NCBI RefSeq assembly: GCF_029076445.1
Contig: NZ_JARESG010000014.1
Coordinates: 1-64,000, forward strand
DNA: 64,000 nt
Direction: 5' to 3'
Origin: Pseudarthrobacter naphthalenicus
Lineage (GTDB): Bacteria > Actinomycetota > Actinomycetes > Actinomycetales > Micrococcaceae
Every line of letters begins with the position of its first letter. The first letter of the stretch is position 1. Made by a program: the position numbers and the translations under genes. Positions 1-64,000 of the stretch are shown in pieces. The notes beneath the pieces are model-generated. The model searched no databases. It saw only the letters and a program-made list of their open reading frames with translations, and was not told the DNA's origin.

Positions 1-497
1 TCACCCAACTGCGCGCCGACACCGTCGCAGCCTGGCTCCTCGGCGGGGAAGCCGACCTCATCCCCTCACCGAAAGCCCAGGTCCTGGTCACCGTGCCGGT
101 GTTCGCACTGATGGGCCTGACCGAGGAACCCGCCATCCTCGACGGTTACGGACCCATCCCACCATCCATGGCCCGCACCCTCATCGCCGATGGTGCAGAG
201 TCCTTCCACCGCGTCCTGGTTGACCCCCGCAACGGCGCACCCCTCGAAATCGGCCGCGACAGCTACCGGGTCCCCAAAGCCATGAGGCAATGGCTGCGCC
301 TGCGGGACGGCAAATGCCCATTCCCCGGCTGTAACAACCAATCCCTGGACAACGACGCCGACCACATCCTCGCCTGGGCCAACGCCGGAACCACCGGCAT
401 CACCAACCTCGCCCAACCATGCCGCCGCCACCACCGGCTCAAACACACCTCACCCTGGACACCCACACCGGCGAGCGCCACCGAACCTCCCGGATAG
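1..497 (+). CDS. DUF222/HNH endonuclease, C-terminal part, cut by window start and ended early by an in-frame TAG
   Basis: The reading frame is already open at the window edge (codons start at position 3), so the N-terminus lies outside. The visible part begins with the QLRADTVAAWLL stretch typical of the DUF222 (13E12-type) region. It then carries an HNH nuclease module: CPFPGC (zinc pair), DADHILAW, and CRRHHRLKH, which hold the usual metal and catalytic His residues. These proteins are abundant in Arthrobacter and relatives and are presumed DNA endonucleases of unknown biological role. The frame stops at TAG 495-497 right after EPPG, where relatives normally continue W-x-SPTGRHY. The expected SPTGRHY continuation is found in the same frame just after the stop, so TGG (Trp) to TAG is the simplest reading. 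The HNH core is intact, so a truncated but active protein remains possible. Confidence 0.85.
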   Translation, partial: TQLRADTVAAWLLGGEADLIPSPKAQVLVTVPVFALMGLTEEPAILDGYGPIPPSMARTLIADGAESFHRVLVDPRNGAPLEIGRDSYRVPKAMRQWLRLRDGKCPFPGCNNQSLDNDADHILAWANAGTTGITNLAQPCRRHHRLKHTSPWTPTPASATEPPG

Positions 498-920
498 ATT
501 TCCCCCACCGGCCGCCACTACACCAGCGAACACCCCGACTTCGAACGACCCATCTGGCCAGAAAAGGTGGACACCGCCGGGTTCGACACTGCCGGGTTGG
601 ACACCGCCGGGTTGGACACTGCCAGGCTCGACGCCGCCATGTTGGACACTGCCCTCGCTCGGGGCGTTCCCAACACCGTTCCCAGCTATACCCTGCCCCT
701 GCACCTGCCTCGACCCTTGTCTCTGCCCGAAGATGATCTTCCGGAGTATGTGCTATTTCCTGATGACTCGCTCCCAGGGCGGCCCCTACCCCAGGATCCC
801 TTTTTGAAGTGGGCGTCTCAGGGCTGGGGTTCTCAGAGCCGGGCGACGGACGGTTGGATGGCTGACGCCTGGTCGGCACCCACGGCAGATACGACCGTGG
901 GCCGAACCGCGGAACTATAA
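498..920 (+). pseudogene. Detached C-terminal tail of the DUF222/HNH gene, same frame, downstream of the TAG
   Basis: From 498 the frame stays open to TAA at 918-920 and reads ISPTGRHYTSEHPDFERPIW, the conserved C-terminal motif of this family, followed by a long Pro/Asp-rich tail containing LDTAG pentapeptide repeats. It would be translated only by read-through of the amber codon, or by internal initiation at GTG 567, which has no convincing ribosome-binding site. The match in frame and motif order shows it is the distal part of the upstream gene and not a separate gene. Confidence 0.7.
570..659 (+). repeat. Six tandem 15-bp units encoding xDTAG-type pentapeptides
   Basis: Units start at 570, 585, 600, 615, 630 and 645. 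The best-conserved form is gacaccgccgggttg. They keep the reading frame and encode DTAGF, DTAGL, DTAGL, DTARL, DAAML and DTALA. They lie in the non-conserved tail of the HNH protein, where length variation would be tolerated. Confidence 0.85.
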
Positions 921-980
921 GCCAGCAGGCGCTGGCACCGGTCCGCAGTTCGGCCCAGGGCCGGACTCGTTAGCTATTCA

Positions 981-1044
981 GTTATTCATCAGGGAAGTTA
1001 TTCAAGAAGGCGGTTATTCAAGAAGGCAGTTATTCAACAGGCCA
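981..1044. repeat. Four tandem 16-bp repeats in the gap between the HNH gene and amt
   Basis: Units 981-996, 997-1012, 1013-1028 and 1029-1044 all begin gttattca. The middle two are gttattcaagaaggcg and gttattcaagaaggca. An additional gctattca precedes the array at about 973. The repeat lies between the 3' ends of two convergent genes in an otherwise featureless stretch (921-1087) and is more AT-rich than its surroundings. It is too short and has no spacers, so it is not a CRISPR. Confidence 0.85.
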
Positions 1045-1087
1045 GTGGCGCCCTGGATCGGGCAGGTTACGTATTGGGCGTTATCTA

Positions 1088-2377
1088 TCAGGCGCGTTGC
1101 GGCGAACCCAGCTCCACGGGGTCTTCATCCGTCAGGTACGCCAGCTCGGAGTGGGCAGCGAGGTCGATACCCCGAAGCTCGTCTTCCGGCTTGATACGGA
1201 GGCCAATCGCACGGTCCAGGATCTTCGCCAGAACCCAGGTGACCCCGAACGAGTAGGCCAGCACTGAGACAGTGGCCAGCGCCTGGATGCCAAGTTGCTG
1301 GAAGCCGCCGCCGTAGAAGAGACCGCTCACACCGTTCGGAGCCTTATCGGTCGCAAAGAGCCCGATCAGCAGGGTACCGATGATGCCGCCCACCAGGTGG
1401 ACGCCTACGACGTCCAGCGAATCGTCATAGCCCAGGCGGAACTTCCATTCGATGGCGAGTGAGCAGACTGCGCCGGCGATGGCCCCGATGGCCACTGCAC
1501 CCAGCGGGCTCACGGCACCGCACGCCGGAGTAATGGCAACCAAAGCGGCGATCAGGCCCGATGCCGCGCCCATGCTGGTGGCCGCCCCGTGACGGACCCG
1601 TTCAACCAGCGCCCAGGCAAGGAGCCCCGCCGACGCCGCTACGGCCGTGTTCAGGAAAACCACGGACGCCGACTGGCCGGCCGAGAGTGCCGAGCCCGCG
1701 TTGAATCCGAACCAGCCAATCCAGAGCAGGCCAGCGCCGATAAGCACCAGGGGCCGGCTGTGCGGCTTGGTGTGCTCCATCTTTGGCCAGCCGGAACTCT
1801 TTCCAAGAACCAGGGCCAGGGCCAGTGCGGCGGCGCCGGCGTTCATGTGTACTGCCGTGCCACCGGCGAAGTCGATGGCCTTGATGCCATTGGCAATCCA
1901 GCCGCCGGTAACGCTTCCGTCGGCAGACGAGAAGGCGAACACCCAGTGCGCAATGGGGAAGTAAACGACCGTGGCCCAGATGCCCGCGAACAGCATCCAC
2001 GCACCGAACTTCATGCGCCCCGCCGCCGCTCCCGCAACCAGCGCGGTGGTCACGCAGGCGAAGAAGAGTTGGAAGGCCGCGAACAGGATGAGCGGGATGG
2101 ATGCCGAGTCGTCCTTGGCCAGCATTTGTCCCATGCCCGGAAATTCGGTGATATCACCGATCAGCCCCAGGCCCCCCACAGAGTTGCCGAAGGCCAATGA
2201 GTAGCCGAACAGCGCCCAGAGCACAGCCACGAGGCTCGCGCCGCCGAAGCACATCATCATCATGTTGAGAATACGGCGGGACCCCACCATGCCTCCGTAA
2301 AACAGGGCGAGGGCGGGGATCATCATGCAGACCAGCGCGGAGCTGGCCAGAATCCAAGCGACATTTCCCGAATCCAT
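1088..2377 (-). CDS. amt: Ammonium transporter (Amt family)
   Basis: A 429-residue polytopic membrane protein with about 11 transmembrane helices that conducts ammonium/ammonia into the cell. Family marks: FYGGMVGSRRILNMMMM near residue 27, DFAGGTAVHMNAG with the structural Asp169 and pore His177, and HLVGG with the second pore His327. I chose the ATG at 2375-2377 (MDSGN...) because it is preceded by AAAGGGG and gives the usual Amt N-terminus; the frame stays open 30 codons upstream but that part resembles no Amt. No glnK/glnD genes follow; the neighbour upstream is gdhA, also on the minus strand. A GlnR-like box lies about 150 bp upstream. Confidence 0.95.
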   Translation of the reverse strand: MDSGNVAWILASSALVCMMIPALALFYGGMVGSRRILNMMMMCFGGASLVAVLWALFGYSLAFGNSVGGLGLIGDITEFPGMGQMLAKDDSASIPLILFAAFQLFFACVTTALVAGAAAGRMKFGAWMLFAGIWATVVYFPIAHWVFAFSSADGSVTGGWIANGIKAIDFAGGTAVHMNAGAAALALALVLGKSSGWPKMEHTKPHSRPLVLIGAGLLWIGWFGFNAGSALSAGQSASVVFLNTAVAASAGLLAWALVERVRHGAATSMGAASGLIAALVAITPACGAVSPLGAVAIGAIAGAVCSLAIEWKFRLGYDDSLDVVGVHLVGGIIGTLLIGLFATDKAPNGVSGLFYGGGFQQLGIQALATVSVLAYSFGVTWVLAKILDRAIGLRIKPEDELRGIDLAAHSELAYLTDEDPVELGSPQRA

Positions 2378-2510
2378 GGGAAACCCCTTTCGTGATGCGA
2401 AGAGCGAACGGTAATCGCCCGTGAGAGCCGCTCCGGAGGAGGGACGCGGAATCCGTACCACGTTCACTGGAGGGCAGCTATTGCCGTCTGATTCCCACTG
2501 TAGGACTGCC

Positions 2511-2570
2511 GTTTCGCGCTGGGTTTCCGCCTTGTTAAATCATCGTTTCAGTCATTCACCTGCGAGTTTC
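2511..2570 (-). promoter_or_regulatory. GlnR-like box array upstream of amt
   Basis: Reading towards amt on the minus strand: GAAAC (2570-2566), 6 nt, GTGAA (2559-2555), 5 nt, GAAAC (2549-2545), 6 nt, TTAAC (2538-2534), 6 nt, GAAAC (2527-2523), then another GAAAC at 2515-2511. Actinobacterial GlnR sites are alternating gTnAC and GaAAc half-sites 6 nt apart, so this fits closely. The 318-bp gap 2378-2695 contains this site, the gdhA terminator hairpin and a leader before amt; I see no gene in it. No GlnR gene is present in the window, so the regulator is inferred. Confidence 0.5.
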
Positions 2571-2598
2571 AGAGGTCACTCCAGTTTTCGCCACCAAG

Positions 2599-2638
2599 CA
2601 CAGCGGCCACGGACCCTGGTGGGTCCGTGGCCGCTGTG
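2599..2638 (-). terminator. Hairpin downstream of gdhA
   Basis: A perfect 18-bp stem (2599-2616 with 2621-2638) around the loop TGGT, beginning about 57 bp beyond the gdhA stop. It has no U-tract on the gdhA strand, so it may act as a factor-independent terminator of the actinobacterial type or as a 3'-end stabiliser. Confidence 0.7.
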
Positions 2639-2695
2639 ACATAAAAGCGCTGTGACATAAGCTGCGCTGTGGCGGGAGCTATCCGGGCGGATGCC

Positions 2696-4042
<1,347 letters not shown>

Positions 4043-4050
4043 TCAAATTC

Positions 4051-4079
4051 GTTAAATGTTCAACATCAAATGATAACAA
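4051..4079 (-). promoter_or_regulatory. Likely gdhA promoter with internal palindrome
   Basis: On the minus strand TTGTTA (4079-4074), a 17-nt spacer and TTTAAC (4056-4051) resemble -35 and -10 elements just upstream of the GAGGAG/GTG start. The 11-bp palindrome ATGTTCAACAT (4056-4066) overlaps the spacer and -10 and could be an operator. Confidence 0.4.
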
Positions 4080-4226
4080 CCGAACGTTCCTGTCCCGCCC
4101 TTTATGTCGTTCGCCCGGAAATACGTCCTCAGGCAGGTAGCTCAAGCCGTCGTTTAGGGGGCCCGGAACGACAGAGAGCGCAACCCAGTTGGGTGCGTGG
4201 GCGCCGGACGTGAAACCATACCCAGC

Positions 4227-5084
4227 ATGGCCCAGAAAATTGCGTACCAGGGTGAGCCCGGCGCCAACTCAAATATTGCGTGCATGGACATGTTCCCCGA
4301 GCTGGAGAGCGTACCTTGTGCCAGCTTCGAGGACGCCTTTGAGCTGGTGGCCAGCGGTGAGGCCGAGCTGGCCATGATTCCGATCGAGAACTCCATCGCC
4401 GGCCGGGTGGCGGATATCCACATTCTGCTGCCCCAGTCGAACCTGCAGATTGTGGGAGAGTTCTTCCTCCCCATCCACTTCGACCTGCTGGGCATTCCGG
4501 GCAGCACCATCGACGGCGCCACCGAGGTCCACAGCCACATCCACGCCCTGGGGCAATGCCGCCGCCTGATCCGTGACGCCAAGCTCCGCCCCGTCATCGC
4601 CGGCGATACGGCCGGCTCCGCACGGGAAGTCCGGGAGTGGAACGACCCCACCAAGCTGTCCCTCGCGCCACCGCTCGCGGCCCGGATCTACGGCCTGGAG
4701 GTGCTGGCCTCGCGCGTCGAGGACGATCCCTCCAACACCACCCGCTTTGTGGTGCTGGCGCGGGAAAAAGACCTGCCCACCCGGGAGGAACTGCCGGGTC
4801 CGGCGGTGACCAGCTTTGTGTTCCGCGTCCGGAACGTTCCGTCTGCGCTGTACAAGGCACTGGGCGGCTTCGCCACGAACGGCGTGAACATGACCCGGCT
4901 CGAAAGCTACATGGTGGGGGACGAGTTCGCCGCCACCATGTTCATGGTGGACGTGGAAGGCCACCCCGAAGACACGCCGCTGCGGCTGGCGCTCGAGGAA
5001 CTCGAGTTCTTCACCACCGAAGTACGCATCCTGGGCGTCTACCCCGCGGCCGAGCACCGCACCCAGCGGGCTGTCAGCCGCTAA
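4227..5084 (+). CDS. pheA: Prephenate dehydratase
   Basis: A 285-residue stand-alone prephenate dehydratase, converting prephenate to phenylpyruvate in phenylalanine synthesis. It opens with IAYQGEPGANS, contains the TTRF motif at 171-174 whose Thr is catalytic in the family, and ends in an ACT regulatory domain (about 195-275) with LESYMV in place of the common ESRP element. Start: ATG at 4227 gives the normal N-terminus; a GTG ten codons earlier is possible. No strong ribosome-binding site is seen. A short inverted repeat (acccagttgggt, 4183-4194) lies upstream. It diverges from gdhA and converges on the betT-like gene. Confidence 0.93.
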   Translation: MAQKIAYQGEPGANSNIACMDMFPELESVPCASFEDAFELVASGEAELAMIPIENSIAGRVADIHILLPQSNLQIVGEFFLPIHFDLLGIPGSTIDGATEVHSHIHALGQCRRLIRDAKLRPVIAGDTAGSAREVREWNDPTKLSLAPPLAARIYGLEVLASRVEDDPSNTTRFVVLAREKDLPTREELPGPAVTSFVFRVRNVPSALYKALGGFATNGVNMTRLESYMVGDEFAATMFMVDVEGHPEDTPLRLALEELEFFTTEVRILGVYPAAEHRTQRAVSR

Positions 5085-5116
5085 CCGGCCGACGCCCGCT
5101 CCGGGCGGCTGCTGCG

Positions 5117-7369
5117 TTATTCCTTCGCGGCCGTCCCGTCAGGCTCTGCGGGCTCGATCTTGGCAATGGAACCAGTGGCCGGGGCCACGGGCGGGGTGAG
5201 CACGGAGGCGTAATCGTGCTGCGTTGAGTACGTCAGGAAGCCCAGGTGGGCCTCGTAACGGTCCAGCACGTCGTCGATGATCTGCTGGTGGGTGACACCC
5301 ATCAGGTCATACCCCTCCGAGCCGGTCTGCGCGAACACCTCAACGCGGTAGTACACGTCGGTTTCGCGGGACATGCGGCCGCCGAACATGGGCACCGGCG
5401 CCTCCACGGCCTGGACCTGGTACAGGAAGTCGCGGTGGTTCGGGATCCGGACAACCAGCGCATGGCTGGAGATGTTGGTGTCCTCGTTGGGGATGATGTC
5501 CAGGGTTGCCTCGTAGCCCTGCTTCGTGAATTCGCGGAGCACGTCGGCGAGGGCCGGCTGCACGACGCGTTCCATGAACTGGGCCACCTGCTTCTTCGAC
5601 GGGTAGGCGCGCATCCCGGCCAGCCGTTGCCGCCAGGTGCGGTCCGGCACCATGCCGCCGTGCGCCGCCGTCGACTGCCTGCGCAGGACCTGGCCCTCGC
5701 GCTCAGCCCGCTCCATCCGCAGCGCCTTCGAGAACGAGGCCATCACCAGCCACGCGATGATGGTCACCGGCAGGGCGAAGATGAGCGTGGCGTATTCCAT
5801 GGTGGTCACACCACCGGCAATCAGCATGGCGATGGTCAGCAAGGCGGTGAGGACCGCCCAGAAGATGCGGAGCCACTTGGCGCCGTCCTGGGACGGGTCC
5901 GGGATGGAGGAGGAGAAGTTGGACATCACCATGGCGCCGGAGTTGGCGCTCGTCAGGTAGAACAGCAGGCCGGACAGCGTGCCCAGGCCAATCAGGAAGC
6001 TGGCGCCGGGGAACATTTCCAGCAAGGCGTACCAGCCCTGTTCCGGGCTGTCCACGGCCAGCTGGGCGAACTCTTTGTTCCCGCTCAGGACCTCATGCAT
6101 GGCACTGTTGCCGAAGATGCTCACGATCAGGAAGTCGCACAGGACCGGGGCGGTGATGGCGGCGATGACAAACTCCCGCAGGGTGCGGCCGCGGGAGATG
6201 CGGGCCAGGAACAGGCCCACGAACGGGCCCCACGCCAGCCAGAAAGCCCAGAAGAAGAGCGTCCAGCCGGCCATCCACTGGGACCCGCCTTCCTCGTACG
6301 CAAAGGTCTGCAGGGTGCGGTCGGGCAGGGTGAACAGGAACCGGCCGATGTTCTCCACCATCGCGTTCAGCAGGAACGAGGTCTTGCCGGTTACCAGGAT
6401 GTACAGCAGCATGGCCGCCGAGCTCCAGATGTTCAGCTCCGAAATCCAGCGGATGCCTTTATCCACGCCGGACGTGCACGCGGCGATGGTCAGCACGACG
6501 GCGACAATCACCAGGGCGATCTGCAGCGCGAGTCCCTGCTCCAGGCCGAATATCAGCGCGAAGCCCACGTTCAGGAGCACCACCCCGATCCCCATGGATG
6601 TGGCAACGCCGAAGACCGTTCCCACCAGCGTGACGATGTCGATAGCGTCGCCGATGCCGCCGCGGACCCGCTTGCCGAGCAGCGGGTAAAGGGCAGCGCG
6701 GATGGAGAGCGGCATGCCCCACCGGTAGGCGAAATATCCCATAGCCATGCCGAGGAGGGCATACATGGCCCAGCCGGCTACGCCGTAGTGGAACATGGTC
6801 CAGACCACGGCATCCGCGGCGGCCGCCGGAGTTTGTCCCTGGCCTGCCGGCGGCGACATGTACTGGCTGATGGGCCCGGTAACGGAGAAGAAGAGCATGT
6901 CGATGCCCACCCCGGCAGCAAAGAGCATGGCCACCCAGGTGAAGAGCTTGTACTGGGGCCGCGAGTGGTCCGGGCCCAGACGGACAGAGCCTTCCTTGGA
7001 GAAGGCGACCCAGAGGACGAACCCGATCACCACGGTCACGGTGAGGACGTAGAACCAGCCCACGTTCTCTGCGATCCAGGCCACCACCGTCTTCATGGTG
7101 GACTGGGCGTTCGCAGGCACCAGCATCGCCCAGACGGAGAAGGCGATGATGATGACCGAGGCGATGACGAATACACGCCAGTTGACTTTAGGCTGCGGGG
7201 CCTCGATGAGTTCGGCGGGGCCGCGGCTGAGTTCCTGGCTGGAAACCGGTGGTCGGTTCTCAAATTCCGGGCCGCCGCGCTTGCGATCTGTACCGCCAAG
7301 CTGACTGCGTGGAACTAATGCCTGCGGTGGTCCGTCTGCCGGACGCCGCGTGTCTTCTTGTTCAGCCAT
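5117..7369 (-). CDS. betT: BCCT-family choline transporter, BetT-like
   Basis: A 750-residue transporter with a long polar N-terminus (about 60 residues), about 12 membrane helices and a cytoplasmic C-terminal domain of about 190 residues. Segments such as GVGIDMLFFSVTGPISQYM, the Trp-rich WTLFFWAFWLAWGPFVGLF and LARISRGRTLREFV match E. coli BetT, a high-affinity proton-coupled choline carrier feeding glycine betaine synthesis. The C-terminal domain, which in BetT senses osmolarity, is present. ATG at 7367-7369 is used; its ribosome-binding site is weak. The choline specificity is inferred from similarity. No bet oxidation genes are adjacent. Confidence 0.82.
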   Translation of the reverse strand: MAEQEDTRRPADGPPQALVPRSQLGGTDRKRGGPEFENRPPVSSQELSRGPAELIEAPQPKVNWRVFVIASVIIIAFSVWAMLVPANAQSTMKTVVAWIAENVGWFYVLTVTVVIGFVLWVAFSKEGSVRLGPDHSRPQYKLFTWVAMLFAAGVGIDMLFFSVTGPISQYMSPPAGQGQTPAAAADAVVWTMFHYGVAGWAMYALLGMAMGYFAYRWGMPLSIRAALYPLLGKRVRGGIGDAIDIVTLVGTVFGVATSMGIGVVLLNVGFALIFGLEQGLALQIALVIVAVVLTIAACTSGVDKGIRWISELNIWSSAAMLLYILVTGKTSFLLNAMVENIGRFLFTLPDRTLQTFAYEEGGSQWMAGWTLFFWAFWLAWGPFVGLFLARISRGRTLREFVIAAITAPVLCDFLIVSIFGNSAMHEVLSGNKEFAQLAVDSPEQGWYALLEMFPGASFLIGLGTLSGLLFYLTSANSGAMVMSNFSSSIPDPSQDGAKWLRIFWAVLTALLTIAMLIAGGVTTMEYATLIFALPVTIIAWLVMASFSKALRMERAEREGQVLRRQSTAAHGGMVPDRTWRQRLAGMRAYPSKKQVAQFMERVVQPALADVLREFTKQGYEATLDIIPNEDTNISSHALVVRIPNHRDFLYQVQAVEAPVPMFGGRMSRETDVYYRVEVFAQTGSEGYDLMGVTHQQIIDDVLDRYEAHLGFLTYSTQHDYASVLTPPVAPATGSIAKIEPAEPDGTAAKE

Positions 7370-7521
7370 GGAATCTCATGCTAGTACACGCGGCCAAAAC
7401 GGGGCCCGGCCGGAGGTCGTCTGTACCCCCGCCTCGGGCGTCCGATTTCACGGGAACGGAGGCTTCTTCCCAGTGTCAATTCACGCCGGTTTGTGGCCCG
7501 CGGGGCCATCGTTTTCGCCGT

Positions 7522-9414
7522 TCAAACGGGTTTACGGCTGGGCAGGAGGGGCGCGAAGAAGGCCGCAAGTTCCGCTGTTGCCGACAAAGGCAGCACGTTC
7601 GCCACATACTGGTCCGGCCGGACCACCACCACAACGCCGTCCCGGTGCAGGCCGCGGAGTTCGAAGATGTCAGCCTTGGGATCAGTGGCGTAGACCTTCT
7701 CGTAGTCCCTGAGTTTGAACGGTCCCACGTATGGCTTGAACACCTCCGGGACGGTGCCGATGTCCACGCTGGTGTGGTCCTGTTGGTAGATGACTTTGAC
7801 GTCGAACCAGGCGTCCCGATCAGCTCCCGACGGCGTCGCATCGAGCGGCGATTCGGCTGAGGTCGCGAGCCACCCGGCCAGGTCCGTGGTGGGTGAGGGG
7901 GCGCCTGCGGCTGCCGGGTCCGCGAAGACGTAGATGCGCCAGCGGCCATCGGCTGTGGCATGGTGCCCAAGGTGGATGGGGTTCGCGTCGCACACCCGGA
8001 CCACCGGCGCAGACTTGAACCGCTTGCCGATGGGGAAGCCGGCCGCCAAATGCTGGTGGGTGGCTTCGGCAGTGATGAGGGACGGCGTGTACTGGGTCAT
8101 GAATCCTGCGGGGAACTCGGCCGTCCTGACATAGAAGTCCTCCAGTTCGGAGGGGTTCTCGAACTCCTCCGGCTTCTTCGCCATCATGGTGGACCATACT
8201 TTGTCGAAGTCGATGAGGTTCTTCGCCACCACCTGGCGCTCCGCCGAGTACGTGGCGAGCAGGCTGGCGGGGCTACGGCCTTCCAGGACGTGTCCGAGTT
8301 TCCAGCCGAGATTGAAGCCGTCCTGCAACGAAACGTTCATGCCCTGGCCGGCCTTGGCGCTGTGTGTGTGGCAGGCGTCGCCGGTGATGAAAACGCGTGG
8401 CGTGCGCTCGCCACGCTGGTCCGGAAGGACGTCGTCGAACCTGTCCGTCAGGCGGTGCGCAACCTCATACACGCTGTGCCAGGCAACGTTTCTGACGTCA
8501 AGCGAGTAGGGGCGCAGGATGGCGTTCGCATGCGCGATGATCTGCTCGATCGTGGTGCTTCGCACGGCGCCCTTGTTCGCCGGGTCCACTTCACCGAGAT
8601 CCACGTACATCCGGAAGAGATGGCCGCCTTCGCGCGGGATCAGCAGGATGCTCCCGCCTGCCCCGGACTGGATGGCGCACTTGGTCCGGATATCGGGGAA
8701 ATCCGTGACGGCGAGGACATCCATGACTCCCCACGCATGATGTGCCTCGTCGCCGGCCATGGTGCAGCCGATGGCGGCCCGCACCTTGCTGCGCGCGCCG
8801 TCCGCACCCACAACGTATTTGGCCCGGACCACGCGTTCTTCGCCCTCGTTCGGACCGACGGCATGGGCGAGGGTGACGGTCACGGGATAATCGCCTTCAC
8901 CCACTTCGAGGCTGCGGAACTCGTAACCGTAGTCCGGTTTCATCCGGGTTGGCGCGTCCGCCATGTATTCGGCGAAGTAGTCCAGCACGCGGGCCTGGTT
9001 GACAATCAGGTGCGGAAATTCGCTGATGCCCATCTCATCGTCAACAGCCCGCGCGGCCCGGACAATCCGGGAGTGGTCCGCGGGGTCAGGCTTCCAGAAC
9101 GCCATCTCGGTGATGCGGTACGCCTCGGCGATGATCCGCTCGGCGAAGCCAAAGGCCTGGAAGGTCTCCACACTGCGGGCCTGGATGCCGTCCGCCTGGC
9201 CGATCACCAGCCTCCCGGCACGGCGTTCCACAATGCGGGTGGTGATGCCGGGAAATTGGGAAAGCTGGGCGGCCGCGAGCATTCCAGCCGGGCCGGTGCC
9301 GACAATCAGCACGTCGACTTCGCCCGGCAGGTCTGCAGGCCGGTTGAGACCGACGCCGGCGGCAGGCTGGATGCGGGGGTCCCCTGATACGTAACCGTGG
9401 TGATGGAACTGCAC
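7522..9414 (-). CDS. FAD-dependent aromatic hydroxylase, 3-hydroxybenzoate 4-monooxygenase-like
   Basis: A flavoprotein monooxygenase of about 630 residues with the FAD GTGPAGM motif near residue 42, an RxxGQADGIQARSVE substrate-domain segment, the second FAD motif GDACHTHSAKAGQGMN, and a C-terminal thioredoxin-like dimerisation domain typical of phenol hydroxylase/MobA-type enzymes. The close resemblance is to 3-hydroxybenzoate 4-hydroxylase, which feeds protocatechuate. I chose GTG 9414-9412 because GAGGAAG lies 6 nt upstream and it gives the usual QFHHHGYVSGD start; an in-frame GTG at 9426 has no ribosome site. No other aromatic-degradation gene is nearby, so the substrate is uncertain. 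Confidence 0.8.
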   Translation of the reverse strand: MQFHHHGYVSGDPRIQPAAGVGLNRPADLPGEVDVLIVGTGPAGMLAAAQLSQFPGITTRIVERRAGRLVIGQADGIQARSVETFQAFGFAERIIAEAYRITEMAFWKPDPADHSRIVRAARAVDDEMGISEFPHLIVNQARVLDYFAEYMADAPTRMKPDYGYEFRSLEVGEGDYPVTVTLAHAVGPNEGEERVVRAKYVVGADGARSKVRAAIGCTMAGDEAHHAWGVMDVLAVTDFPDIRTKCAIQSGAGGSILLIPREGGHLFRMYVDLGEVDPANKGAVRSTTIEQIIAHANAILRPYSLDVRNVAWHSVYEVAHRLTDRFDDVLPDQRGERTPRVFITGDACHTHSAKAGQGMNVSLQDGFNLGWKLGHVLEGRSPASLLATYSAERQVVAKNLIDFDKVWSTMMAKKPEEFENPSELEDFYVRTAEFPAGFMTQYTPSLITAEATHQHLAAGFPIGKRFKSAPVVRVCDANPIHLGHHATADGRWRIYVFADPAAAGAPSPTTDLAGWLATSAESPLDATPSGADRDAWFDVKVIYQQDHTSVDIGTVPEVFKPYVGPFKLRDYEKVYATDPKADIFELRGLHRDGVVVVVRPDQYVANVLPLSATAELAAFFAPLLPSRKPV

Positions 9415-9440
9415 GGGCTTCCTCACTTCGTTGTGTGAAT

Positions 9441-9454
9441 GTACTCGATAGTAC
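9441..9454. promoter_or_regulatory. Short inverted repeat upstream of the monooxygenase gene
   Basis: GTACT-CGAT-AGTAC, a 5-bp stem, lies about 27-40 bp before the chosen start codon, where a repressor or activator could sit. No regulator gene is adjacent; weak evidence. Confidence 0.3.
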
Positions 9455-9522
9455 GCTTCACGCCCCGCGATTTCAGGAGCAGTGCCAGGCCGGGCTTTGT
9501 GCGCCCGGCGAGGAGACCCGTA

Positions 9523-9915
9523 CTAACCGAGCGCGGGGGCCACCGTGGTGCCGGAACTGAACTGGCGCCGGGCCCAGCGGGCGAGTTTCTTGCCCTTGCC
9601 CTTCCACCAGCTGTCCTCGTCCTTGTCATGGTGGAGGCGGAAGATGATCGCCACCATCACGAACGTGGACATGCAGACGTCAGTCCAGGACCAGGACAGT
9701 GCGGCGATGAGCGCACTCATGCCGGTGGCAATGATGGACGGGACGGCCAGCGTCCGGAAGACCGTGCTGGCTATATACCGGCGGTGCGATCTTGGCACCG
9801 AGAGTGCCCGCACCATGTCAAAACAGGCGCAGACCACCACAACGGTCTGCCCGAAGGCCAGCAGGATCAGCCCGATGCTGGACCCGGCAAACATAACCAC
9901 TGAAGAACCAAACAC
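9523..9915 (-). CDS. Small membrane protein of unknown function
   Basis: 130 residues, no family recognised. It shows three or four hydrophobic segments (about 4-30, 48-70, 75-92) and a basic, Trp-containing C-terminal tail (KDEDSWWKGKGKKLARWARR) expected in the cytoplasm. The start is GTG 9915-9913, with a GGGGG ribosome-binding stretch a few bases upstream. It sits alone between the monooxygenase and hspR, both on the same strand; the gap 9916-10054 after hspR shows no further gene. Confidence 0.6.
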   Translation of the reverse strand: MFGSSVVMFAGSSIGLILLAFGQTVVVVCACFDMVRALSVPRSHRRYIASTVFRTLAVPSIIATGMSALIAALSWSWTDVCMSTFVMVAIIFRLHHDKDEDSWWKGKGKKLARWARRQFSSGTTVAPALG

Positions 9916-10054
9916 GTGAAACCCCCAGAGTCTCGAAGTGCCGCTGTGAGACCAGCAACGGTTCCATTCAAGACACTGCGGGCCGGCGGGTCACCAGTAG
10001 TGGGTACTCGAATTTTCCGGGTGGCCGATTCCGGGGTTCTTGTTTCGGGTGCGT

Positions 10055-10480
10055 CTACTTGCCCAGGGCCCGGGGGCGCCAGACCACGACGGCCTGCGAG
10101 CGTGCGCGCGGACGCTGACCGCGGGCCAGGCTCACCACGTCGCCTGCCGCGCCGGCGGCAAAAATCCTGGAGTCCAAGGGATCACGACGGCGGGCCACCT
10201 CCTCGGTCAGCTCGGTCACCTTGCGCTGGAGGGCAGCCACCTGGTTCTCCAGTTGGAGGATCCGTTTGATGCCCTCCAGCGAGACGCCTTCCTGGGAGAG
10301 ACGCTGGACCTCGCGCAGCATGTTGACGTCCCGCTGTGAATAGCGGCGCGACTTCCCCGGCGCCCGGCTGGGCGAGACGATGCCCAGCCGGTCGTATTGC
10401 CGGAGGGTCTGCGGGTGCATATCTGCCAGTTCCGCCGCCACCGAGATCACGAAGATCGGCTGGTCAGCACTGATATTCAC
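10055..10480 (-). CDS. hspR: HspR, MerR-family heat-shock repressor
   Basis: 141 residues: an N-terminal MerR-type winged helix (HPQTLRQYDRLGIVSPSR, about 22-39) followed by a coiled coil (LQLENQVAALQRKVTELTEE) and a basic tail. HspR represses the dnaK operon by binding HAIR sites, with DnaK as co-repressor in other actinobacteria. It is the last gene of dnaK-grpE-dnaJ-hspR, 15 bp after dnaJ. The start is GTG with GGAG upstream. The HAIR sites before dnaK (14354-14427) complete the loop. Confidence 0.93.
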   Translation of the reverse strand: MNISADQPIFVISVAAELADMHPQTLRQYDRLGIVSPSRAPGKSRRYSQRDVNMLREVQRLSQEGVSLEGIKRILQLENQVAALQRKVTELTEEVARRRDPLDSRIFAAGAAGDVVSLARGQRPRARSQAVVVWRPRALGK

Positions 10481-10495
10481 GGTCTGCTCCGCTGA

Positions 10496-11467
10496 TTACA
10501 GCCGGGCCTTGGCGGCCAGGCCCTGCCGGACATCGGCGTCGGCGGTGGCCTCGGCGAACGCCTTGACGGCCGCCTCAGCCTCCTTGTTCAGGTTCTTGGG
10601 CACCGCGACGTCGATGGTCACCAGAAGATCACCGGTAGCCTTTGACGTTTTCACGCCGCGCCCCTTCACCCGGAGCGTGCGGCCCGAGGGCGTGCCGGCC
10701 GGGACGCGGACCTTGACCGTCTCGCCGTCAATGGTGGGAACTTCGATGTCCGCGCCCAAAGCAGCTTCCGGGAAGCTGACCGGTACGTGGATGCGGAGGT
10801 TGTCGCCGTCGCGCGTGTAAAAAGCGTGGGGCTGGACGGACACGGACACCACCAGGTCGCCGTTGCCGGCAGGTGAGGGCTGGCCCTTGCCGCGGACGCG
10901 CACCTTCTGGCCGTCCTTGATGCCGGCTGGCACCCGGACGTCAATGACTTCGCCGCTGGGTTCGCGCAGGCCGATGGTGGTGCCGCGGATCGAGCCGGCG
11001 AACGAAATGCTTGTGGACGCGGTCCGGTCGGCGCCCTTCTGGGGTGCACGCTGGAACCCGGTCTGGCCGCCGAAACCGCCGCCGAACAAGTCCGCGAACT
11101 CGGGCGGAATGCCGCCCGAGGTGCTGAAACCGCCGGCATGGCGTCCGGCGTTGCCGGTGAACAGGCCGCCGAACATGTCCTCGAAGCCGCCACTGCCAGC
11201 GCCGGCACCGCCGGGAGCAAACCTGGCGCCGCCACCCATGGCACGGATGGCGTCGTACTGCTGGCGCTCGTCCGGATCAGAAAGCACCGAATAAGCCTCG
11301 GAGATGTCCTTGAACTTCTTCTCCGAGGCAGCATTACCCGCGTTGGTGTCCGGGTGGTGCTGGCGGGCAAGTTTCCGGTACGCCTTCTTGATATCGGCGT
11401 CGGAAGCGTCCTTGGCGATACCAAGGATCGCGTAAAAGTCCTTGTCCACCCAATCCTGGCTAGCCAA
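10496..11467 (-). CDS. dnaJ: DnaJ-type co-chaperone without zinc finger
   Basis: 323 residues. J-domain at about 10-72 with the essential HPD at 38-40, a Gly/Phe-rich region (about 78-135), then the two beta-barrel substrate-binding domains. The four CxxCxGxG zinc repeats of class I DnaJ are absent, making this a class II (CbpA-like) J protein; many actinobacteria keep a second, zinc-containing DnaJ elsewhere. It stimulates DnaK ATPase. The start is TTG (11467-11465) with AAAGGA upstream. It is separated from grpE by an unusual 271-bp palindromic gap. Confidence 0.93.
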   Translation of the reverse strand: MASQDWVDKDFYAILGIAKDASDADIKKAYRKLARQHHPDTNAGNAASEKKFKDISEAYSVLSDPDERQQYDAIRAMGGGARFAPGGAGAGSGGFEDMFGGLFTGNAGRHAGGFSTSGGIPPEFADLFGGGFGGQTGFQRAPQKGADRTASTSISFAGSIRGTTIGLREPSGEVIDVRVPAGIKDGQKVRVRGKGQPSPAGNGDLVVSVSVQPHAFYTRDGDNLRIHVPVSFPEAALGADIEVPTIDGETVKVRVPAGTPSGRTLRVKGRGVKTSKATGDLLVTIDVAVPKNLNKEAEAAVKAFAEATADADVRQGLAAKARL

Positions 11468-11505
11468 TGGCGTTTCCTTTCTAAGTCTTGAAATAAAAGC
11501 TCTCC

Positions 11506-11609
11506 GCGGTACAGGGGCCCCCGCCCCTACGCTGGGTGGCTACGGATCTGCGATCCTTAGCCACCCAGCTTCGGCAGGCCCGATGCCACTCCCGGGGCCC
11601 CTGTACCGC
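11506..11609. repeat. Nested palindrome 1 between grpE and dnaJ
   Basis: Outer arms 11506-11521 and 11594-11609 are a perfect 16-bp inverted repeat. Inside is a second inverted repeat, 11531-11547 with 11553-11569 (17 bp, one mismatch, 5-nt loop). The RNA would fold as a hairpin held inside a larger stem. It lies just upstream of dnaJ on the operon transcript. Confidence 0.85.
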
Positions 11610-11660
11610 TGCGAGCTTCGTGGTTACCTCACCTTAGGCGAGATGACCGCACGCGCGGAG

Positions 11661-11720
11661 GCCGGATATGGGGCGGCGGTGTGGAGGGCACCGCGAAGCG
11701 GGCACCGCCCCATATCCGGC
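11661..11720. repeat. Nested palindrome 2 between grpE and dnaJ
   Basis: Arms 11661-11676 and 11705-11720 are a perfect 16-bp inverted repeat, with a smaller inner stem (11676-11681 with 11689-11694). It lies just after the grpE stop. With palindrome 1 it fills most of the non-coding gap 11468-11738, in which I see no gene. Confidence 0.85.
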
Positions 11721-11738
11721 GTAGCGCATTGGTGACCC

Positions 11739-12422
11739 CTAGGCCGGTACCGCGACAACAACCTGGGCTGCGCGGAGGACGCGGTCGCCTGAGCGGTAGC
11801 CGGAGCGGAGGACCTGGCTGACGGTGTCAACCTCGATGTCCTCGCCCGCCTGCTGAATCAGGGCCTCGTGGATGTTCGGGTCGAACTCCACGCCGGTTTC
11901 GGCGATGCGGACCAGGCCGTACGTCTTCAGCGCGGTCTCCAGCTTGGTGGCGATGGCCGCGAACGGACCGTCCGCGAGGTCACCGTGCTGGCGGGCGGCG
12001 TCGATGTCGTCCAGGACCGGAAGCAGGGAGTTCAGGACGCCGATGACGGCCATCTCCCCTGCCACGGCCCGGTCGCGCTCGACGCGCTTGCGGTAGTTGA
12101 CGTACTCAGCCTGGAGCCGGAGGAGGTCGTTCTTCAGCTCGGCCGCCTCTGCATTCGCTGCGCCCTGGGCCACCGATTCCTCGGCCGGCACCTCCACCCC
12201 GTTGAGGATTTCCTCAGCCTGGGCGAGGGCATCCCCGTCGGAGTCCACCGGTGAGTGGGCCTGAGCGTGCTGCTCACCCTCCGGGTGCCGGGCCTGCCCG
12301 GTCACCGGGTCAACCTTGCGGTTGTCCCGGATGACCGGATCCTGGCGGTCGCCTGCCTGCCGCTCCTGGTTTTCCTGGCTCGCGGGTGAGCTGTGCTCTT
12401 CCTCGTTACCGTGGTGCGGCAT
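11739..12422 (-). CDS. grpE: GrpE nucleotide exchange factor
   Basis: 227 residues: a long charged, disordered N-terminus (about 95 residues), a helix with YVNYRKRVERDR, and the C-terminal beta-wing with GVEFDPNIHEAL and VLRSGYRSGDRVLRAAQV. GrpE releases ADP from DnaK. The start ATG is 2 bp after the dnaK stop, so the genes are translationally close. The N-terminal extension is longer than in E. coli but common in actinobacteria. Confidence 0.95.
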   Translation of the reverse strand: MPHHGNEEEHSSPASQENQERQAGDRQDPVIRDNRKVDPVTGQARHPEGEQHAQAHSPVDSDGDALAQAEEILNGVEVPAEESVAQGAANAEAAELKNDLLRLQAEYVNYRKRVERDRAVAGEMAVIGVLNSLLPVLDDIDAARQHGDLADGPFAAIATKLETALKTYGLVRIAETGVEFDPNIHEALIQQAGEDIEVDTVSQVLRSGYRSGDRVLRAAQVVVAVPA

Positions 12423-12424
12423 GG

Positions 12425-14311
<1,887 letters not shown>

Positions 14312-14353
14312 ATGTGCTTCCTTCTTTCCTTGGAAACTTGCTGGCGCCCACTC

Positions 14354-14374
14354 ATTGAGCGTTCTGCACTCAAC
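14354..14374 (-). promoter_or_regulatory. HAIR operator 1 (HspR site)
   Basis: attgagc-N7-actcaac: close to the HAIR consensus CTTGAGT-N7-ACTCAAG. It lies at the downstream edge of the -10, about 45 bp before the dnaK start. Confidence 0.8.
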
Positions 14375-14400
14375 TTTACTCCGGGCACAAGCGATGTCAA
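14373..14400 (-). promoter_or_regulatory. dnaK operon promoter
   Basis: Minus strand TTGACA (14400-14395), 16-bp spacer, TAAAGT (14378-14373): a near-consensus housekeeping promoter placed exactly between the two HAIR operators. Confidence 0.75.
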
Positions 14401-14406
14401 TCCAAA

Positions 14407-14427
14407 GTTGAGCGAAGTCCGCTCAAC
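14407..14427 (-). promoter_or_regulatory. HAIR operator 2 (HspR site)
   Basis: gttgagc-N7-gctcaac, extended to a perfect 13-bp inverted repeat (14401-14413 with 14421-14433). It lies immediately upstream of the -35. Confidence 0.8.
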
Positions 14428-14452
14428 TTTGGATTTTGCACAGTGTGGAACC

Positions 14453-14477
14453 GCCCGGATTCCTCGTCATTCCGGGC
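14453..14477 (-). terminator. Possible terminator insulating the dnaK promoter
   Basis: gcccgga (14453-14459) pairs with tccgggc (14471-14477), with a T-run on the plus-strand side and A-run on the other. It lies between the 3' end of the small acidic gene and the dnaK promoter. Confidence 0.4.
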
Positions 14478-14556
14478 TTTTGTCTGGAAAACAAAGTACG
14501 ACGGCGGCTCTGCGTTTCGCTGTAGGAGAACTTTCCAGCAGCTTTCGCCGCCGTGG

Positions 14557-14838
14557 TCACCCGTGCAGCGGGCCGCGTTCCTCGTCAGTGGTGTTGACCT
14601 GGCGGTCGGTCAGTCCCTCGCGGATGGCATCCTCGGTGCGGGCAGTTCCGGAGGCGCCGGCATCACCGTAGTCGCCGTCGGGGTATTCGCCTTCCTCGGG
14701 CTCCGTCTCCGCGGCGCCCACTACACCGGCGTCGCCGTAGTCACCGTCCACGTACTGGCCGCCTTCACCTTCCAGGCCCGGAGCAGTACTGGCCTTGCGC
14801 GGCTCGTCGCCGGCAGCGGCGTCATGATTTTCGCTCAT
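14557..14838 (-). CDS. Small acidic repeat protein, unknown function
   Basis: 93 residues, very acidic, no Cys and no hydrophobic segment, probably disordered. It carries two copies of a 10-residue motif (YVDGDYGDAG and YPDGDYGDAG) about 23 residues apart. ATG at 14838-14836 (MSENHD) follows GAGGAAGAG; an ATG eleven codons earlier is less likely. It lies between the molybdoenzyme pair and the dnaK operon on the same strand, about 100 bp after the former, so it may be a separate unit. I recognise no described domain. Confidence 0.65.
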   Translation of the reverse strand: MSENHDAAAGDEPRKASTAPGLEGEGGQYVDGDYGDAGVVGAAETEPEEGEYPDGDYGDAGASGTARTEDAIREGLTDRQVNTTDEERGPLHG

Positions 14839-14940
14839 GGTGGCTTCTCTTCCTCGAGGTTCTGCGTCCATGCGGGCGCACTTGGAGTGTACCCAGACCG
14901 GCCCGGGCTAAACAGGGGCAGGCCGCAATCCGCATCCCCG

Positions 14941-15402
14941 TCAGCGCGCGGCCACGAGTGCCTGCGGAGCGGCCTGCTTCATCCGTGTCTGCAGCCACTT
15001 GAGCTGTGTAGAGGTTTCCGACTCGCACTCTGCCACCACGGCGAGCAGGTCCTTGTCGCGGAGTGCGGCCGCCGCCTGTTTGACCATGGTCCAGGTGATA
15101 TCCACGAAGCTGGCCAGAAGGTAAAGGTCCTGCAGGTCACGCAACAGACCAACCGGCCCGCTGCGGGTCTCCGAAAGACCTACCGCATGGAGCCGTTCCG
15201 GTTCGTTGTCCGGCGCGCCCTCGCCGTAACGTTCCACCACGGCCTCCAGCTTCTCCTGATGGCCGAGGCATTGCCGCGCCAGGGTAAGGCAGAGGAAATA
15301 GACATCAGGTTCCTCCCGGTGTCCTTCAGCCACCTCGACGAACGATTCCGCCAGCGTCACCTCAGTCCTGCGGAGCATCCCCAAATAGATCCTGAGGTTC
15401 AT
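14941..15402 (-). CDS. Helical partner protein of the molybdopterin oxidoreductase, unknown function
   Basis: 153 residues, predicted almost wholly alpha-helical (four or five amphipathic helices), with His and Glu spaced in a manner that recalls ferritin-like or DUF-type four-helix bundles but without a recognised metal motif. Its ATG overlaps the stop of the molybdoenzyme gene (ATGA, 15399-15402), so the two are translationally coupled and the products probably work together, for example as chaperone or small subunit. No known nitrate reductase chaperone (NarJ/NapD) signature was recognised. Confidence 0.6.
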   Translation of the reverse strand: MNLRIYLGMLRRTEVTLAESFVEVAEGHREEPDVYFLCLTLARQCLGHQEKLEAVVERYGEGAPDNEPERLHAVGLSETRSGPVGLLRDLQDLYLLASFVDITWTMVKQAAAALRDKDLLAVVAECESETSTQLKWLQTRMKQAAPQALVAAR

Positions 15403-17888
15403 GGCCGGCCTCCCGGCGAGTTGACGGCGTCCGGAAAATTGGGTGGATCCCCGGGCTCAAGAAGTTCGGATGCTGCCGCCTCCGGGCCTCCCCTGGTGGC
15501 TGGGACCCGGGCGGCCTCCCGCGGCCGGGACGCCGTCGTCGTGGGTGCCGGAGCGGGCCCGGCGGCATCCCCAATCCGCTCCACCCTGACGGCGGCATTC
15601 TTGAACACCGGCTGCTTGGACACGGGGTCCCACTCGGTGAGCGTGAGTTCGTTGGCGGCAGTCGGGTGCTCCCCCGGGACGCCACCGGCATCCCAGTAGC
15701 CGTAATGGAAGGGCGCAAACACGCTCCCTGGCCGGATGCCGCTGATGCGGACCGGCACTTCGATGGTGCCCCGGCGGGAGGACACCCGCACCAGATCGCC
15801 CTCGGAGATGCCCAGCGCTTCACAATCGGCCGGCGCCATTTCCACCCAGGCCCTCGGCGCGGCTGCCGTCAAGGGCTTGGAACGGCCCGTCTTGGTGCGC
15901 GTATGGAAGTGATAGGCGGTCCGGCCGGTTGTGTAGCGGAGCGGATACTCCGCGTCCGGCTCCTCGTGCGCCGGGGTGTACTGCGTTGTGCGCAGAAACG
16001 CCCGGCCGGCAGGAGCGGAAGCCTTATATTCCGTGGGAGGAATGGAGGCCCCGGTCAGGAGATCGTGGCCGTAACTTTCGCAGTACTCCGGCCGCGTGGG
16101 GAAGATCCCGTCGTCATAGAGCCGCACCCGGCCGTCCGGATTCCCGTCATTGCAGGGCCACGGGATCCCGCTGCCGCCCCGGAGCTTTTCGTAGCTGATG
16201 CCCGAGTAGTCGCAGGGCCGGCCCCGGGAGCATTCCTTCCAGGCCTCGAAGGCGTCCTCGGGCCCGGTCCACGTCAGCAGCGGCTCACCGTCCTGCGTGC
16301 GGAAATCCATCCGGCGCGAGTAGTCCAGGAAGATCTCCAGGTCGGGGCGGGCTTCGCCCGGGGGTTCAACGGCTTTGTCCGAGAGGTGTACGGTCCGGTC
16401 CGCGTTGGTGAACGTTCCCGCCTTCTCGCCCCAGCCGGCGGCGGGAAGGACGACGTCGGCCGCCTGGGCCGTTTCCGTCAGGTACAGGTCCTGGACCACC
16501 AGGAAGAGTTCCGGCTTGGCGAGGATCTCCCGGATCCTGGGCAACTGCGGCATGGACACGGCCGGATTGGTGGCTGAGACCCACAGGAATTCGATGGAGC
16601 CCTGCTCCGCGTACCGGAAGATCTGCATCGCGTGCGTGGGAGGCACCCAGTGCGGAATGATCCCGGGGTCCACCTTCCAGAGCCGCGCCAAATCGTTGAT
16701 GTGGTCCTGGTTTTCCCAGTTCCGGAAGCCCGGAAGGTCGCCGTCGGCCCCGCATTCCCTGTTGTTCTGCGCGGTGGGCTGCCCGTTCATCTGCAGCAGC
16801 CCGCAGCCGGGGCGCCCCAGCATGCCGCGCAGCAGGTGCAGGTTGTTGACCTGGCAGGACGAAGCGGTGGCTTGGGAGGACTGGTAAAACCCCTGGAGCA
16901 CGGTGGACAGCACCCGTTCGGAAGAGCCGAATATGCGTGCGGCTTCCCGGATGTCCGCGGCGTCCACACCGCAGGTTTCCGCCGCAGCCTCGGGGGTCCA
17001 TGGCTCCACGGTCTTCCGAAGCTCCTCGAGCCCGAGTGTATGCGCGTCCACGTAGTCGGAGTCCTGCCAGCCGTTGTGCAGGACCTCGCGGACCAGGGCG
17101 TGCATCAGCGCCAGATTGGTGCCCGGCTTCAGCGCGAGATGGACGTCCGCATACCTGGCCACCTCGGTATCGCGCGGGTCCACGCACACCACCCTGGGAC
17201 GGTCCGGTCCCGCAATCCTGTCCAGAACCCTGGACCAGAGGACCGTCTGGGTCTCGGCCATGTTGTGTCCGTACAAAAAGATGGCATCGCAGTGGTCGAT
17301 GTCCTCGTAGGCGCCCGGCTGCCCGTCGGCGCCGAAGGATTCCTTCAGGGAGGCCGCTGCCGTGGCCGTGCAGAGGCGGGTGTTGCCGTCCATGTGGGGC
17401 GTGCCGATGCCGGCTTTCCCGATCACGGCCAGGGCGTAGTACTCCTCCAGGAACAGCTGGCCGCTGGTGTAGAAGCCGTGGCTCAGGGGCCCCCGGGTCC
17501 GGAGCAGTTCCTTGCTTCGCTCCACAATGCGGCCCATGGCGGTGTCCCAGCTGCATTCCACCAACTGCCCGTTCTCGCGGATCATCGGCTGCGTCAGGCG
17601 GTCCTTATGCGACACGCCCTGCCAGCTGGCGAACAGGCCCTTCGGACCCAGCCGTCCATGGTTCACCAGGTCACCGGCCCGCCCGCGGATGCCCACCATG
17701 GCGCCATCCTTGACCGCGATGTCGCAGGCGCAGCCGTTGCTGCACAGGACACAGGCGGACTGCACCCAGCGGTCCACGTCCGCTTCCTGGACGCCGCCGT
17801 CGAGCGTCTGGTCCACCCGGACCGGCCACAGGCCGCCACGGGCGTACGGCGTCCGGCTCCCCCAGATTTCAGCGATGCGGTCAGCCAT
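15399..17888 (-). CDS. Molybdopterin oxidoreductase of the nitrate reductase/formate dehydrogenase type
   Basis: 829 residues, cytoplasmic (no Tat signal). The N-terminal iron-sulfur region has C46-x2-C49-x3-C53, but where the family normally has the fourth Cys (LCxKG) this protein reads LGPKG (Gly81). The molybdenum ligand position is Cys173 in NTRLCTATAA, as in assimilatory nitrate reductases and Cys-type formate dehydrogenases. The C-terminal dinucleotide-binding domain (MopB_CT) is present, with TGRTAYHFHTRTKTGRS and a final PVFKNAAVRVERI. The ATG follows GGAGG. No electron-transfer partner or nitrite reductase is nearby, so the substrate is open; it could be an assimilatory nitrate reductase or an uncharacterised oxidoreductase. 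Confidence 0.75.
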   Translation of the reverse strand: MADRIAEIWGSRTPYARGGLWPVRVDQTLDGGVQEADVDRWVQSACVLCSNGCACDIAVKDGAMVGIRGRAGDLVNHGRLGPKGLFASWQGVSHKDRLTQPMIRENGQLVECSWDTAMGRIVERSKELLRTRGPLSHGFYTSGQLFLEEYYALAVIGKAGIGTPHMDGNTRLCTATAAASLKESFGADGQPGAYEDIDHCDAIFLYGHNMAETQTVLWSRVLDRIAGPDRPRVVCVDPRDTEVARYADVHLALKPGTNLALMHALVREVLHNGWQDSDYVDAHTLGLEELRKTVEPWTPEAAAETCGVDAADIREAARIFGSSERVLSTVLQGFYQSSQATASSCQVNNLHLLRGMLGRPGCGLLQMNGQPTAQNNRECGADGDLPGFRNWENQDHINDLARLWKVDPGIIPHWVPPTHAMQIFRYAEQGSIEFLWVSATNPAVSMPQLPRIREILAKPELFLVVQDLYLTETAQAADVVLPAAGWGEKAGTFTNADRTVHLSDKAVEPPGEARPDLEIFLDYSRRMDFRTQDGEPLLTWTGPEDAFEAWKECSRGRPCDYSGISYEKLRGGSGIPWPCNDGNPDGRVRLYDDGIFPTRPEYCESYGHDLLTGASIPPTEYKASAPAGRAFLRTTQYTPAHEEPDAEYPLRYTTGRTAYHFHTRTKTGRSKPLTAAAPRAWVEMAPADCEALGISEGDLVRVSSRRGTIEVPVRISGIRPGSVFAPFHYGYWDAGGVPGEHPTAANELTLTEWDPVSKQPVFKNAAVRVERIGDAAGPAPAPTTTASRPREAARVPATRGGPEAAASELLEPGDPPNFPDAVNSPGGRP

Positions 17889-18043
17889 GGCGGCCTCCTG
17901 GCTCTTGCGGCAGCGAAAGAGTTTCTGCTGAACAGGCTAGACCCGGATGATGCGGAGCGAAAGGGCAGTAGGCTTACTATTTCCGCCGCCCCACATGCAC
18001 CCCAGGCCCCGTGGCGTGCATGCCCGGCGTGACGCTCGGGCGG

Positions 18044-18781
18044 TTAGCTGCCGGCGAAGCCAGTCAGGCGCGCAAGAACCGCCAGGTGGTGCTCAAAGAG
18101 GTCATCGCGGGCGCGGAAGGTGTCCGGCCCGTACTGGCCGAAGATCTCGAAGCTCACCGCGCCGAAAAGCGACGTCCACACCAGCGCTCCATTCGCGAGG
18201 AGGCTGTCAGGCACCGTGAGCCCGAGTCCGGAACGGATGGATTCGAGGTCGGCAGCCAGCGGCGAACGCACGACGGCGGCACTCGCCGGCGTGGACAGCC
18301 CACCCGCCCGGTAGGCGGCATCAAGGATCCCGACCAGGCTGTAGATCACCCGCGTGCCGGGCGCTGTGGTCTGGCTGGCGGGCGCCTGGTAGCCGGGCAC
18401 CGGGCTGCCGAACAGGAGTCCATAGCGCGCCGGCTCGCGCAGCGCCCACTCCCGGACAGCGAGCCCCAGCGCCGCGAACCGTCCGGCGAAGTCATTCTCA
18501 GGCTTCGCATTCACCGCCTCATCCACGGCGTCGCCGAGCTCGTTGTAGGCGTCCACGAGCAGCAGAGTCAGGAGTTCGTCGCGGCTGGCGACGTAACGGT
18601 AGACGGCGGACGAGACAACGCCTAAATCCCTCGCCACGGCACGGAGTGAGAGTGCCGCCGCACCATGGATTGCCAGGTGGTGCCGCCCCAGCCGGACAAT
18701 ATCGGCAATGGTCTGGGCGCGGGCCCGCTCCCGGGGTGTCCGAAGGTTGGCGTCGGGGTTCGCGGGCTTGTCGGTCACCAC
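18044..18781 (-). CDS. TetR-family transcriptional regulator
   Basis: 245 residues: N-terminal helix-turn-helix (about 18-65, LSLRAVARDLGVVSSAVYRY) and a ligand domain of the WHG/TetR_C type. The start is GTG-GTG at 18781. It diverges from an NAD(P)-binding reductase-like gene, and the 128-bp gap between them holds repeated palindromes likely to be its operators, so it probably represses itself and the reductase gene. Confidence 0.88.
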   Translation of the reverse strand: MVTDKPANPDANLRTPRERARAQTIADIVRLGRHHLAIHGAAALSLRAVARDLGVVSSAVYRYVASRDELLTLLLVDAYNELGDAVDEAVNAKPENDFAGRFAALGLAVREWALREPARYGLLFGSPVPGYQAPASQTTAPGTRVIYSLVGILDAAYRAGGLSTPASAAVVRSPLAADLESIRSGLGLTVPDSLLANGALVWTSLFGAVSFEIFGQYGPDTFRARDDLFEHHLAVLARLTGFAGS

Positions 18782-18799
18782 ACCAGCATGGCATAACGC

Positions 18800-18880
18800 A
18801 GAGCACTGTCAACAATTGAGAGCACTGCTCTTGACCGGCCCAGGCGACCGGGTGCATTCTTAGATGAGAGCAGTGCTCTC
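18800..18880. promoter_or_regulatory. Repeated palindromic operators between the TetR gene and the reductase gene
   Basis: GAGAGCACTGCTCTT at 18818-18832 and GAGAGCAGTGCTCTC at 18866-18880 are copies of one 15-bp palindrome. A half copy, AGAGCACTGTC, lies at 18800-18810. A TTGACA -35 for the TetR gene (18812-18807, minus strand) overlaps the half-site, and a TTGACC for the divergent gene starts at 18831, within the second site. Confidence 0.7.
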
Positions 18881-18909
18881 AGAGCCTGGACCGTCCTGAA
18901 GGGGAAGCC

Positions 18910-19839
18910 ATGAACGATCTACACGTTGTCACCGGAGCAGGTCCGGTTGGCTGGGCCGTTGCGGAACAGCTGGCGGAACAGGGCAAGCACGTCAGGGTCC
19001 TGACGCGTTCCGGCTCCGGCCCGGAGCATTCGCGGGTGGAACGCCGGGCGGTGGACGTCCAGGACGCCGCCCGGGTACGCGAAGCACTAAGCGGCGCCGC
19101 CGCTGTGTTCCACTGCATCCACGGGTCTTCCTACACGGCCGACGCATGGCGGGCCGAACTCCCCCGCGCCGAACAAACAGTGCTGGCCGCAGCGGGCGAG
19201 GCGGGCGCCGTCGTCGTTTTTCCCGAAAGCCTCTACTCCTACAGCGAGCCGGACCGCCCCATGATCGAGGCGGGACCGCGGGCTGCCCGGGGTGGCAAGC
19301 TCGGCGTCCGCACCGACCTGCTGAGAGCCCGCGACGCCTCCCCCACCAACACGGTCAGCGTGGTGGCCGGCGACTTCTTCGGCCCGCGGGTCCGGAACTC
19401 GCACGGCGGCGAGCGCATGGTGGCGCCCGTCCTCGCCGGAAAGAAGCTCTGGGTCATGGGCAGCGCGGACCAGCCGCACTCATTCACCTACGTCCCGGAC
19501 CTCGCGGCCGCGATGATCATGTCGGCGCAGACACCGTCGCTATGGAACAGGGTGTGGCACGCCCCCACCGGCCCGGCTGTCACGCAACGCCAGCTGGCAA
19601 CCGCATTCGCGGAGGCCGGCGGGGCCGCCCAGCCAAAAATCGGCGCCATCCCCGGCTGGGCCCTGCGGGTCATGGGACTCTTCTCGAAGGACCTCGGGGA
19701 GCTCGGCGAAACCCTCTATCAGTTCCAAAAGCCGTTTGTGATGGACTCCGCCGTGAGCCAGGCCGCCCTGGGCCTCCACCCCACGCCCCTCGCCGAAGCG
19801 GCTGCGGCCACCGTGGCCTGGTGGCGGAACCGGGGCTGA
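18910..19839 (+). CDS. NAD(P)-binding epimerase/reductase (atypical SDR)
   Basis: 309 residues with an N-terminal Rossmann fold (VTGAGPVGWAVAEQL, GxGPVG at 9-14), YSYSEPDRP in place of a clear YxxxK catalytic pair, and a C-terminal substrate domain. The family includes NAD-dependent epimerases and NmrA-like proteins; the substrate is unknown. The ATG follows GAAGGGGAAG. Probably controlled by the divergent TetR protein through the palindromes between the genes. Confidence 0.8.
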   Translation: MNDLHVVTGAGPVGWAVAEQLAEQGKHVRVLTRSGSGPEHSRVERRAVDVQDAARVREALSGAAAVFHCIHGSSYTADAWRAELPRAEQTVLAAAGEAGAVVVFPESLYSYSEPDRPMIEAGPRAARGGKLGVRTDLLRARDASPTNTVSVVAGDFFGPRVRNSHGGERMVAPVLAGKKLWVMGSADQPHSFTYVPDLAAAMIMSAQTPSLWNRVWHAPTGPAVTQRQLATAFAEAGGAAQPKIGAIPGWALRVMGLFSKDLGELGETLYQFQKPFVMDSAVSQAALGLHPTPLAEAAAATVAWWRNRG

Positions 19840-19871
19840 GGGTCACTCCTCCACGTCCCGCCACCGTCCAA

Positions 19872-22070
19872 CTACCGGCGGCCGGCGCCCTCCGCCTCCA
19901 GCTCCAGGCCGTCCGGCTGCTGCAGCGCGTCCGCTTCCGGACGGCCCAGCTTGCTGGGCCACCAAATGCGCGGGCCGATGTCGTAAGTCAGCGCCGGAAC
20001 CAGCAGCGAACGCACCAGGACGGTATCCAGCAGCACACCGAAGGCCACAATGAAGGCCAGCTGGACCAGGAACATGATGGGAATGATGCTCAGCGCGGCG
20101 AATGTGGCGGCCAGCACCACGCCGGCGGACGTGATCACGCCCCCGGTCACACTCAGTCCACGCAGGATGCCGGGACGCGTCCCGTGCTTGAGCGACTCCT
20201 CGCGGACCCGGCTCATCAGGAAGATGTTGTAGTCCACGCCCAGGGCCACCAGGAAGACGAATCCGAACAGCGGCACTGTGGCGTCGGCCCCCGGGAATCC
20301 CAGCAGGTTGTTGAACACCAGGGCCGAGACACCCATCGCCGCGCCGTAGGACAGTACCACGGAAAGCACCAGCAGGACGGGCGCCACCACGGAACGGAGC
20401 AGGAGCATCAGGATGAAGAGGATCACCACCAGCACAATGGGGATGATGATGACCAGGTCGCGCTGGGCCGTGGTGTTCGTGTCCAGGGCAGTGGCCGTGA
20501 CGCCGCCAACCAGGGCACCGGCGTCGATTGCCTTGACGTCCTGGCGCAGCGCCTTGACCACGTCCTCGGCTTCGATGGAATCCGCCGCGTAGTTCAGTGT
20601 GGCGTTGATCAGGACCTTGCCGTCACGGACGTCCGGGGCGGTAGGAGTTCCGGGGGCTCCGGTGATGGGCACACTGCCCGCAGCCAGGAGGTAGGCGTCT
20701 CCCACGCCGTCGGCCGTCTTGACCTTCGCGAGGACCTCATCAGCTTTGCCCTGATCCGCAATCACGACGGCGGGACTGCCGCTGCCGGCGTCGAAATGGC
20801 GCGCCAGCGCGTCCTGGCCGTCAACGGCGTTGGACGCGGTGAGGATGACATCCGTCTGCGGCACCCCGTTGGCCTTCAGTTGCAGAATGCCCGTCGAGGC
20901 CACCAGCAGCAGGAGTACCGATGCCACCCACACGGTGCGCGGACGGCGGGAGACCAGCGATCCGGTGGCACGCCAGATGCCCTTCTGCCCTTCCAGGCCC
21001 GTGACGAGCTCCGGTTCCCGCTGATCTTCGGGGACCAGCTTGGGACGGAACGGCCAGAAGGCTGCCCGGCCCAGGAGTGCCATGAGCGCGGGCAGGAGGG
21101 TCAGTGCGGCGAACAGTGAGCAGAGAATGCCTGCAGCCGCCACCGGGCCAAGGCCCTTGTTGGAGTTCAGGTCGGAGAACAGCAGGCACAGCAGGGCGAT
21201 GATGACCGTGGCGCCGGAAGCCACGATCGGCTCCACCGACGTCTTCCAGGCCGTCAGCACGGCAGCGGTCCGGTTGTGCGTGTGGGTGAGGGCTTCACGG
21301 AACCGGGCGACGTAGAGCAGCGCGTAGTCGGTGGCCGCGCCGATCACCAGGATGGACAGGATGCCCTGGCTCTGGCCATTGAGCTGGATCCAGCCGAGTT
21401 TGGCCATTCCAAATACGAGCAGGATGGCGGCGCACAGCGCGAACACCGAGGTCAGCAGCACCGCGATGGGCAGCAGCAGGGAGCGGTAAACGATCAGGAG
21501 GATCACAAAAACGGCGCCCAGGGCCACCAACAGCAGGATGCCGTCGATTCCTGCGAACGCGCTGGTAAGGTCCGCGGCAAGGCCGGCGGGTCCGGTGACA
21601 AACGTCCGCATCCCTTCCGGAGCGGCGTCAGCAACCGTGGTCCGCAGTTCCTTGACGGCCTCCTTCAGCTCACCGGAGGAGGCAATGGGGGCGACGAACT
21701 GGACGGCCTTGCCGTCTTCGGAGGGGATGGGGCCGATCACCGTGCTGCCGAGCTTCAGCGCTTCCAGGTCCGCTTTGAGGGCTGCCGCCTTACCCAGCTG
21801 GGCCGGGGTGAATGCGTCACTGCTTTCAATCACCACCACGGCAGGAACTTCGTTGGAATCCCGGAACTTCGTCTGCCACTCCTGCGCGGCTGTTGCTTCG
21901 GCGCTTGCGGGCAGGAAGGATGCCTGGTCGTTGGAAGAGACCTCGCTGAGGCGCCCGAAAGTGGGTCCGCCGATGCCGGCCACGGCCAGCCAGGTGAGGA
22001 CCAGAAGGACCGGGATGAGCCAGCGAAGCCAGAACGGAACCCGCGCGCTGTGTTGGGGACTGGTTTTCAT
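19872..22070 (-). CDS. MMPL/RND-family membrane transporter
   Basis: 732 residues with the duplicated RND layout: one membrane helix, a large extracytoplasmic loop, five helices (with ATDYALLYVARFREAL), then the same pattern again (with GVDYNIFLMSRVREES). Actinobacterial MMPL proteins export lipids, siderophores or drugs; the cargo here is not known. ATG 22070-22068 (MKTSPQHS) follows AGAAGGAA. It is divergent from a MarR regulator and probably controlled by it. It is read towards the reductase gene 3' end. Confidence 0.9.
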   Translation of the reverse strand: MKTSPQHSARVPFWLRWLIPVLLVLTWLAVAGIGGPTFGRLSEVSSNDQASFLPASAEATAAQEWQTKFRDSNEVPAVVVIESSDAFTPAQLGKAAALKADLEALKLGSTVIGPIPSEDGKAVQFVAPIASSGELKEAVKELRTTVADAAPEGMRTFVTGPAGLAADLTSAFAGIDGILLLVALGAVFVILLIVYRSLLLPIAVLLTSVFALCAAILLVFGMAKLGWIQLNGQSQGILSILVIGAATDYALLYVARFREALTHTHNRTAAVLTAWKTSVEPIVASGATVIIALLCLLFSDLNSNKGLGPVAAAGILCSLFAALTLLPALMALLGRAAFWPFRPKLVPEDQREPELVTGLEGQKGIWRATGSLVSRRPRTVWVASVLLLLVASTGILQLKANGVPQTDVILTASNAVDGQDALARHFDAGSGSPAVVIADQGKADEVLAKVKTADGVGDAYLLAAGSVPITGAPGTPTAPDVRDGKVLINATLNYAADSIEAEDVVKALRQDVKAIDAGALVGGVTATALDTNTTAQRDLVIIIPIVLVVILFILMLLLRSVVAPVLLVLSVVLSYGAAMGVSALVFNNLLGFPGADATVPLFGFVFLVALGVDYNIFLMSRVREESLKHGTRPGILRGLSVTGGVITSAGVVLAATFAALSIIPIMFLVQLAFIVAFGVLLDTVLVRSLLVPALTYDIGPRIWWPSKLGRPEADALQQPDGLELEAEGAGRR

Positions 22071-22121
22071 GATTCCTTCTGAGCTTGGGAACGGAGGCGT
22101 ACAATTGATTCCATCATAGAG

Positions 22122-22140
22122 TATCTCCACCATAGAGATA
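22122..22140. promoter_or_regulatory. Putative MarR operator upstream of the MMPL gene
   Basis: TATCTC-N7-GAGATA (22122-22127 with 22135-22140), with the overlapping direct repeat catagag at 22115 and 22131. It sits about 50 bp before the MMPL start and about 150 bp before the divergent MarR gene. Confidence 0.45.
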
Positions 22141-22287
22141 AGTGCCTGTCATGCAATTTCGGTTTCTGCCAGGCAATCACGGGTGGAAGGCCCGCGGACG
22201 GCGCTGCTGCAGTAATATCCGTCAGGGCGTCAGCACCAAACAGCGGAGAGCCACATGCATGACGCGAGCTAGCGGAGGAGGCAGGAC

Positions 22288-22830
22288 ATGACGGACGATA
22301 CGTTCCAGCCCCCTGCCGACGCCGGCCCCCAGTCCCTGATCCGCCTGCTGCAGGAATTCACGCTTGAGGCCAACAGGTATGCGGACTCGGCGGGTGCCCA
22401 AAATGACATGCACCGCACCGACCTGAATGCACTGGCCGTCATCATGCGCCACACGGCCAAGGGCCTGGTGGTCACCCCGGGGATCCTCCGGAAGGAACTG
22501 CACCTGAGCTCTCCTGCCACCACGGCCCTCATCGACCGGCTGGACCATTCGGGCCACGTAATCCGCGAACGGCATGCATCAGACCGCCGGCAGGTTCAGC
22601 TCCGGATGACGCCCAAGGCCTTCCAGGACGGCGGGGCCATGTTCATGCCCTTGTCCCGTCACATGGGCGCCGCCATCGCTGCCTTCTCCCCCGAGGAACT
22701 CGGCGTTGTCACCCGCTTTATGACAGCCATGGTCGATGCCACCATCGCCGCCCGCCAGGAAGCCTCCGAACCTGGTCCGGCCAGCCCCGCCACTGCATCC
22801 GCTGAGCCCCCTCCCGCCCCAACTGAGTAG
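22288..22830 (+). CDS. MarR-family transcriptional regulator
   Basis: 180 residues with a central winged helix (LNALAVIMRHTAKGLVVTPG, then ELHLSSPATTALIDRLDHSG and the wing RERHASDRRQVQLRMT) and a Pro/Ala-rich C-terminal tail. The ATG follows GGAGGAGG. Likely regulator of the divergent MMPL exporter. Its stop codon lies inside a 60-bp palindrome. Confidence 0.88.
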   Translation: MTDDTFQPPADAGPQSLIRLLQEFTLEANRYADSAGAQNDMHRTDLNALAVIMRHTAKGLVVTPGILRKELHLSSPATTALIDRLDHSGHVIRERHASDRRQVQLRMTPKAFQDGGAMFMPLSRHMGAAIAAFSPEELGVVTRFMTAMVDATIAARQEASEPGPASPATASAEPPPAPTE

Positions 22831-22880
22831 CGCGAACTGTCGTTTTGAGCGGTCAAAACGACAGTTCGCGCTACTTAGTT
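22821..22880. repeat. 60-bp near-perfect palindrome at the MarR gene 3' end
   Basis: Arms 22821-22848 and 22853-22880 pair over 28 bp with a single G-T position, loop GCGG. The inner 23 bp (22826-22848 with 22853-22875) are perfect. The left arm contains the regulator's stop codon TAG (22828-22830). It may act as a terminator, but the arm length is well beyond usual and suggests a REP-like element. Confidence 0.85.
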
Positions 22881-22941
22881 GGGCGGAATGCACGACGACG
22901 GTTCCTCCCATTCCCGCCACCGCGGCGGTAGCGTTTTGGTT

Positions 22942-23763
22942 ATGAGTGCGCAGCAGCCCGAAGACGACGATGTGTACACGCACGGCCACCACGAGTCCGT
23001 GGTCCGCGCCCATGCTTCCAGGACCGCGGAAAATTCAGCGGCCTTTGTGATTCCGCACCTCACTCCGGGGGCCTCCGTGCTCGACGTCGGCTGCGGGCCC
23101 GGAAGCATCACGTGCGATTTCGCGGTGCTGGTGGCGCCCGGGAAGGTCACCGGGCTTGACCGGTCGCCGGACATCATTGCCCAGGCCACGGCGCTCGCCG
23201 CTGAACGCGGCGTGGCCAACGCCGAGTTCGTCACCGGCAACATCTATGACCTCGACTTCGAGGACGAGACGTTCGACGTCGTCCACGCCCACCAGGTCCT
23301 GCAGCACCTGACCGATCCGGTGGAAGCGCTGCGGGAGATGCGCCGGGTGGCCAAGCCCGGCGGGATTGTGGCCGTACGGGACGCGGACTTCCATGGCATG
23401 AGCTGGTACCCGCCGCTGCCGGAACTGGACGAGTGGATGGACCTTTACCAGCAGATCGCCCGCCGCAACGGGGCCGAACCCGACGCCGGCCGCCGCCTGG
23501 TTTCCTGGGCCCAGTCCGCGGGCTTCACCGACGTGGCGCCCACCAGCAGCAACTGGCTCTACGCCACCAGCCAGCAGCGGAGATGGCAGGCGCGGGTGTG
23601 GGGTGAGCGGGTGCTGCATTCGGCCTTCGCGGACCAGGCGCTGGAGTACGGCTTCGCCAACGAAGCGGACCTGGCCCGGATCTCCGCGGGCTGGCACCGC
23701 TGGGGATCCACCGACGACGGCTGGTTCCTGATTCCGAACGGCGAGGTCATCGCCCGGGCGTAG
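22942..23763 (+). CDS. Class I SAM-dependent methyltransferase
   Basis: 273 residues with motif I VLDVGCGPGS at 47-55, the acidic LDRSPD, and QVLQHLTDPVEALREMRRV typical of UbiE/Methyltransf_11-type enzymes. The substrate is unknown. I start it at ATG 22942 (MSAQQPEDDD) and not at an earlier ATG at 22879 that lies inside the palindrome. There is no ribosome-binding site; TAGCGT (22929-22934) sits 7 nt before the ATG, consistent with a leaderless transcript. Confidence 0.85.
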   Translation: MSAQQPEDDDVYTHGHHESVVRAHASRTAENSAAFVIPHLTPGASVLDVGCGPGSITCDFAVLVAPGKVTGLDRSPDIIAQATALAAERGVANAEFVTGNIYDLDFEDETFDVVHAHQVLQHLTDPVEALREMRRVAKPGGIVAVRDADFHGMSWYPPLPELDEWMDLYQQIARRNGAEPDAGRRLVSWAQSAGFTDVAPTSSNWLYATSQQRRWQARVWGERVLHSAFADQALEYGFANEADLARISAGWHRWGSTDDGWFLIPNGEVIARA

Positions 23764-23835
23764 GAGAGGGCGGCCCCGCCCCTGGCCTGGCTGGACACGT
23801 CACTGCCCCTGGTGAACCGGCACTAAACTTGGCAG

Positions 23836-24459
23836 GTGCAATTCTCCCTGTGGCTCGCGCTCGCCGGCGCGGGCGTCCTGATCAGTTTCACTCCGGGTGC
23901 CGGCGCCATCAACACCATGAGCAACTCCCTGACCTCGGGATTCCGCCGCTCCATCTGGGGGATCCTGGGCCAGCAGGCGGCCCTGGTGATCCACGTGATC
24001 ATCGTGGCTCTCGGCGTGGGCGTGCTGGTGGCCAGTTCACCGGTGGCCTTCAACGTGATCCGTTACGCGGGCGCCGCCTACCTTGCCTACCTCGGTATCC
24101 GCCAGTTCCTGAGCAAGCCGGACCTGGACCGGGAACAGGCTGCCGTCCTCGGGAACGAGCCGGCCTGGTCCATGTTTCGGCGCGGCCTCTGGGTCAACCT
24201 CCTCAACCCCAAGGCCATCGTCTTCTTCCTCGCCTTCATGCCGCAGTTCATCCGGCCGGAACGGCCGCTCCTGCCGCAGTACGCCGTCCTCACCACCACC
24301 GTGGTGGCGATCGACATCCTGGTGATGTGGTTCTTCTTTGCTTTAGCCGCCAAGTCCTTCCAGCGGTTCACCCACGATGCCCACGGGCAGACGGTCCTGA
24401 GCCGGATTTTCGGTGTCCTCTTTGTCGCCGTGGGTGTCCTCCTCGCCGTGATCCACTAG
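23836..24459 (+). CDS. LysE/RhtB-family amino acid exporter
   Basis: 207 residues, six predicted helices, with the family N-terminus FTPGAGAINTMSNSL and WVNLLNPKAIVFFLAFMPQF. It exports amino acids or related metabolites; the substrate is not predictable. The start is GTG 23836, which lacks a Shine-Dalgarno; TAAACT (23824-23829) is 6 nt upstream, suggesting a leaderless mRNA. It is followed 17 bp later by the pabB fusion gene. Confidence 0.88.
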   Translation: MQFSLWLALAGAGVLISFTPGAGAINTMSNSLTSGFRRSIWGILGQQAALVIHVIIVALGVGVLVASSPVAFNVIRYAGAAYLAYLGIRQFLSKPDLDREQAAVLGNEPAWSMFRRGLWVNLLNPKAIVFFLAFMPQFIRPERPLLPQYAVLTTTVVAIDILVMWFFFALAAKSFQRFTHDAHGQTVLSRIFGVLFVAVGVLLAVIH

Positions 24460-24476
24460 CAGGTACGCTCTATTTC

Positions 24477-26552
24477 ATGACCCCCGCACCTGTGATCATC
24501 GCCATTGACGGGCGATCCGGCGCAGGCAAAACCACCCTGGCCATCGAGCTCGCCGCGCAGCTGCGGAACCACCACAAGGTGGCCCTGTTCCATCTCGAGG
24601 ACATCTACCCCGGCTGGAACGGCCTGGCAACGGGCATTGAACGCTACGTGTCCACCGTCCTCACCCCCCTGAGCCGCGGGGAAGCAGCCACCTGGACCAG
24701 CTGGGACTGGGCAAATCATTACGACGGCGACACCCGGGTCACGCTGCCGGCCGAGATCGTGATCATCGAGGGTGTGGGGGCCGCCGCCGCGGAAGCCCGG
24801 CCCCTGCTCAGCGCCGTCATCTGGGCCGACTCACCGGAGGACGTCCGCCGGACACGGGCACTGGAACGCGATGGCGGCACTTATGAGCCGTTCTGGGAGC
24901 AGTGGGCGGCGCAGGAAGCTGATTGGCTGGCGACGGATGACGTCCCCGCACACGCCAATATCCGCGTGCTCAACCAGGCAGACGGCTCGGCCCCGGAAGA
25001 CGTCCTGCAGGCCCTCGCCTACCTCCCCGTGCTGGGGCCGGTGGTGGTGCCGGAACGTGCCGGCCGCCGCGGGCTCCGGCTCCGGGCGGAGCGCCTGGCC
25101 GCCCGCCCGGACACCGCTGCCCTCTTCGCGTCCCTCTACGGCACATCCGCGCGTGCCGCGTGGCTGGACTCCTCGAATGCGCCCGCCGGCCCCGCCCCGG
25201 AGCAGTCGCCGGCCACCGAACGCAGCCGCTTCAGCATCCTTGCCGACGACTCCGGAACGTACGGCCAGTCGGTCACGCACCGCTCCGGCGAAACTGTGGT
25301 GACTGCCGGATCGGCAACAGTCCGCGTGCCGGGGCCGTTCTTCCGCTGGCTTGATACCGTCTGGGGACGCAGGGCTGTCCGCACCCCCGATGACTACCCC
25401 GGGGATTTCGCCCTGGGCTGGCTGGGCTGCCTGGGTTATGAGCTCAAACGCGAAACGGGCGGCTCGGACATGGTGTCACCAACCCCTGACGCGGCGCTCA
25501 TTTTTGCGGGCCGTGCGGTGGTGGTGGACCACGTCGAGGGAACAGCGTGGCTGCTGGCGCTGGAGGCACCTGACGCGGACACGTGGCTGGCCGCCGCACG
25601 GAGCGCCGTCAACGCACCGGCCCTCAACGCAACGGCCCTCAACGAAACGGCATTCAACGAAACGGCTCCCGACGCAACGGCAGCGTTTACCAGCCGCGAC
25701 ACCGAGGCCTCCTATAAGCAGAAAATCGCAGCGGCCCAGGAAGAAATCCATGAGGGGAACTCTTACGAAGTCTGCCTCACCACAACCCTCACGGCGCGGC
25801 TGCCTGCCGCGGCGGCGGCCCCGTGGCCCACTTATCTGGCCCTGCGGCGGAGGAACCCGGCACCCTTCGCGAGCTATCTGCGGTTTACCGGGCTGACCGT
25901 CGCAAGCACCTCACCGGAACGCTTCCTGCGCATCACGTCCGACGGCGGCATGCGCGCCGAGCCCATTAAGGGCACCCGCCGCCGGGGTGCCGATCCGGAG
26001 CAGGACCGGCAGCTGCGCGAGGACCTGGTTTCTTCGCTCAAGGACCGTGCGGAGAACATCATGATCGTGGACCTGCTGCGGAACGACCTCAGCCACTTCG
26101 CAGAGCCCGGGTCCGTAACGGTCAGCAGGCTGTGCGAGATCGAAAGCTATGCCACGGTCCACCAAATGGTGAGCACCATCGACGCGCGGTTGACGCCCGG
26201 TGCACCGCGGGCGGAGGCCGTGGCCGCCTGCTTCCCGGCCGGGTCCATGACCGGTGCCCCAAAAATCAGCACCATGGCTATCCTGGACCGGCTGGAGGAC
26301 GGCCCCCGGGGCCTGTACTCGGGCGCGATCGGCTACTTTTCGCTGAACGGTGCCACGGACCTGGCTGTGGCAATCAGGACGCTGGTCATCGCTACGGGGG
26401 ACGGCAACCAGGAAGCGCCGACGGCGGAACTGACTCTCGGCGTCGGCGGTGCCATCACTGCCGACTCGGTACCGAACGAGGAGTACGACGAGATTCGGGT
26501 AAAGGCGCACGGTGTGCTTTCCGCTCTGGGTGCGGAATTCCCGGCCGGCTAG
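24477..26552 (+). CDS. pabB: P-loop kinase-like domain fused to aminodeoxychorismate synthase component I
   Basis: 691 residues. Residues 1 to about 185 are a uridine-kinase-like P-loop domain (GRSGAGKTT at 12-20, then HLEDIYPGWNGL). About 195 onwards is aminodeoxychorismate synthase I: PIKGTRRRG near 496, AENIMIVDLLRNDL, FPAGSMTGAPKISTM and VGGAITADSVPNEEYDE. PabB aminates chorismate for 4-aminobenzoate and folate. Between the PabB N-terminal part and the chorismate-binding core is a repeat, ALNATALNETAFNETA. The pabC-like gene at 28610 probably follows it in the pathway. ATG 24477 has TACGCT 7 nt upstream and no ribosome site. No glutaminase (pabA) is adjacent. Confidence 0.85.
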   Translation: MTPAPVIIAIDGRSGAGKTTLAIELAAQLRNHHKVALFHLEDIYPGWNGLATGIERYVSTVLTPLSRGEAATWTSWDWANHYDGDTRVTLPAEIVIIEGVGAAAAEARPLLSAVIWADSPEDVRRTRALERDGGTYEPFWEQWAAQEADWLATDDVPAHANIRVLNQADGSAPEDVLQALAYLPVLGPVVVPERAGRRGLRLRAERLAARPDTAALFASLYGTSARAAWLDSSNAPAGPAPEQSPATERSRFSILADDSGTYGQSVTHRSGETVVTAGSATVRVPGPFFRWLDTVWGRRAVRTPDDYPGDFALGWLGCLGYELKRETGGSDMVSPTPDAALIFAGRAVVVDHVEGTAWLLALEAPDADTWLAAARSAVNAPALNATALNETAFNETAPDATAAFTSRDTEASYKQKIAAAQEEIHEGNSYEVCLTTTLTARLPAAAAAPWPTYLALRRRNPAPFASYLRFTGLTVASTSPERFLRITSDGGMRAEPIKGTRRRGADPEQDRQLREDLVSSLKDRAENIMIVDLLRNDLSHFAEPGSVTVSRLCEIESYATVHQMVSTIDARLTPGAPRAEAVAACFPAGSMTGAPKISTMAILDRLEDGPRGLYSGAIGYFSLNGATDLAVAIRTLVIATGDGNQEAPTAELTLGVGGAITADSVPNEEYDEIRVKAHGVLSALGAEFPAG
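25610..25684 (+). repeat. Five tandem 15-bp units inside the pabB fusion gene
   Basis: Units at 25610, 25625, 25640, 25655 and 25670, for example caacgcaacggccct and caacgaaacggcatt. They encode the NAPAL/NATAL/NETAF/NETAP/DATAA pentapeptides at about residues 378-402, in frame. Confidence 0.85.
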
Positions 26553-26889
26553 GCATGCGTACCGGACGGGGTTTTTTCTCGCCGTAGGTGACCAGCGCAC
26601 CGGTCAGGGCAATGGCCAACACCGCTGCCAGGATTGCCAGGACCGGGTTGACCCACTGGGGAACCGTGTCATACACAGGGTTGCATCGGTTTTGCAGCGG
26701 GAAGTAAAAAGTCCCGTCATGCTGGTGCCTCAGCCGGTAGTTGATGTCCAGCGCCTGGCCGGCAGCCTCACAGGTGTGGTCGAGGTCGCGCGTAAAGGTC
26801 GAGACCTGGACGAAGGTGATCCCCGCCAGCAGGGTGAAGGACAGCGCCGAAACGCGGAACCAGACGCGCGCTACTTTCGACTGTGGCAT
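26455..26889 (-). CDS. Small membrane protein, unknown function
   Basis: 144 residues with two hydrophobic segments (about 10-30 and 78-100), a Cys-containing external loop (HTCEAAGQALDINYRLRHQ, QNRCNPVYDT) and a basic Pro/Arg-rich cytoplasmic tail. The two Cys in the loop could form a disulphide. ATG 26889-26887 (MPQSKVAR) follows GAGGGAG. Its tail overlaps the last 98 bp of pabB on the other strand because no earlier stop exists. No family recognised. Confidence 0.6.
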   Translation of the reverse strand: MPQSKVARVWFRVSALSFTLLAGITFVQVSTFTRDLDHTCEAAGQALDINYRLRHQHDGTFYFPLQNRCNPVYDTVPQWVNPVLAILAAVLAIALTGALVTYGEKKPRPVRMPSRPGIPHPERKAHRAPLPESRRTPRSVPSRQ

Positions 26890-27040
26890 ATCTGTCAGCT
26901 CCCTCGGGCGGCGCCTTGGGCAGCCGGGATCCGAATGGTCCGTCTTCATGAACCGATGCTTTCAGGTTAGCCGCCCTTTCCACGCCGCTCCAGAGCGGAC
27001 CGGATCAATTTTTGGGCAAGAATCCGGCGCTACTGAGGCG

Positions 27041-28516
27041 CTACTGGACTGTGGCCGTCAGCCTGGCCACGTTATCGATGTAGCGGGCAGCAAGGGGCCG
27101 CTGACGCCACTCATCGAGTTTGAGCTCGGTCGAAATGTCCCGGTACGTGTTTTCCACCGCCCGCATGCTCTCCACGATGTCCGCTCCGAGCAGCATCACG
27201 GAGACTTCCAGGTTCAACGAGAAGGACCGCATATCCATGTTGCTGGAACCCAGGACGGCCACTTCGTCGTCGATGGTGAAGTGCTTGGCGTGCAGCACAA
27301 ACGGTGCCTTGTAGAGGTAAATCCTCACCCCGGCTTCCAGCAGCGCCTCGTAGTAGGAGCGCTGGGCATGGTGGACCAGGAACTGATCGCCCTTTTCCGA
27401 AACGAACAGCTCCACGTCCACGCCCCGCTGGGCGGCAGTGGTGATGGCGTAGAGGAGCGAGTCGTCGGGGACGAAGTACGGGCTGCAGATCGAAATCCGC
27501 TGCTGCGCGGAGTAGATCAGGGTGTTGAAGAGGCGGAGGTTGTTTTCCGTGATGAACCCGGGCCCGCTGGGCACCACCTGGGCCGTGACGGTGCCCGGCT
27601 CCGGGTTGGCCGGGAGCTGCAGCTGGTGTTCAAGGTTCTCGTCGGTCTCGCTGAGCCAGTCCGTGGCAAACACGACGTTCAGCGTGGTGACGATGGGCCC
27701 GCGCAGGCGTGCCATCAGTTCCACCCATTCGCGGCCGGCTTTACGGTGCTTGGGGTTGTTGTAGGACGGTTCAATCAGGTTCTGCGAGCCGGTGAAGGCG
27801 ATCTCTCCGTCCACCACCATGATCTTGCGGTGGTTCCGCAGGTCCGGGCGGCGCCACTGGCCTTGCGTGGGCAGCAGCGGGAGCATGCGCCGCCATTGGA
27901 TCTTGCTGGCCTTGAGGCGGTTGAGGAGGTTGCGGTAGCCCTTGACCCGCAGGGTGCCGATGTGGTCGAACAGCACCCGGACTTCAACCCCGCGCTCCGC
28001 TGCCTCTTCCATGGCGGTCAGGAGGTCGTTGGTGACGTGGTCCGTGCTCATGATGTAGAACTCGGCGTTGACGAACTTCCGGGCACCGCGGACCGCTTCC
28101 GTCATGGCCAGGATCGAGTCCGGGTAACCCGGAATAAGGTCCACGGAGTTGCCGTCCACCATCGGCAGGGACCCCAGCCGGCGGTTCAACTCCCCAGCGG
28201 ATTTCACCCAATCCGGGCCGGGGTAGTCGCTTTCGACGTCGGCCAGCGCCGAGATGCCGGCACGCACCCGGGTGTTGACGATCTCCTGCTGCGCCCGGCG
28301 CCGGCTGGATAGCCTGAAGTTCCCGAAAAGCAGGAACAGGGCCAGGCCGACGAACGGGACGAAGAAGATCCCCAGCAGCCAGGCCATGGCTGTGGTGGGG
28401 CGGCGGTTGCCGGGAATGATGCCGATGGCCAGCACCCTGATCACCAGATCCGCGATGCTCAGAAGCACCACAATCCACGTCGGCGCAGTACCGGCAAGCG
28501 AAATCGGCCACAACAC
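27041..28516 (-). CDS. cls: Cardiolipin synthase
   Basis: 491 residues: two N-terminal membrane helices, then two phospholipase D domains with HxKx4D motifs, NHRKIMVVDGEIAFTGSQN near residue 228 and HAKHFTIDDEVAVLGSSN near 406. It condenses phosphatidylglycerol into cardiolipin at the membrane. The frame is open far upstream, but that part would overlap the divergent pabC-like gene. GTG 28516 with GGGGG upstream gives a normal-length enzyme starting just before the first helix. Confidence 0.92.
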   Translation of the reverse strand: MLWPISLAGTAPTWIVVLLSIADLVIRVLAIGIIPGNRRPTTAMAWLLGIFFVPFVGLALFLLFGNFRLSSRRRAQQEIVNTRVRAGISALADVESDYPGPDWVKSAGELNRRLGSLPMVDGNSVDLIPGYPDSILAMTEAVRGARKFVNAEFYIMSTDHVTNDLLTAMEEAAERGVEVRVLFDHIGTLRVKGYRNLLNRLKASKIQWRRMLPLLPTQGQWRRPDLRNHRKIMVVDGEIAFTGSQNLIEPSYNNPKHRKAGREWVELMARLRGPIVTTLNVVFATDWLSETDENLEHQLQLPANPEPGTVTAQVVPSGPGFITENNLRLFNTLIYSAQQRISICSPYFVPDDSLLYAITTAAQRGVDVELFVSEKGDQFLVHHAQRSYYEALLEAGVRIYLYKAPFVLHAKHFTIDDEVAVLGSSNMDMRSFSLNLEVSVMLLGADIVESMRAVENTYRDISTELKLDEWRQRPLAARYIDNVARLTATVQ

Positions 28517-28609
28517 TGGAAATACCCCCGGGGAGTGCGCACCGGCGGACGGATTCCGGCCAGGCAATGACCACAGCTTATCCGCGCCCGGCCCGACTAA
28601 GCTGGAGCC

Positions 28610-29551
28610 ATGACCTCTCCCGCGCCCGTGGTGCTTGTTTTCCTTGACCCTGCCCGCCCGGAAGGCCGCCTGGCCGACGCTTCGCAGCCCCAGCTGATGG
28701 CGACGGACCAGGGCGCAACCCGCGGGGACGGCGTGTTCGAATCCATGCTCGCCGTGGGCGGGAACGTCCGGAAGCTGCAGGCCCACCTGAACCGGCTTGG
28801 CGCTTCCGCCGAAACCCTGGACCTGGTCATCCCCGCACAGGAGCAGTGGCGCGCGGCCATCACCACAGGCGTGGCTGAATACCGCTCCCAGCACCCGGCG
28901 CCTTCACCGGCCGAGGACGAACTGGTGGTCAAACTGGTGGCAACCCGCGGCCCGGAAGGTGCTGACTCGCCCACATGCTGGGTCCAGGTATCCCCCGTGG
29001 GTGCGCTGGGACGCCGGCAGCGCGAGGCCGGCATCGATGTGATCCTCCTGGACCGCGGGTACGACAGCGACGTTGCCGAGCGCGCCCCCTGGCTGCTGCT
29101 GGGCGCCAAGACCCTGTCCTACGCGGTGAACATGGCCGCGCTGCGGCACGCACATAAACAGGGCGCCGACGACGTCATTTTCCTTTCCGCCGACGGCCGG
29201 GTCCTGGAGGGCCCCACGTCCACGGTCCTGCTGGCCCATTTGGAAACAGCCGACGACGGCGCGGGCGCCACCCGCACCGTGCGCCGGCTCATCACGCCGC
29301 AGCTGGACACCGGCATCCTTCCCGGCACGTCCCAGAATGCGCTTTTCCGGGCTGCGAAGGCCGCAGGCTGGGAACTGGGCTACGGCCCGCTGGAGCCGCA
29401 GGACCTCCTGGACGCGGACGCCGTGTGGCTGATTTCCAGCATCCGCCTGCTGGCACCCGTGAACCACATCGACGGCAAGGAGATCGGCACGCCGGCACTC
29501 CAGAAACAGCTGACGGCCGAACTCAACGCTCTCTACGCAGGGATTCAGTAA
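28610..29551 (+). CDS. pabC: Class IV aminotransferase, aminodeoxychorismate lyase-like
   Basis: 313 residues of the PLP fold-type IV family. GDGVFESMLAVGG near the N-terminus, the lysine in LLGAKTLSYAVNMAALRHA (Schiff base), and DDVIFLSADGRVLEGPTSTV are characteristic. It probably releases pyruvate from aminodeoxychorismate to give 4-aminobenzoate, which suits the pabB gene 2 kb upstream; a branched-chain or D-amino-acid aminotransferase is possible. TAAGCT lies 6 nt before the ATG (28598-28603), and there is no ribosome site. It is divergent from cls. Confidence 0.8.
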   Translation: MTSPAPVVLVFLDPARPEGRLADASQPQLMATDQGATRGDGVFESMLAVGGNVRKLQAHLNRLGASAETLDLVIPAQEQWRAAITTGVAEYRSQHPAPSPAEDELVVKLVATRGPEGADSPTCWVQVSPVGALGRRQREAGIDVILLDRGYDSDVAERAPWLLLGAKTLSYAVNMAALRHAHKQGADDVIFLSADGRVLEGPTSTVLLAHLETADDGAGATRTVRRLITPQLDTGILPGTSQNALFRAAKAAGWELGYGPLEPQDLLDADAVWLISSIRLLAPVNHIDGKEIGTPALQKQLTAELNALYAGIQ

Positions 29552-29556
29552 GCCCC

Positions 29557-30039
29557 ATGACGGTGCGCAGCGCGGGCATCCTGCTGTACCGGCACGGCGG
29601 GGCGGGAGGGCTCGAAGTCTGGATCGGGCATATGGGCGGCCCGTTCTGGGCAGGCAAAAAAGTACACTCCTGGTCCCTTCCCAAGGGTGAATACCAGGAT
29701 GACGAGGACCCCCTGGTGGCGGCCCGGCGCGAGTTCACCGAGGAAATCGGCACCCCGCCACCTGCCGCTGACTACGTCCTGCTTGGCGAATTCCGCCAGC
29801 CATCAGGGAAGCGCATCACGGTATTCACCGCGGCGGCGGACTTCCAGCCCGCCGAAATTGTGAGTAACACGTTCCCCCTCGAATGGCCGAGGGGTTCCGG
29901 GACCATCCAGGACTTTCCCGAGATCGACGACGCCCGCTGGGTTTCCGAGGCCGATGCGCGCAGCAAGCTCGTCAAGGGTCAGCTCCCGATCCTTGATGCC
30001 CTCGTCAAAGACCTGTTGGAACGGCAGGATCATCCGTAA
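29557..30039 (+). CDS. NUDIX hydrolase
   Basis: 160 residues with a complete NUDIX box: G-EYQDD-E-DPLVAAR-REFTEEIG. The LEVWIGHMGGPFWAGKK segment resembles diadenosine/NTP-type NUDIX proteins (DUF-type WSLPKGE). It hydrolyses nucleoside diphosphates linked to another moiety; the substrate is unknown. It starts 5 bp after the pabC stop and so is probably cotranscribed. Confidence 0.9.
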   Translation: MTVRSAGILLYRHGGAGGLEVWIGHMGGPFWAGKKVHSWSLPKGEYQDDEDPLVAARREFTEEIGTPPPAADYVLLGEFRQPSGKRITVFTAAADFQPAEIVSNTFPLEWPRGSGTIQDFPEIDDARWVSEADARSKLVKGQLPILDALVKDLLERQDHP

Positions 30040-30049
30040 GGTTTGGTCC

Positions 30050-30514
30050 ATGAACTCGCACACGGATCCGATCATCAAATTGACCTTTGACGAATGCTGG
30101 GAGTTGCTCGCTGACGAAATCGTGGGCCGCCTGGCACTTGTGGTGGATGCCCATCCCGAGATCTTCCCCATCAACTACATCCTGCAGCGCAGGAGCATTG
30201 CCTTCCGCACCGCCGGCGGGACCAAGCTGTGGAGCGCGGCGTCGGAGCGGCCGGCGGCGCTTGAAATCGACGGCTACGATCCCGGTACCGAGCAGGCCTG
30301 GAGCGTCGTGGTGCGAGGCGATACGGAGTTGATCGAAGACCAGGCTGAAAGGGATGCCGTGGACGCCCTTCACCTGGAACCGTGGCAGCCCGGGGACAAG
30401 AACTTTTACATCCGGCTGACCCCGCGGGCGCTCACCGGCCGCCGGTTCCGGGTCAACAAACCGGACGTCTGGAACACCCGGGCCACGGACCGGCGCCGCG
30501 CGTCCTTCGAATAA
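30050..30514 (+). CDS. Pyridoxamine 5'-phosphate oxidase-like flavin/F420 split-barrel protein
   Basis: 154 residues. ECWELLADEIVGRLALVVD, PEIFPINYILQRRSIAFRT and the later VRGDTELIED are typical of the PPOX-like split barrel that binds FMN or F420. The exact reaction is unknown. The ATG at 30050 has TAAGGT 7 nt upstream and no ribosome site. Confidence 0.85.
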   Translation: MNSHTDPIIKLTFDECWELLADEIVGRLALVVDAHPEIFPINYILQRRSIAFRTAGGTKLWSAASERPAALEIDGYDPGTEQAWSVVVRGDTELIEDQAERDAVDALHLEPWQPGDKNFYIRLTPRALTGRRFRVNKPDVWNTRATDRRRASFE

Positions 30515-30523
30515 CCGCAAGCC

Positions 30524-31687
30524 ATGAGCAACGATGCCCGTATTCCCGTCATCCTGGGCGGCGCCCGCACCCCGTTCGGCAAGTTCCGCGGCGGGCTTTC
30601 AGGCCTCTCCTCAAGCGAACTGGGCGCCCACGCCATCCGCCACGCCCTGGCGCGGACCGGAGTCGCTCCGGAACAGATCCAGGCCGTCATCGTGGGCCAG
30701 GTGATCCAGGCCGGTGCCGGCCAGGGACCCGCACGGCAGGCCAGCCTCGCGGCAGGGATCGGCTGGGATGTGCCCACCGTAACCATCAACAAACTGTGCC
30801 TGTCCGGGCTGACCGCCGTGATCGACGCCGCCCGGATGATCCGCGCCGGGGAGGCCGACTTCATTGTGGCAGCTGGCCAGGAATCGATGACGAACGCCCC
30901 GCACCTGCTGCCCAGGCTCCGTGCCGGCGTGGCAATCGGCGACGCTGCGCTGCTGGATTCCTTGAATTTCGACGGCCTGCAGGACCCCCGTTCCGGTGAA
31001 CTGATGGGTTCGGCCACCGACGCCGGGAACGCCCGGCTTGGCATCGGCAGGGAGGACCAGGATGCCGTCGCGGCCCGTTCCCATCAGCGCGCGGAAGCCG
31101 CCCGGGCGGCCGGCATCCTGGCCGCGGAGATCGCTCCGGTTGAAGTGCCGCAACGCCGCGGCCCCGCCGTCGTGATTGATGCGGACGAGGGAATCCGGGC
31201 AGGTACGACGCCGGCGGGGCTTGCCGCCCTGAAGCCCGTCTTCTCCACAGCGGACTCAGCCACCATCACCGCCGGGTCCTCCTCACCGTTCTCCGACGGA
31301 GCGGCCGCCGTGATTGTGGCCAGTAAGGCCGCGGCGGAAGCGGCAGGACTGGCGTGGATCGCGGAAATCGGCAGCCACGGCCAGACCGCTGGACCGGACG
31401 GTTCGCTGCACTCCCAGCCTTCACGAGCGATTGAACGTGCCCTGAAACTGGAGGGGCTCGCCGTCGGGGAACTGGACCTCATCGAGGTCAACGAAGCCTT
31501 CGCCTCGGTGGTGCTGCAGTCCGCCAAGGACCTGGGCATCGACGCCGAACAGATCAACGCCGACGGCGGCGCCATCGCCTTGGGGCATCCGGTGGGTGCG
31601 TCGGGGGCGCGCCTGGTGCTGCACCAGGCCCTGGCACTGCAACGCCGCGGCGGCGGACAGGGCGAGGCGCTGATCCTCAAGGCCTGA
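30524..31687 (+). CDS. Acetyl-CoA C-acyltransferase (thiolase) lacking the C-terminal catalytic Cys
   Basis: 387 residues. The nucleophile is Cys92 (NKLCLSGLTAV), followed by EVNEAFASVV and the catalytic His355 in GGAIALGHPVGASGAR. At the C-terminus the family normally reads RRGGG-x6-LCGGGGQG, where Cys is the general base. Here it reads QRRGGGQGEALIL, with about ten residues including that Cys missing between two Gly-rich blocks. A slip between GGC-rich repeats would explain it. Without the second Cys the enzyme may be inactive. It is followed 38 bp later by an acyl-CoA ligase gene. Confidence 0.88.
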   Translation: MSNDARIPVILGGARTPFGKFRGGLSGLSSSELGAHAIRHALARTGVAPEQIQAVIVGQVIQAGAGQGPARQASLAAGIGWDVPTVTINKLCLSGLTAVIDAARMIRAGEADFIVAAGQESMTNAPHLLPRLRAGVAIGDAALLDSLNFDGLQDPRSGELMGSATDAGNARLGIGREDQDAVAARSHQRAEAARAAGILAAEIAPVEVPQRRGPAVVIDADEGIRAGTTPAGLAALKPVFSTADSATITAGSSSPFSDGAAAVIVASKAAAEAAGLAWIAEIGSHGQTAGPDGSLHSQPSRAIERALKLEGLAVGELDLIEVNEAFASVVLQSAKDLGIDAEQINADGGAIALGHPVGASGARLVLHQALALQRRGGGQGEALILKA

Positions 31688-31725
31688 CTCCCTCCGCCAA
31701 ATCAACGCCAGCCGGATAGGACACC

Positions 31726-33294
31726 ATGGACACTTTACTTACTGCCGAAGAGGGTTTCGGGACCATCTCCGTTGCCGCAATACTGGCTGAATCAGCCGCC
31801 CGTTTCCCGGAGTCCGCGGCCCTCGTGGTAGGCGAGGAGCGGGTGACCTACAGCGAACTCTGGGAACAGACTCGCGCTTATGCCGGTGCGTTGCGGGCCC
31901 GGGGCGTGGGCCACGCAAGCCGCGTGGCCCTGCTGATGCCCAACGTACCTGATTTCGCCAGGGTCTACTACGCGGTCCTCGCGCTGGGCGGCGTGGTGGT
32001 GCCATTACATGCGCTGCTGAAGGCCAGGGAGATCGAGTACGTGCTGCGCGACAGTGGCGCGCAGCTGCTCGTCTGCGCCGGGCCGCTCCTTGAAGAAGGT
32101 GCCAAAGGCGCCGCAGCCGCGGGTATCGACATCGTCACAGTGCTGGTGCCGGAGGGGACCGGGGCCGCCGCTCGGCTGGAGACAGAAGCGGCAGGAGCCG
32201 AGCCCATAAGTACGTGGCTGCCGCTGCGGCCGTCCGAGACGGCTACGATTCTCTACACATCGGGAACCACCGGCCAACCCAAGGGCGCCTTGGGCAGCCA
32301 CTTCGCCCTGGTTGAGCAGACAAATACGCTGCTGACCAGCACGTTCGACCTACGCCGCGGTGACGTCATCTTCGGCGGACTGCCGATGTTCCACACCTTC
32401 GGCCAGACGTGCGTCCTGAATTCGGGGCTCCGGGCGGGGGCCACCATCGTGATGCTGCCCAAATTCAGCGGCGAAGCAGCCCTGAATGCCCTGGCCCGCC
32501 ACAACATCAACATCTTCTTCGGCGTGCCCACCATGTACATCGCCCTGCTCGAAGCCGCCCGCACCAACCCCGGCCGGTCCAATGCCCTGCGGTACTGCAT
32601 CTCCGGCGGCGCGTCGCTGCCGATGGCGGTGATGGACAGGTTCAAGGCGGAATTCCGCTCGGATATCTACGAAGGCTATGGCCTGACCGAGACGTCCCCG
32701 GTTGCCACCTTCAACCATGTCGGAAAATCACCGCGGCCCGGAACGGTAGGACAGGCCATTTGGGGTGTCCAGGTGGAGATCGCGCGGGCGGACATCCAAA
32801 ATGCCATCGAACTGCTGCCTCCGGGTGAGTTAGGCGAACTGGTGGTCCGGGGGCACAACCTCTTCAAGGGCTACCTCAATCGCCACGAAGCAACTGCCGA
32901 GGCGATGGTGGACGGCTGGTTCCGGACCGGCGATCTGGGCACCAAGGACGGGGAAGGCTACCTCCGGATCCTGGACCGGAAGAAGGAGATGATTATCCGG
33001 AACGGCTTCAACGTCTACCCGCGCGAGGTGGAGGAAGTCCTCAGCCGGCACGCGGCGGTCCTCAGCGTTGCCGTCTATGGCGTCCCCGACGAAACACACG
33101 GGCAGGAGGTGGCGGCCGCCGTCGTCCTTAATCCGGGCAGCAGCGCCACCATTGATGAGCTGCGGGACTTCGCCGCGTCGGAACTTGCCGCCTACAAGTA
33201 TCCGCGGATCATCACCCTGGTCACGGAATTCCCTACCGGTCCCAGCGGCAAGGTCCTCAAGCGGGAACTCACCGCCCGTCACCAGGCCCCGTAG
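31726..33294 (+). CDS. Long-chain acyl-CoA ligase (AMP-forming)
   Basis: 522 residues, adenylate-forming family. Motifs: ILYTSGTTGQPKGALGSH (A3), YGLTETSP (A5), GWFRTGDLG (A7), DRKKEMIIRNGFNVYP (A8) and PTGPSGKVLKREL, with the catalytic A10 Lys. It activates a fatty or aromatic acid with ATP and CoA; chain-length preference is not visible. It lies just after the thiolase gene and probably shares its transcript for fatty-acid breakdown. Confidence 0.9.
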   Translation: MDTLLTAEEGFGTISVAAILAESAARFPESAALVVGEERVTYSELWEQTRAYAGALRARGVGHASRVALLMPNVPDFARVYYAVLALGGVVVPLHALLKAREIEYVLRDSGAQLLVCAGPLLEEGAKGAAAAGIDIVTVLVPEGTGAAARLETEAAGAEPISTWLPLRPSETATILYTSGTTGQPKGALGSHFALVEQTNTLLTSTFDLRRGDVIFGGLPMFHTFGQTCVLNSGLRAGATIVMLPKFSGEAALNALARHNINIFFGVPTMYIALLEAARTNPGRSNALRYCISGGASLPMAVMDRFKAEFRSDIYEGYGLTETSPVATFNHVGKSPRPGTVGQAIWGVQVEIARADIQNAIELLPPGELGELVVRGHNLFKGYLNRHEATAEAMVDGWFRTGDLGTKDGEGYLRILDRKKEMIIRNGFNVYPREVEEVLSRHAAVLSVAVYGVPDETHGQEVAAAVVLNPGSSATIDELRDFAASELAAYKYPRIITLVTEFPTGPSGKVLKRELTARHQAP

Positions 33295-33358
33295 CATACG
33301 AAGGCGACAGCACGTCCTGGGACGGGCCCTGAGGGGAGCGGGCCCCGCGAGGGACAGG

Positions 33359-35827
33359 TCAGGTGGGGATAATCCCGAACAGGACGCGTTTCTTCACCAT
33401 CACCCACAGCAGGCCCAGAATCGCCGCATACGCAGCGGTGTTGATCAGGATGTGTCCCTGCTGGAGGACCGGGATGTTGGCAATCACGGCGATCAGCACC
33501 ACGTGCAGGATGAAGACGTACAGCGTGGCCTGCCCCAGCGGAATGAGGAACCAGCCCAGGGCCCGCTCCACCGGTTTCCAGTACGCGGTGAGGAACGCGT
33601 AGGAGGCCACCACCAGGACCAGGACGTTGAGCAAACGGCCCGGGTCCAGGTAGGTGCGGGCAAAAAAGGCGTCGTACATCAGCCGGTAGGACGCGTCCGG
33701 GATGATGGCCAGGCGCAGGTCGAACCCGTTGGCGAGGTAAGGGTTGCACCAGGACAGGAACGCAAAAACAAACGCGAGCACCGTGGACGCCACCACTACC
33801 CAGTGGTGCGCCGACAACCAGGCAATGATGCGGTGCCGGTGGAACCCTGCCACGAGCCCCAGGACAAAGAGCACCTGCCAGACGAGCAGCGGGAAGGAGT
33901 CCTCAAACTGGGACGGCAGCAGCCTGACCCGGGTGGCAGCGCCCACCGCATACAGGCCCAGCGTTCCGGCCAGCACCCACAGGGCCTTGCCGCGGTTGAG
34001 CGCCGCCAGGATCAGCGGGCTCACGAGGAGCAGCACCACATAGAGCCCCATCACGTTGAACTGCCAGGGCCCGAATTGCAGGAGGATGATGGCGGGCAGG
34101 ACTTGGGCCGGGACCGGGAATTGCAGGAGCGTTTCCATGCCGGCGTACAGGTCATAGGTACGGCCGACGGCGTTGTGCCCGGCGCCGCCGGTTCCCTGGT
34201 CCACGTACGTGGTCAGCGCGTCGGTCTGGAAGAACGGCAGCAGCGAAAGCAGGAAGACGCCCACCAGGACGGCCAGGGCAGTCACGTACAGCTTGCCTGC
34301 CCGGCGGGAGGTCAGGTCAACCACCTTGCCGAAATCTTTCTTGACCCGCGGGCCGTAGACCGTCCCCACCACCAGTCCGGAGAACAGGACGAACAGCTCG
34401 GCGCCGGAGACAAACCCAACGGCCTCATGGGTGAATAGCTGGAACAGCGATGTCATGCCCAGGTGATTGACCACCACAAAAACGATGGCCAGCCCGCGGA
34501 GGAGGTCAACGCGGGAGTCCCGGTTCGACGGCACGCCATAGCCCCAGCCGGCCACCGCCCCCATGCGCCGCGGCAGCTGCCACAGGGCCACCAGGATGAT
34601 GAGCATGGCAGCGGCGACGCTCCAGGCCGCCGCCCCGGAGAGGGAATTGGCGCGGGCGGCCTGCTGGCCCCCGCTGACAGCCGTCACCGGCCCGGTGGTG
34701 AGCCCCGATTCCGTCAGTCTCTTGCCCGCTGCCTCGGCAATGCCGCTCCTGCCCGTCAGCCGCCAGTCGATGCTGATCACTCCGGTGTCCCGAGTGCTGG
34801 TCCGCTCATCCCAGACGACTGCCGCCATACGTGCGAACTCAGCGGAGGTGGCGGCGGCCAGGGTTTGGTCCCACCAGGATGTCTTGATGTCGGATTCCGC
34901 GGCGCCGCCCGCGGCCGGGCTGTAGAAGGCCGCTGTCTGGAGGAGCATGGGTTTGTTCCGCCCGGCGGCGTAGGCGGCATAGAAATTCTCATTGCCGGAC
35001 TGCGTCAGCATCGCGGACAGCTCGCCGGCAGCGGGGACGGTGTTCACGGCCGAGTTGCCGCCGGTGTCGTCGTGATACGCGGTGAGTCCCACCCACTCCA
35101 CCACGTCATCGCCGGGGTAGTACGGCGCGTAGGCGGAATCCGCGCCGTTCCAGTTTCCGTCGCCGTTGGTGTCCAGCAGGGCAAAGCCCTCGGACCCGGG
35201 GGCGGGAGCGTTCCTGCTCCGTTCAAAGGGGTAGTCCCGCCCAAGGTACGGCTGCCACACCATGACCGTGCCGGCGTCGTCCGCGGTTTTGAACGCCGCG
35301 GCAACGTTCCGGAAAGCCGTCTTGTAGGCGGCCGGCTGCTGGCCCCACTCCACCCAGCTGGAGTTCATGTCCGGGGCGAACCGGATCAGGACGGCGCCTT
35401 TGAAGCCAGCCGTCAGGTCCCCCACCTTGGCGGCGAAGTTTTTGGCGGCGGCCGCGTCCACCTGGTCCAGTGCTGCGGTGGGCCGCACCGTGAGAACCGC
35501 GTGGGAACCCTGGCCAGCGGCCTGGCCGAGGTACTCGCGGATGTCCTGTTCCTCGCCGGGCCCCACAGGCAGGGAAATCTCGTGCCCCAGCAGGGCCGGT
35601 GCAGCACCAAGCCGCTCGGCAAACCCTTGGGCTGAGTCCTCGCCCCACTCCAGGACGGCCCCCAGCAGGGGCTTGCCCTTCGCCGGCTCAGGCTCGGCCG
35701 CGTTCGCTGCGCCCGCGGGCAGCAGGCTCACCAGGAGGAAGAGTGCCGCGAGGAGCGCCGCCAACAGCGGGCCGCGCCTCCGGATGTCCGACGGCGGCAC
35801 GCGCCAAAGTGTGATGGCTGTAGGCAT
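33359..35827 (-). CDS. GH26-like secreted domain fused to an OpgC-type membrane acyltransferase
   Basis: 822 residues. Signal peptide (about 20-44), an ectodomain (about 50-385) and then about ten membrane helices. The ectodomain resembles GH26-type glycan hydrolases: RFAPDMNSSWVEWGQ, a calcium-binding-like DTNGDGNWNGAD, and KPMLLQTAAF. Where the GH26 pattern has acid Glu in HEMNG and nucleophile Glu in KPxxxxE, this protein has Asp153 and Gln297, so hydrolysis is doubtful. The membrane part (RVDLLRGLAIVFVVVNHLGM) is of the OpgC/acyltransferase-3 clan, which adds acyl groups to extracellular glucans. It probably modifies a surface polysaccharide bound by the ectodomain. The ATG is the first reasonable start. 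Confidence 0.75.
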   Translation of the reverse strand: MPTAITLWRVPPSDIRRRGPLLAALLAALFLLVSLLPAGAANAAEPEPAKGKPLLGAVLEWGEDSAQGFAERLGAAPALLGHEISLPVGPGEEQDIREYLGQAAGQGSHAVLTVRPTAALDQVDAAAAKNFAAKVGDLTAGFKGAVLIRFAPDMNSSWVEWGQQPAAYKTAFRNVAAAFKTADDAGTVMVWQPYLGRDYPFERSRNAPAPGSEGFALLDTNGDGNWNGADSAYAPYYPGDDVVEWVGLTAYHDDTGGNSAVNTVPAAGELSAMLTQSGNENFYAAYAAGRNKPMLLQTAAFYSPAAGGAAESDIKTSWWDQTLAAATSAEFARMAAVVWDERTSTRDTGVISIDWRLTGRSGIAEAAGKRLTESGLTTGPVTAVSGGQQAARANSLSGAAAWSVAAAMLIILVALWQLPRRMGAVAGWGYGVPSNRDSRVDLLRGLAIVFVVVNHLGMTSLFQLFTHEAVGFVSGAELFVLFSGLVVGTVYGPRVKKDFGKVVDLTSRRAGKLYVTALAVLVGVFLLSLLPFFQTDALTTYVDQGTGGAGHNAVGRTYDLYAGMETLLQFPVPAQVLPAIILLQFGPWQFNVMGLYVVLLLVSPLILAALNRGKALWVLAGTLGLYAVGAATRVRLLPSQFEDSFPLLVWQVLFVLGLVAGFHRHRIIAWLSAHHWVVVASTVLAFVFAFLSWCNPYLANGFDLRLAIIPDASYRLMYDAFFARTYLDPGRLLNVLVLVVASYAFLTAYWKPVERALGWFLIPLGQATLYVFILHVVLIAVIANIPVLQQGHILINTAAYAAILGLLWVMVKKRVLFGIIPT

Positions 35828-35916
35828 GCTGGTGTGAACCTTCCCCCCGGACGGTCATGTGATTGGCGGCCGCTGCCACCGCGAGAACTCTATCGGTGTT
35901 GCAGGCAGTGCCCTAT

Positions 35917-35952
35917 CAACGCCGTCAGTCAACACCGCCAGTCAACGCCGCC
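35917..35952. repeat. Short 13-bp direct repeat
   Basis: caacgccgtcagt (35917-35929), caacaccgccagt (35930-35942) and a truncated third copy to 35952, in the 129-bp gap before the OpgC-type gene. Confidence 0.6.
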
Positions 35953-35956
35953 CGAA

Positions 35957-36451
35957 TCAGCCGGCCAGGATGACCAGCCGCACCAGGCGCTGGGCGCAGG
36001 AGACCCGGACAAGGGTCGACGGCCCCGCAGCCGCCCGGTTGTTGACTCCGGTGTCATCGCACCAATCCAGGTTGTACGGGTACGCGGTGACGCCGGCTTC
36101 CCCCGGGGACATGTCTGCCGGGACGGTGAACACCAAAGTGAAGCCGCCGTCGTCGGTCATGGGGGCGAGCTCATCCAGGGCGGGCGTGCCGGCCGCGTTC
36201 AGCAGTTCCACCCGGACCCGGGCAGCCTGGCCGTAGCGCGCATCACAGCCGGCGTCCGGGGCGCTGACCGTCACCATGTCCCCAGGTTTCACTTCCGCCG
36301 GAATCACCGTGAACGCGGGCGGCATGCACGGCGGCGGTGCCACAACGTTCCGGCAGCTGTTGAGGGCAGCCGTGAGAATCGCGGCACACAGCACCACGGT
36401 GATGAGGCGCGGCCACGCGACGGTCAGGCGATTCCCCCGGTCTTTGCCCAT
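35957..36451 (-). CDS. Probable lipoprotein, unknown function
   Basis: 164 residues. A basic N-terminus, a hydrophobic segment (ITVVLCAAILTAAL) and a lipobox-like LNSC near residue 31 suggest a lipid-anchored protein, though Asn at -2 is unusual. The rest looks like a beta-rich extracellular domain with three further Cys. ATG 36451 is taken; an ATG at 36508 would add 19 polar residues. AACAAT 6 nt upstream could be the -10 of a leaderless transcript. No family recognised. Confidence 0.6.
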   Translation of the reverse strand: MGKDRGNRLTVAWPRLITVVLCAAILTAALNSCRNVVAPPPCMPPAFTVIPAEVKPGDMVTVSAPDAGCDARYGQAARVRVELLNAAGTPALDELAPMTDDGGFTLVFTVPADMSPGEAGVTAYPYNLDWCDDTGVNNRAAAGPSTLVRVSCAQRLVRLVILAG

Positions 36452-36556
36452 GGTCCGATTGTTGTGCCCGGTAGCGGCGGATGGAAGCACGTGTTGGTTA
36501 CGGAACATGACGCCGGCGGCCGTGCGGCGGGCCGGGCCGGGTGTTACGTTTTTGGG

Positions 36557-36637
36557 GAGTAATGAGAACCGGCGCCAAGCCCTGACTGGCCGGTCGGCAA
36601 CCCTCCTATCGCGGCGGGGTGCCTCAGGTGAATACTC
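36557..36637 (+). promoter_or_regulatory. SAM-IV riboswitch
   Basis: The conserved core GGCAACCCTCC (36596-36606), then CGCGG-C-GGGGTGCC and a CAGGTGA element, in the order of the SAM-IV class. P1 is GAGTA (36557-36561) pairing with TACTC (36633-36637). The CCAAGCC stem-loop lies between. It is placed 48 nt before the AAGGAG ribosome site of a DUF1737-rhodanese-metZ operon, consistent with methionine/SAM control. Confidence 0.85.
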
Positions 36638-36684
36638 GGCATATCGACCCATTCGAGCTGCAAGCGTGAAAGAAGGAGATCGTC

Positions 36685-36960
36685 GTGTCCGACGCACCTG
36701 TTCCCGAGGAAAAACTGTCCTACCGGCTCATCACCGGCACGGACGACCGCACGTTCTGTGAGCGGATTTCCGCCGCCCTCGCCGAGGGGTACGTCCTGCA
36801 CGGCAGCCCGGCCGCGACGTTCAACGGCACCGCCGTGATCGTTGCCCAGGCCCTCATCCTTCCGGCGGCCATCGCCAGTGCGGATGCCGCCGTCGCCACC
36901 GCCGTGGAGGATCTCGAGGCGGGCGACGATCTTGAGTTCGACGGCGAGGGCCACGCATGA
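36685..36960 (+). CDS. DUF1737 domain protein
   Basis: 91 residues, made up of YRLITGTDDRTFCERISAAL and EGYVLHGSPAATFNG, the DUF1737 pattern, plus an acidic tail. Function is unknown. The start is GTG with AAGGAG 6 nt upstream. It is the first gene after the SAM-IV riboswitch and overlaps the rhodanese gene by ATGA, so a role in sulfur-amino-acid metabolism is inferred. Confidence 0.8.
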   Translation: MSDAPVPEEKLSYRLITGTDDRTFCERISAALAEGYVLHGSPAATFNGTAVIVAQALILPAAIASADAAVATAVEDLEAGDDLEFDGEGHA

Positions 36961-37367
36961 GCTACGCCGGAGACCTCACGCCGCAGGAGGCCTGGACCAA
37001 ACTGGAACAGGGCGCCATCCTGGTGGATGTCCGCACGGAGGGCGAATGGGCGCACATCGGCATCCCGGACACAAAGGCGACCGAAAACGATCCCCTCTTC
37101 ATCCCGTGGACCTTCCCGGGCGGGATTCCCAATCCGGATTTTGTTGACCAGCTGAAGCAGCAGGCGCCGGAGGACACCAGCACCGAACTGGTTTTCCTCT
37201 GCCGCTCCGGCCAGCGCTCCATCGCCGCCGCCCTTGCCGCCACGCAGGCCGGATTCACCTCCTACAACGTCCTCGAGGGCTTCGAAGGCGAGCCGGACCG
37301 CTACGGCGGGCGCACGGTCAACGGCTGGAAAAACCGCGGCCTGCCCACCAACCTCGGAAGCAAATAA
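36957..37367 (+). CDS. Rhodanese-like domain protein
   Basis: 136 residues: a single rhodanese domain with the active-site loop CRSGQRS (Cys near residue 81), preceded by GAILVDVRTEGEW. It carries sulfane sulfur as a persulfide. Start overlaps the DUF1737 stop; the stop is directly followed by the metZ ATG. It may deliver sulfur to or detoxify for MetZ. Confidence 0.9.
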   Translation: MSYAGDLTPQEAWTKLEQGAILVDVRTEGEWAHIGIPDTKATENDPLFIPWTFPGGIPNPDFVDQLKQQAPEDTSTELVFLCRSGQRSIAAALAATQAGFTSYNVLEGFEGEPDRYGGRTVNGWKNRGLPTNLGSK

Positions 37368-38576
37368 ATGACTTTCAACGACGAAGCTGCCGGCTGGAGC
37401 CCCGACACCCAGGCGGTCCGCGGCGGTTTGGACCGCACGCAGTTCCAGGAAACCACCGAGCCGATCTTCCTGAACTCGGGTTTCGTCTACGAGTCCGCCG
37501 CCGCCGCCGAGCGCGCGTTCACCGGCGAGGATGAACGGTTTGTCTACTCCCGCTACGGCAACCCCACGGTGGCCACGTTCCAGGAACGCCTCCGGCTTTT
37601 GGAGGGCACCGAGGCATGCTTCGCGACGGCGTCGGGCATGTCAGCGGTGTTCACCGCCCTGGGTGCCCTGCTGGCTGCCGGTGACCGCGTGGTCGCCGCC
37701 CGCTCGCTGTTCGGTTCATGCTTTGTGATCCTGAATGAGATTCTGCCCCGCTGGGGCGTGGAGACGGTGTTCGTGGACGGCCCGGACCTGGAGCAGTGGC
37801 GGGCGGCGCTTGCCGAGCCGACGACGGCGGTGTTCTTCGAATCGCCGTCCAACCCCATGCAGGAAATCGTGGACATCGCCGCGGTCAGCGAGCTGGCGCA
37901 CGCGGCGGGTGCCACCGTGGTGGTGGACAACGTCTTCGCCACCCCGTTGCTGCAGCGCTGCGGGCAGCTGGGCGCTGACGTGATTGTCTACTCCGGCACC
38001 AAGCACATCGACGGGCAGGGACGCGTGATGGGCGGTGCCATCCTGGGCACGGCCGAGTTCATCAACGGCCCGGTCAAGCAGCTGATGCGGCACACCGGTC
38101 CGGCCCTGTCCGCGTTCAACGCCTGGGTCCTCACCAAAGGCCTCGAAACCATGGCCCTGCGCGTCAACCATTCGTCCGCGTCCGCGCTACGGCTCGCCGA
38201 ATGGCTCGAGCAGCAACCCGCCGTCAGCTGGGTCAGGTACCCGCTGCTGGCGTCGCACCCGCAGTATGAGCTGGCCGCCAGGCAAATGAAGGCCGGCGGC
38301 ACCGTGCTCACCCTGGAACTCGCGGCAACGGGCGGCCGCTCCGGCAAGGAGGCTGCCTTCGCACTGCTGGATGCGCTGCGGATCATCGACATCTCCAACA
38401 ACCTAGGTGATGCGAAGTCCCTTATTACCCACCCGGCCACCACCACGCACCGCGCCATGGGCCCGGAAGGCCGCGCCGCGATCGGGCTCAGCGACGGCGT
38501 GGTGCGCCTGTCCGTAGGGCTCGAGGACGTGGATGACCTCATCGGGGACCTCGAACAGGCGCTCAAGCACGTCTAG
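37368..38576 (+). CDS. metZ: O-succinylhomoserine sulfhydrylase
   Basis: 402 residues, Cys/Met-metabolism PLP family. The N-terminal TQAVRGGLDRTQFQETTEPI and the PLP lysine in VIVYSGTKHIDGQGRVMGG fit O-succinylhomoserine sulfhydrylase (MetZ). It makes homocysteine from an activated homoserine and sulfide. It is the last gene of the riboswitch operon. Its stop TAG shares the sequence CTAG with the stop of the convergent regulator. O-acetylhomoserine as substrate cannot be excluded. Confidence 0.88.
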   Translation: MTFNDEAAGWSPDTQAVRGGLDRTQFQETTEPIFLNSGFVYESAAAAERAFTGEDERFVYSRYGNPTVATFQERLRLLEGTEACFATASGMSAVFTALGALLAAGDRVVAARSLFGSCFVILNEILPRWGVETVFVDGPDLEQWRAALAEPTTAVFFESPSNPMQEIVDIAAVSELAHAAGATVVVDNVFATPLLQRCGQLGADVIVYSGTKHIDGQGRVMGGAILGTAEFINGPVKQLMRHTGPALSAFNAWVLTKGLETMALRVNHSSASALRLAEWLEQQPAVSWVRYPLLASHPQYELAARQMKAGGTVLTLELAATGGRSGKEAAFALLDALRIIDISNNLGDAKSLITHPATTTHRAMGPEGRAAIGLSDGVVRLSVGLEDVDDLIGDLEQALKHV

Positions 38577-39466
38577 CGGCGAAGCTGGCTGGACGCCGCC
38601 TCCCGGACTGCCGCGCTGAGCTGGTTGAGGACCGGGGAGTCGATCTTCCAGCGCTGCCAGTACAGCGCAACATCAACCGGGTTGTCCGGCGCCAGTTCCA
38701 CGAGGTCCCCGCTCCCGAGACCGGCCAGGCAGTGCTGCTCGGGCAGGAGCCCCCAGCCCAGTCCCAGCCGGATGGCCTGCGCAAATTCGGCCGACGACGG
38801 CACGTAGTGCCGTGGCGCCGCCAAGTCAGTGCCGGTCAGCGCGCGGAAGAATCCTGCCTGCAGGTCATCCTTCCGGTCGAAGTCCACCACCGGTGACCGG
38901 CTGCCGGCCACGAGGCCGGACCCGTCCGGCCACCAGCGGCGCACGTAGGCCGGGCTGGCCACCGCACGGTACCGCAGTGACCCCAGCGGCTCCACGCTGC
39001 ACCCCGGAACGGGCTCCGGCGTGGCGGTCACGGCTGCCATGACCGCGCCGGTGCGCAGCTGCCGGGTGGAATGCTGTTCGTCCTCCCTCCGGAGTTCAAA
39101 ACAGACGCCCGGTTCCCCCGGAAGACTCGCCAGCGCCGGCAGGAACCAGGTGGACAGCGAGTCGGCATTCACCACCAGCGGGATGGGCGCGCCCGGTCCG
39201 CTTTGGCCGCCGTCCAGCTCCTGGCGTGCATCCCCCTCCAGCTGCCTGACCTGCAGGGCAAATCGCAGGACGGCCTCCCCGGCGGGAGTCGGCCGGACCG
39301 GACTGGTGCGCTGCAGCAGGATCTGGCCGGCCGCATCCTCCATCGCCTTCAGCCGCTGGGAAATCGCCGACGGCGTGACGTGCAGGGTGCGGGCTGCCGC
39401 TTCCAGGGTGCCCTCCTCCACCACCGCGGTAAAGGTCCTGAGGTGCTCCAGCTGAAACGCTTTCAT
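38573..39466 (-). CDS. lysG: LysR-family regulator, LysG/ArgP type
   Basis: 297 residues with the N-terminal helix-turn-helix (LEHLRTFTAVVEEGTLEAAARTLHVTPSAISQR) and a LysR effector domain. The family member LysG/ArgP activates lysine/arginine export. ATG 39466 follows GAAGGA. It is divergent from a LysE exporter across a 69-bp AT-rich gap, the standard arrangement of a regulator and its target. Confidence 0.88.
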   Translation of the reverse strand: MKAFQLEHLRTFTAVVEEGTLEAAARTLHVTPSAISQRLKAMEDAAGQILLQRTSPVRPTPAGEAVLRFALQVRQLEGDARQELDGGQSGPGAPIPLVVNADSLSTWFLPALASLPGEPGVCFELRREDEQHSTRQLRTGAVMAAVTATPEPVPGCSVEPLGSLRYRAVASPAYVRRWWPDGSGLVAGSRSPVVDFDRKDDLQAGFFRALTGTDLAAPRHYVPSSAEFAQAIRLGLGWGLLPEQHCLAGLGSGDLVELAPDNPVDVALYWQRWKIDSPVLNQLSAAVREAASSQLRR

Positions 39467-39535
39467 TAGTTTTCCTTCATATAAGTAAGAATGTTTAGCT
39501 GGAGTAATCCTAGGCCGGACCGTACCTTGAACCAT

Positions 39536-40159
39536 ATGGACTCCACAGAATTGCTCGCGCCCGCAGCGCTTGGCTTCGGCACCGGCCTGGCCCTCATCGT
39601 GGCCATCGGCAGCCAGAACGCCTTTGTCCTGCGGCAGGGCATCCGCGGTGAGCATGTGGCCGCCGTCGTCCTCATCTGCAGCGTCTCGGATGCCATCCTT
39701 ATCGCGGCCGGGATCGCCGGGGTGGGGGCCTTGCTGCAGGCGAACCCGATGGTGGTGGACGTGGTCCGGTTCGCCGGAGCGGCGTTCCTGCTGGCCTACG
39801 GCGTCATGGCGGCGCGCCGGGCGCTGCATCCGGGCGCCCTAACGGCGGCCGCCCGGCAGCCCGCCGTCGGCCTCGGCGCCGCACTCGGCACCGTGCTCGC
39901 CCTGACCTGGCTCAACCCTCACGTCTACCTCGACACCGTCCTGCTGCTGGGATCCGTGGCCAACCAACAGGCGCATGACGCGCGGTGGTGGTTTGGTGCC
40001 GGCGCCATCGCAGCCAGCGTGGCGTGGTTCAGTGCGCTCGGCTTCGGGGCCCGCGCGCTGCGGCCCTTCTTCGCGAAGCCCGCCTCCTGGCGCATTCTGG
40101 ACGGCCTCGTGGCTGCCGTGATGCTGACATTGGGGATACGGCTGGCTGTCGGCGGCTGA
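39536..40159 (+). CDS. lysE: LysE/ArgO family L-lysine/L-arginine exporter
   Basis: 207 residues, six helices, with GSQNAFVLRQG and TWLNPHVYLDTVLLLGS, the sharpest marks of LysE/ArgO. It exports basic amino acids when they accumulate. ATG 39536 has TACCTT 7 nt upstream and no ribosome site. Divergent from the LysG-type gene. Confidence 0.92.
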   Translation: MDSTELLAPAALGFGTGLALIVAIGSQNAFVLRQGIRGEHVAAVVLICSVSDAILIAAGIAGVGALLQANPMVVDVVRFAGAAFLLAYGVMAARRALHPGALTAAARQPAVGLGAALGTVLALTWLNPHVYLDTVLLLGSVANQQAHDARWWFGAGAIAASVAWFSALGFGARALRPFFAKPASWRILDGLVAAVMLTLGIRLAVGG

Positions 40160-40209
40160 CAAACCACGGCAGCACAAAAGGGAATGGGCCGGAGAAGCTG
40201 TTGAACCTC

Positions 40210-41433
40210 TCAGACCTGCCGCACGCGCAGCAGGTCCGGAACTTCATCCACCTCAGTCATGCCGGATGTGCCGCGCATGGTGATGCCCACGGCGTGGGCA
40301 ACAACGGCGCCCAGCCCGCTGTCCTCAGGCGACACTTCAGCAGCCGCCTCCCGCACGCGGCACTGCTCGGCGGCACCGGTACCCCGGGAAATGATGTCCT
40401 CCACACCCTGCCTGGCAAGGGACAGCTCCCCCTGTTCGGCGAGCACGGGCGCCAGGTAATCCACGAGCGCACGCACCACGTCCACCGCCGGCGCGGGCCG
40501 GAACGTGCCGAAGTCCAGCAGCTCGCCGCCCAGGCCGCTGCTGCTCGCCTGCCAGGCCGCCATCCGGAGCAGCACGGTGGGCACCGGGGCCGGTTCCACC
40601 CCCTCGCGCCATTCCCGGCTGGCCGTCTCCACCAGGGCCCGTACCAGCACGGCGATCAGGGCGGCATCCTCAGCCCGGAGGCAGACATCGGCAACCCGGA
40701 CCTCAACCGTCGGATGGTTCCGGGAGAGCCGGGCGTCGAAGTAGATCATGCCCTCGTCCAACATCACCCCGCTGTCCAGCAGCCGCGTCACCACCCGGCG
40801 GTACTGGGAATACGTGCCGAAGATGCCGGACGGGCCGGACGTTGGCCAGCGGTTCCAGGCCTGCGTGCGGTAACTGGCGAAGCCTGTGTGCATCCCCATC
40901 CAGAACGGCGAGTTGGCACTGAGGGCGGTGAGGACAGCCAGTTTGTCCCTGATCCTGTCCAGCACGGCCACGCCCTCTTCGTTGGACTCGATGGCCGTAT
41001 GGACGTGGAAGCCGCAGGTCAGCTGTTCCTGGGCGGTCAGGCCAAAGCGCTCCAGCATCCGTGCATAACGCGGGTCCGGGGTGGTGTGGCTCGCCAGCCC
41101 GAACGGGGAAGTGGCCAGCGCGGCCACCCGCGCGCCGAATTTGCGCGCTGCCCGGTCCGCGAGCAGCCGCCCGGCCCGGATCTGCGGGAGCAGTTCGGCA
41201 TACTCGCGGCACGGGCGCGTCTGCGTCTCGATCTGCTCAAGCTTCAGCTCGGCACTCAAGCCCATTTCGTCGTCGTACGCGGTGTGGTCCCGGGTCCTGC
41301 CCGCTTGCTGGTCCGGCGGGGCGTCGTCGGCCGCCAACCGGTGCCCTGAAAGCAGGGCATCCGCCAGGGCAAGCGGCAGCCCGGACTCCGGATCAACGAT
41401 CAGGAGCTCTTCCTCGACCCCGAAAGTTCGCAT
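40210..41433 (-). CDS. Glutamate-cysteine ligase-like carboxylate-amine ligase (YbdK type)
   Basis: 407 residues of the GCS2/YbdK family: [14 protein letters not shown] at the N-terminus, [12 protein letters not shown] and [20 protein letters not shown]. YbdK-like enzymes have weak glutamate-cysteine ligase activity, and the real substrate in actinobacteria is often unknown. ATG 41433 (MRTFGVEEE) is the natural family start. It sits between the lysE exporter and the XRE-MurA gene, with its own transcript likely. Confidence 0.88.
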
Positions 41434-41516
41434 GACTATATTGTGCGCCAAGCCGCCGGGGGTGCGGCAGCCCGGTCCGGGTGGCAGGACGAGGCCGAGG
41501 GGCAAGCCAACCGCGG

Positions 41517-43040
41517 CTAGTCCTGGAAGTACTCCACCTTGGCGCCGATGGCGTTGAGCCGCTCGGCCAGGTCCTCATAGCCGCGCTCGATCACGTAGAT
41601 GTTGCGCAGCTCGGAGACTCCCCTCGCGGCGAGCATGGCCAGCAGCAGGCACGCGGCCGGGCGGAGGGCCGGCGGGCAGCCCACCTCGGCGGCGCGCCAC
41701 TTGGTGGGTCCGTTGACGTAGATCCGGTGCGGGTCCAGCAGCTGCACCTGGGCGCCGAGCCGGTTCAGCTCCGTGAGGTAGATGGCCCGGTTCTCGTAGA
41801 CCCAGTCGTGGATCATGGTCTGGCCGTGGGCGTTGGCGGCGATGACCGCAAAGAACGGCAGGTTGTCGATGTTCAGCCCGGGGAACGGCATGGGGTGGAT
41901 CTTGTCCTCCGGCGCCCGCAGCTCGGACGGCTTGGTGGTCACATCCACCAAGCGGGTCCGCCCGTTCCGGGCCATGTATTCTCCGGAGATCTCCAGCTTC
42001 TGGCCCATCTGCTCCAGCGTGGCCAGCTCGATCTCCATGAACTCGATGGGGACCCGCCGGATGGTCACCTCGGAGTTGGTCACAATGCCGGCGGTGATCA
42101 GGCTCATGGCTTCGATCGGATCCTCGGACGGGAAATATTCGATGTCGGCATCCACAAACGGCCGGCCGGTGATCTTCAGGGTGGTGGTGCCCACGCCGTC
42201 GATCTGCACGCCGAGCATCTCCAGGTAGAAACAGAGGTCCTGGACCATGTAGTTGGGGCTGGCGTTGCGGATGATCGTGGTGCCGCGGCGGTGGGCCGCC
42301 GCCATGATGGCGTTCTCGGTCACGGTGTCCCCGCGCTCAGTCAGCACAAAGGAGCGGTCCATGGTGTCCGGCTGCGGAGCGCGGACGGCGTAAAAACCCG
42401 CGGTGGCCTCCACCGTGAGGCCGAACTCGCGCAGGGCCTGCATGTGCGGTTCCACCGTTCGGGTGCCCAGGTCGCAACCGCCGGCATACGGCAGGCGGTA
42501 CTCGGAGCTCTCGTCCAGGAGGGGCCCCAGGAGCATGATGACGCTACGGGTGCGGCGTGCCGCGTCCACGTCCATGGCGGCCAGGTCCAGGACTTCCGGG
42601 CGGCGGAGTTGAAGGTCGGTGTCGTTCAGCCAGGTGCATTCCACGCCGATGCTGGTCAGCACCTCCACGATCCGGTTGACCTCTTCGATCCGGGCGAGCC
42701 TGCGCAGGACTGTGGTGCCGCGGTTGATCAGGCTGGCGCACAGCAGGGCCACCCCGGCGTTCTTGCTGCTGTTGACGTCCACTGCCCCGGACAGGGTCCG
42801 GCCGCCTTCGATCCGCAGGTGGGTCATCTGCGGTTTGCCCACCTTGAGGATGCTGCGCTCGAAGATCGTTTCGAGGCGCTGGATCATCCTCAGGCTGAGG
42901 TTCTGCTTGCCCTGTTCCATGCGGGCGATGGCGCTTTGGCTGGTTCCCAGCGCTTCGGCCAGCTGGCCCTGAGTCCAGCCCTTGTCGATGCGGGCGTCCT
43001 TAACAGTGGCAGCAATGTGCTCTGCAGTTTCCTGAGTCAT
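41517..43040 (-). CDS. XRE helix-turn-helix fused to UDP-GlcNAc enolpyruvyl transferase (MurA-like)
   Basis: 507 residues. About 8-64 is an XRE DNA-binding domain ([20 protein letters not shown]). About 70-507 is an EPSP-synthase-like MurA domain that keeps the catalytic residues: K93-N94 (NSSKNAG), C189 in the loop [14 protein letters not shown] (the fosfomycin-reactive position), and [12 protein letters not shown]. MurA makes UDP-GlcNAc-enolpyruvate for peptidoglycan. A DNA-binding head suggests a regulatory or alternative form; a plain murA would be expected elsewhere. The upstream region (43041-43075) is AT-rich with TCATTTATGA and TATGAT, a likely promoter/operator. Confidence 0.85.
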
Positions 43041-43183
43041 AGCTAAAAAATATCATAAATGAGTTATTTTGGGTCGATAGCCTAGCGGTTCGGCGGGGAT
43101 TGGACTATAAATATCCACCTCATGCGATACACGTCTCATTCATAACGGTTTTGAATCACCCGTCACCGCCGGACTCCCGCCCG

Positions 43184-43978
43184 TTACCGCCACACGAAGT
43201 TCCAGGTCCCCATCCCGGCGGCGGCAACCACGGCGGCGGCAGCGATCAGCACCCCGCCCAGCACCACCCAGGCGTCCAGCACCGAGTAGGTGGATTCCCG
43301 CGCCCAGGTGCGGTGGCCGGTCCCAAAGCCCCGCGCCTCCATGGTGACGGCCAGCCGGGAGGCGCGCCGGATCGCCTGGACCAGGAGCCCGAAGCCCTGG
43401 CCGAGGGTGGCCCGGAGCCGCTCCAGCGGGCCCCCGTGGGAGCCCACTCCGCGGGCACGGCGCGCCATCCCGATGGTTTGCCATTCCTCGGCCAGCAGTC
43501 CCACCAGCCGCATCGCCGCCAGGGTGCCGAGGACGAACCGGTGCGGGAGCCGGGCCTTCTGGGCGAGGGCGTCGGCGAGGTCCGTCGGGTCGGTGCAGGT
43601 CATCAGCAGGATCGCCGGCAGGGCTATTGCCAGGCCGCGCAGCATGAACCCGAGTCCCAGCTGCAGGGAACCTTCGCTGATGGACCAAATGCCGACGTCG
43701 AGCAGTACAGCGCCGCTGTCCGCGGCCACAATGGCTGTGCTCCAGCCGCCCACCGCTGCCGCGATGATCAGGGGCCAGCCGCGCTGCCAGAGCAGGCGCA
43801 GCGTCAGTCCGGCCAGCGGAAAGAGCGCCAGTTCCGCAACCAGCGCCACCGAGGCGGACACCCAGTCGATGGAGAGCGCCAGGACCAGGGTGATCAGGAA
43901 GACGGCGGCGAATTTGGCCAGCGGATTGGCGCGGGTCAGTACGGCGTGGTTTCCGCCCAGCGTCAGGGCGTCCCTCAT
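43184..43978 (-). CDS. ykoC: ECF transporter transmembrane component (YkoC/EcfT)
   Basis: 264 residues, about five helices, with two Ala-Arg-Gly coupling motifs (MARRARGVG and MEARGFG) that contact the ATPases. ATG 43978 overlaps the ykoD stop (ATGA). Last gene of the TPP-controlled ykoEDC operon for thiamine or its precursor HMP. Confidence 0.88.
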   Translation of the reverse strand: MRDALTLGGNHAVLTRANPLAKFAAVFLITLVLALSIDWVSASVALVAELALFPLAGLTLRLLWQRGWPLIIAAAVGGWSTAIVAADSGAVLLDVGIWSISEGSLQLGLGFMLRGLAIALPAILLMTCTDPTDLADALAQKARLPHRFVLGTLAAMRLVGLLAEEWQTIGMARRARGVGSHGGPLERLRATLGQGFGLLVQAIRRASRLAVTMEARGFGTGHRTWARESTYSVLDAWVVLGGVLIAAAAVVAAAGMGTWNFVWR

Positions 43979-45621
43979 CCTGTCCCTGCTTCCTGGCGGG
44001 CGCCGCCCCGGGAGGCCGGGCCGAGCCGCAGTTCGGTGCCGCCCAGGACGGCGGTGAATTCTTCGTCGTGGGTCACGGAGACCACGGACGTCCCTTCGTC
44101 GAGCAGTTCGGACAGGAACGAGGCGAGCTCGGCCCACGTGTTGGCGTCCTGGCCGAACGTGGGTTCGTCGAGCACCAGGACCCGTGGATGGGCTGCGAGG
44201 ACGGTGGCCACCGACAGCCGGCGCTTCTCTCCACCGGACAAGGTGTAGGGGTTCGCCTCCACCAGGTGGGTCAGGCGCAGCCGCTCCAGCAGTTCGTCCA
44301 CACGTTCCTCCCCGTGCCCCAGATGCCGCGGACCGAACATCAGTTCATCCCGGACGCGCCCTGTGACGAACTGGTGCTCGGGCTCTTGGAACACCGTGCC
44401 GATCCGCGAAATCAGCTGCTTGGCCTTCCACCTGAACGGATCAATTCCGGCGCCTTGGGAAAGCTCGACGGCGGCGGAAACCTTTCCTGCCACCGGCGCC
44501 AGCAGTCCTGCGAGCGTCAGCGCGAATGTGGACTTCCCGGCGCCGTTGGGTCCGGTGACGGTCAGTGCCTGGCCGGCCCGGACCTGGGCGGTGATGCCCG
44601 TTTGGACGGGAACCGGCGGGATGGTCCGGAACCCCCGGCGTCGCGGGCGCTCACGGGACACTGCAAGGTGCTCGGCTGCAAGCAACAGCTCCGCCGTTCC
44701 GCCGGAGCTACCCGAGCTTCCGGAAGCGCCCAAGCTGCCGGAAGCGCCGGTCCGGGGACGCGTGGCCGGAACATACCCCGGCACCCACACCCCGGCGTTG
44801 ATCAGCATGTCCCGCGCCTCGGCGAGCACCCTGTCCGGCGGCCCGTCCAGGAGCACTGCGGAGGAGCCGCCGGGGGTGCCGGAAGCAGTGCCGGCCCCCG
44901 CAGCCGCGCCGGGCTGCAGCACCACGATCCGGTCCACCAGGTCTTTCCAGACGGACACCCGGTGTTCCACCACCACCAGGGTGGCCCCGGTTTTATCGAG
45001 GGAGCGGCCCACCGCGTCACGGACCTCCAGGACGCCGGCCGGGTCGAGGTTGGCGGTCGGCTCGTCCAGCAGGATCAGCCCTGGCCGCATCGCAAGGATC
45101 CCGGCCAGCGCCAGCCGCTGCTTTTGGCCGCCGGACAGGGCCGACGTCGGGTGGTCCAGGGGAAGGCCCGCCGCACCGTCCGGGCGGCCGGCACTCCGCA
45201 GCCCGACGTCGTCGAGCGCTTCGTCCACCCGCCGCCAGATCTCGTCCCGCGGCACGGCCAGGTTTTCGGCGCCAAAGGCGACGTCGTCACCCACGCGGGA
45301 GAGGACGACCTGGGTTTCAGGGTCCTGTTGCATAAGTCCGGCGCGGCCGCGCCGGACACGCGGCGCGGCGCCGTCAATCAGCAGCGTGCCCGTCTCATCG
45401 GCGTCGTCCCCTTCGTCCCCCAGCACCCCGGCCAGCGCATGCAGCAGTGTTGATTTGCCGGCGCCTGAGGGGCCCAGGAGCAGCACCCGTTCACCGGGTG
45501 CGATGTCCAGGTCCAGCCCGTGGACGGCGGGTACGGCGCGGCCGGCGTGCCGCCACCCCCAGCCGCGGGCGGACACGGCTGCGGGGCGCACGGCGGAGGC
45601 GCCGGCGTCGGAAGCGGCCAT
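43975..45621 (-). CDS. ykoD: ECF transporter fused ATPases (YkoD)
   Basis: 548 residues: two ABC ATPase domains in one chain. First: GPSGAGKST, LSGGQKQRLALAG, LLDEPTANLDP. Second: GPNGAGKST, LSGGEKRRLS, LDEPTFGQD. They are joined by a Gly/Ser-rich linker (GASGSLGASGSSGSSGG). It powers uptake with YkoC and YkoE. The ATG shares the base A with the ykoE stop (TGATG). Confidence 0.92.
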   Translation of the reverse strand: MAASDAGASAVRPAAVSARGWGWRHAGRAVPAVHGLDLDIAPGERVLLLGPSGAGKSTLLHALAGVLGDEGDDADETGTLLIDGAAPRVRRGRAGLMQQDPETQVVLSRVGDDVAFGAENLAVPRDEIWRRVDEALDDVGLRSAGRPDGAAGLPLDHPTSALSGGQKQRLALAGILAMRPGLILLDEPTANLDPAGVLEVRDAVGRSLDKTGATLVVVEHRVSVWKDLVDRIVVLQPGAAAGAGTASGTPGGSSAVLLDGPPDRVLAEARDMLINAGVWVPGYVPATRPRTGASGSLGASGSSGSSGGTAELLLAAEHLAVSRERPRRRGFRTIPPVPVQTGITAQVRAGQALTVTGPNGAGKSTFALTLAGLLAPVAGKVSAAVELSQGAGIDPFRWKAKQLISRIGTVFQEPEHQFVTGRVRDELMFGPRHLGHGEERVDELLERLRLTHLVEANPYTLSGGEKRRLSVATVLAAHPRVLVLDEPTFGQDANTWAELASFLSELLDEGTSVVSVTHDEEFTAVLGGTELRLGPASRGGARQEAGTG

Positions 45622-46241
45622 CAGTTGAAGACGGGCTCCGAGGAGGCCTTCCGGGACGCGAAGGAGCTCAGCACACCGGTCCTCGCGAGGCCGCGGGTGG
45701 CCACCCAGGACACGGCACCGGCGATTACGGCGCCGGAGATGGCGCAGAAGAGAATGTAGGCGGCTTTGTCGCCGGCCTCGTAGGCGATGTTCCAGCCCCA
45801 CGGGAGGAACGAGTCGTTCAGGCCACAGAAGAGGCCTGCCCCGGCACCTGCCAGCATGGCGGTGGGCAGGTTGAACTTCCGGTAGCCGAACGCGGCGAAC
45901 ACCAGTTCCGCGCCGAGGCCCTGCAGGATGCCGGAGATCAGCACGGTGGTGCCGTACTGGGATCCCATCATGAGCTCACCGGTGGCGGCCACGGCCTCGC
46001 AGAACAGTGCGGCGCCCGGCTTGCGGATGACGAGCATGCCCAGAATGGCCGGAATCATCCAGCCGCCGGAGATCAGGCCGGTCAGGGGCGGGTAGGTGGC
46101 GTTCATCGGTGCCGAGACCAGCGCCGCGCCCTGGTCCCACGCCCAGAAGATCACGCCGCCGGCGATGGCGATCAGAGCCGCCACCACGATGTCCACTACG
46201 CGCCAGGTGTAGCCGGCCTTCTTGATGCTTACTGTTGTCAT
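45621..46241 (-). CDS. ykoE: ECF transporter substrate-binding component YkoE (thiamine/HMP)
   Basis: 206 residues, six helices, with SGGWMIPAILGMLVIRKPGA and MMGSQYGTTVLISGILQGLG of the YkoE family. It binds thiamine or hydroxymethylpyrimidine. ATG 46241 follows AGGAGG. First gene after the TPP riboswitch. Confidence 0.9.
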   Translation of the reverse strand: MTTVSIKKAGYTWRVVDIVVAALIAIAGGVIFWAWDQGAALVSAPMNATYPPLTGLISGGWMIPAILGMLVIRKPGAALFCEAVAATGELMMGSQYGTTVLISGILQGLGAELVFAAFGYRKFNLPTAMLAGAGAGLFCGLNDSFLPWGWNIAYEAGDKAAYILFCAISGAVIAGAVSWVATRGLARTGVLSSFASRKASSEPVFN

Positions 46242-46326
46242 GTCAACCTCCTGAGGTACAGGAGGGGAGAGTATTCGCGGTTTCGGCCCGGCCTGCGCCG
46301 CCCGGATCCGGACACTCTGAGAAGCT

Positions 46327-46443
46327 CGACTCCCTTGCGCCGGTACTAACCGGATCAGGTTCGAGGGTCTGCGGCTGTCCGCACTCTCAGCGCCCACCAC
46401 CGGCTGCATTCCTGCAGTGCCCGACGGCGGCGCTCCCCTGTCG
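46327..46443 (-). promoter_or_regulatory. TPP riboswitch (THI element)
   Basis: On the minus strand: CGAC (P1), GGGGAGCG, CTGAGAGTGCGG, GACCCTCGAACCTGATCCGG, TTAGTACCGGCGCAAGGGAG and closing GTCG. CTGAGA and ACCTGATC-xGG-TTA-xACCxGCG-xAGGGA are the TPP-binding signatures. It sits about 85 nt before ykoE, so thiamine pyrophosphate should repress the operon. Confidence 0.95.
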
Positions 46444-46505
46444 TAATAAATCTGCCCTGATGGGCGTGACCCAGTTTACACCGCAGCCGCGGTAGATTGT
46501 GGGCC

Positions 46506-47048
46506 ATGACTGCCGAACCGTCCGATGTGACCCTGTTCGATCCCGATGCCGGCGGGAGCCAGCCCCCCGGTTCGCTGGAGGCATTGATTGCCAGGATCGA
46601 CGGCGAGATCAGCGAGCTGCAGTTCCCGCGGTTCAGCAAGGACGATTCGCTCAACCTGGGGCTGCTGCTGGTGGAGCTGGGCAAAACGAGGAAGCTGCCC
46701 ATTGCCATCGACATCACCAAGGGCGAGCAGGTCCTGTTCCACGTGGCCCTGGACGGTGCCACGCCCAACAACGAGCACTGGGTGCGGGCCAAGCAGCGCA
46801 CAGCCGCGCGGTACGAAATCCCATCGCTGCTGGTGGGCCTGCGGGCAAGGCTGCGGGGCGGCAGGATCGAGGACCAGGGCTGGTATGACGAATCCGTCTA
46901 TGCCGCACACGGCGGGTCCTTTCCCGTGTACGTTGCCGGCGTGGGCGCCGTGGCCACCGTGACCGTCTCGGGGCTGCCGCAAATGCAGGACCATGACCTC
47001 GTGGTGGAGGCCCTCAGGGAGATTCTGGGGTCCATGCGCCCTGCCTGA
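46506..47048 (+). CDS. UPF0303/heme-degrading-domain (HbpS/GlcG-like) protein
   Basis: 180 residues with LGLLLVELGKTRKLPIAIDI, FHVALDGATPNNEHWVRAKQRTA and the C-terminal VAGVGAVATVTVSGLPQ, matching UPF0303. Related GlcG/HbpS proteins bind heme or sense it; the function here is not established. ATG 46506 has TAGATT (46493-46498) 7 nt upstream and no ribosome site, as in other genes of this window. Confidence 0.85.
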   Translation: MTAEPSDVTLFDPDAGGSQPPGSLEALIARIDGEISELQFPRFSKDDSLNLGLLLVELGKTRKLPIAIDITKGEQVLFHVALDGATPNNEHWVRAKQRTAARYEIPSLLVGLRARLRGGRIEDQGWYDESVYAAHGGSFPVYVAGVGAVATVTVSGLPQMQDHDLVVEALREILGSMRPA

Positions 47049-47118
47049 ATGCCGGCTGGGACGCTGATCACGTTAGGCTAAAGGCAGTCCCCCGATCCGC
47101 CCACAAGGAGTTCACCCC

Positions 47119-47382
47119 ATGAACCTGTTCATCAAGCTGCTCGGCACCGGAATCAGCCTCGCCGCCGGGTTTGTCGGCACCAAGGTAGTCAACACCGTCT
47201 GGGAAAAGTCCACCGGCCGGAAGCCCCCCACCGGCAAGCACGAAGACACCCCAACGAGCCTTCGGTCCGCCCTGACCTTCGCGCTGATCTCGGCCTCGGT
47301 CAGCACCATCATCCAGGTCCTCGCCAACCGCGGCACGCAGCGGGCCATCACCCGGTTCGCGAAGACCCAGGACATCGTCTAA
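47119..47382 (+). CDS. DUF4235 membrane protein
   Basis: 87 residues with two short hydrophobic segments (about 3-22 and 56-75). KLLGTGISLAAGFVGTKVV and WEKSTGRKPP match DUF4235, of unknown function, common in actinobacteria. AAGGAG precedes the ATG. It converges on the Mrp operon. Confidence 0.85.
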   Translation: MNLFIKLLGTGISLAAGFVGTKVVNTVWEKSTGRKPPTGKHEDTPTSLRSALTFALISASVSTIIQVLANRGTQRAITRFAKTQDIV

Positions 47383-47400
47383 CGGATTTACCGTCCGGCT

Positions 47401-47443
47401 GCCGGGCTGTGGCTCGGCGCTCTTGTTCGGGCCACAGCCCGGC
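47401..47443. terminator. Bidirectional terminator between DUF4235 and the Mrp operon
   Basis: A perfect 13-bp stem (47401-47413 with 47431-47443). The loop segment cggcgctcttgttcg is repeated immediately afterwards. It separates two convergent units. Confidence 0.6.
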
Positions 47444-47484
47444 GCTCTTGTTCGTGGCTCTTGTCCGGGTAAAATCCTCAGCGG

Positions 47485-47874
47485 TCAGGACTCTTCGTCG
47501 CGGGCCGACTTGGCCGCTTTCTGGACCACGGCCTCCAGGTCATCGGAGCTGAGCAGCTCCCGGTGCATGTGCTTGGTGCGGTAGCCGGCCCGGCCCACCA
47601 TGTGCGCGGACACCGGCACCGTCAGCAGCTGGAAAATCCATGCCACCAGCAGCACCGGCCACACCCACCACGACCGCATCTGCAGGCCGATGGCCGCCAG
47701 GAGCAGGAACAGTCCCAGCACCTGAGGTTTGGTGGCCGCGTGCATCCGGCTCAGCAGGTCAGGGAAACGGAGGAGCCCGACGGCGGCCGCCAGGGACATG
47801 AGGGCACCCGCCACCAGGAATACCGCCGTCACGGTGTCGATTACGTTGTCCACCAGGCTCGCCTCAGGATTCAT
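47485..47874 (-). CDS. mnhG: Mrp Na+/H+ antiporter subunit G
   Basis: 129 residues, three helices (family MnhG/PhaG: AVGLLRFPDLLSRMHAATKPQ). A longer charged tail of about 30 residues follows. It overlaps mnhF by 11 bp and closes the operon. Confidence 0.92.
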   Translation of the reverse strand: MNPEASLVDNVIDTVTAVFLVAGALMSLAAAVGLLRFPDLLSRMHAATKPQVLGLFLLLAAIGLQMRSWWVWPVLLVAWIFQLLTVPVSAHMVGRAGYRTKHMHRELLSSDDLEAVVQKAAKSARDEES

Positions 47875-48142
47875 GGGTCTGCTCCCGCCGGTCGGCCACG
47901 AAGCGTGCCACTGTCACGGAGCCGATGAAGCCAACCACCGACAATGCCACGAGCAGCATCAAGTTGTTCAGGTGCCGGTTCACGGCCATGTCGATGCACA
48001 GGGCCGCGCCGAGGATGGCCAGCAGCACATCGGAGGCCAGCACCCGGTCCAGCAGCGAGGGGCCCCGCGCAATGCGGATGATGGCGCCGGCCGCGGCCGC
48101 CGAGAGGATGACTGCCGTGACAGCCAGGACAATTTGCATCAT
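47864..48142 (-). CDS. mnhF: Mrp Na+/H+ antiporter subunit F
   Basis: 92 residues, three helices with RIARGPSLLDRVLASDVLLA, typical of MnhF. ATG overlaps the mnhE stop by 4 bp. Needed for full Mrp complex assembly. Confidence 0.92.
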   Translation of the reverse strand: MMQIVLAVTAVILSAAAAGAIIRIARGPSLLDRVLASDVLLAILGAALCIDMAVNRHLNNLMLLVALSVVGFIGSVTVARFVADRREQTHES

Positions 48143-48684
48143 GCCGGGGTCTCCTGCCGCACTGCTTCGAGTTCTTCCCTGCTGCCCATGATGCGGATCA
48201 GACCGGCTTCAATGGACCGGACTTCCTTGCGCAGGCTGGCCACGTCCTCGGCGTTGCTGATATTGAGCGCGTGCAGGTAAAGGGTGGACGTTGAACGGTC
48301 CACTTCCACAACCAGGGAACCCGGGATCAGCGAAATCACGTGCCCCACGGCGGTGACGATGAGGTCCTGGTGGCTCCGCAGCGGGACGGCGACGACGGCG
48401 TTGATCACCTTGGGGCCGCGGACTACCGCCAGGTACATGACCTCGATGCTCGCTGCCGCCACCCGGGCGATGAACCGCAGGGCGAAGGGAACCGCGTGCA
48501 GGATATTGAACCTGCCGCTGAGCTCCACCGGCGGCAGGTAGAACATCCGGGCCACCAGCACGGCCAGCAGGGCACCGAAGAGCAGGTTGCCGGGACTGAA
48601 GTCCTGCCAGAGCGCACCCCAGACGATCACCAGCCACACCAGGAGGGGAATCTCCTGGCGCAGCGAAAGGCGGCGGCGGCTCAT
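48139..48684 (-). CDS. mnhE: Mrp Na+/H+ antiporter subunit E
   Basis: 181 residues with LVWLVIVWGALWQDFSPGNLL and TAVGHVISLIPGSLVVEVDRS, typical of MnhE. 4-bp overlaps with mnhD and mnhF show translational coupling. Confidence 0.92.
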   Translation of the reverse strand: MSRRRLSLRQEIPLLVWLVIVWGALWQDFSPGNLLFGALLAVLVARMFYLPPVELSGRFNILHAVPFALRFIARVAAASIEVMYLAVVRGPKVINAVVAVPLRSHQDLIVTAVGHVISLIPGSLVVEVDRSTSTLYLHALNISNAEDVASLRKEVRSIEAGLIRIMGSREELEAVRQETPA

Positions 48685-50288
48685 TCGCCCCCACCCGCTT
48701 TCAGCGCCAGGGGCGGCACCTGGGTGTCCTCACCGAGCACCGCCTGGATGTACGAGGACCTTTCCAGCATCTCCTGGGCCGCCTGATCCGCCACCTTGAA
48801 CAGCGGGCCGGCGAAGACCGTAAGGGATACGCCCAGCGCCACCAGCCCGAGGGTTGAGCCCACCATGGTGCGGGGCAGCAGGGTCACGCTGTCGCGGCCG
48901 GCCCGCCGGCCGGTGGCTGATTCCTCGCGCGCCGCCAGGAGAACGGGGTCCGGGTGCTCTGCGTCCGAGGGCTTCCGCCAGAACGCACGGTTCCAGACTC
49001 GCGCCACGGCGAGGAGCGTCAGCAGGCTCGTGACCACGCCGCCGATCACCAGCGCGTAGGCGAGCGGAGTCCCCAGTTCAATGCCGGCCTGGATCAGGCC
49101 CACCTTGCCCAGGAACCCGGAGAATGGCGGTATGCCGGCCAGGTTCATGGCGGGCACAAAGAACAGGAGCGCCAGGACGGGGGAAAGCTTGGCCAGTCCC
49201 GCCAGCCGGTCCACCGAGGAACTGCCGCCCCGGCGTTCAATGAGGCCCGTGACGAGGAACAGGCTGGTCTGGATGGTGATGTGGTGGGCCACGTAGAACA
49301 CGGCAGCGGCCAGCCCGGCCACCGAGGACATCGCCAGCCCGAACACCATGTAGCCGATGTGGCTCACCAGCGTGAAGGACAACAGACGTTTGATGTCGCT
49401 TTGGGCGAGGGCGCCGAGGATTCCCACCACCATGGTCAGGAGCGCCACCACCATTAAGGGAGTGTTCAGGCTGTCGCCGGGGAACAGCAGGGTCTCGGTG
49501 CGGACCATCGCATACACGCCCACTTTGGTCAGCAGGCCGGCGAACACGGCGGTGACCGGGGCGGGCGCGGTGGGATAGGAGTCCGGAAGCCAGAAGGACA
49601 GCGGGAAAACGGCCGCCTTGATGCCGAAGGCCACCAGGAGCATCACATGCAGCAGCGTCTGTGTTCCCTCGTCCAGGTCCGCGAGCTTGATGGCGAGGTC
49701 TGCCATGTTCACCGTGCCGGTGGCGCCGTAAACCATGGCGATGGAGATCAGGAACAGGACGGAGGACACCACGGAGACCACCACATAGGTGACGCCTGCC
49801 CGGATGCGGGGTCCCGTCCCGCCCAGGGTCATCAGGACGTAGCTTGCCGTCAGGAGGATCTCAAAACCGACGTACAGGTTGAAGAGGTCCCCGGACAGGA
49901 ACGCGTTGGACACCCCGGCCACGAGGATCAGGAAGGTGGGGTGGAAGATCGATACGGGGGCGTCCTGATCGCCGTCGGCCATGCCCTGCCCGGTGGCATA
50001 GATGAGGACGGCCAGGCTGACGGCGGAGGAGACCACCAGCATGAGCGAGGAGAACTGATCCACCACCATGGTGATGCCCCAGGGCGGCAGCCAGCCGCCG
50101 ATGTTCACGGCGGCTGTTCCGCCCTCCCACACAGAGGCGAGCAGGGCGCATTCCAGGAGCAGCGTCAGGGACAGCACACCGATGCTGACCGCCCGCTGCG
50201 CCCGGGAATGCCGGAACAGCAGGAAGGCCAGCGCGGCACCAAAGATGGGAAGCAGGACGGCAAGCGGGGCAAAGCTTGTGATGTTCAC
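48681..50288 (-). CDS. mnhD: Mrp Na+/H+ antiporter subunit D
   Basis: 535 residues, 14 helices, proton-translocating NuoN-like subunit. The conserved membrane Glu (YVGFEILLTASYVLM) and Lys (FGIKAAVFPLSFWLPDSYP) are present. It overlaps mnhC and mnhE by 4 bp each. Confidence 0.94.
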   Translation of the reverse strand: MNITSFAPLAVLLPIFGAALAFLLFRHSRAQRAVSIGVLSLTLLLECALLASVWEGGTAAVNIGGWLPPWGITMVVDQFSSLMLVVSSAVSLAVLIYATGQGMADGDQDAPVSIFHPTFLILVAGVSNAFLSGDLFNLYVGFEILLTASYVLMTLGGTGPRIRAGVTYVVVSVVSSVLFLISIAMVYGATGTVNMADLAIKLADLDEGTQTLLHVMLLVAFGIKAAVFPLSFWLPDSYPTAPAPVTAVFAGLLTKVGVYAMVRTETLLFPGDSLNTPLMVVALLTMVVGILGALAQSDIKRLLSFTLVSHIGYMVFGLAMSSVAGLAAAVFYVAHHITIQTSLFLVTGLIERRGGSSSVDRLAGLAKLSPVLALLFFVPAMNLAGIPPFSGFLGKVGLIQAGIELGTPLAYALVIGGVVTSLLTLLAVARVWNRAFWRKPSDAEHPDPVLLAAREESATGRRAGRDSVTLLPRTMVGSTLGLVALGVSLTVFAGPLFKVADQAAQEMLERSSYIQAVLGEDTQVPPLALKAGGGE

Positions 50289-50875
50289 TTCACACCTCCT
50301 TCGGGGCCGGGGGTTACGTTTCGGGAACCGGGTTGCTCTTCGGCCGCGGCATCCACCGCGGGAATCGTCCGGGCGCCGGCCACCACCGACTCCCCGGACT
50401 CTTCAGGGTCTGATTGATCCGCATAGTCCGAAACGCCGCTGCCGTCGCTGCCAAGCATCGTCAGCGGAAACTCGGACGTCTCGGCCGGGATCTCGGCGTC
50501 GTCCTCGGCATCGAACCTGGGCGTCGCGGCCACGCGGCGGTCCTCGACGTCGTCCTGGATCTCATCCTGGCGCGCCAGGACCCAGGTGCGGTAAATGATG
50601 CCGAGCATAAACGCGGTGACGGCGAAGGAGATCACGATCGACGTGAGGATGAGTGCCTGCGGCAGCGGGTCCGCGTACTCGTTGGCACCGGTGTCCTTGT
50701 TGAAGAACGGAGCCAGGCCGGCATAGCCGCCCGTGGTGAGGATCAGCAGGTTCGTGGCGTTGGTCAGGAGCATCAGCCCCAGAAGCACCCGGGTGAGGCT
50801 GCGTTCCAGGATCAGGTAGATCCCGCACGCAAACAGGGCACCCATCACCATCAGCAGGGTCAGGTTGACACTCAT
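50285..50875 (-). CDS. mnhC: Mrp Na+/H+ antiporter subunit C with long acidic tail
   Basis: 196 residues. The first 110 are the three-helix NuoK-like MnhC (GIYLILERSLTRVLLGLMLL, PLPQALILTSIVISFAVTAF). The remaining 85 are a hydrophilic acidic tail absent from the standard 113-120-residue protein. ATG overlaps the mnhA stop. Confidence 0.92.
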   Translation of the reverse strand: MSVNLTLLMVMGALFACGIYLILERSLTRVLLGLMLLTNATNLLILTTGGYAGLAPFFNKDTGANEYADPLPQALILTSIVISFAVTAFMLGIIYRTWVLARQDEIQDDVEDRRVAATPRFDAEDDAEIPAETSEFPLTMLGSDGSGVSDYADQSDPEESGESVVAGARTIPAVDAAAEEQPGSRNVTPGPEGGVK

Positions 50876-53800
50876 CCTTGGCCCTTCACTGTGGTTTCGG
50901 CGGTGAGGCTCACGGCCTCGTGCCCGTCGGTTGAAACGGCACCGGCCATCGCGTCCTCAACAAGGGAGTCCGGTGCCGGTTCGTCCTCGTTTCCGTCAAA
51001 ATGTTCGTCGATCTCGGAGCCCAGGCTGCGGAGCACGTCCAGCACCAGGCCCACCACCACGATGTACACGCCGATGTCGAACAGGGTGGACGTGACGAAC
51101 TTGATGTCGCCAAACACGGGGAGCCAGAGTTCGATGATGGCGCTCTGGAACACCTGGCCGCCCAGCAGGAGCGGCACCACACCCGAGGCGGCCGCCGTCG
51201 CAAGACCAATGCCCAGCAGGGTGCCGGCGCCTACGGGGGTGGCCTCCCGCAGTTCGAAGCGCCCGCCGGCCAGGTAGCGGATGGCGAGGGCGAGTCCCGC
51301 CGTGAGGCCGCCGGCGAAACCACCGCCGGGCAGGTTGTGCCCGGCCAGGAGGAGGTAGAGCGAGAAGATGATCAGCGAGTGGAAGATCAGCCGCGTCACC
51401 ACTTCGAAGATGATGGAGCGCCGCTCGGGGGCCAGGGTCCGGCCGGCCACGATCCAGGCGTCCCGTGTGGAGGCGGCAAACTTCCGGCTGAGGGCCAGCG
51501 ACGCGGCTTCGCGGGATCCCGGGTCCGCTGCCGATTGCCGTCCCACGCTGCCTTCGGCGATGGTGGAGGACATCCTGAGCCGGTCGCCCCGGCCGCGGAC
51601 AAAGATCAGGCTGGCGACGCCGGTGGCCGCGAGCGCGAGGACGGAAATTTCGCCGAACGTATCCCAGGCCCTGATGTCCACCAGGGTCACGTTGACGATG
51701 TTCAGTCCGCCGCCGCCCTCGTACGCCAGCCTCGGAAACTCCAGCGACACGGGGGCAGCCACCCGGGCGCCCATCGCGTAGATGGCGGCGAAAACCATGG
51801 TGATGCCGAAGGCGGCGCCGATAATCACGCGGACCACCCGGTATCTCCCGCCGGTCCGGTCTCGCAGCTCGGCCGGCAGGCTGCGCATGGCCAGGACGAA
51901 CGCCACCAGGATGATGGTTTCCACCAGCACCTGGGTCAGGGCCAGGTCCGGCGCGCCCTGCAGCGCGAACATCAGGGCAATCCCGTACCCGGTCACCGAC
52001 ACCATCAGCACGGCGAGGAACCGCCGGTTGGCCTTGACCGCGGCCAGGGCCCCGATCACGATCCCGGCACCCACCACGGGCTGGAGCGGGGAGAACGGAT
52101 CACTGAAGTACAGGTTCGTCGGCAGGGTTTTCCCGGCCACAAGCATGGTGGTCAGCGGGAGCGCAAACGCCATGGAGAGGATCACGGAGAGATAAAAGTA
52201 GAGCGAACCACGCTGGGTGCGGCCGGTGATCCACACGGCCACATCATCCAGCGCGCCGATGGTGAGCTGGTAGAACCGGTCCCCGTCGATCCAGCCGGGT
52301 ACCCGGGACTGTGCCCGCCCCACCAGCTTCCGGCCTGAGTGCATGGCCAGGCCGAGGACGAACGTCAGCGCCGTCAGTCCGAGCGCCGGATTCAGCCCGT
52401 GCCACAGCGCGAGGTGCCCGGCCTGCTCAACCGGTGTGCCGGCGTCGGCCGCGGTGGACGCAAAGAGGGCCGCATACGGCTGGATCCAGGCATCCACCGG
52501 GGTTGGCCACAGGCCATAAACAATGGTGAGGAGGCTCAGGAGCGCGGGGGCCGCCAGGAAGGAGGGCCGGACGGCCTTGAACGGTGTGGGATCCACGCCG
52601 GACTTGACGGCGAACGCCCCCCACATGAATCGGGCGCTGTAGGCGAACGTGAGGACCGAGCCCAGGACGATGCCCGCAAGCACAACGGTGCTCCAGGGGT
52701 CTCCCCCGGAGGCGTGGTGAACGAAGGCCTCCAGGACCGATTCCTTGGCGACAAAGCCGGCCAGCAGCGGAACGCCCGCCATCGACGCAGCGCCGATGCC
52801 GGCCACAATGCCCAGCGCCCGGGACGAGCGGAAGACGCCGGAGAGCTGGCGGACATCACGCGTTCCGGCCTGGTGGTCGATGATGCCCACCACCAGGAAC
52901 AGGGTGGCTTTGAAGAGGCCATGCGCCAGGAGCATGGCGAGGCCGGCGAGCGCGGCGTCCGGCGTTCCGAGTCCCACCACCATGGTCAGGAAACCCAGCT
53001 GGCTGACGGTGCCGTACGCAAGGATCAGCTTAATGTCGGTCTGCCGCAACGCCTGGTACCCGCCCACCAGCATGGTGGCCAGGCCAAGCCCCAGCACAAC
53101 GGGCTGCCAGTAGGCGGTCTCCGAAAAACCCGGCGCAAGCCTGGCCACCAGGTAGATGCCGGCCTTAACCATGGCTGCGGCGTGCAGATAGGCGCTGACC
53201 GGCGTGGGCGCCGCCATGGCGCCCGGCAGCCAGAAGTGGAAGGGCACCAGCGCGGATTTGCTGATGGCGCCCACGAGGATGAGTACGACGGCGGTGGCGA
53301 CGATGCCGCTGTCCGGTCCGGTCACCAGCGTGGCCGCCTGCGCCATAATCGCCGAAATGCGGTAGGTTCCGGCGCTGTAGCCCAGCATGATCAGGCCCAC
53401 CAGCATGGCCAGGCCGCCGGCGGTGGTGACCATCAGGGCCTGCAGGGCGGAGCGCCGGGCGGCCAGCCTGGTGCGGGCAAAGCCGATCAGCAGGTAGGAA
53501 AGGATGGTGGTCAGTTCCCAGAAGATGAACAGCAGGAGCAGGTCATCCGCCACCACCAGGCCGAACATGGCCCCCGCGAAGGCGAGCAACTGCGCTCCGA
53601 AGCCACCCAGATCCTGGTCCTTCTCACTGAAGTACCGGGCGCAGTAGATCAGCACCAGCGCGCCCACACCCAGGACCAGCAGGGACGTCACCCAGGCCAG
53701 CGGATCCAGCCGGAAGGCCAGCTCGAGCTTCAGCCCGGGGATCCAGGGAATGACCTCTGCCACGGCCCCGGAGTCCGAGTAGACGGCGCCGTACTGGAAC

Positions 53801-53925
53801 AGCAGCCAGATGAAGGACGCGGCAGGCACGGCCGCCAATGCATAGAACGCGTTACGGCCCCACATCCTGAACAGGAGGGGCGCCACAGCAGCCACCGTAA
53901 ACTGCACGGCAAGGACTGTGATCAC
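50872..53925 (-). CDS. mnhA: Mrp Na+/H+ antiporter subunits A and B fused
   Basis: 1017 residues: the NuoL-like MrpA (proton channel with Lys/Glu in the membrane, SKSALVPFHFWLPGAMAAP) followed by its C-terminal domain and a MrpB-like domain (TRLIFHSLIIFSLYLLLAGHN near 850). The MrpAB fusion is known in actinobacteria. I start at GTG 53925-53923 with GGAG 6 nt upstream; the frame is open 19 codons further, but that part is unlike MrpA. First gene of a six-cistron operon (AB, C, D, E, F, G) with overlapping ends that exports Na+ in exchange for H+. Confidence 0.92.
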   Translation of the reverse strand: MITVLAVQFTVAAVAPLLFRMWGRNAFYALAAVPAASFIWLLFQYGAVYSDSGAVAEVIPWIPGLKLELAFRLDPLAWVTSLLVLGVGALVLIYCARYFSEKDQDLGGFGAQLLAFAGAMFGLVVADDLLLLFIFWELTTILSYLLIGFARTRLAARRSALQALMVTTAGGLAMLVGLIMLGYSAGTYRISAIMAQAATLVTGPDSGIVATAVVLILVGAISKSALVPFHFWLPGAMAAPTPVSAYLHAAAMVKAGIYLVARLAPGFSETAYWQPVVLGLGLATMLVGGYQALRQTDIKLILAYGTVSQLGFLTMVVGLGTPDAALAGLAMLLAHGLFKATLFLVVGIIDHQAGTRDVRQLSGVFRSSRALGIVAGIGAASMAGVPLLAGFVAKESVLEAFVHHASGGDPWSTVVLAGIVLGSVLTFAYSARFMWGAFAVKSGVDPTPFKAVRPSFLAAPALLSLLTIVYGLWPTPVDAWIQPYAALFASTAADAGTPVEQAGHLALWHGLNPALGLTALTFVLGLAMHSGRKLVGRAQSRVPGWIDGDRFYQLTIGALDDVAVWITGRTQRGSLYFYLSVILSMAFALPLTTMLVAGKTLPTNLYFSDPFSPLQPVVGAGIVIGALAAVKANRRFLAVLMVSVTGYGIALMFALQGAPDLALTQVLVETIILVAFVLAMRSLPAELRDRTGGRYRVVRVIIGAAFGITMVFAAIYAMGARVAAPVSLEFPRLAYEGGGGLNIVNVTLVDIRAWDTFGEISVLALAATGVASLIFVRGRGDRLRMSSTIAEGSVGRQSAADPGSREAASLALSRKFAASTRDAWIVAGRTLAPERRSIIFEVVTRLIFHSLIIFSLYLLLAGHNLPGGGFAGGLTAGLALAIRYLAGGRFELREATPVGAGTLLGIGLATAAASGVVPLLLGGQVFQSAIIELWLPVFGDIKFVTSTLFDIGVYIVVVGLVLDVLRSLGSEIDEHFDGNEDEPAPDSLVEDAMAGAVSTDGHEAVSLTAETTVKGQG

Positions 53926-54118
53926 TGTTATCTCCGCAACGTCAGGGATTCGTAAACAAAAAAAGTTAGGGCAGGCGGTCAATCGTCAGGTTCGGTGGCC
54001 ACAGTTTATCAAGCCGTTCCAGCCGTTTTCCGCGCGAAGGCCGCCGGCCGCTCGATTTTGCTGAGTGTCAGGCGTATTATGCCCGCCCTGTTCGCCACGG
54101 GCGGATAACATTCAGGCT

Positions 54119-55522
54119 ATGAACACCGCCAGCGCTCCTGAGGCCACCCAGCCGCCATCGGAACTCGCATCCGGACCCCGGGCCACCGGCAAGGGCCGCG
54201 TGCTGGCCTGGGCTGCCTGGGACTGGGGGTCGGCGGCGTTCAACGCGGTCATGACCACTTTCGTCTTCACGGTCTATCTCACCTCCAGCGCCTTCGGCGA
54301 CAAGGACCAGTCCTCTGCCGTGCTGGGAACTGCGCTGGCCATCGCTGGCCTGGCAATAGCTGTCCTCGCTCCGGTGACAGGACAGCGCTCGGACAGCGGC
54401 GGGCGCCGCAAGCTGTGGCTGGGGGTCAACTCGGCCGCCGTCGCCGTTCTGACAGGGCTGTGTTTCTTCGTTGTCCCGGGCCCGGAATTCCTGCTGCTGG
54501 GCGTCTCCCTCATTGCCCTGGCGAATGTTTTCTTTGAGTTTGCGGGCGTCAACTACAACGCCATGCTCACCCAGGTGTCCACCCCAACGAACATCGGCAA
54601 GGTCAGCGGGTTCGGCTGGGGAATGGGTTATCTTGGCGGCATTGTGGCGCTGTTGGTGGTGCTGCAACTCTTTGTGCAGCCGAGCTTCGACTGGTTTGGC
54701 GCCTCCACGGAAGCCAGCCTGAACATCCGGCTTGTGGCGGTGTTCTCGGCGCTGTGGTTCTTCATCTTCGCCCTCCCGGTCCTGTTCGTCGTTCCGGAAC
54801 TGCCCCGGCCGGCGCGGGCCAAACAGCTGGGCTTCCTGGCCTCTTACGGTCTGCTGGTCCGCCGGATCAAGGCGATCTACGCCACGAGCCCCCATACGAT
54901 CTATTTCCTCCTCGCCAGCGCAGTCTTCCGCGACGGGCTCGCAGCAGTCTTCACGTTCGGCGGGATCATTGCGGCCGGCACCTTCGGCTTCGAGCTGCCC
55001 CAGGTCATCTTCTTTGCCATCTTCGGCAACGTGGTGGCAGCGGTTGGTGCCGTCATCGGCGGGTTCCTGGATGACCGGGTGGGGCCCAAGGCCGTCATCA
55101 TGGGCTCCCTCATCGGACTGCTGATCGCCGGTGCCATGATCCTGGTCCTCGGCAACGGCAACTACGTGTTCTTCGGCACGGCCTGGGCCGGCGCCACGAC
55201 GTTCTGGGTCTTCGGGTTGTTCCTCTGCCTCTTCGTAGGCCCGGCACAGTCATCCTCCAGGGCCTATCTGGCCCGGCTAGCACCCACCGGCGAGACCGGC
55301 GAACTGTTCGGCCTGTATGCAACCACGGGCCGGGCCGTCAGTTTCCTGGCTCCCGCATTGTTCACGCTCTGCATCACTCTGGCTACTCCCCTGGTGGCGC
55401 CCGGCGAGGCCCAGCGCTGGGGAATCCTGGGCATCATGGTGGTCCTGCTCGCCGGCCTGCTGGTCCTGCTGCCGGTGAAACCGCCCAGCAAGGCACCCAT
55501 TGCCCAGGTACCTTCCTCCTAG
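54119..55522 (+). CDS. MFS transporter, UMF1 (Atg22-like) family
   Basis: 467 residues, 12 predicted helices. AWAAWDWGSAAFNAVMTTFV at the start and NYNAMLTQVSTP are Atg22/UMF1 signatures. In fungi Atg22 effluxes amino acids from the vacuole; bacterial substrates are unknown. The ATG at 54119 has TAACAT 7 nt upstream (54106-54111) and no ribosome site. Divergent from mnhA, 193 bp away. Confidence 0.88.
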   Translation: MNTASAPEATQPPSELASGPRATGKGRVLAWAAWDWGSAAFNAVMTTFVFTVYLTSSAFGDKDQSSAVLGTALAIAGLAIAVLAPVTGQRSDSGGRRKLWLGVNSAAVAVLTGLCFFVVPGPEFLLLGVSLIALANVFFEFAGVNYNAMLTQVSTPTNIGKVSGFGWGMGYLGGIVALLVVLQLFVQPSFDWFGASTEASLNIRLVAVFSALWFFIFALPVLFVVPELPRPARAKQLGFLASYGLLVRRIKAIYATSPHTIYFLLASAVFRDGLAAVFTFGGIIAAGTFGFELPQVIFFAIFGNVVAAVGAVIGGFLDDRVGPKAVIMGSLIGLLIAGAMILVLGNGNYVFFGTAWAGATTFWVFGLFLCLFVGPAQSSSRAYLARLAPTGETGELFGLYATTGRAVSFLAPALFTLCITLATPLVAPGEAQRWGILGIMVVLLAGLLVLLPVKPPSKAPIAQVPSS

Positions 55523-55630
55523 CCGGCCCGTCATCCCGGTAACGCGCCACACCGCGCCGGTGTTTGGAGCCGGCTTTCCCGAGCGGCGGACCGGCACCCG
55601 AAACCGGTGTGCGGCGACTAGTCTGGACGT

Positions 55631-56113
55631 ATGAACGTGGACGAAACGGACCTCCCCGGCCTGGGCCGGCGGAAGGATTTCATGACGGCATCCGGACGCC
55701 GCATCGGCGTCGTGGAGCTGCGGGAAGGCCAGACGGAACTTATCGTTTCCACCTGGGACGATCCCGACACCTGCCAGGCTTCCATTCCCCTGACCGGGGA
55801 CGAGGCAGCCACCCTGGGCAACCTCCTGGGCGGGCAGCACCTGGCCATGAAGCTGGCCGAGGAACACCGGGATGTGCCCGGCATTGTGACCCGGCAGTTC
55901 TCCATTGCCCCGGATTCCCCGTTCCAGAACCAGCCCATGGGCAAGGCCTGCATCCGCACCCGCTGCGGCGTCTCGATCGTGGCGATCATGCGTGAAGGCG
56001 AGGTGCTCCCCTCGCCGGGACCCGACGTCGTCCTTCATTCCGGCGATTTGCTGGTGGCCGTGGGAACCCAAGAAGGCCTCGACTCGGCGGCCGATATTCT
56101 CCGCAACGGCTGA
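55631..56113 (+). CDS. TrkA-C domain regulatory subunit of a K+/H+ antiporter (KhtT-like)
   Basis: 160 residues: a short N-terminal domain followed by an RCK C-terminal (TrkA-C) domain, GVSIVAIMREGEVLPSPGPD and LHSGDLLVAVGTQEGLD, which binds a nucleotide and gates a partner. It ends 5 bp before the antiporter gene. ATG 55631 has TAGTCT 6 nt upstream. Confidence 0.88.
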   Translation: MNVDETDLPGLGRRKDFMTASGRRIGVVELREGQTELIVSTWDDPDTCQASIPLTGDEAATLGNLLGGQHLAMKLAEEHRDVPGIVTRQFSIAPDSPFQNQPMGKACIRTRCGVSIVAIMREGEVLPSPGPDVVLHSGDLLVAVGTQEGLDSAADILRNG

Positions 56114-56118
56114 GCCTG

Positions 56119-57318
56119 ATGGACCCGCTGGCCCTGACCCTCATTGAACTGGGGGCCGTTGTGTTCTGCCTTGGCCTGTTGGCCAGGCTGGCCGGACGGA
56201 TCGGAATGTCACCCATCCCCCTCTATCTTGTGGGTGGGCTCGCCTTCGGGGCAGGCGGGGTGGTCAAGCTCGATGGTATGCACGAATTCGCACATCTTTC
56301 CGGCGAAATCGGGGTCATCCTGCTGTTGCTTATGCTCGGATTGGAATATACGGCTGCCGAGCTTTTCACCGGTCTGCGCAGGTCCTGGCAGGCCGGTGTT
56401 CTTGACCTGGTCCTGAATTTTGTACCGGGCGCGGGGTTGGCGTTCCTGCTCGGCTGGGGGCCGGTGGGTGCCATGGTGATGGGCGGCGTGACCTATATAT
56501 CCTCCTCCGGAATCGCCGCGAAGGTGATCACCGACCTCGGCCGCCTCGGCAACCGGGAGACGCCGGTGGTCCTGTCCATCCTGGTCTTCGAGGACCTGGC
56601 CATGGCCGTGTACCTGCCTATTCTGACGGCCACCCTGGCGGGGGTGAGCTTCCTGGGCGGCCTGACCACGGTGGGCATATCCCTGGCAGTGGTCACGCTG
56701 GTCCTGATGGTGGCCCTGCGCCATGGCCACCACGTCTCCAAGGCGGTGCACAGCGAAAACTCCGAAGTCTTCCTGCTCAACCTGCTCGGGGCTGCCCTCC
56801 TGGTGGCCGGCGTCGCATCGGCGATGCAGGTCTCCGCGGCGGTGGGCGCGTTTATGCTGGGCATTGCCATCTCCGGCGCCACGGCCCACAGCGCCACCCG
56901 GATCCTCGAACCGCTCCGGGACCTGTTTGCCGCCATTTTCTTTGTGGCGTTCGGCCTCAACACCGATCCCTCCACCATTCCCCCGGTCCTCGGCTGGGCG
57001 CTGGTGCTGGCCGTCATCACCGCCCTCACCAAGATGATCACGGGGATCTGGGCGGCCAAGCGGGCGGGCGTCGGCCGTCCGGGCCGGTTCCGGGCGGGCG
57101 CCGCACTGATCGCGCGTGGCGAATTCTCCATCGTGATCGCCGGCCTGGCCGTCGCCTCGGGTGTGGTTCCCCGCGACCTCGCCGCCCTGGCCACGGCCTA
57201 CGTCCTCCTGATGGCCATCATCGGCCCCCTCGCCGCCCGTTACGTTGAGCCGGTGGTCAAGGCCCTCGGCCGAGCAGCCGGGGAGCCGGGCGGCCGGCCC
57301 GCGCACAGCACCCCTTAG
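56119..57318 (+). CDS. Cation:proton antiporter, CPA2 family (KhtU-like)
   Basis: 399 residues, about 12 helices, CPA2 fold: LGLEYTAAELFTGLRRSW and LSILVFEDLAMAVYLPIL, with the catalytic Glu-Asp pair of KefB/KhtU proteins. It has no KTN domain of its own, relying on the TrkA-C protein encoded just upstream. It exports K+ in exchange for H+. No glutathione-dependent KefFG partner is present. Confidence 0.92.
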   Translation: MDPLALTLIELGAVVFCLGLLARLAGRIGMSPIPLYLVGGLAFGAGGVVKLDGMHEFAHLSGEIGVILLLLMLGLEYTAAELFTGLRRSWQAGVLDLVLNFVPGAGLAFLLGWGPVGAMVMGGVTYISSSGIAAKVITDLGRLGNRETPVVLSILVFEDLAMAVYLPILTATLAGVSFLGGLTTVGISLAVVTLVLMVALRHGHHVSKAVHSENSEVFLLNLLGAALLVAGVASAMQVSAAVGAFMLGIAISGATAHSATRILEPLRDLFAAIFFVAFGLNTDPSTIPPVLGWALVLAVITALTKMITGIWAAKRAGVGRPGRFRAGAALIARGEFSIVIAGLAVASGVVPRDLAALATAYVLLMAIIGPLAARYVEPVVKALGRAAGEPGGRPAHSTP

Positions 57319-57380
57319 CTTCCCCCGCCGCGCCCCTCGCCCCGAGCCCACCTCGCCCTCCTTCAGCTGGCCCACCTTCA

Positions 57381-57439
57381 TCGAGAGGAGACGTCTCGGC
57401 GCTAAGCCGCCCGCTTAGCGCGGAGATCTCGCCTCTCGA
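57381..57439. repeat. 59-bp palindromic element A at the 3' end of the DUF559-like gene
   Basis: Arms 57381-57406 and 57414-57439 (22 of 26 positions pair), loop of 7 nt. The arms begin TCGAGAGG and end GCTAAG. The right arm codes for the last residues (VERRDLRAKRAA) and the TAG stop of the minus-strand gene lies in the left arm (57402-57404). The gap 57319-57401 after the antiporter gene contains only this element. Confidence 0.85.
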
Positions 57440-58370
57440 CGCCCCAACCAGCCCGGACCAGCGCGTCCAGCACCCGGTGCGCGCATCCGTCGAAGCCCCA
57501 GGTGCGCACGTGGCCGGCGGTCACTGTCACCGACTGCCAGCCAACGGCGGCAATGGATTCGTCCCGGCGGATGTCCGATTCGCGCTGCCGGGCCTCGAGG
57601 TGGTGCCGGCCGTCGTAGTTGACGGCCACCTTGAACTCGGGGAAGGCCAGGTCCGGCCAGGCGAGCTCCCCTCCGGTCGGGTCAAGGACCACGTGGCTCA
57701 GGGTGGGCTCAGGCAGGCCCAGCCGCCCCATCGCCAGCCGCAGCCGCGTCTCCGGCGCTGAGTCAGCACCAACCCGGCAAAGCTCCAGCGCCTGCCTGGC
57801 TTTTCGGATACCCCGGACGCCCTGGGTGGTCATGACCTGCTCCCGGAGGTCATCCAGGGAACAGAGCGCCGTCCTGACGGGCCCGAAGCTCCTGGCCTGG
57901 CTGCAGATGAAGTGGTCCCCTGCCGCCACCAGGCCTTCAAGGCCGAGGACGGAGGCCAGGTCCAGCCACGTCCGGGCAGGCGAGGTGACCGGAACGCCGT
58001 CGAGCATTGCTACATCCCCGGCGCGCAGGGACAGCCGGTGACCGGCAACCCCTTTTCGTTCCGGCCGCGCTTCCCCACGGGCTTTGGCCAAGTGGATGAT
58101 CAGGTCGTTTTGCACGACTAGAGGCAACGGGCAGCCCCACAGCAGCCCGGCCGTCCCGAGGCAGCAGACCGCGCCGGGAGTCAGCGCCACCAACAACGAG
58201 CAGGTGTGGTGCAACGGCTGCGCTTCATCCCAGGGAACGCGCATGCCCCGGCTGGGCACATAAAGGTCGCTCCGCCAGGCACGCCCGGCAGGGACGCCGG
58301 CATCCATCTGCTGGGCCAGCGTGAATGAGCGTCCAGAGAGGTGGTCCGGGAGGGCTGAAGGTTGCCGCAT
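57402..58370 (-). CDS. DUF559/VSR-like endonuclease-domain protein
   Basis: 322 residues. The N-terminal half resembles AbiEi-like winged-helix proteins (VALTPGAVCCLGTAGLLWG, GVPVTSPARTWLDLASVLG). The C-terminal half is DUF559-like, with the very-short-patch-repair nuclease pattern: AWPDLAFPEFKVAVNYDGRHH and IRRDESIAAVGWQSVTVTAG. Conserved Asp, Glu and Lys/His positions are consistent with a PD-(D/E)xK nuclease. Such genes are multicopy in Arthrobacter and have no established function. ATG 58370 (MRQPSAL). It is bracketed by elements A and B. Its C-terminus is made by element A. Confidence 0.75.
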   Translation of the reverse strand: MRQPSALPDHLSGRSFTLAQQMDAGVPAGRAWRSDLYVPSRGMRVPWDEAQPLHHTCSLLVALTPGAVCCLGTAGLLWGCPLPLVVQNDLIIHLAKARGEARPERKGVAGHRLSLRAGDVAMLDGVPVTSPARTWLDLASVLGLEGLVAAGDHFICSQARSFGPVRTALCSLDDLREQVMTTQGVRGIRKARQALELCRVGADSAPETRLRLAMGRLGLPEPTLSHVVLDPTGGELAWPDLAFPEFKVAVNYDGRHHLEARQRESDIRRDESIAAVGWQSVTVTAGHVRTWGFDGCAHRVLDALVRAGWGVERRDLRAKRAA

Positions 58371-58450
58371 GACCCCATTGTTGGCACAGCACCTGGCAGC
58401 CACGTGGGTTATCCACAATGTGGAGGAACAGTTCCTGCCGAGCCCTGCGT

Positions 58451-58509
58451 TCGAGAGGCGGGCTCTCGCCGCTAAGAGGCGTTCTTAGCGGCGAGACGTC
58501 GCCACTCGA
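58451..58509. repeat. 59-bp palindromic element B between the DUF559-like gene and dcd
   Basis: Arms 58451-58476 and 58484-58509 (22 of 26 positions pair), loop of 7 nt. Same arm and loop lengths and same arm ends (TCGAGAGG, GCTAAG) as element A. It begins about 80 bp upstream of the DUF559-like start and lies about 17 bp past the dcd stop, so it may also serve as the dcd terminator. Confidence 0.85.
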
Positions 58510-58526
58510 CGAAGGACCGGGCCCGC

Positions 58527-59102
58527 TTAGATCTCGGTGCGGTGGAAGTTCAGGTGGCTGCGGCTGGCGGTCGGGCCGCGCTGGCCCTGGTAGCGGTTGC
58601 CGTACTCGCCCGAACCGTAGGGGTGTTCGGCCGCGGATGTCAGCCGGAAGAAGCACAGCTGACCGATCTTCATTCCCGGCCACAGTTTGATGGGCAGGGT
58701 GGCCATGTTGGATAGCTCCAGGGTGACGTGTCCGGAGAATCCGGGATCGATGAAGCCGGCCGTCGAGTGCGTCAGGAGGCCCAGCCTGCCGAGGGAGGAC
58801 TTGCCTTCGAGGCGGGCTGCGATGTCGTCCGGCAGCGTGACTGTCTCGTAGGTGGAGCCGAGCACGAACTCGCCGGGGTGCAGGATGAATGGCTCGCCGC
58901 GGTCCACCTCCACCAGCCGGGTCAGCTCCGGCTGTTCCTCCGCAGGGTCGATGTGGGCGTACTTGTGGTTGTCGAAAAGACGGAAAAACCGGTCGATCCG
59001 CACGTCCACCGAGGAGGGTTGGACCATGACGGGATCGAAGGGTTCGAGGACGATCCGTTGGGAGTCCAGTTCAGCGCGAATGTCGCGGTCAGAGATCAGC
59101 AC
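58527..59102 (-). CDS. dcd: dCTP deaminase
   Basis: 191 residues. [42 protein letters not shown] and the C-terminal [19 protein letters not shown] are fully conserved dCTP deaminase motifs. It makes dUTP or directly dUMP for thymidylate. Start: GTG 59102 after GGGAGG, giving the usual VLISDRDI start, though the spacing is only 1 nt; a TTG at 59111 is the alternative. Confidence 0.94.
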
Positions 59103-59239
59103 GCCTCCCAAATTACTATGCGTTGTCCACAGCGCCCATTCTTTCGTTGTTGCTGTTGCCTAGTGAGGCTAATGTTGCCTCAGGATGTCAGCCACCGGAG
59201 GTCTCCCGGCTGGTACAACTGAACTGATCTGGGGTTGGT

Positions 59240-60985
59240 TTGAAAAACTTTGCGGCGCCCGCCGTTGTGGCTATGTTGTGTGCCCTCGCGTTGGTCTCTC
59301 CGGCGGCCGGGCTGCACTCTGTCCCGGGGGAACACGACTCCTCGGCGGGGGCTGCCGGTGCGGTGGGACCGCGCGCGGTCACGCTGGGTCCTCCGGGCAT
59401 GGCGGACGACGACGGCGGCGCACCGCGTGAGGATACCGGCACCGGATCGCTGCTCGCCCCAGCCGTGGACCCGGTGATCGCACCGGCGGCGCCGGCCGGG
59501 GTACAGAACACGGTGCCCGCGGCGCCCCAGCCGGCAACCGCGCCGGCAACCGCGCCGGCAACTGCGCCGGCACCGGCGGCCGCCCCGGCCAGAGCCTCCG
59601 CAGCCGAAGTTCCTTCGGTGCCGCCGCTGTGGGCCCCCGACGAGGAACTGGCGCAGAACAAAACTGCAGCGCCCACCCCGCAGACCTTCGCAGCGGAACC
59701 CCCGGCCGCGGGGAAGCTTGCCACGGAAGCGTTGGTCCCGGACAACAACGCAGCGGCCATCCTGACTGTCTTCAACAAGATCAATGAGTACCGGTTGGCC
59801 AACGGCCTGGCCGCGGTCAAGTACCACCCCACGGTGGCCGGGTTGTCCCAGGACTGGTCAGACAACATCGCCTCCCGCGAAGTGATTGAACACCGAGCCA
59901 GTTTTTGGACGGACGCCCGCGCCATGAGCCCGACCAGCGCCGGTGAGGTCATCGCCATCCGCACGGACCGCGATGCCGCCCAGCTGGTGGAATGGTGGAA
60001 AGGATCACCCGGCCACAACGCCATGCTCCTGGACCCGCGCTTCAACGTCATGGGCGCCGGGATTTCCTACACGAACAGCCTTTACACCATCTGGGGCGTG
60101 GTGAACTTCTTCGGCTACGCCACCCTCCCGGCCGGCACCCTCACCTCGCCCGGCAGCAGCCCGAGCGGCGGGAACGCTTTCCCGCCTGCCGCGCCCACCA
60201 TGTGCGACGCCGCCGTCAAGCACATGCCGCCCACGCTGAACCTGAAGACGGCATCCATCACCAGCGCCGCAGACCTTGTCACCGTGAATACCGGCGGTGA
60301 GCTGGTCAACCGCCCCTCCACAGGGAACAGGACATACGGGCCGGCCAAGGTCATCAATTCCTTCTTCAGCAACGTCAAGGAAGTCTTCGTCACCGACTGG
60401 GACCGCAACGGCACCTTTGACATCCTGGCCCAGTGGAACGACGGCCGGCTGACGCTTCATCCCGGCTTCGCCGGCGGTGGCTTCGGGGCCGCGGTCACCC
60501 TCGGCCAATCCGGCTGGGCAGGCATGACCCTTGCCGTGGGCGGTTGGTGCGCCAATAACCGGCTCCCGCAACTCGTGGCCCTGGACACCTCGGGCAACCT
60601 GTGGCTCTACCCGAACATCGGTGCGGCGGACATGTCCTCCCGCACCCTGATGACAGGCGGGGTATCGGCCACCCGCCTTGCCATGGTGGATTATGACGCT
60701 GACGGCTTCCAGGACATTCTGGCCCGAAAGTCCGACGGCGCGGTGCAGCTTTACCGCGGAGCCGGCACCCCGGCGCCCCGCGCCGAAGCCAGGGCCACCG
60801 TGGCCACCGGCTGGGGGGATGTCACCGGCATCCGGCCGCTGCGGGACGTCACAGGCCTGAACTCCACGGGGGTGGCACTGCGCCGGGCCAACGATGTGGT
60901 GCAGTACTGGGACCTGACCGGCGGACGCCTTGCCTCGCCGTCGAACATCACCGGAAGCTGGGCGGGGCAGCGGCTGGCGCAATAG
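59240..60985 (+). CDS. Secreted CAP-domain protein with FG-GAP/VCBS repeats
   Basis: 581 residues. An N-terminal signal peptide (residues 1-25) is followed by a Pro/Ala-rich low-complexity linker (about 85-165, with PATA repeats). Next is a CAP/SCP domain (about 175-300: INEYRLANGLAAVKYHPTVA, WWKGSPGHNAMLLDP). The C-terminal part has FG-GAP-like repeats (DWDRNGTFDILAQWNDG, DYDADGFQDILARKSDG), whose Asp residues probably bind calcium. CAP proteins are common secreted proteins of unknown activity. The start is TTG with GGGG upstream. Confidence 0.85.
   Translation: MKNFAAPAVVAMLCALALVSPAAGLHSVPGEHDSSAGAAGAVGPRAVTLGPPGMADDDGGAPREDTGTGSLLAPAVDPVIAPAAPAGVQNTVPAAPQPATAPATAPATAPAPAAAPARASAAEVPSVPPLWAPDEELAQNKTAAPTPQTFAAEPPAAGKLATEALVPDNNAAAILTVFNKINEYRLANGLAAVKYHPTVAGLSQDWSDNIASREVIEHRASFWTDARAMSPTSAGEVIAIRTDRDAAQLVEWWKGSPGHNAMLLDPRFNVMGAGISYTNSLYTIWGVVNFFGYATLPAGTLTSPGSSPSGGNAFPPAAPTMCDAAVKHMPPTLNLKTASITSAADLVTVNTGGELVNRPSTGNRTYGPAKVINSFFSNVKEVFVTDWDRNGTFDILAQWNDGRLTLHPGFAGGGFGAAVTLGQSGWAGMTLAVGGWCANNRLPQLVALDTSGNLWLYPNIGAADMSSRTLMTGGVSATRLAMVDYDADGFQDILARKSDGAVQLYRGAGTPAPRAEARATVATGWGDVTGIRPLRDVTGLNSTGVALRRANDVVQYWDLTGGRLASPSNITGSWAGQRLAQ
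59531..59578 (+). repeat. Four tandem 12-bp units in the CAP gene linker
   Basis: ccggcaaccgcg (59531 and 59543), ccggcaactgcg (59555) and ccggcaccggcg (59567) encode PATA-PATA-PATA-PAPA in the Pro/Ala linker. Confidence 0.85.
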
Positions 60986-61045
60986 CGGCGGCCAGCGCCG
61001 GCAGGAACGGACAAACGCAGCGGCCGGCGCAGTAGCGCCGGAAAG

Positions 61046-61489
61046 CTAGGCGGCCGAGGCGGCAGCCAACACGTCCTTGAGCCGCTCCAGCTGAACAACT
61101 TCAGCCTTCATGGCGCGCTGGATGCCGGTGTTCATCAGCCCCAAGAGCCCCTTGGGCTGGCATTCGAGCGCGAACCGGACGCGCGTTCCGGCGGGTTCGG
61201 TGCTGAAGTAATACCCGCCGGAGGGTCGGTTGTGCCCGGCGATGACCTGATACCGGATTTCGGCCCCGGGCCGGGCCTCGGTGATTTCAAAGTCTGCCGG
61301 CACCGGCCAGCCGGACCGGCCCAGCACTGTCTGCCGGTACACGGAGCCCTTGGAACCGGCAACTCCGGATGAGACGCTGATGCTGCGGATGCCGGTGCGC
61401 CACTTGGGCAGGTTCATCCCGTCGATCAGGAAGGTGTACACGTCCAAGGCGTCACGCGGGACGAGTACCTCGTGTTCTGCGAATGCCAT
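61046..61489 (-). CDS. SRPBCC-family protein
   Basis: 147 residues, START/Bet v1-like fold: an N-terminal VPRDALDVYTFLIDGMNLPKW and a long C-terminal helix. SRPBCC proteins bind hydrophobic ligands or have cyclase/dehydratase activity; no specific role is inferable. It converges on the CAP gene. Confidence 0.8.
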   Translation of the reverse strand: MAFAEHEVLVPRDALDVYTFLIDGMNLPKWRTGIRSISVSSGVAGSKGSVYRQTVLGRSGWPVPADFEITEARPGAEIRYQVIAGHNRPSGGYYFSTEPAGTRVRFALECQPKGLLGLMNTGIQRAMKAEVVQLERLKDVLAAASAA

Positions 61490-61740
61490 GGGATCCTTCG
61501 GTTAGCGTCAAGGCGGCGGCGATAGCCCGCCCCACCCCCATGGCACTGCAGCTAACGGGTTCACAGTAGCGACTGGTTTTGCTCCGGACCTAGCCACGGG
61601 CAGGGACGTTATTGAAGAGTTACTGGATTACGCCGGGCAAACCGGGCCCGGGGCGGACACGCCCCTTCAGGGTGGGCGTGTTGTCGGGACAGGCCCGCAT
61701 CTGCGCTAAGCTAAGTTCTGCCCCACGCACAGGGGGCCAC

Positions 61741-61814
61741 GCGGCTGTAGCTCAATGGTAGAGCGCTAGCTTCCCAAGCTTGATACGCGGGTTCGATTCC
61801 CGTCAGCCGCTCCA
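61741..61814 (+). tRNA. tRNA-Gly (anticodon CCC), CCA encoded
   Basis: Acceptor stem GCGGCTG/CAGCCGC, D arm GCTC-AATGGTA-GAGC, anticodon loop TTCCCAA with CCC at 34-36, T arm GCGGG-TTCGATT-CCCGT, discriminator T and genomic CCA. The anticodon stem CTAGC/GCTTG has one T-T opposition. It reads GGG codons. Upstream (61490-61740) only possible promoter elements and a small inverted repeat (ACACGCCC/GGGCGTGT) are seen. Confidence 0.95.
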
Positions 61815-61832
61815 CTGCGTAAATCCCTGCCC

Positions 61833-62213
61833 TTACCGGGCGTTCCGCGCCTTCCTAACCCCGCGTTCCACGGCCTTCTTCAACGCCGCCAGCCGCGCCG
61901 CCTCCTGCTTCCGGAAAGCACCCTCCTTGGCCGCGGCAAACAGTCCGCCGAACCCCTTCAGAACATACTGTGCCGTCACGGTCAGCCGCGTGCTGTCCGC
62001 CACCGGGTACACCACGCAGGAACAGGTGATGGTTTCCGTGCGGCTCTCGAGTGTTTCGGACCAGGAGCGGTCCTGCACCAGGTCCCGGAGATGCAGGGAA
62101 ACCGCCTCCTGCCCGGGAACGGCGGCGCGGGCTTCCTGGTCGGTGCAGAAGGCGTAGACGTCCTGCCGTCCACAGGGGATGAGGACGGTGCTTTCGATCG
62201 TGATGGATCCCAT
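61833..62213 (-). CDS. SRPBCC-like protein
   Basis: 126 residues with the N-terminal beta strand IESTVLIPCGRQDVYAFCTD, a lipocalin-like middle part (TETITCSCVVYPV) and a basic C-terminal helix. It fits the SRPBCC/DUF2505 fold. The ATG at 62213 matches the family length. Function unknown. Confidence 0.7.
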   Translation of the reverse strand: MGSITIESTVLIPCGRQDVYAFCTDQEARAAVPGQEAVSLHLRDLVQDRSWSETLESRTETITCSCVVYPVADSTRLTVTAQYVLKGFGGLFAAAKEGAFRKQEAARLAALKKAVERGVRKARNAR

Positions 62214-62410
62214 GATGCTGTTCCCGTACTCCCGTGAGCCCGCCCGGCGCAGTGCCCAGAGCGACATTTTCACACCGGACGCGCCGAGGCACAATCACCG
62301 CCGCACCCCGGCCCTTCCGATATGCCGGGCCACCCTGCGCCAGGCCCGTTAGGTCCGCCCCTGTATGGTCAGAAGTCAGGAACCTCTTCGGTTCCGCTAC
62401 AGGAGCAATC

Positions 62411-62548
62411 ATGGCTGACAAGTCCCCGCGTCAAGCAGCATCCAAAAAGGCCGGCAAGTCCATCAAGGAAAAGCGCGCTGACAAGCGGGCCGCCGCAGCG
62501 CCTTCCAGCTCCCTGGACGTCACGTCCAAGTCCACCAAAAAGAAGTGA
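62411..62548 (+). CDS. Small lysine-rich protein, unknown function
   Basis: 45 residues: highly basic, no hydrophobic segment, with KSIKEKRADKRAAAAP and a KSTKKK end. AGGAG lies 6 nt before the ATG. Its TGA overlaps the GTG of the next gene (GTGA, 62545-62548), indicating translational coupling. It looks nucleic-acid binding or disordered; no family recognised. Confidence 0.6.
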   Translation: MADKSPRQAASKKAGKSIKEKRADKRAAAAPSSSLDVTSKSTKKK

Positions 62549-63699
62549 ACGGCCAACAGAGCCGGCTCACCCTCGGCGTCCTGGCGTCGACCCGGAAACC
62601 GGACGAACGCCGCCTCCCCATCCACCCGCTGCATTTCGAACGCATCGCCCCCGAACTGCGCCGGCACATCATCCTGGAGCAGGGCTACGGCGAACGCTTC
62701 GGCCTCTCCGATCACCATCTCTCGTCCCTGGTCGGCAAAATCGCCACCAGGGAGGCGCTGCTGGCCGAGGCCGACGTCGTGCTCCTGCCCAAACCGCAGC
62801 CGGAAGACCTTGCGGAGCTGCGCGATGGCCAGGTCCTTTGGGGCTGGCCGCACTGCGTCCAGGACCGCGCCATTACCCAGCTGGCCATCGACAAAAAGCT
62901 CACCCTCATTGCCTTCGAAGCCATGAACCACTGGGCGAGCGACGGCGGTTTTGGGCTGCACGTGTTCCACAAGAACAATGAGCTGGCCGGGTACTGCTCG
63001 GTGCTGCACGCTCTCTCGCTGACGGGCTCAACCGGTGATTACGGACGCCGCCTCAATGCCGTGGTGATCGGTTTCGGTGCGACTGCCCGCGGCGCCGTGA
63101 CCGCGCTGAATGCACACGGCATCCACGACGTCCAGGTGCTGACCAACCGCGGAGTCGCCGCCGTGGGCGCCCCGATCCATTCGGTCAACATCGTTCAGTT
63201 TGATCACGACGACGAGGCCCCCTTCCTGAGTCAGGTCATCTCCGACCGGGGCCGGGTTCCGCTGGCGCCGTTCCTGGCCGAAAGCGACATTGTGGTCAAC
63301 TGCACCCTGCAGGATCCGAACAACCCGCTGACGTACCTCCGGACGGAGGACCTTGCGGCGTTCAGCCCGGGCAGCCTGATCGTGGACGTCTCGTGCGACG
63401 AGGGCATGGGCTTCAGTTGGGCACGTTCCACTACCTTCGCCGAGCCGATGTTCACGATGGCTGACCACATAAATTACTACGCCGTGGACCACAGCCCGTC
63501 CTACCTCTGGAATTCCGCCACCTGGGAGATCAGCCAGGCGCTCATGCCGTTCTTGGAAACGGTCATCGGCGGCCCGGAAGCCTGGGACTCGAACGAAACA
63601 ATCAGGCGGGCCATCGAAATCCGCGACGGCGTGGTGCTCAACAAGGACGTGCTGGAGTTCCAGCAGCGGCAGGCCGAATACCCGCACCTGCCGGCCTAA
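62545..63699 (+). CDS. N5-(carboxyethyl)ornithine synthase-like (alanine dehydrogenase/saccharopine dehydrogenase fold)
   Basis: 384 residues. An N-terminal AlaDh/PNT-type domain (LGVLASTRKPDERRLPIHP) and a C-terminal Rossmann domain (AVVIGFGATARGAVTALNAHG) resemble the CEO synthase/opine-dehydrogenase-like group, which couples an amino acid with pyruvate using NADPH. The exact substrate is inferred. The GTG overlaps the small basic gene by 4 bp. Confidence 0.8.
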   Translation: MNGQQSRLTLGVLASTRKPDERRLPIHPLHFERIAPELRRHIILEQGYGERFGLSDHHLSSLVGKIATREALLAEADVVLLPKPQPEDLAELRDGQVLWGWPHCVQDRAITQLAIDKKLTLIAFEAMNHWASDGGFGLHVFHKNNELAGYCSVLHALSLTGSTGDYGRRLNAVVIGFGATARGAVTALNAHGIHDVQVLTNRGVAAVGAPIHSVNIVQFDHDDEAPFLSQVISDRGRVPLAPFLAESDIVVNCTLQDPNNPLTYLRTEDLAAFSPGSLIVDVSCDEGMGFSWARSTTFAEPMFTMADHINYYAVDHSPSYLWNSATWEISQALMPFLETVIGGPEAWDSNETIRRAIEIRDGVVLNKDVLEFQQRQAEYPHLPA

Positions 63700-63711
63700 G
63701 CAGCTGCCGGC

Positions 63712-64000
63712 TTAGGCCGCCGCCGCGCCCACGATCCTCACCGGGTGGCGGCGGTCCTTGAGGTTCACGCGGAGCTTCAGGGCACCTTTCCTGGCCAGAA
63801 CGACGCCGACTGTCAGGGCGGCGAGCACCGGCACCCCGCCTGCCACCAGCAGTGCCACGTGCGGGTCAACGTGCTCGGCAATCCAGCCCAACATCGGCCC
63901 GCCGATGGCCTGGCCGCCGATCAGCACCATGATGTACAGGCTCATGACGCGTCCCCGGATGGCAACGTTCGAGCTGATCTGGACCAGCTGGTTGGACCCG
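63712..64000 (-). CDS. MFS transporter, C-terminal part (runs off the window)
   Basis: The frame is open from the window edge and reads GSNQLVQISSNVAIRGRVMS, then two hydrophobic segments, ending KDRRHPVRIVGAAAA. The RGRVMSLY motif with the following GGQAIGGPMLGWIAE is typical of the MFS_3 group of enterobactin/drug exporters. The N-terminal part lies beyond 64000. Confidence 0.8.
   Translation of the reverse strand, partial: GSNQLVQISSNVAIRGRVMSLYIMVLIGGQAIGGPMLGWIAEHVDPHVALLVAGGVPVLAALTVGVVLARKGALKLRVNLKDRRHPVRIVGAAAA

Follow-up and report, generated by a model that had tools for sequence, protein, structure and literature searches.

An XRE-MurA fusion of actinomycetes with a dedicated palindrome at its own promoter: a likely self-repressing enzyme

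BirA and PutA are active enzymes that carry a DNA-binding domain and repress genes of their own pathway, and for both the metabolite switch is proven. The C-proteins of restriction-modification systems control themselves at a palindromic operator, where they both activate and repress. MurA (UDP-GlcNAc enolpyruvyl transferase, EC 2.5.1.7), whose loop Cys is the target of fosfomycin, is known to be controlled mainly at the level of the enzyme or its breakdown. The nearest published architecture that we found is BzdR, in which an XRE-type helix-turn-helix (HTH) is joined by a linker to a shikimate-kinase-like domain derived from a metabolic enzyme; enzyme activity has been lost, and the authors deem this loss essential for becoming a regulator (PMC3602430).

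The gene described here lies in a 64,000-nucleotide stretch of Pseudarthrobacter naphthalenicus DNA (the window) and encodes a fusion of an XRE-type HTH with a MurA-type enolpyruvyl transferase. Like BzdR, the fusion consists of an HTH, a linker and a metabolic-enzyme domain, but it retains all catalytic residues (116/116 orthologs). With BirA and PutA it would share the combination of an active enzyme and a DNA-binding domain, both halves being conserved, whereas the folds and pathways differ, its only evident target is its own gene and its metabolite switch would be conjectural. Its HTH has the Cro/C1 fold in common with the C-proteins and SinR, which, however, are small stand-alone regulators lacking an enzyme domain. 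On the comparative evidence given below we consider it likely that the fusion is a bifunctional MurA that represses itself through a dedicated operator.

Named Streptomyces loci carry an HTH-MurA that is 64-66% identical to that of the window, and family f21, read as Streptomyces from its place beside named loci in the tree, contains a plain MurA as well as the fusion; a second family (f24) was assigned to the Aeromicrobium family on the same grounds. At one Streptomyces locus (L117) the fusion adjoins an aconitase gene, and SCO5999 is the aconitase gene. SCO5998 adjoins SCO5999 (PMC12161575), and from its kin and neighbouring gene we take Streptomyces MurA2 (SCO5998, sven5810) to be the probable ortholog of the fusion. 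The accessible parts of the literature present MurA2 as a second UDP-GlcNAc transferase or as a regulatory target, with a BldM-WhiI footprint at murA2 (sven5810; PMC4125116), a SigB-dependent promoter (PMC8346170) and a predicted DmdR1 site (PMC12161575) at SCO5998, and a whiI phenotype that was not reproduced by murA2 overexpression (PMC11005364); these parts do not mention an HTH or self-binding. Searches of the open-licence PMC literature showed no paper that describes an HTH in either MurA or MurA2, and none about the palindrome, an absence that carries little weight.

Domains and distribution of the fusion gene

The earlier note had read 41517-43040 as an XRE domain fused to a MurA-like transferase that keeps the Lys-Asn pair, the loop Cys (C189) and ENR and is preceded by an AT-rich region. 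Pfam bears out the fusion over exactly these positions (507 aa), with EPSP_synthase (PF00275) matching residues 78-495 at 150.1 bits (cut-off 22.8). The named residues are present, K93-N94, C189 and E416-N417-R418 aligning with E. coli K22-N23, C115 and E329-N330-R331, and the AT-rich stretch indeed lies directly upstream of the gene (Table 1). The protein passes the cut-off of the NCBIfam subfamily NF006873 (321.1 bits, cut-off 297) and misses that of the equivalog TIGR01072 (307.9 bits, cut-off 392.7), so that we file it as a divergent MurA-type clade working like MurA and not as a TIGR01072 member.

The AF2 model of the protein (pLDDT 88.5, pTM 0.81) has the MurA fold: a structure search with residues 71-507 gave 5ujs as best match (Z 46.9, over 415 residues), included 1uae (Z 45.9), and also matched NikO (Z 40.9). 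The fusion differs from solved MurAs, to which it is ~23-30% identical, by the added N-terminal HTH. This domain was folded and searched separately; its helices span residues 3-20, 24-31, 35-42 and 50-60, and Foldseek matched it to C.AhdI, SinR and ClgR (probability 1.00, query-normalised TM-score 0.66-0.77), the best E-value being only 0.0042. Orthologs are compared in the following in a set of 116 proteins, obtained from 126 loci scoring above 400 bits after removal of L048 (a broken gene) and of identical proteins.

Table 1. Positions of the fusion gene, its domains and the predicted promoter elements in the window
Feature	Position	Strand	Remarks
HTH-MurA fusion gene	41517..43040	-	ATG start, 507 aa; full-length orthologs in 37/37 genus genomes
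XRE/Cro-C1 HTH domain, N-terminal, residues 13-64	42849..43004	-	Pfam HTH_3, 47.5 bits (cut-off 23); AF2 helices; Foldseek
Predicted recognition helix, residues 35-42, QSAIARME	42915..42938	-	AF2 helix; invariant residues
MurA-type enolpyruvyl transferase domain, residues 72-507	41520..42827	-	PF00275, NF006873, structure match 5ujs
Codon of loop Cys189 (E. coli C115)	42474..42476	-	C in 116/116 orthologs
O2, predicted operator TAACTCATTTATGATATT	43049..43066	-	aligns in register with the TATCTCAnnnnTGAGATA that other families have
Predicted -10 box TATTTT	43047..43052	-	overlaps O2 at its right arm; six bases separate it from the ATG, which predicts a transcript with little or no leader
O1, second conserved box TATCGCATGAGGTGGATA	43112..43129	-	begins 89 bp before ATG

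Every one of 37 genus genomes has the full fusion, as do 5 of 22 from other genera of the order. The nearest named relative is that of Pseudarthrobacter sulfonivorans (96% identical), which places the window in the Arthrobacter group. In a class sample of 246 genomes, each at least 98% complete, 90 carry it, every match starting at query residue 9 or earlier; together with its presence throughout the genus this excludes a chance fusion. A phylum sample of 396 genomes gave strong matches (E < 1e-140) in 16, all inside the class; from other classes, represented by 358 genomes, no match was better than E 2.9e-63. Genera with named carriers include Streptomyces, Aeromicrobium, Brachybacterium, Oerskovia, Sinomonas and Intrasporangium, and judging from this distribution the fusion is old in actinomycetes. 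In a tree that holds two genes twice (L047/L164 and L165/L178) a branch with full support (100/100) sets the HTH forms apart, but their stem is long (4.45 changes per column), which leaves their placement relative to other MurAs unsure.

Several individual records deserve mention. One genus genome (G036) carries two HTH-MurA copies (C35:6551-8074 and C52:41918-43438) that are 77% and 89% identical to that of the window. G040 has an HTH-MurA together with a second MurA of another clade (L156), and G058, of the same genus, has a MurA of that clade (L157) and a MurA1-type gene (L168) but no HTH form, a contrast that looks like gene replacement within a genus. A record named Sporosarcina beigongshangi (L098), which sits inside the Arthrobacter group in the tree, and an Acidimicrobiia MAG (L139) are probably mislabelled or contaminated, as both carry an actinomycete-type HTH-MurA. 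The gene is split into two frames at G194:C1:1261855-1263362 and G641:C1:2095149-2096650; in G194 the frameshift suggests a sequencing error since the fusion is the sole MurA-type gene of that genome.

A palindrome at the promoter of the fusion gene

In families outside the Arthrobacter group the fusion gene has one upstream box, the clean inverted repeat TATCTCAnnnnTGAGATA, which ends ~10 bp before the start codon. The exact form TATCTCANNNNTGAGATA occurs 22 times in the 246 class genomes, once per genome and exclusively in genomes with the fusion, and all 22 copies lie directly upstream of it on the coding strand, ending 7-23 bp before the gene as counted from the extrapolated first residue. 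It is absent from the 156 class genomes without the fusion, and the reversed control gave no match either. With up to three mismatches the palindrome is found upstream of 51/51 distant orthologs at loci that had not been chosen for it (L112 being counted after its start codon was shifted upstream). A further 38 upstream stretches came from genomes missing the exact pattern; two of these genomes, G516 and G652, carry the core next to the gene. A site with up to three mismatches is present in 36 of the 38, often as TAACTCAnnnnTGAGATA, and in two genomes of this set belonging to one genus (G194, G620) no recognisable operator was found upstream of the fusion. The palindrome stays with the fusion gene through unrelated neighbourhoods, and it is found at none of 23 plain murA genes, where the best candidate has six mismatches.

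As a chance control 11,036 other 60-bp segments of the same loci were searched, yielding no match with 0-1 mismatches, 15 with two and two with three. Near-matches were traced in Streptomyces loci to a palindrome of another sequence, TATCTCGATGTCGAGATA; others fall within coding sequence in L107 and L116, and one site is in L128. A control based on stretches upstream of open reading frames was not used; it gave nine matches with 0-2 mismatches, which we ascribe to alternative starts of the fusion gene. TATCTCGATGTCGAGATA is itself conserved upstream in many Streptomyces loci, for example at -388 in L117, where the aconitase gene lies on its side of HTH-murA, and at -461 in L037; a regulator of aconitase, for instance TamR, may bind there.

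In three loci (L115, L121, G549) both arms are altered alike, giving TAACTCATATATGAGTTA (TAACTCA...TGAGTTA), and such matched changes point to a symmetric binder; in many other lineages one arm is changed and the other kept. The earlier note had proposed that the gene regulates itself via the AT-rich region upstream, and comparative genomics strongly supports this proposal, as a gene-specific palindrome sits at the promoter in many families.

The distant orthologs (n=51) have the first base of the site 28-34 bp upstream of the start (L112 after its start shift). TAnnnT is the actinobacterial -10 pattern, and in 49/51 of these orthologs a TAnnnT box shares the two last bases of the right arm; in L047 it follows just after the arm. 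The box ends 6-8 bases before the start in 48/51 and 12 bases before it in two, L112 having none at its annotated start. This placement suggests a leaderless or nearly leaderless transcript with the operator set against the promoter, hence repression.

In the Arthrobacter group the upstream region contains two boxes, O1 and O2 (Table 1). An alignment of 36 genes shows both nearly invariant and the remainder unconserved, and for the two commonest spacings, with 21 genes apiece, the information averages 1.43-1.56 bits per position inside the boxes versus 0.34-0.40 outside them. In the genus of the window the palindrome is degenerate at O2, and part of the conservation of O2 may be that of the -10 box itself. 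O1 is present in 62/65 orthologs, the exceptions being L011, L034 and L094. Its strict form TATCGCAYNNNNYGGGTA, from which the window's O1 differs by one base, occurs once each in 38/61 genus genomes; it lies 70-82 bp before the gene at 29/30 loci, the match in L198 being elsewhere, and of the remaining matches six more fit by their coordinates and two (G669, G673) were not placed. The O1-O2 spacing (n=60) is 73-75 bp in 43 cases and 82-85 bp in 17, with none between, and the tree requires four switches of spacing, at least three of them by well-supported branches. A change of spacing by a full helical turn, with no intermediate values, suggests contact between proteins at O1 and O2.

The position of O1 also bears on the sense of regulation, as the fusion protein might bind the operator but activate, or switch between activation and repression, instead of simply repressing. 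O1 of the Arthrobacter group, at about -89 from the ATG, is in a place where activators can sit, and the C-proteins, which the HTH resembles, activate as well as repress. In the distant orthologs, however, the right arm meets the TAnnnT box in the arrangement described above, and a protein bound to an operator overlapping this box should block the polymerase. We therefore regard activation as unlikely and favour repression.

The predicted recognition helix is the best conserved part of the HTH, with a mean entropy of 0.37 bits compared with 0.63 in the MurA domain and 0.90 over the HTH as a whole; T33, S34, Q35, A37, R40, E42, G44, Q46 and N47 are invariant in 116/116 orthologs. We considered whether the HTH is instead a structural or protein-contact domain that does not bind DNA, the palindrome belonging to another regulator of murA2. 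Streptomyces murA2 does have other reported regulators, BldM-WhiI, SigB and DmdR1 (PMC4125116, PMC8346170 and PMC12161575). The fosfomycin epoxidase HppE, moreover, was matched in the Foldseek search with the HTH; its own XRE-like HTH is not known to act on DNA or to regulate, a warning that such a domain may be attached to an enzyme without a regulatory role. Against a non-binding HTH stands the low entropy of the recognition helix, and the exact palindrome occurs only beside the fusion and in 0/156 genomes without it, a restriction that fits a regulator encoded by the fusion gene itself. We thus give the non-binding domain only a small chance, slightly below that of activation, and keep to the fusion protein as the binder of its own operator.

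Residue 39 was tried as a reader of operator bases 3/16 and is not relied on. In a first set, from which L174-L195 were left out because they had been picked by the exact palindrome, N39 coincided with T/A in 36/38 cases as against 4/13 for other residues (Fisher p 1.1e-5, uncorrected for relatedness). A second batch, chosen mostly for lacking the palindrome core, was mixed, T/A occurring in 7/15 cases with N39 and in 0/9 with H or T at residue 39, which was unread in 14.

The earlier note had also suggested that other genes could be regulated, which found no support. Exact palindromes in the 246 genomes lie only beside the fusion, and near-matches of the operator in the own genome are no commoner than in the reversed control (5 versus 6), which lends no support to a regulon beyond the gene itself. 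Scattered further matches of the 16-base core ATCTCANNNNTGAGAT occur in 26/156 genomes without the fusion versus 52/90 with it, their places being known only among the matches listed. Upstream of the gene in the window (43184-46409, minus strand) lies an ECF-type transporter, with a CbiQ-like T component, an ABC ATPase (two matched stretches) and an ABC_cobalt S component. In the neighbourhood survey that the earlier note had suggested, the T component was kept within 8 kb in 41/42 Arthrobacter-group loci (L063-L104), but the window's neighbours were absent within 8 kb from the 38 loci of other families (L105-L142), except for a LysE match in L123, in a comparison that leaves out the YbdK and ECF S component rows. 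Six loci from six families likewise have differing neighbours (ten proteins compared). A function in an operon or neighbourhood was rejected because these neighbours are not common to the loci of other families.

The transferase domain and the MurA complement

Nine positions of MurA (E. coli K22, N23, R91, C115, R120, D305, R331, R371 and R397), to which we ascribe the known catalytic roles, are invariant in 116/116 orthologs. Loss of catalytic residues in homologues, which the earlier note had named as a refuting case, is thus not seen for K, N, C and R; E416 is D in 33/116 orthologs and N417 is G in 5/116. The same nine residues are kept in 18/18 rows (17 distinct genes, L165 being identical to L178) from genomes without another MurA. 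The loop Cys is present in all HTH forms compared, whereas 15/23 plain actinobacterial MurAs have Asp instead.

The own genome (G000) has three PF00275 genes, aroA (C89), the fusion (C6) and a plain MurA of 441 aa (C22) that passes TIGR01072 (418.6 bits, cut-off 392.7); it is the second plain murA for which the earlier note had asked. Among the 90 fusion genomes of the class sample 59 also carry another MurA-like gene and 31 do not. In these 31 of 246 genomes the only PF00275 matches are the fusion and one other gene. As a genuine second MurA (L156, L157) scores near AroA on PF00275, this other gene was compared with AroA and MurA queries, and it is nearest to AroA in 31/31 (333-439 bits versus at most 45 for any MurA). 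All 31 genomes have a murB match, 30 above the cut-off and G539 below it. Two fragmented genomes outside the class sample (G045, G049) likewise have only two PF00275 genes. Since murB is matched and the other PF00275 gene is AroA only, the fusion must perform the MurA step in the 31 genomes. The proposal that the fusion may be an active enzyme is therefore strongly supported, and by the sequence evidence it is almost certainly a working MurA.

The clade nevertheless differs from plain MurAs in its active-site surroundings. The loop S162-V163-G164, which we take to hold the UDP phosphates in MurA, reads G-D-T in the whole HTH clade; G-D and N-Y are found in 45/45 HTH rows (43 genes), S-V and E-P (E188-P189) in 23/23 plain MurAs. 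This change of the UDP-phosphate loop and the uracil contacts (by their presumed roles) would favour another acceptor, and NikO uses a nucleotide acceptor. The fusion could accordingly be a neofunctionalised, self-regulating transferase, with the plain MurA making the cell wall; the long stem (4.45 changes per column), the missed TIGR01072 cut-off and the NikO fold match (Z 40.9) agree with this. Such a division of labour is improbable, though, given the 31 genomes that have a murB match and, besides the fusion, only AroA for PF00275. That the protein is a regulator whose dead enzyme domain serves as sensor, similar to BzdR with its XRE HTH, linker and metabolic-enzyme domain (PMC3602430), is scarcely credible in view of catalytic residues invariant in 116/116 orthologs and of the 31 genomes in which the fusion is the sole MurA-type gene.

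A self-repressing MurA and its meaning

In the favoured reading, a bifunctional MurA repressing itself, the N-terminal XRE-type HTH would bind, as a dimer, the palindrome that meets its own -10 box, and this binding would repress the promoter of the fusion gene. O1 of the Arthrobacter group, which lies some seven helical turns further upstream, would probably be bound jointly with O2 on the same face of the DNA. We infer the palindrome binder, the repressing effect of binding and the bridging of O1 and O2.

Sensing of the substrate by the fusion is only plausible, and that occupancy of the MurA domain by UDP-GlcNAc or PEP changes DNA binding is speculative. An extended reading, which we hold as tentative and rather doubtful, is that MurA, which catalyses the first committed step of peptidoglycan synthesis, acts in much of the Actinomycetes both as the sensor and as the repressor of the gene encoding it. 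The level of MurA would then follow the supply of UDP-GlcNAc via a single operator, with a higher oligomer bridging the two Arthrobacter boxes. Here the substrate would close the MurA domain and thereby loosen or tighten the HTH dimer on the operator, and no other regulator would be needed to set the amount of MurA.

The fusion would be the natural counterpart of the enzyme-to-regulator step proposed for BzdR, with catalysis kept. It concerns the fosfomycin target, and Streptomyces, where murA2 is already known as a target of sporulation regulators, offers a ready test. A MurA with its own DNA-binding domain would form a simple loop of a single protein at the point where cell-wall synthesis starts. 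Aeromicrobium-type actinomycetes, and others, have no MurA-type enzyme besides the fusion, and, if true, the loop would place the entry of cell-wall synthesis under transcriptional control wherever the fusion is the only MurA.
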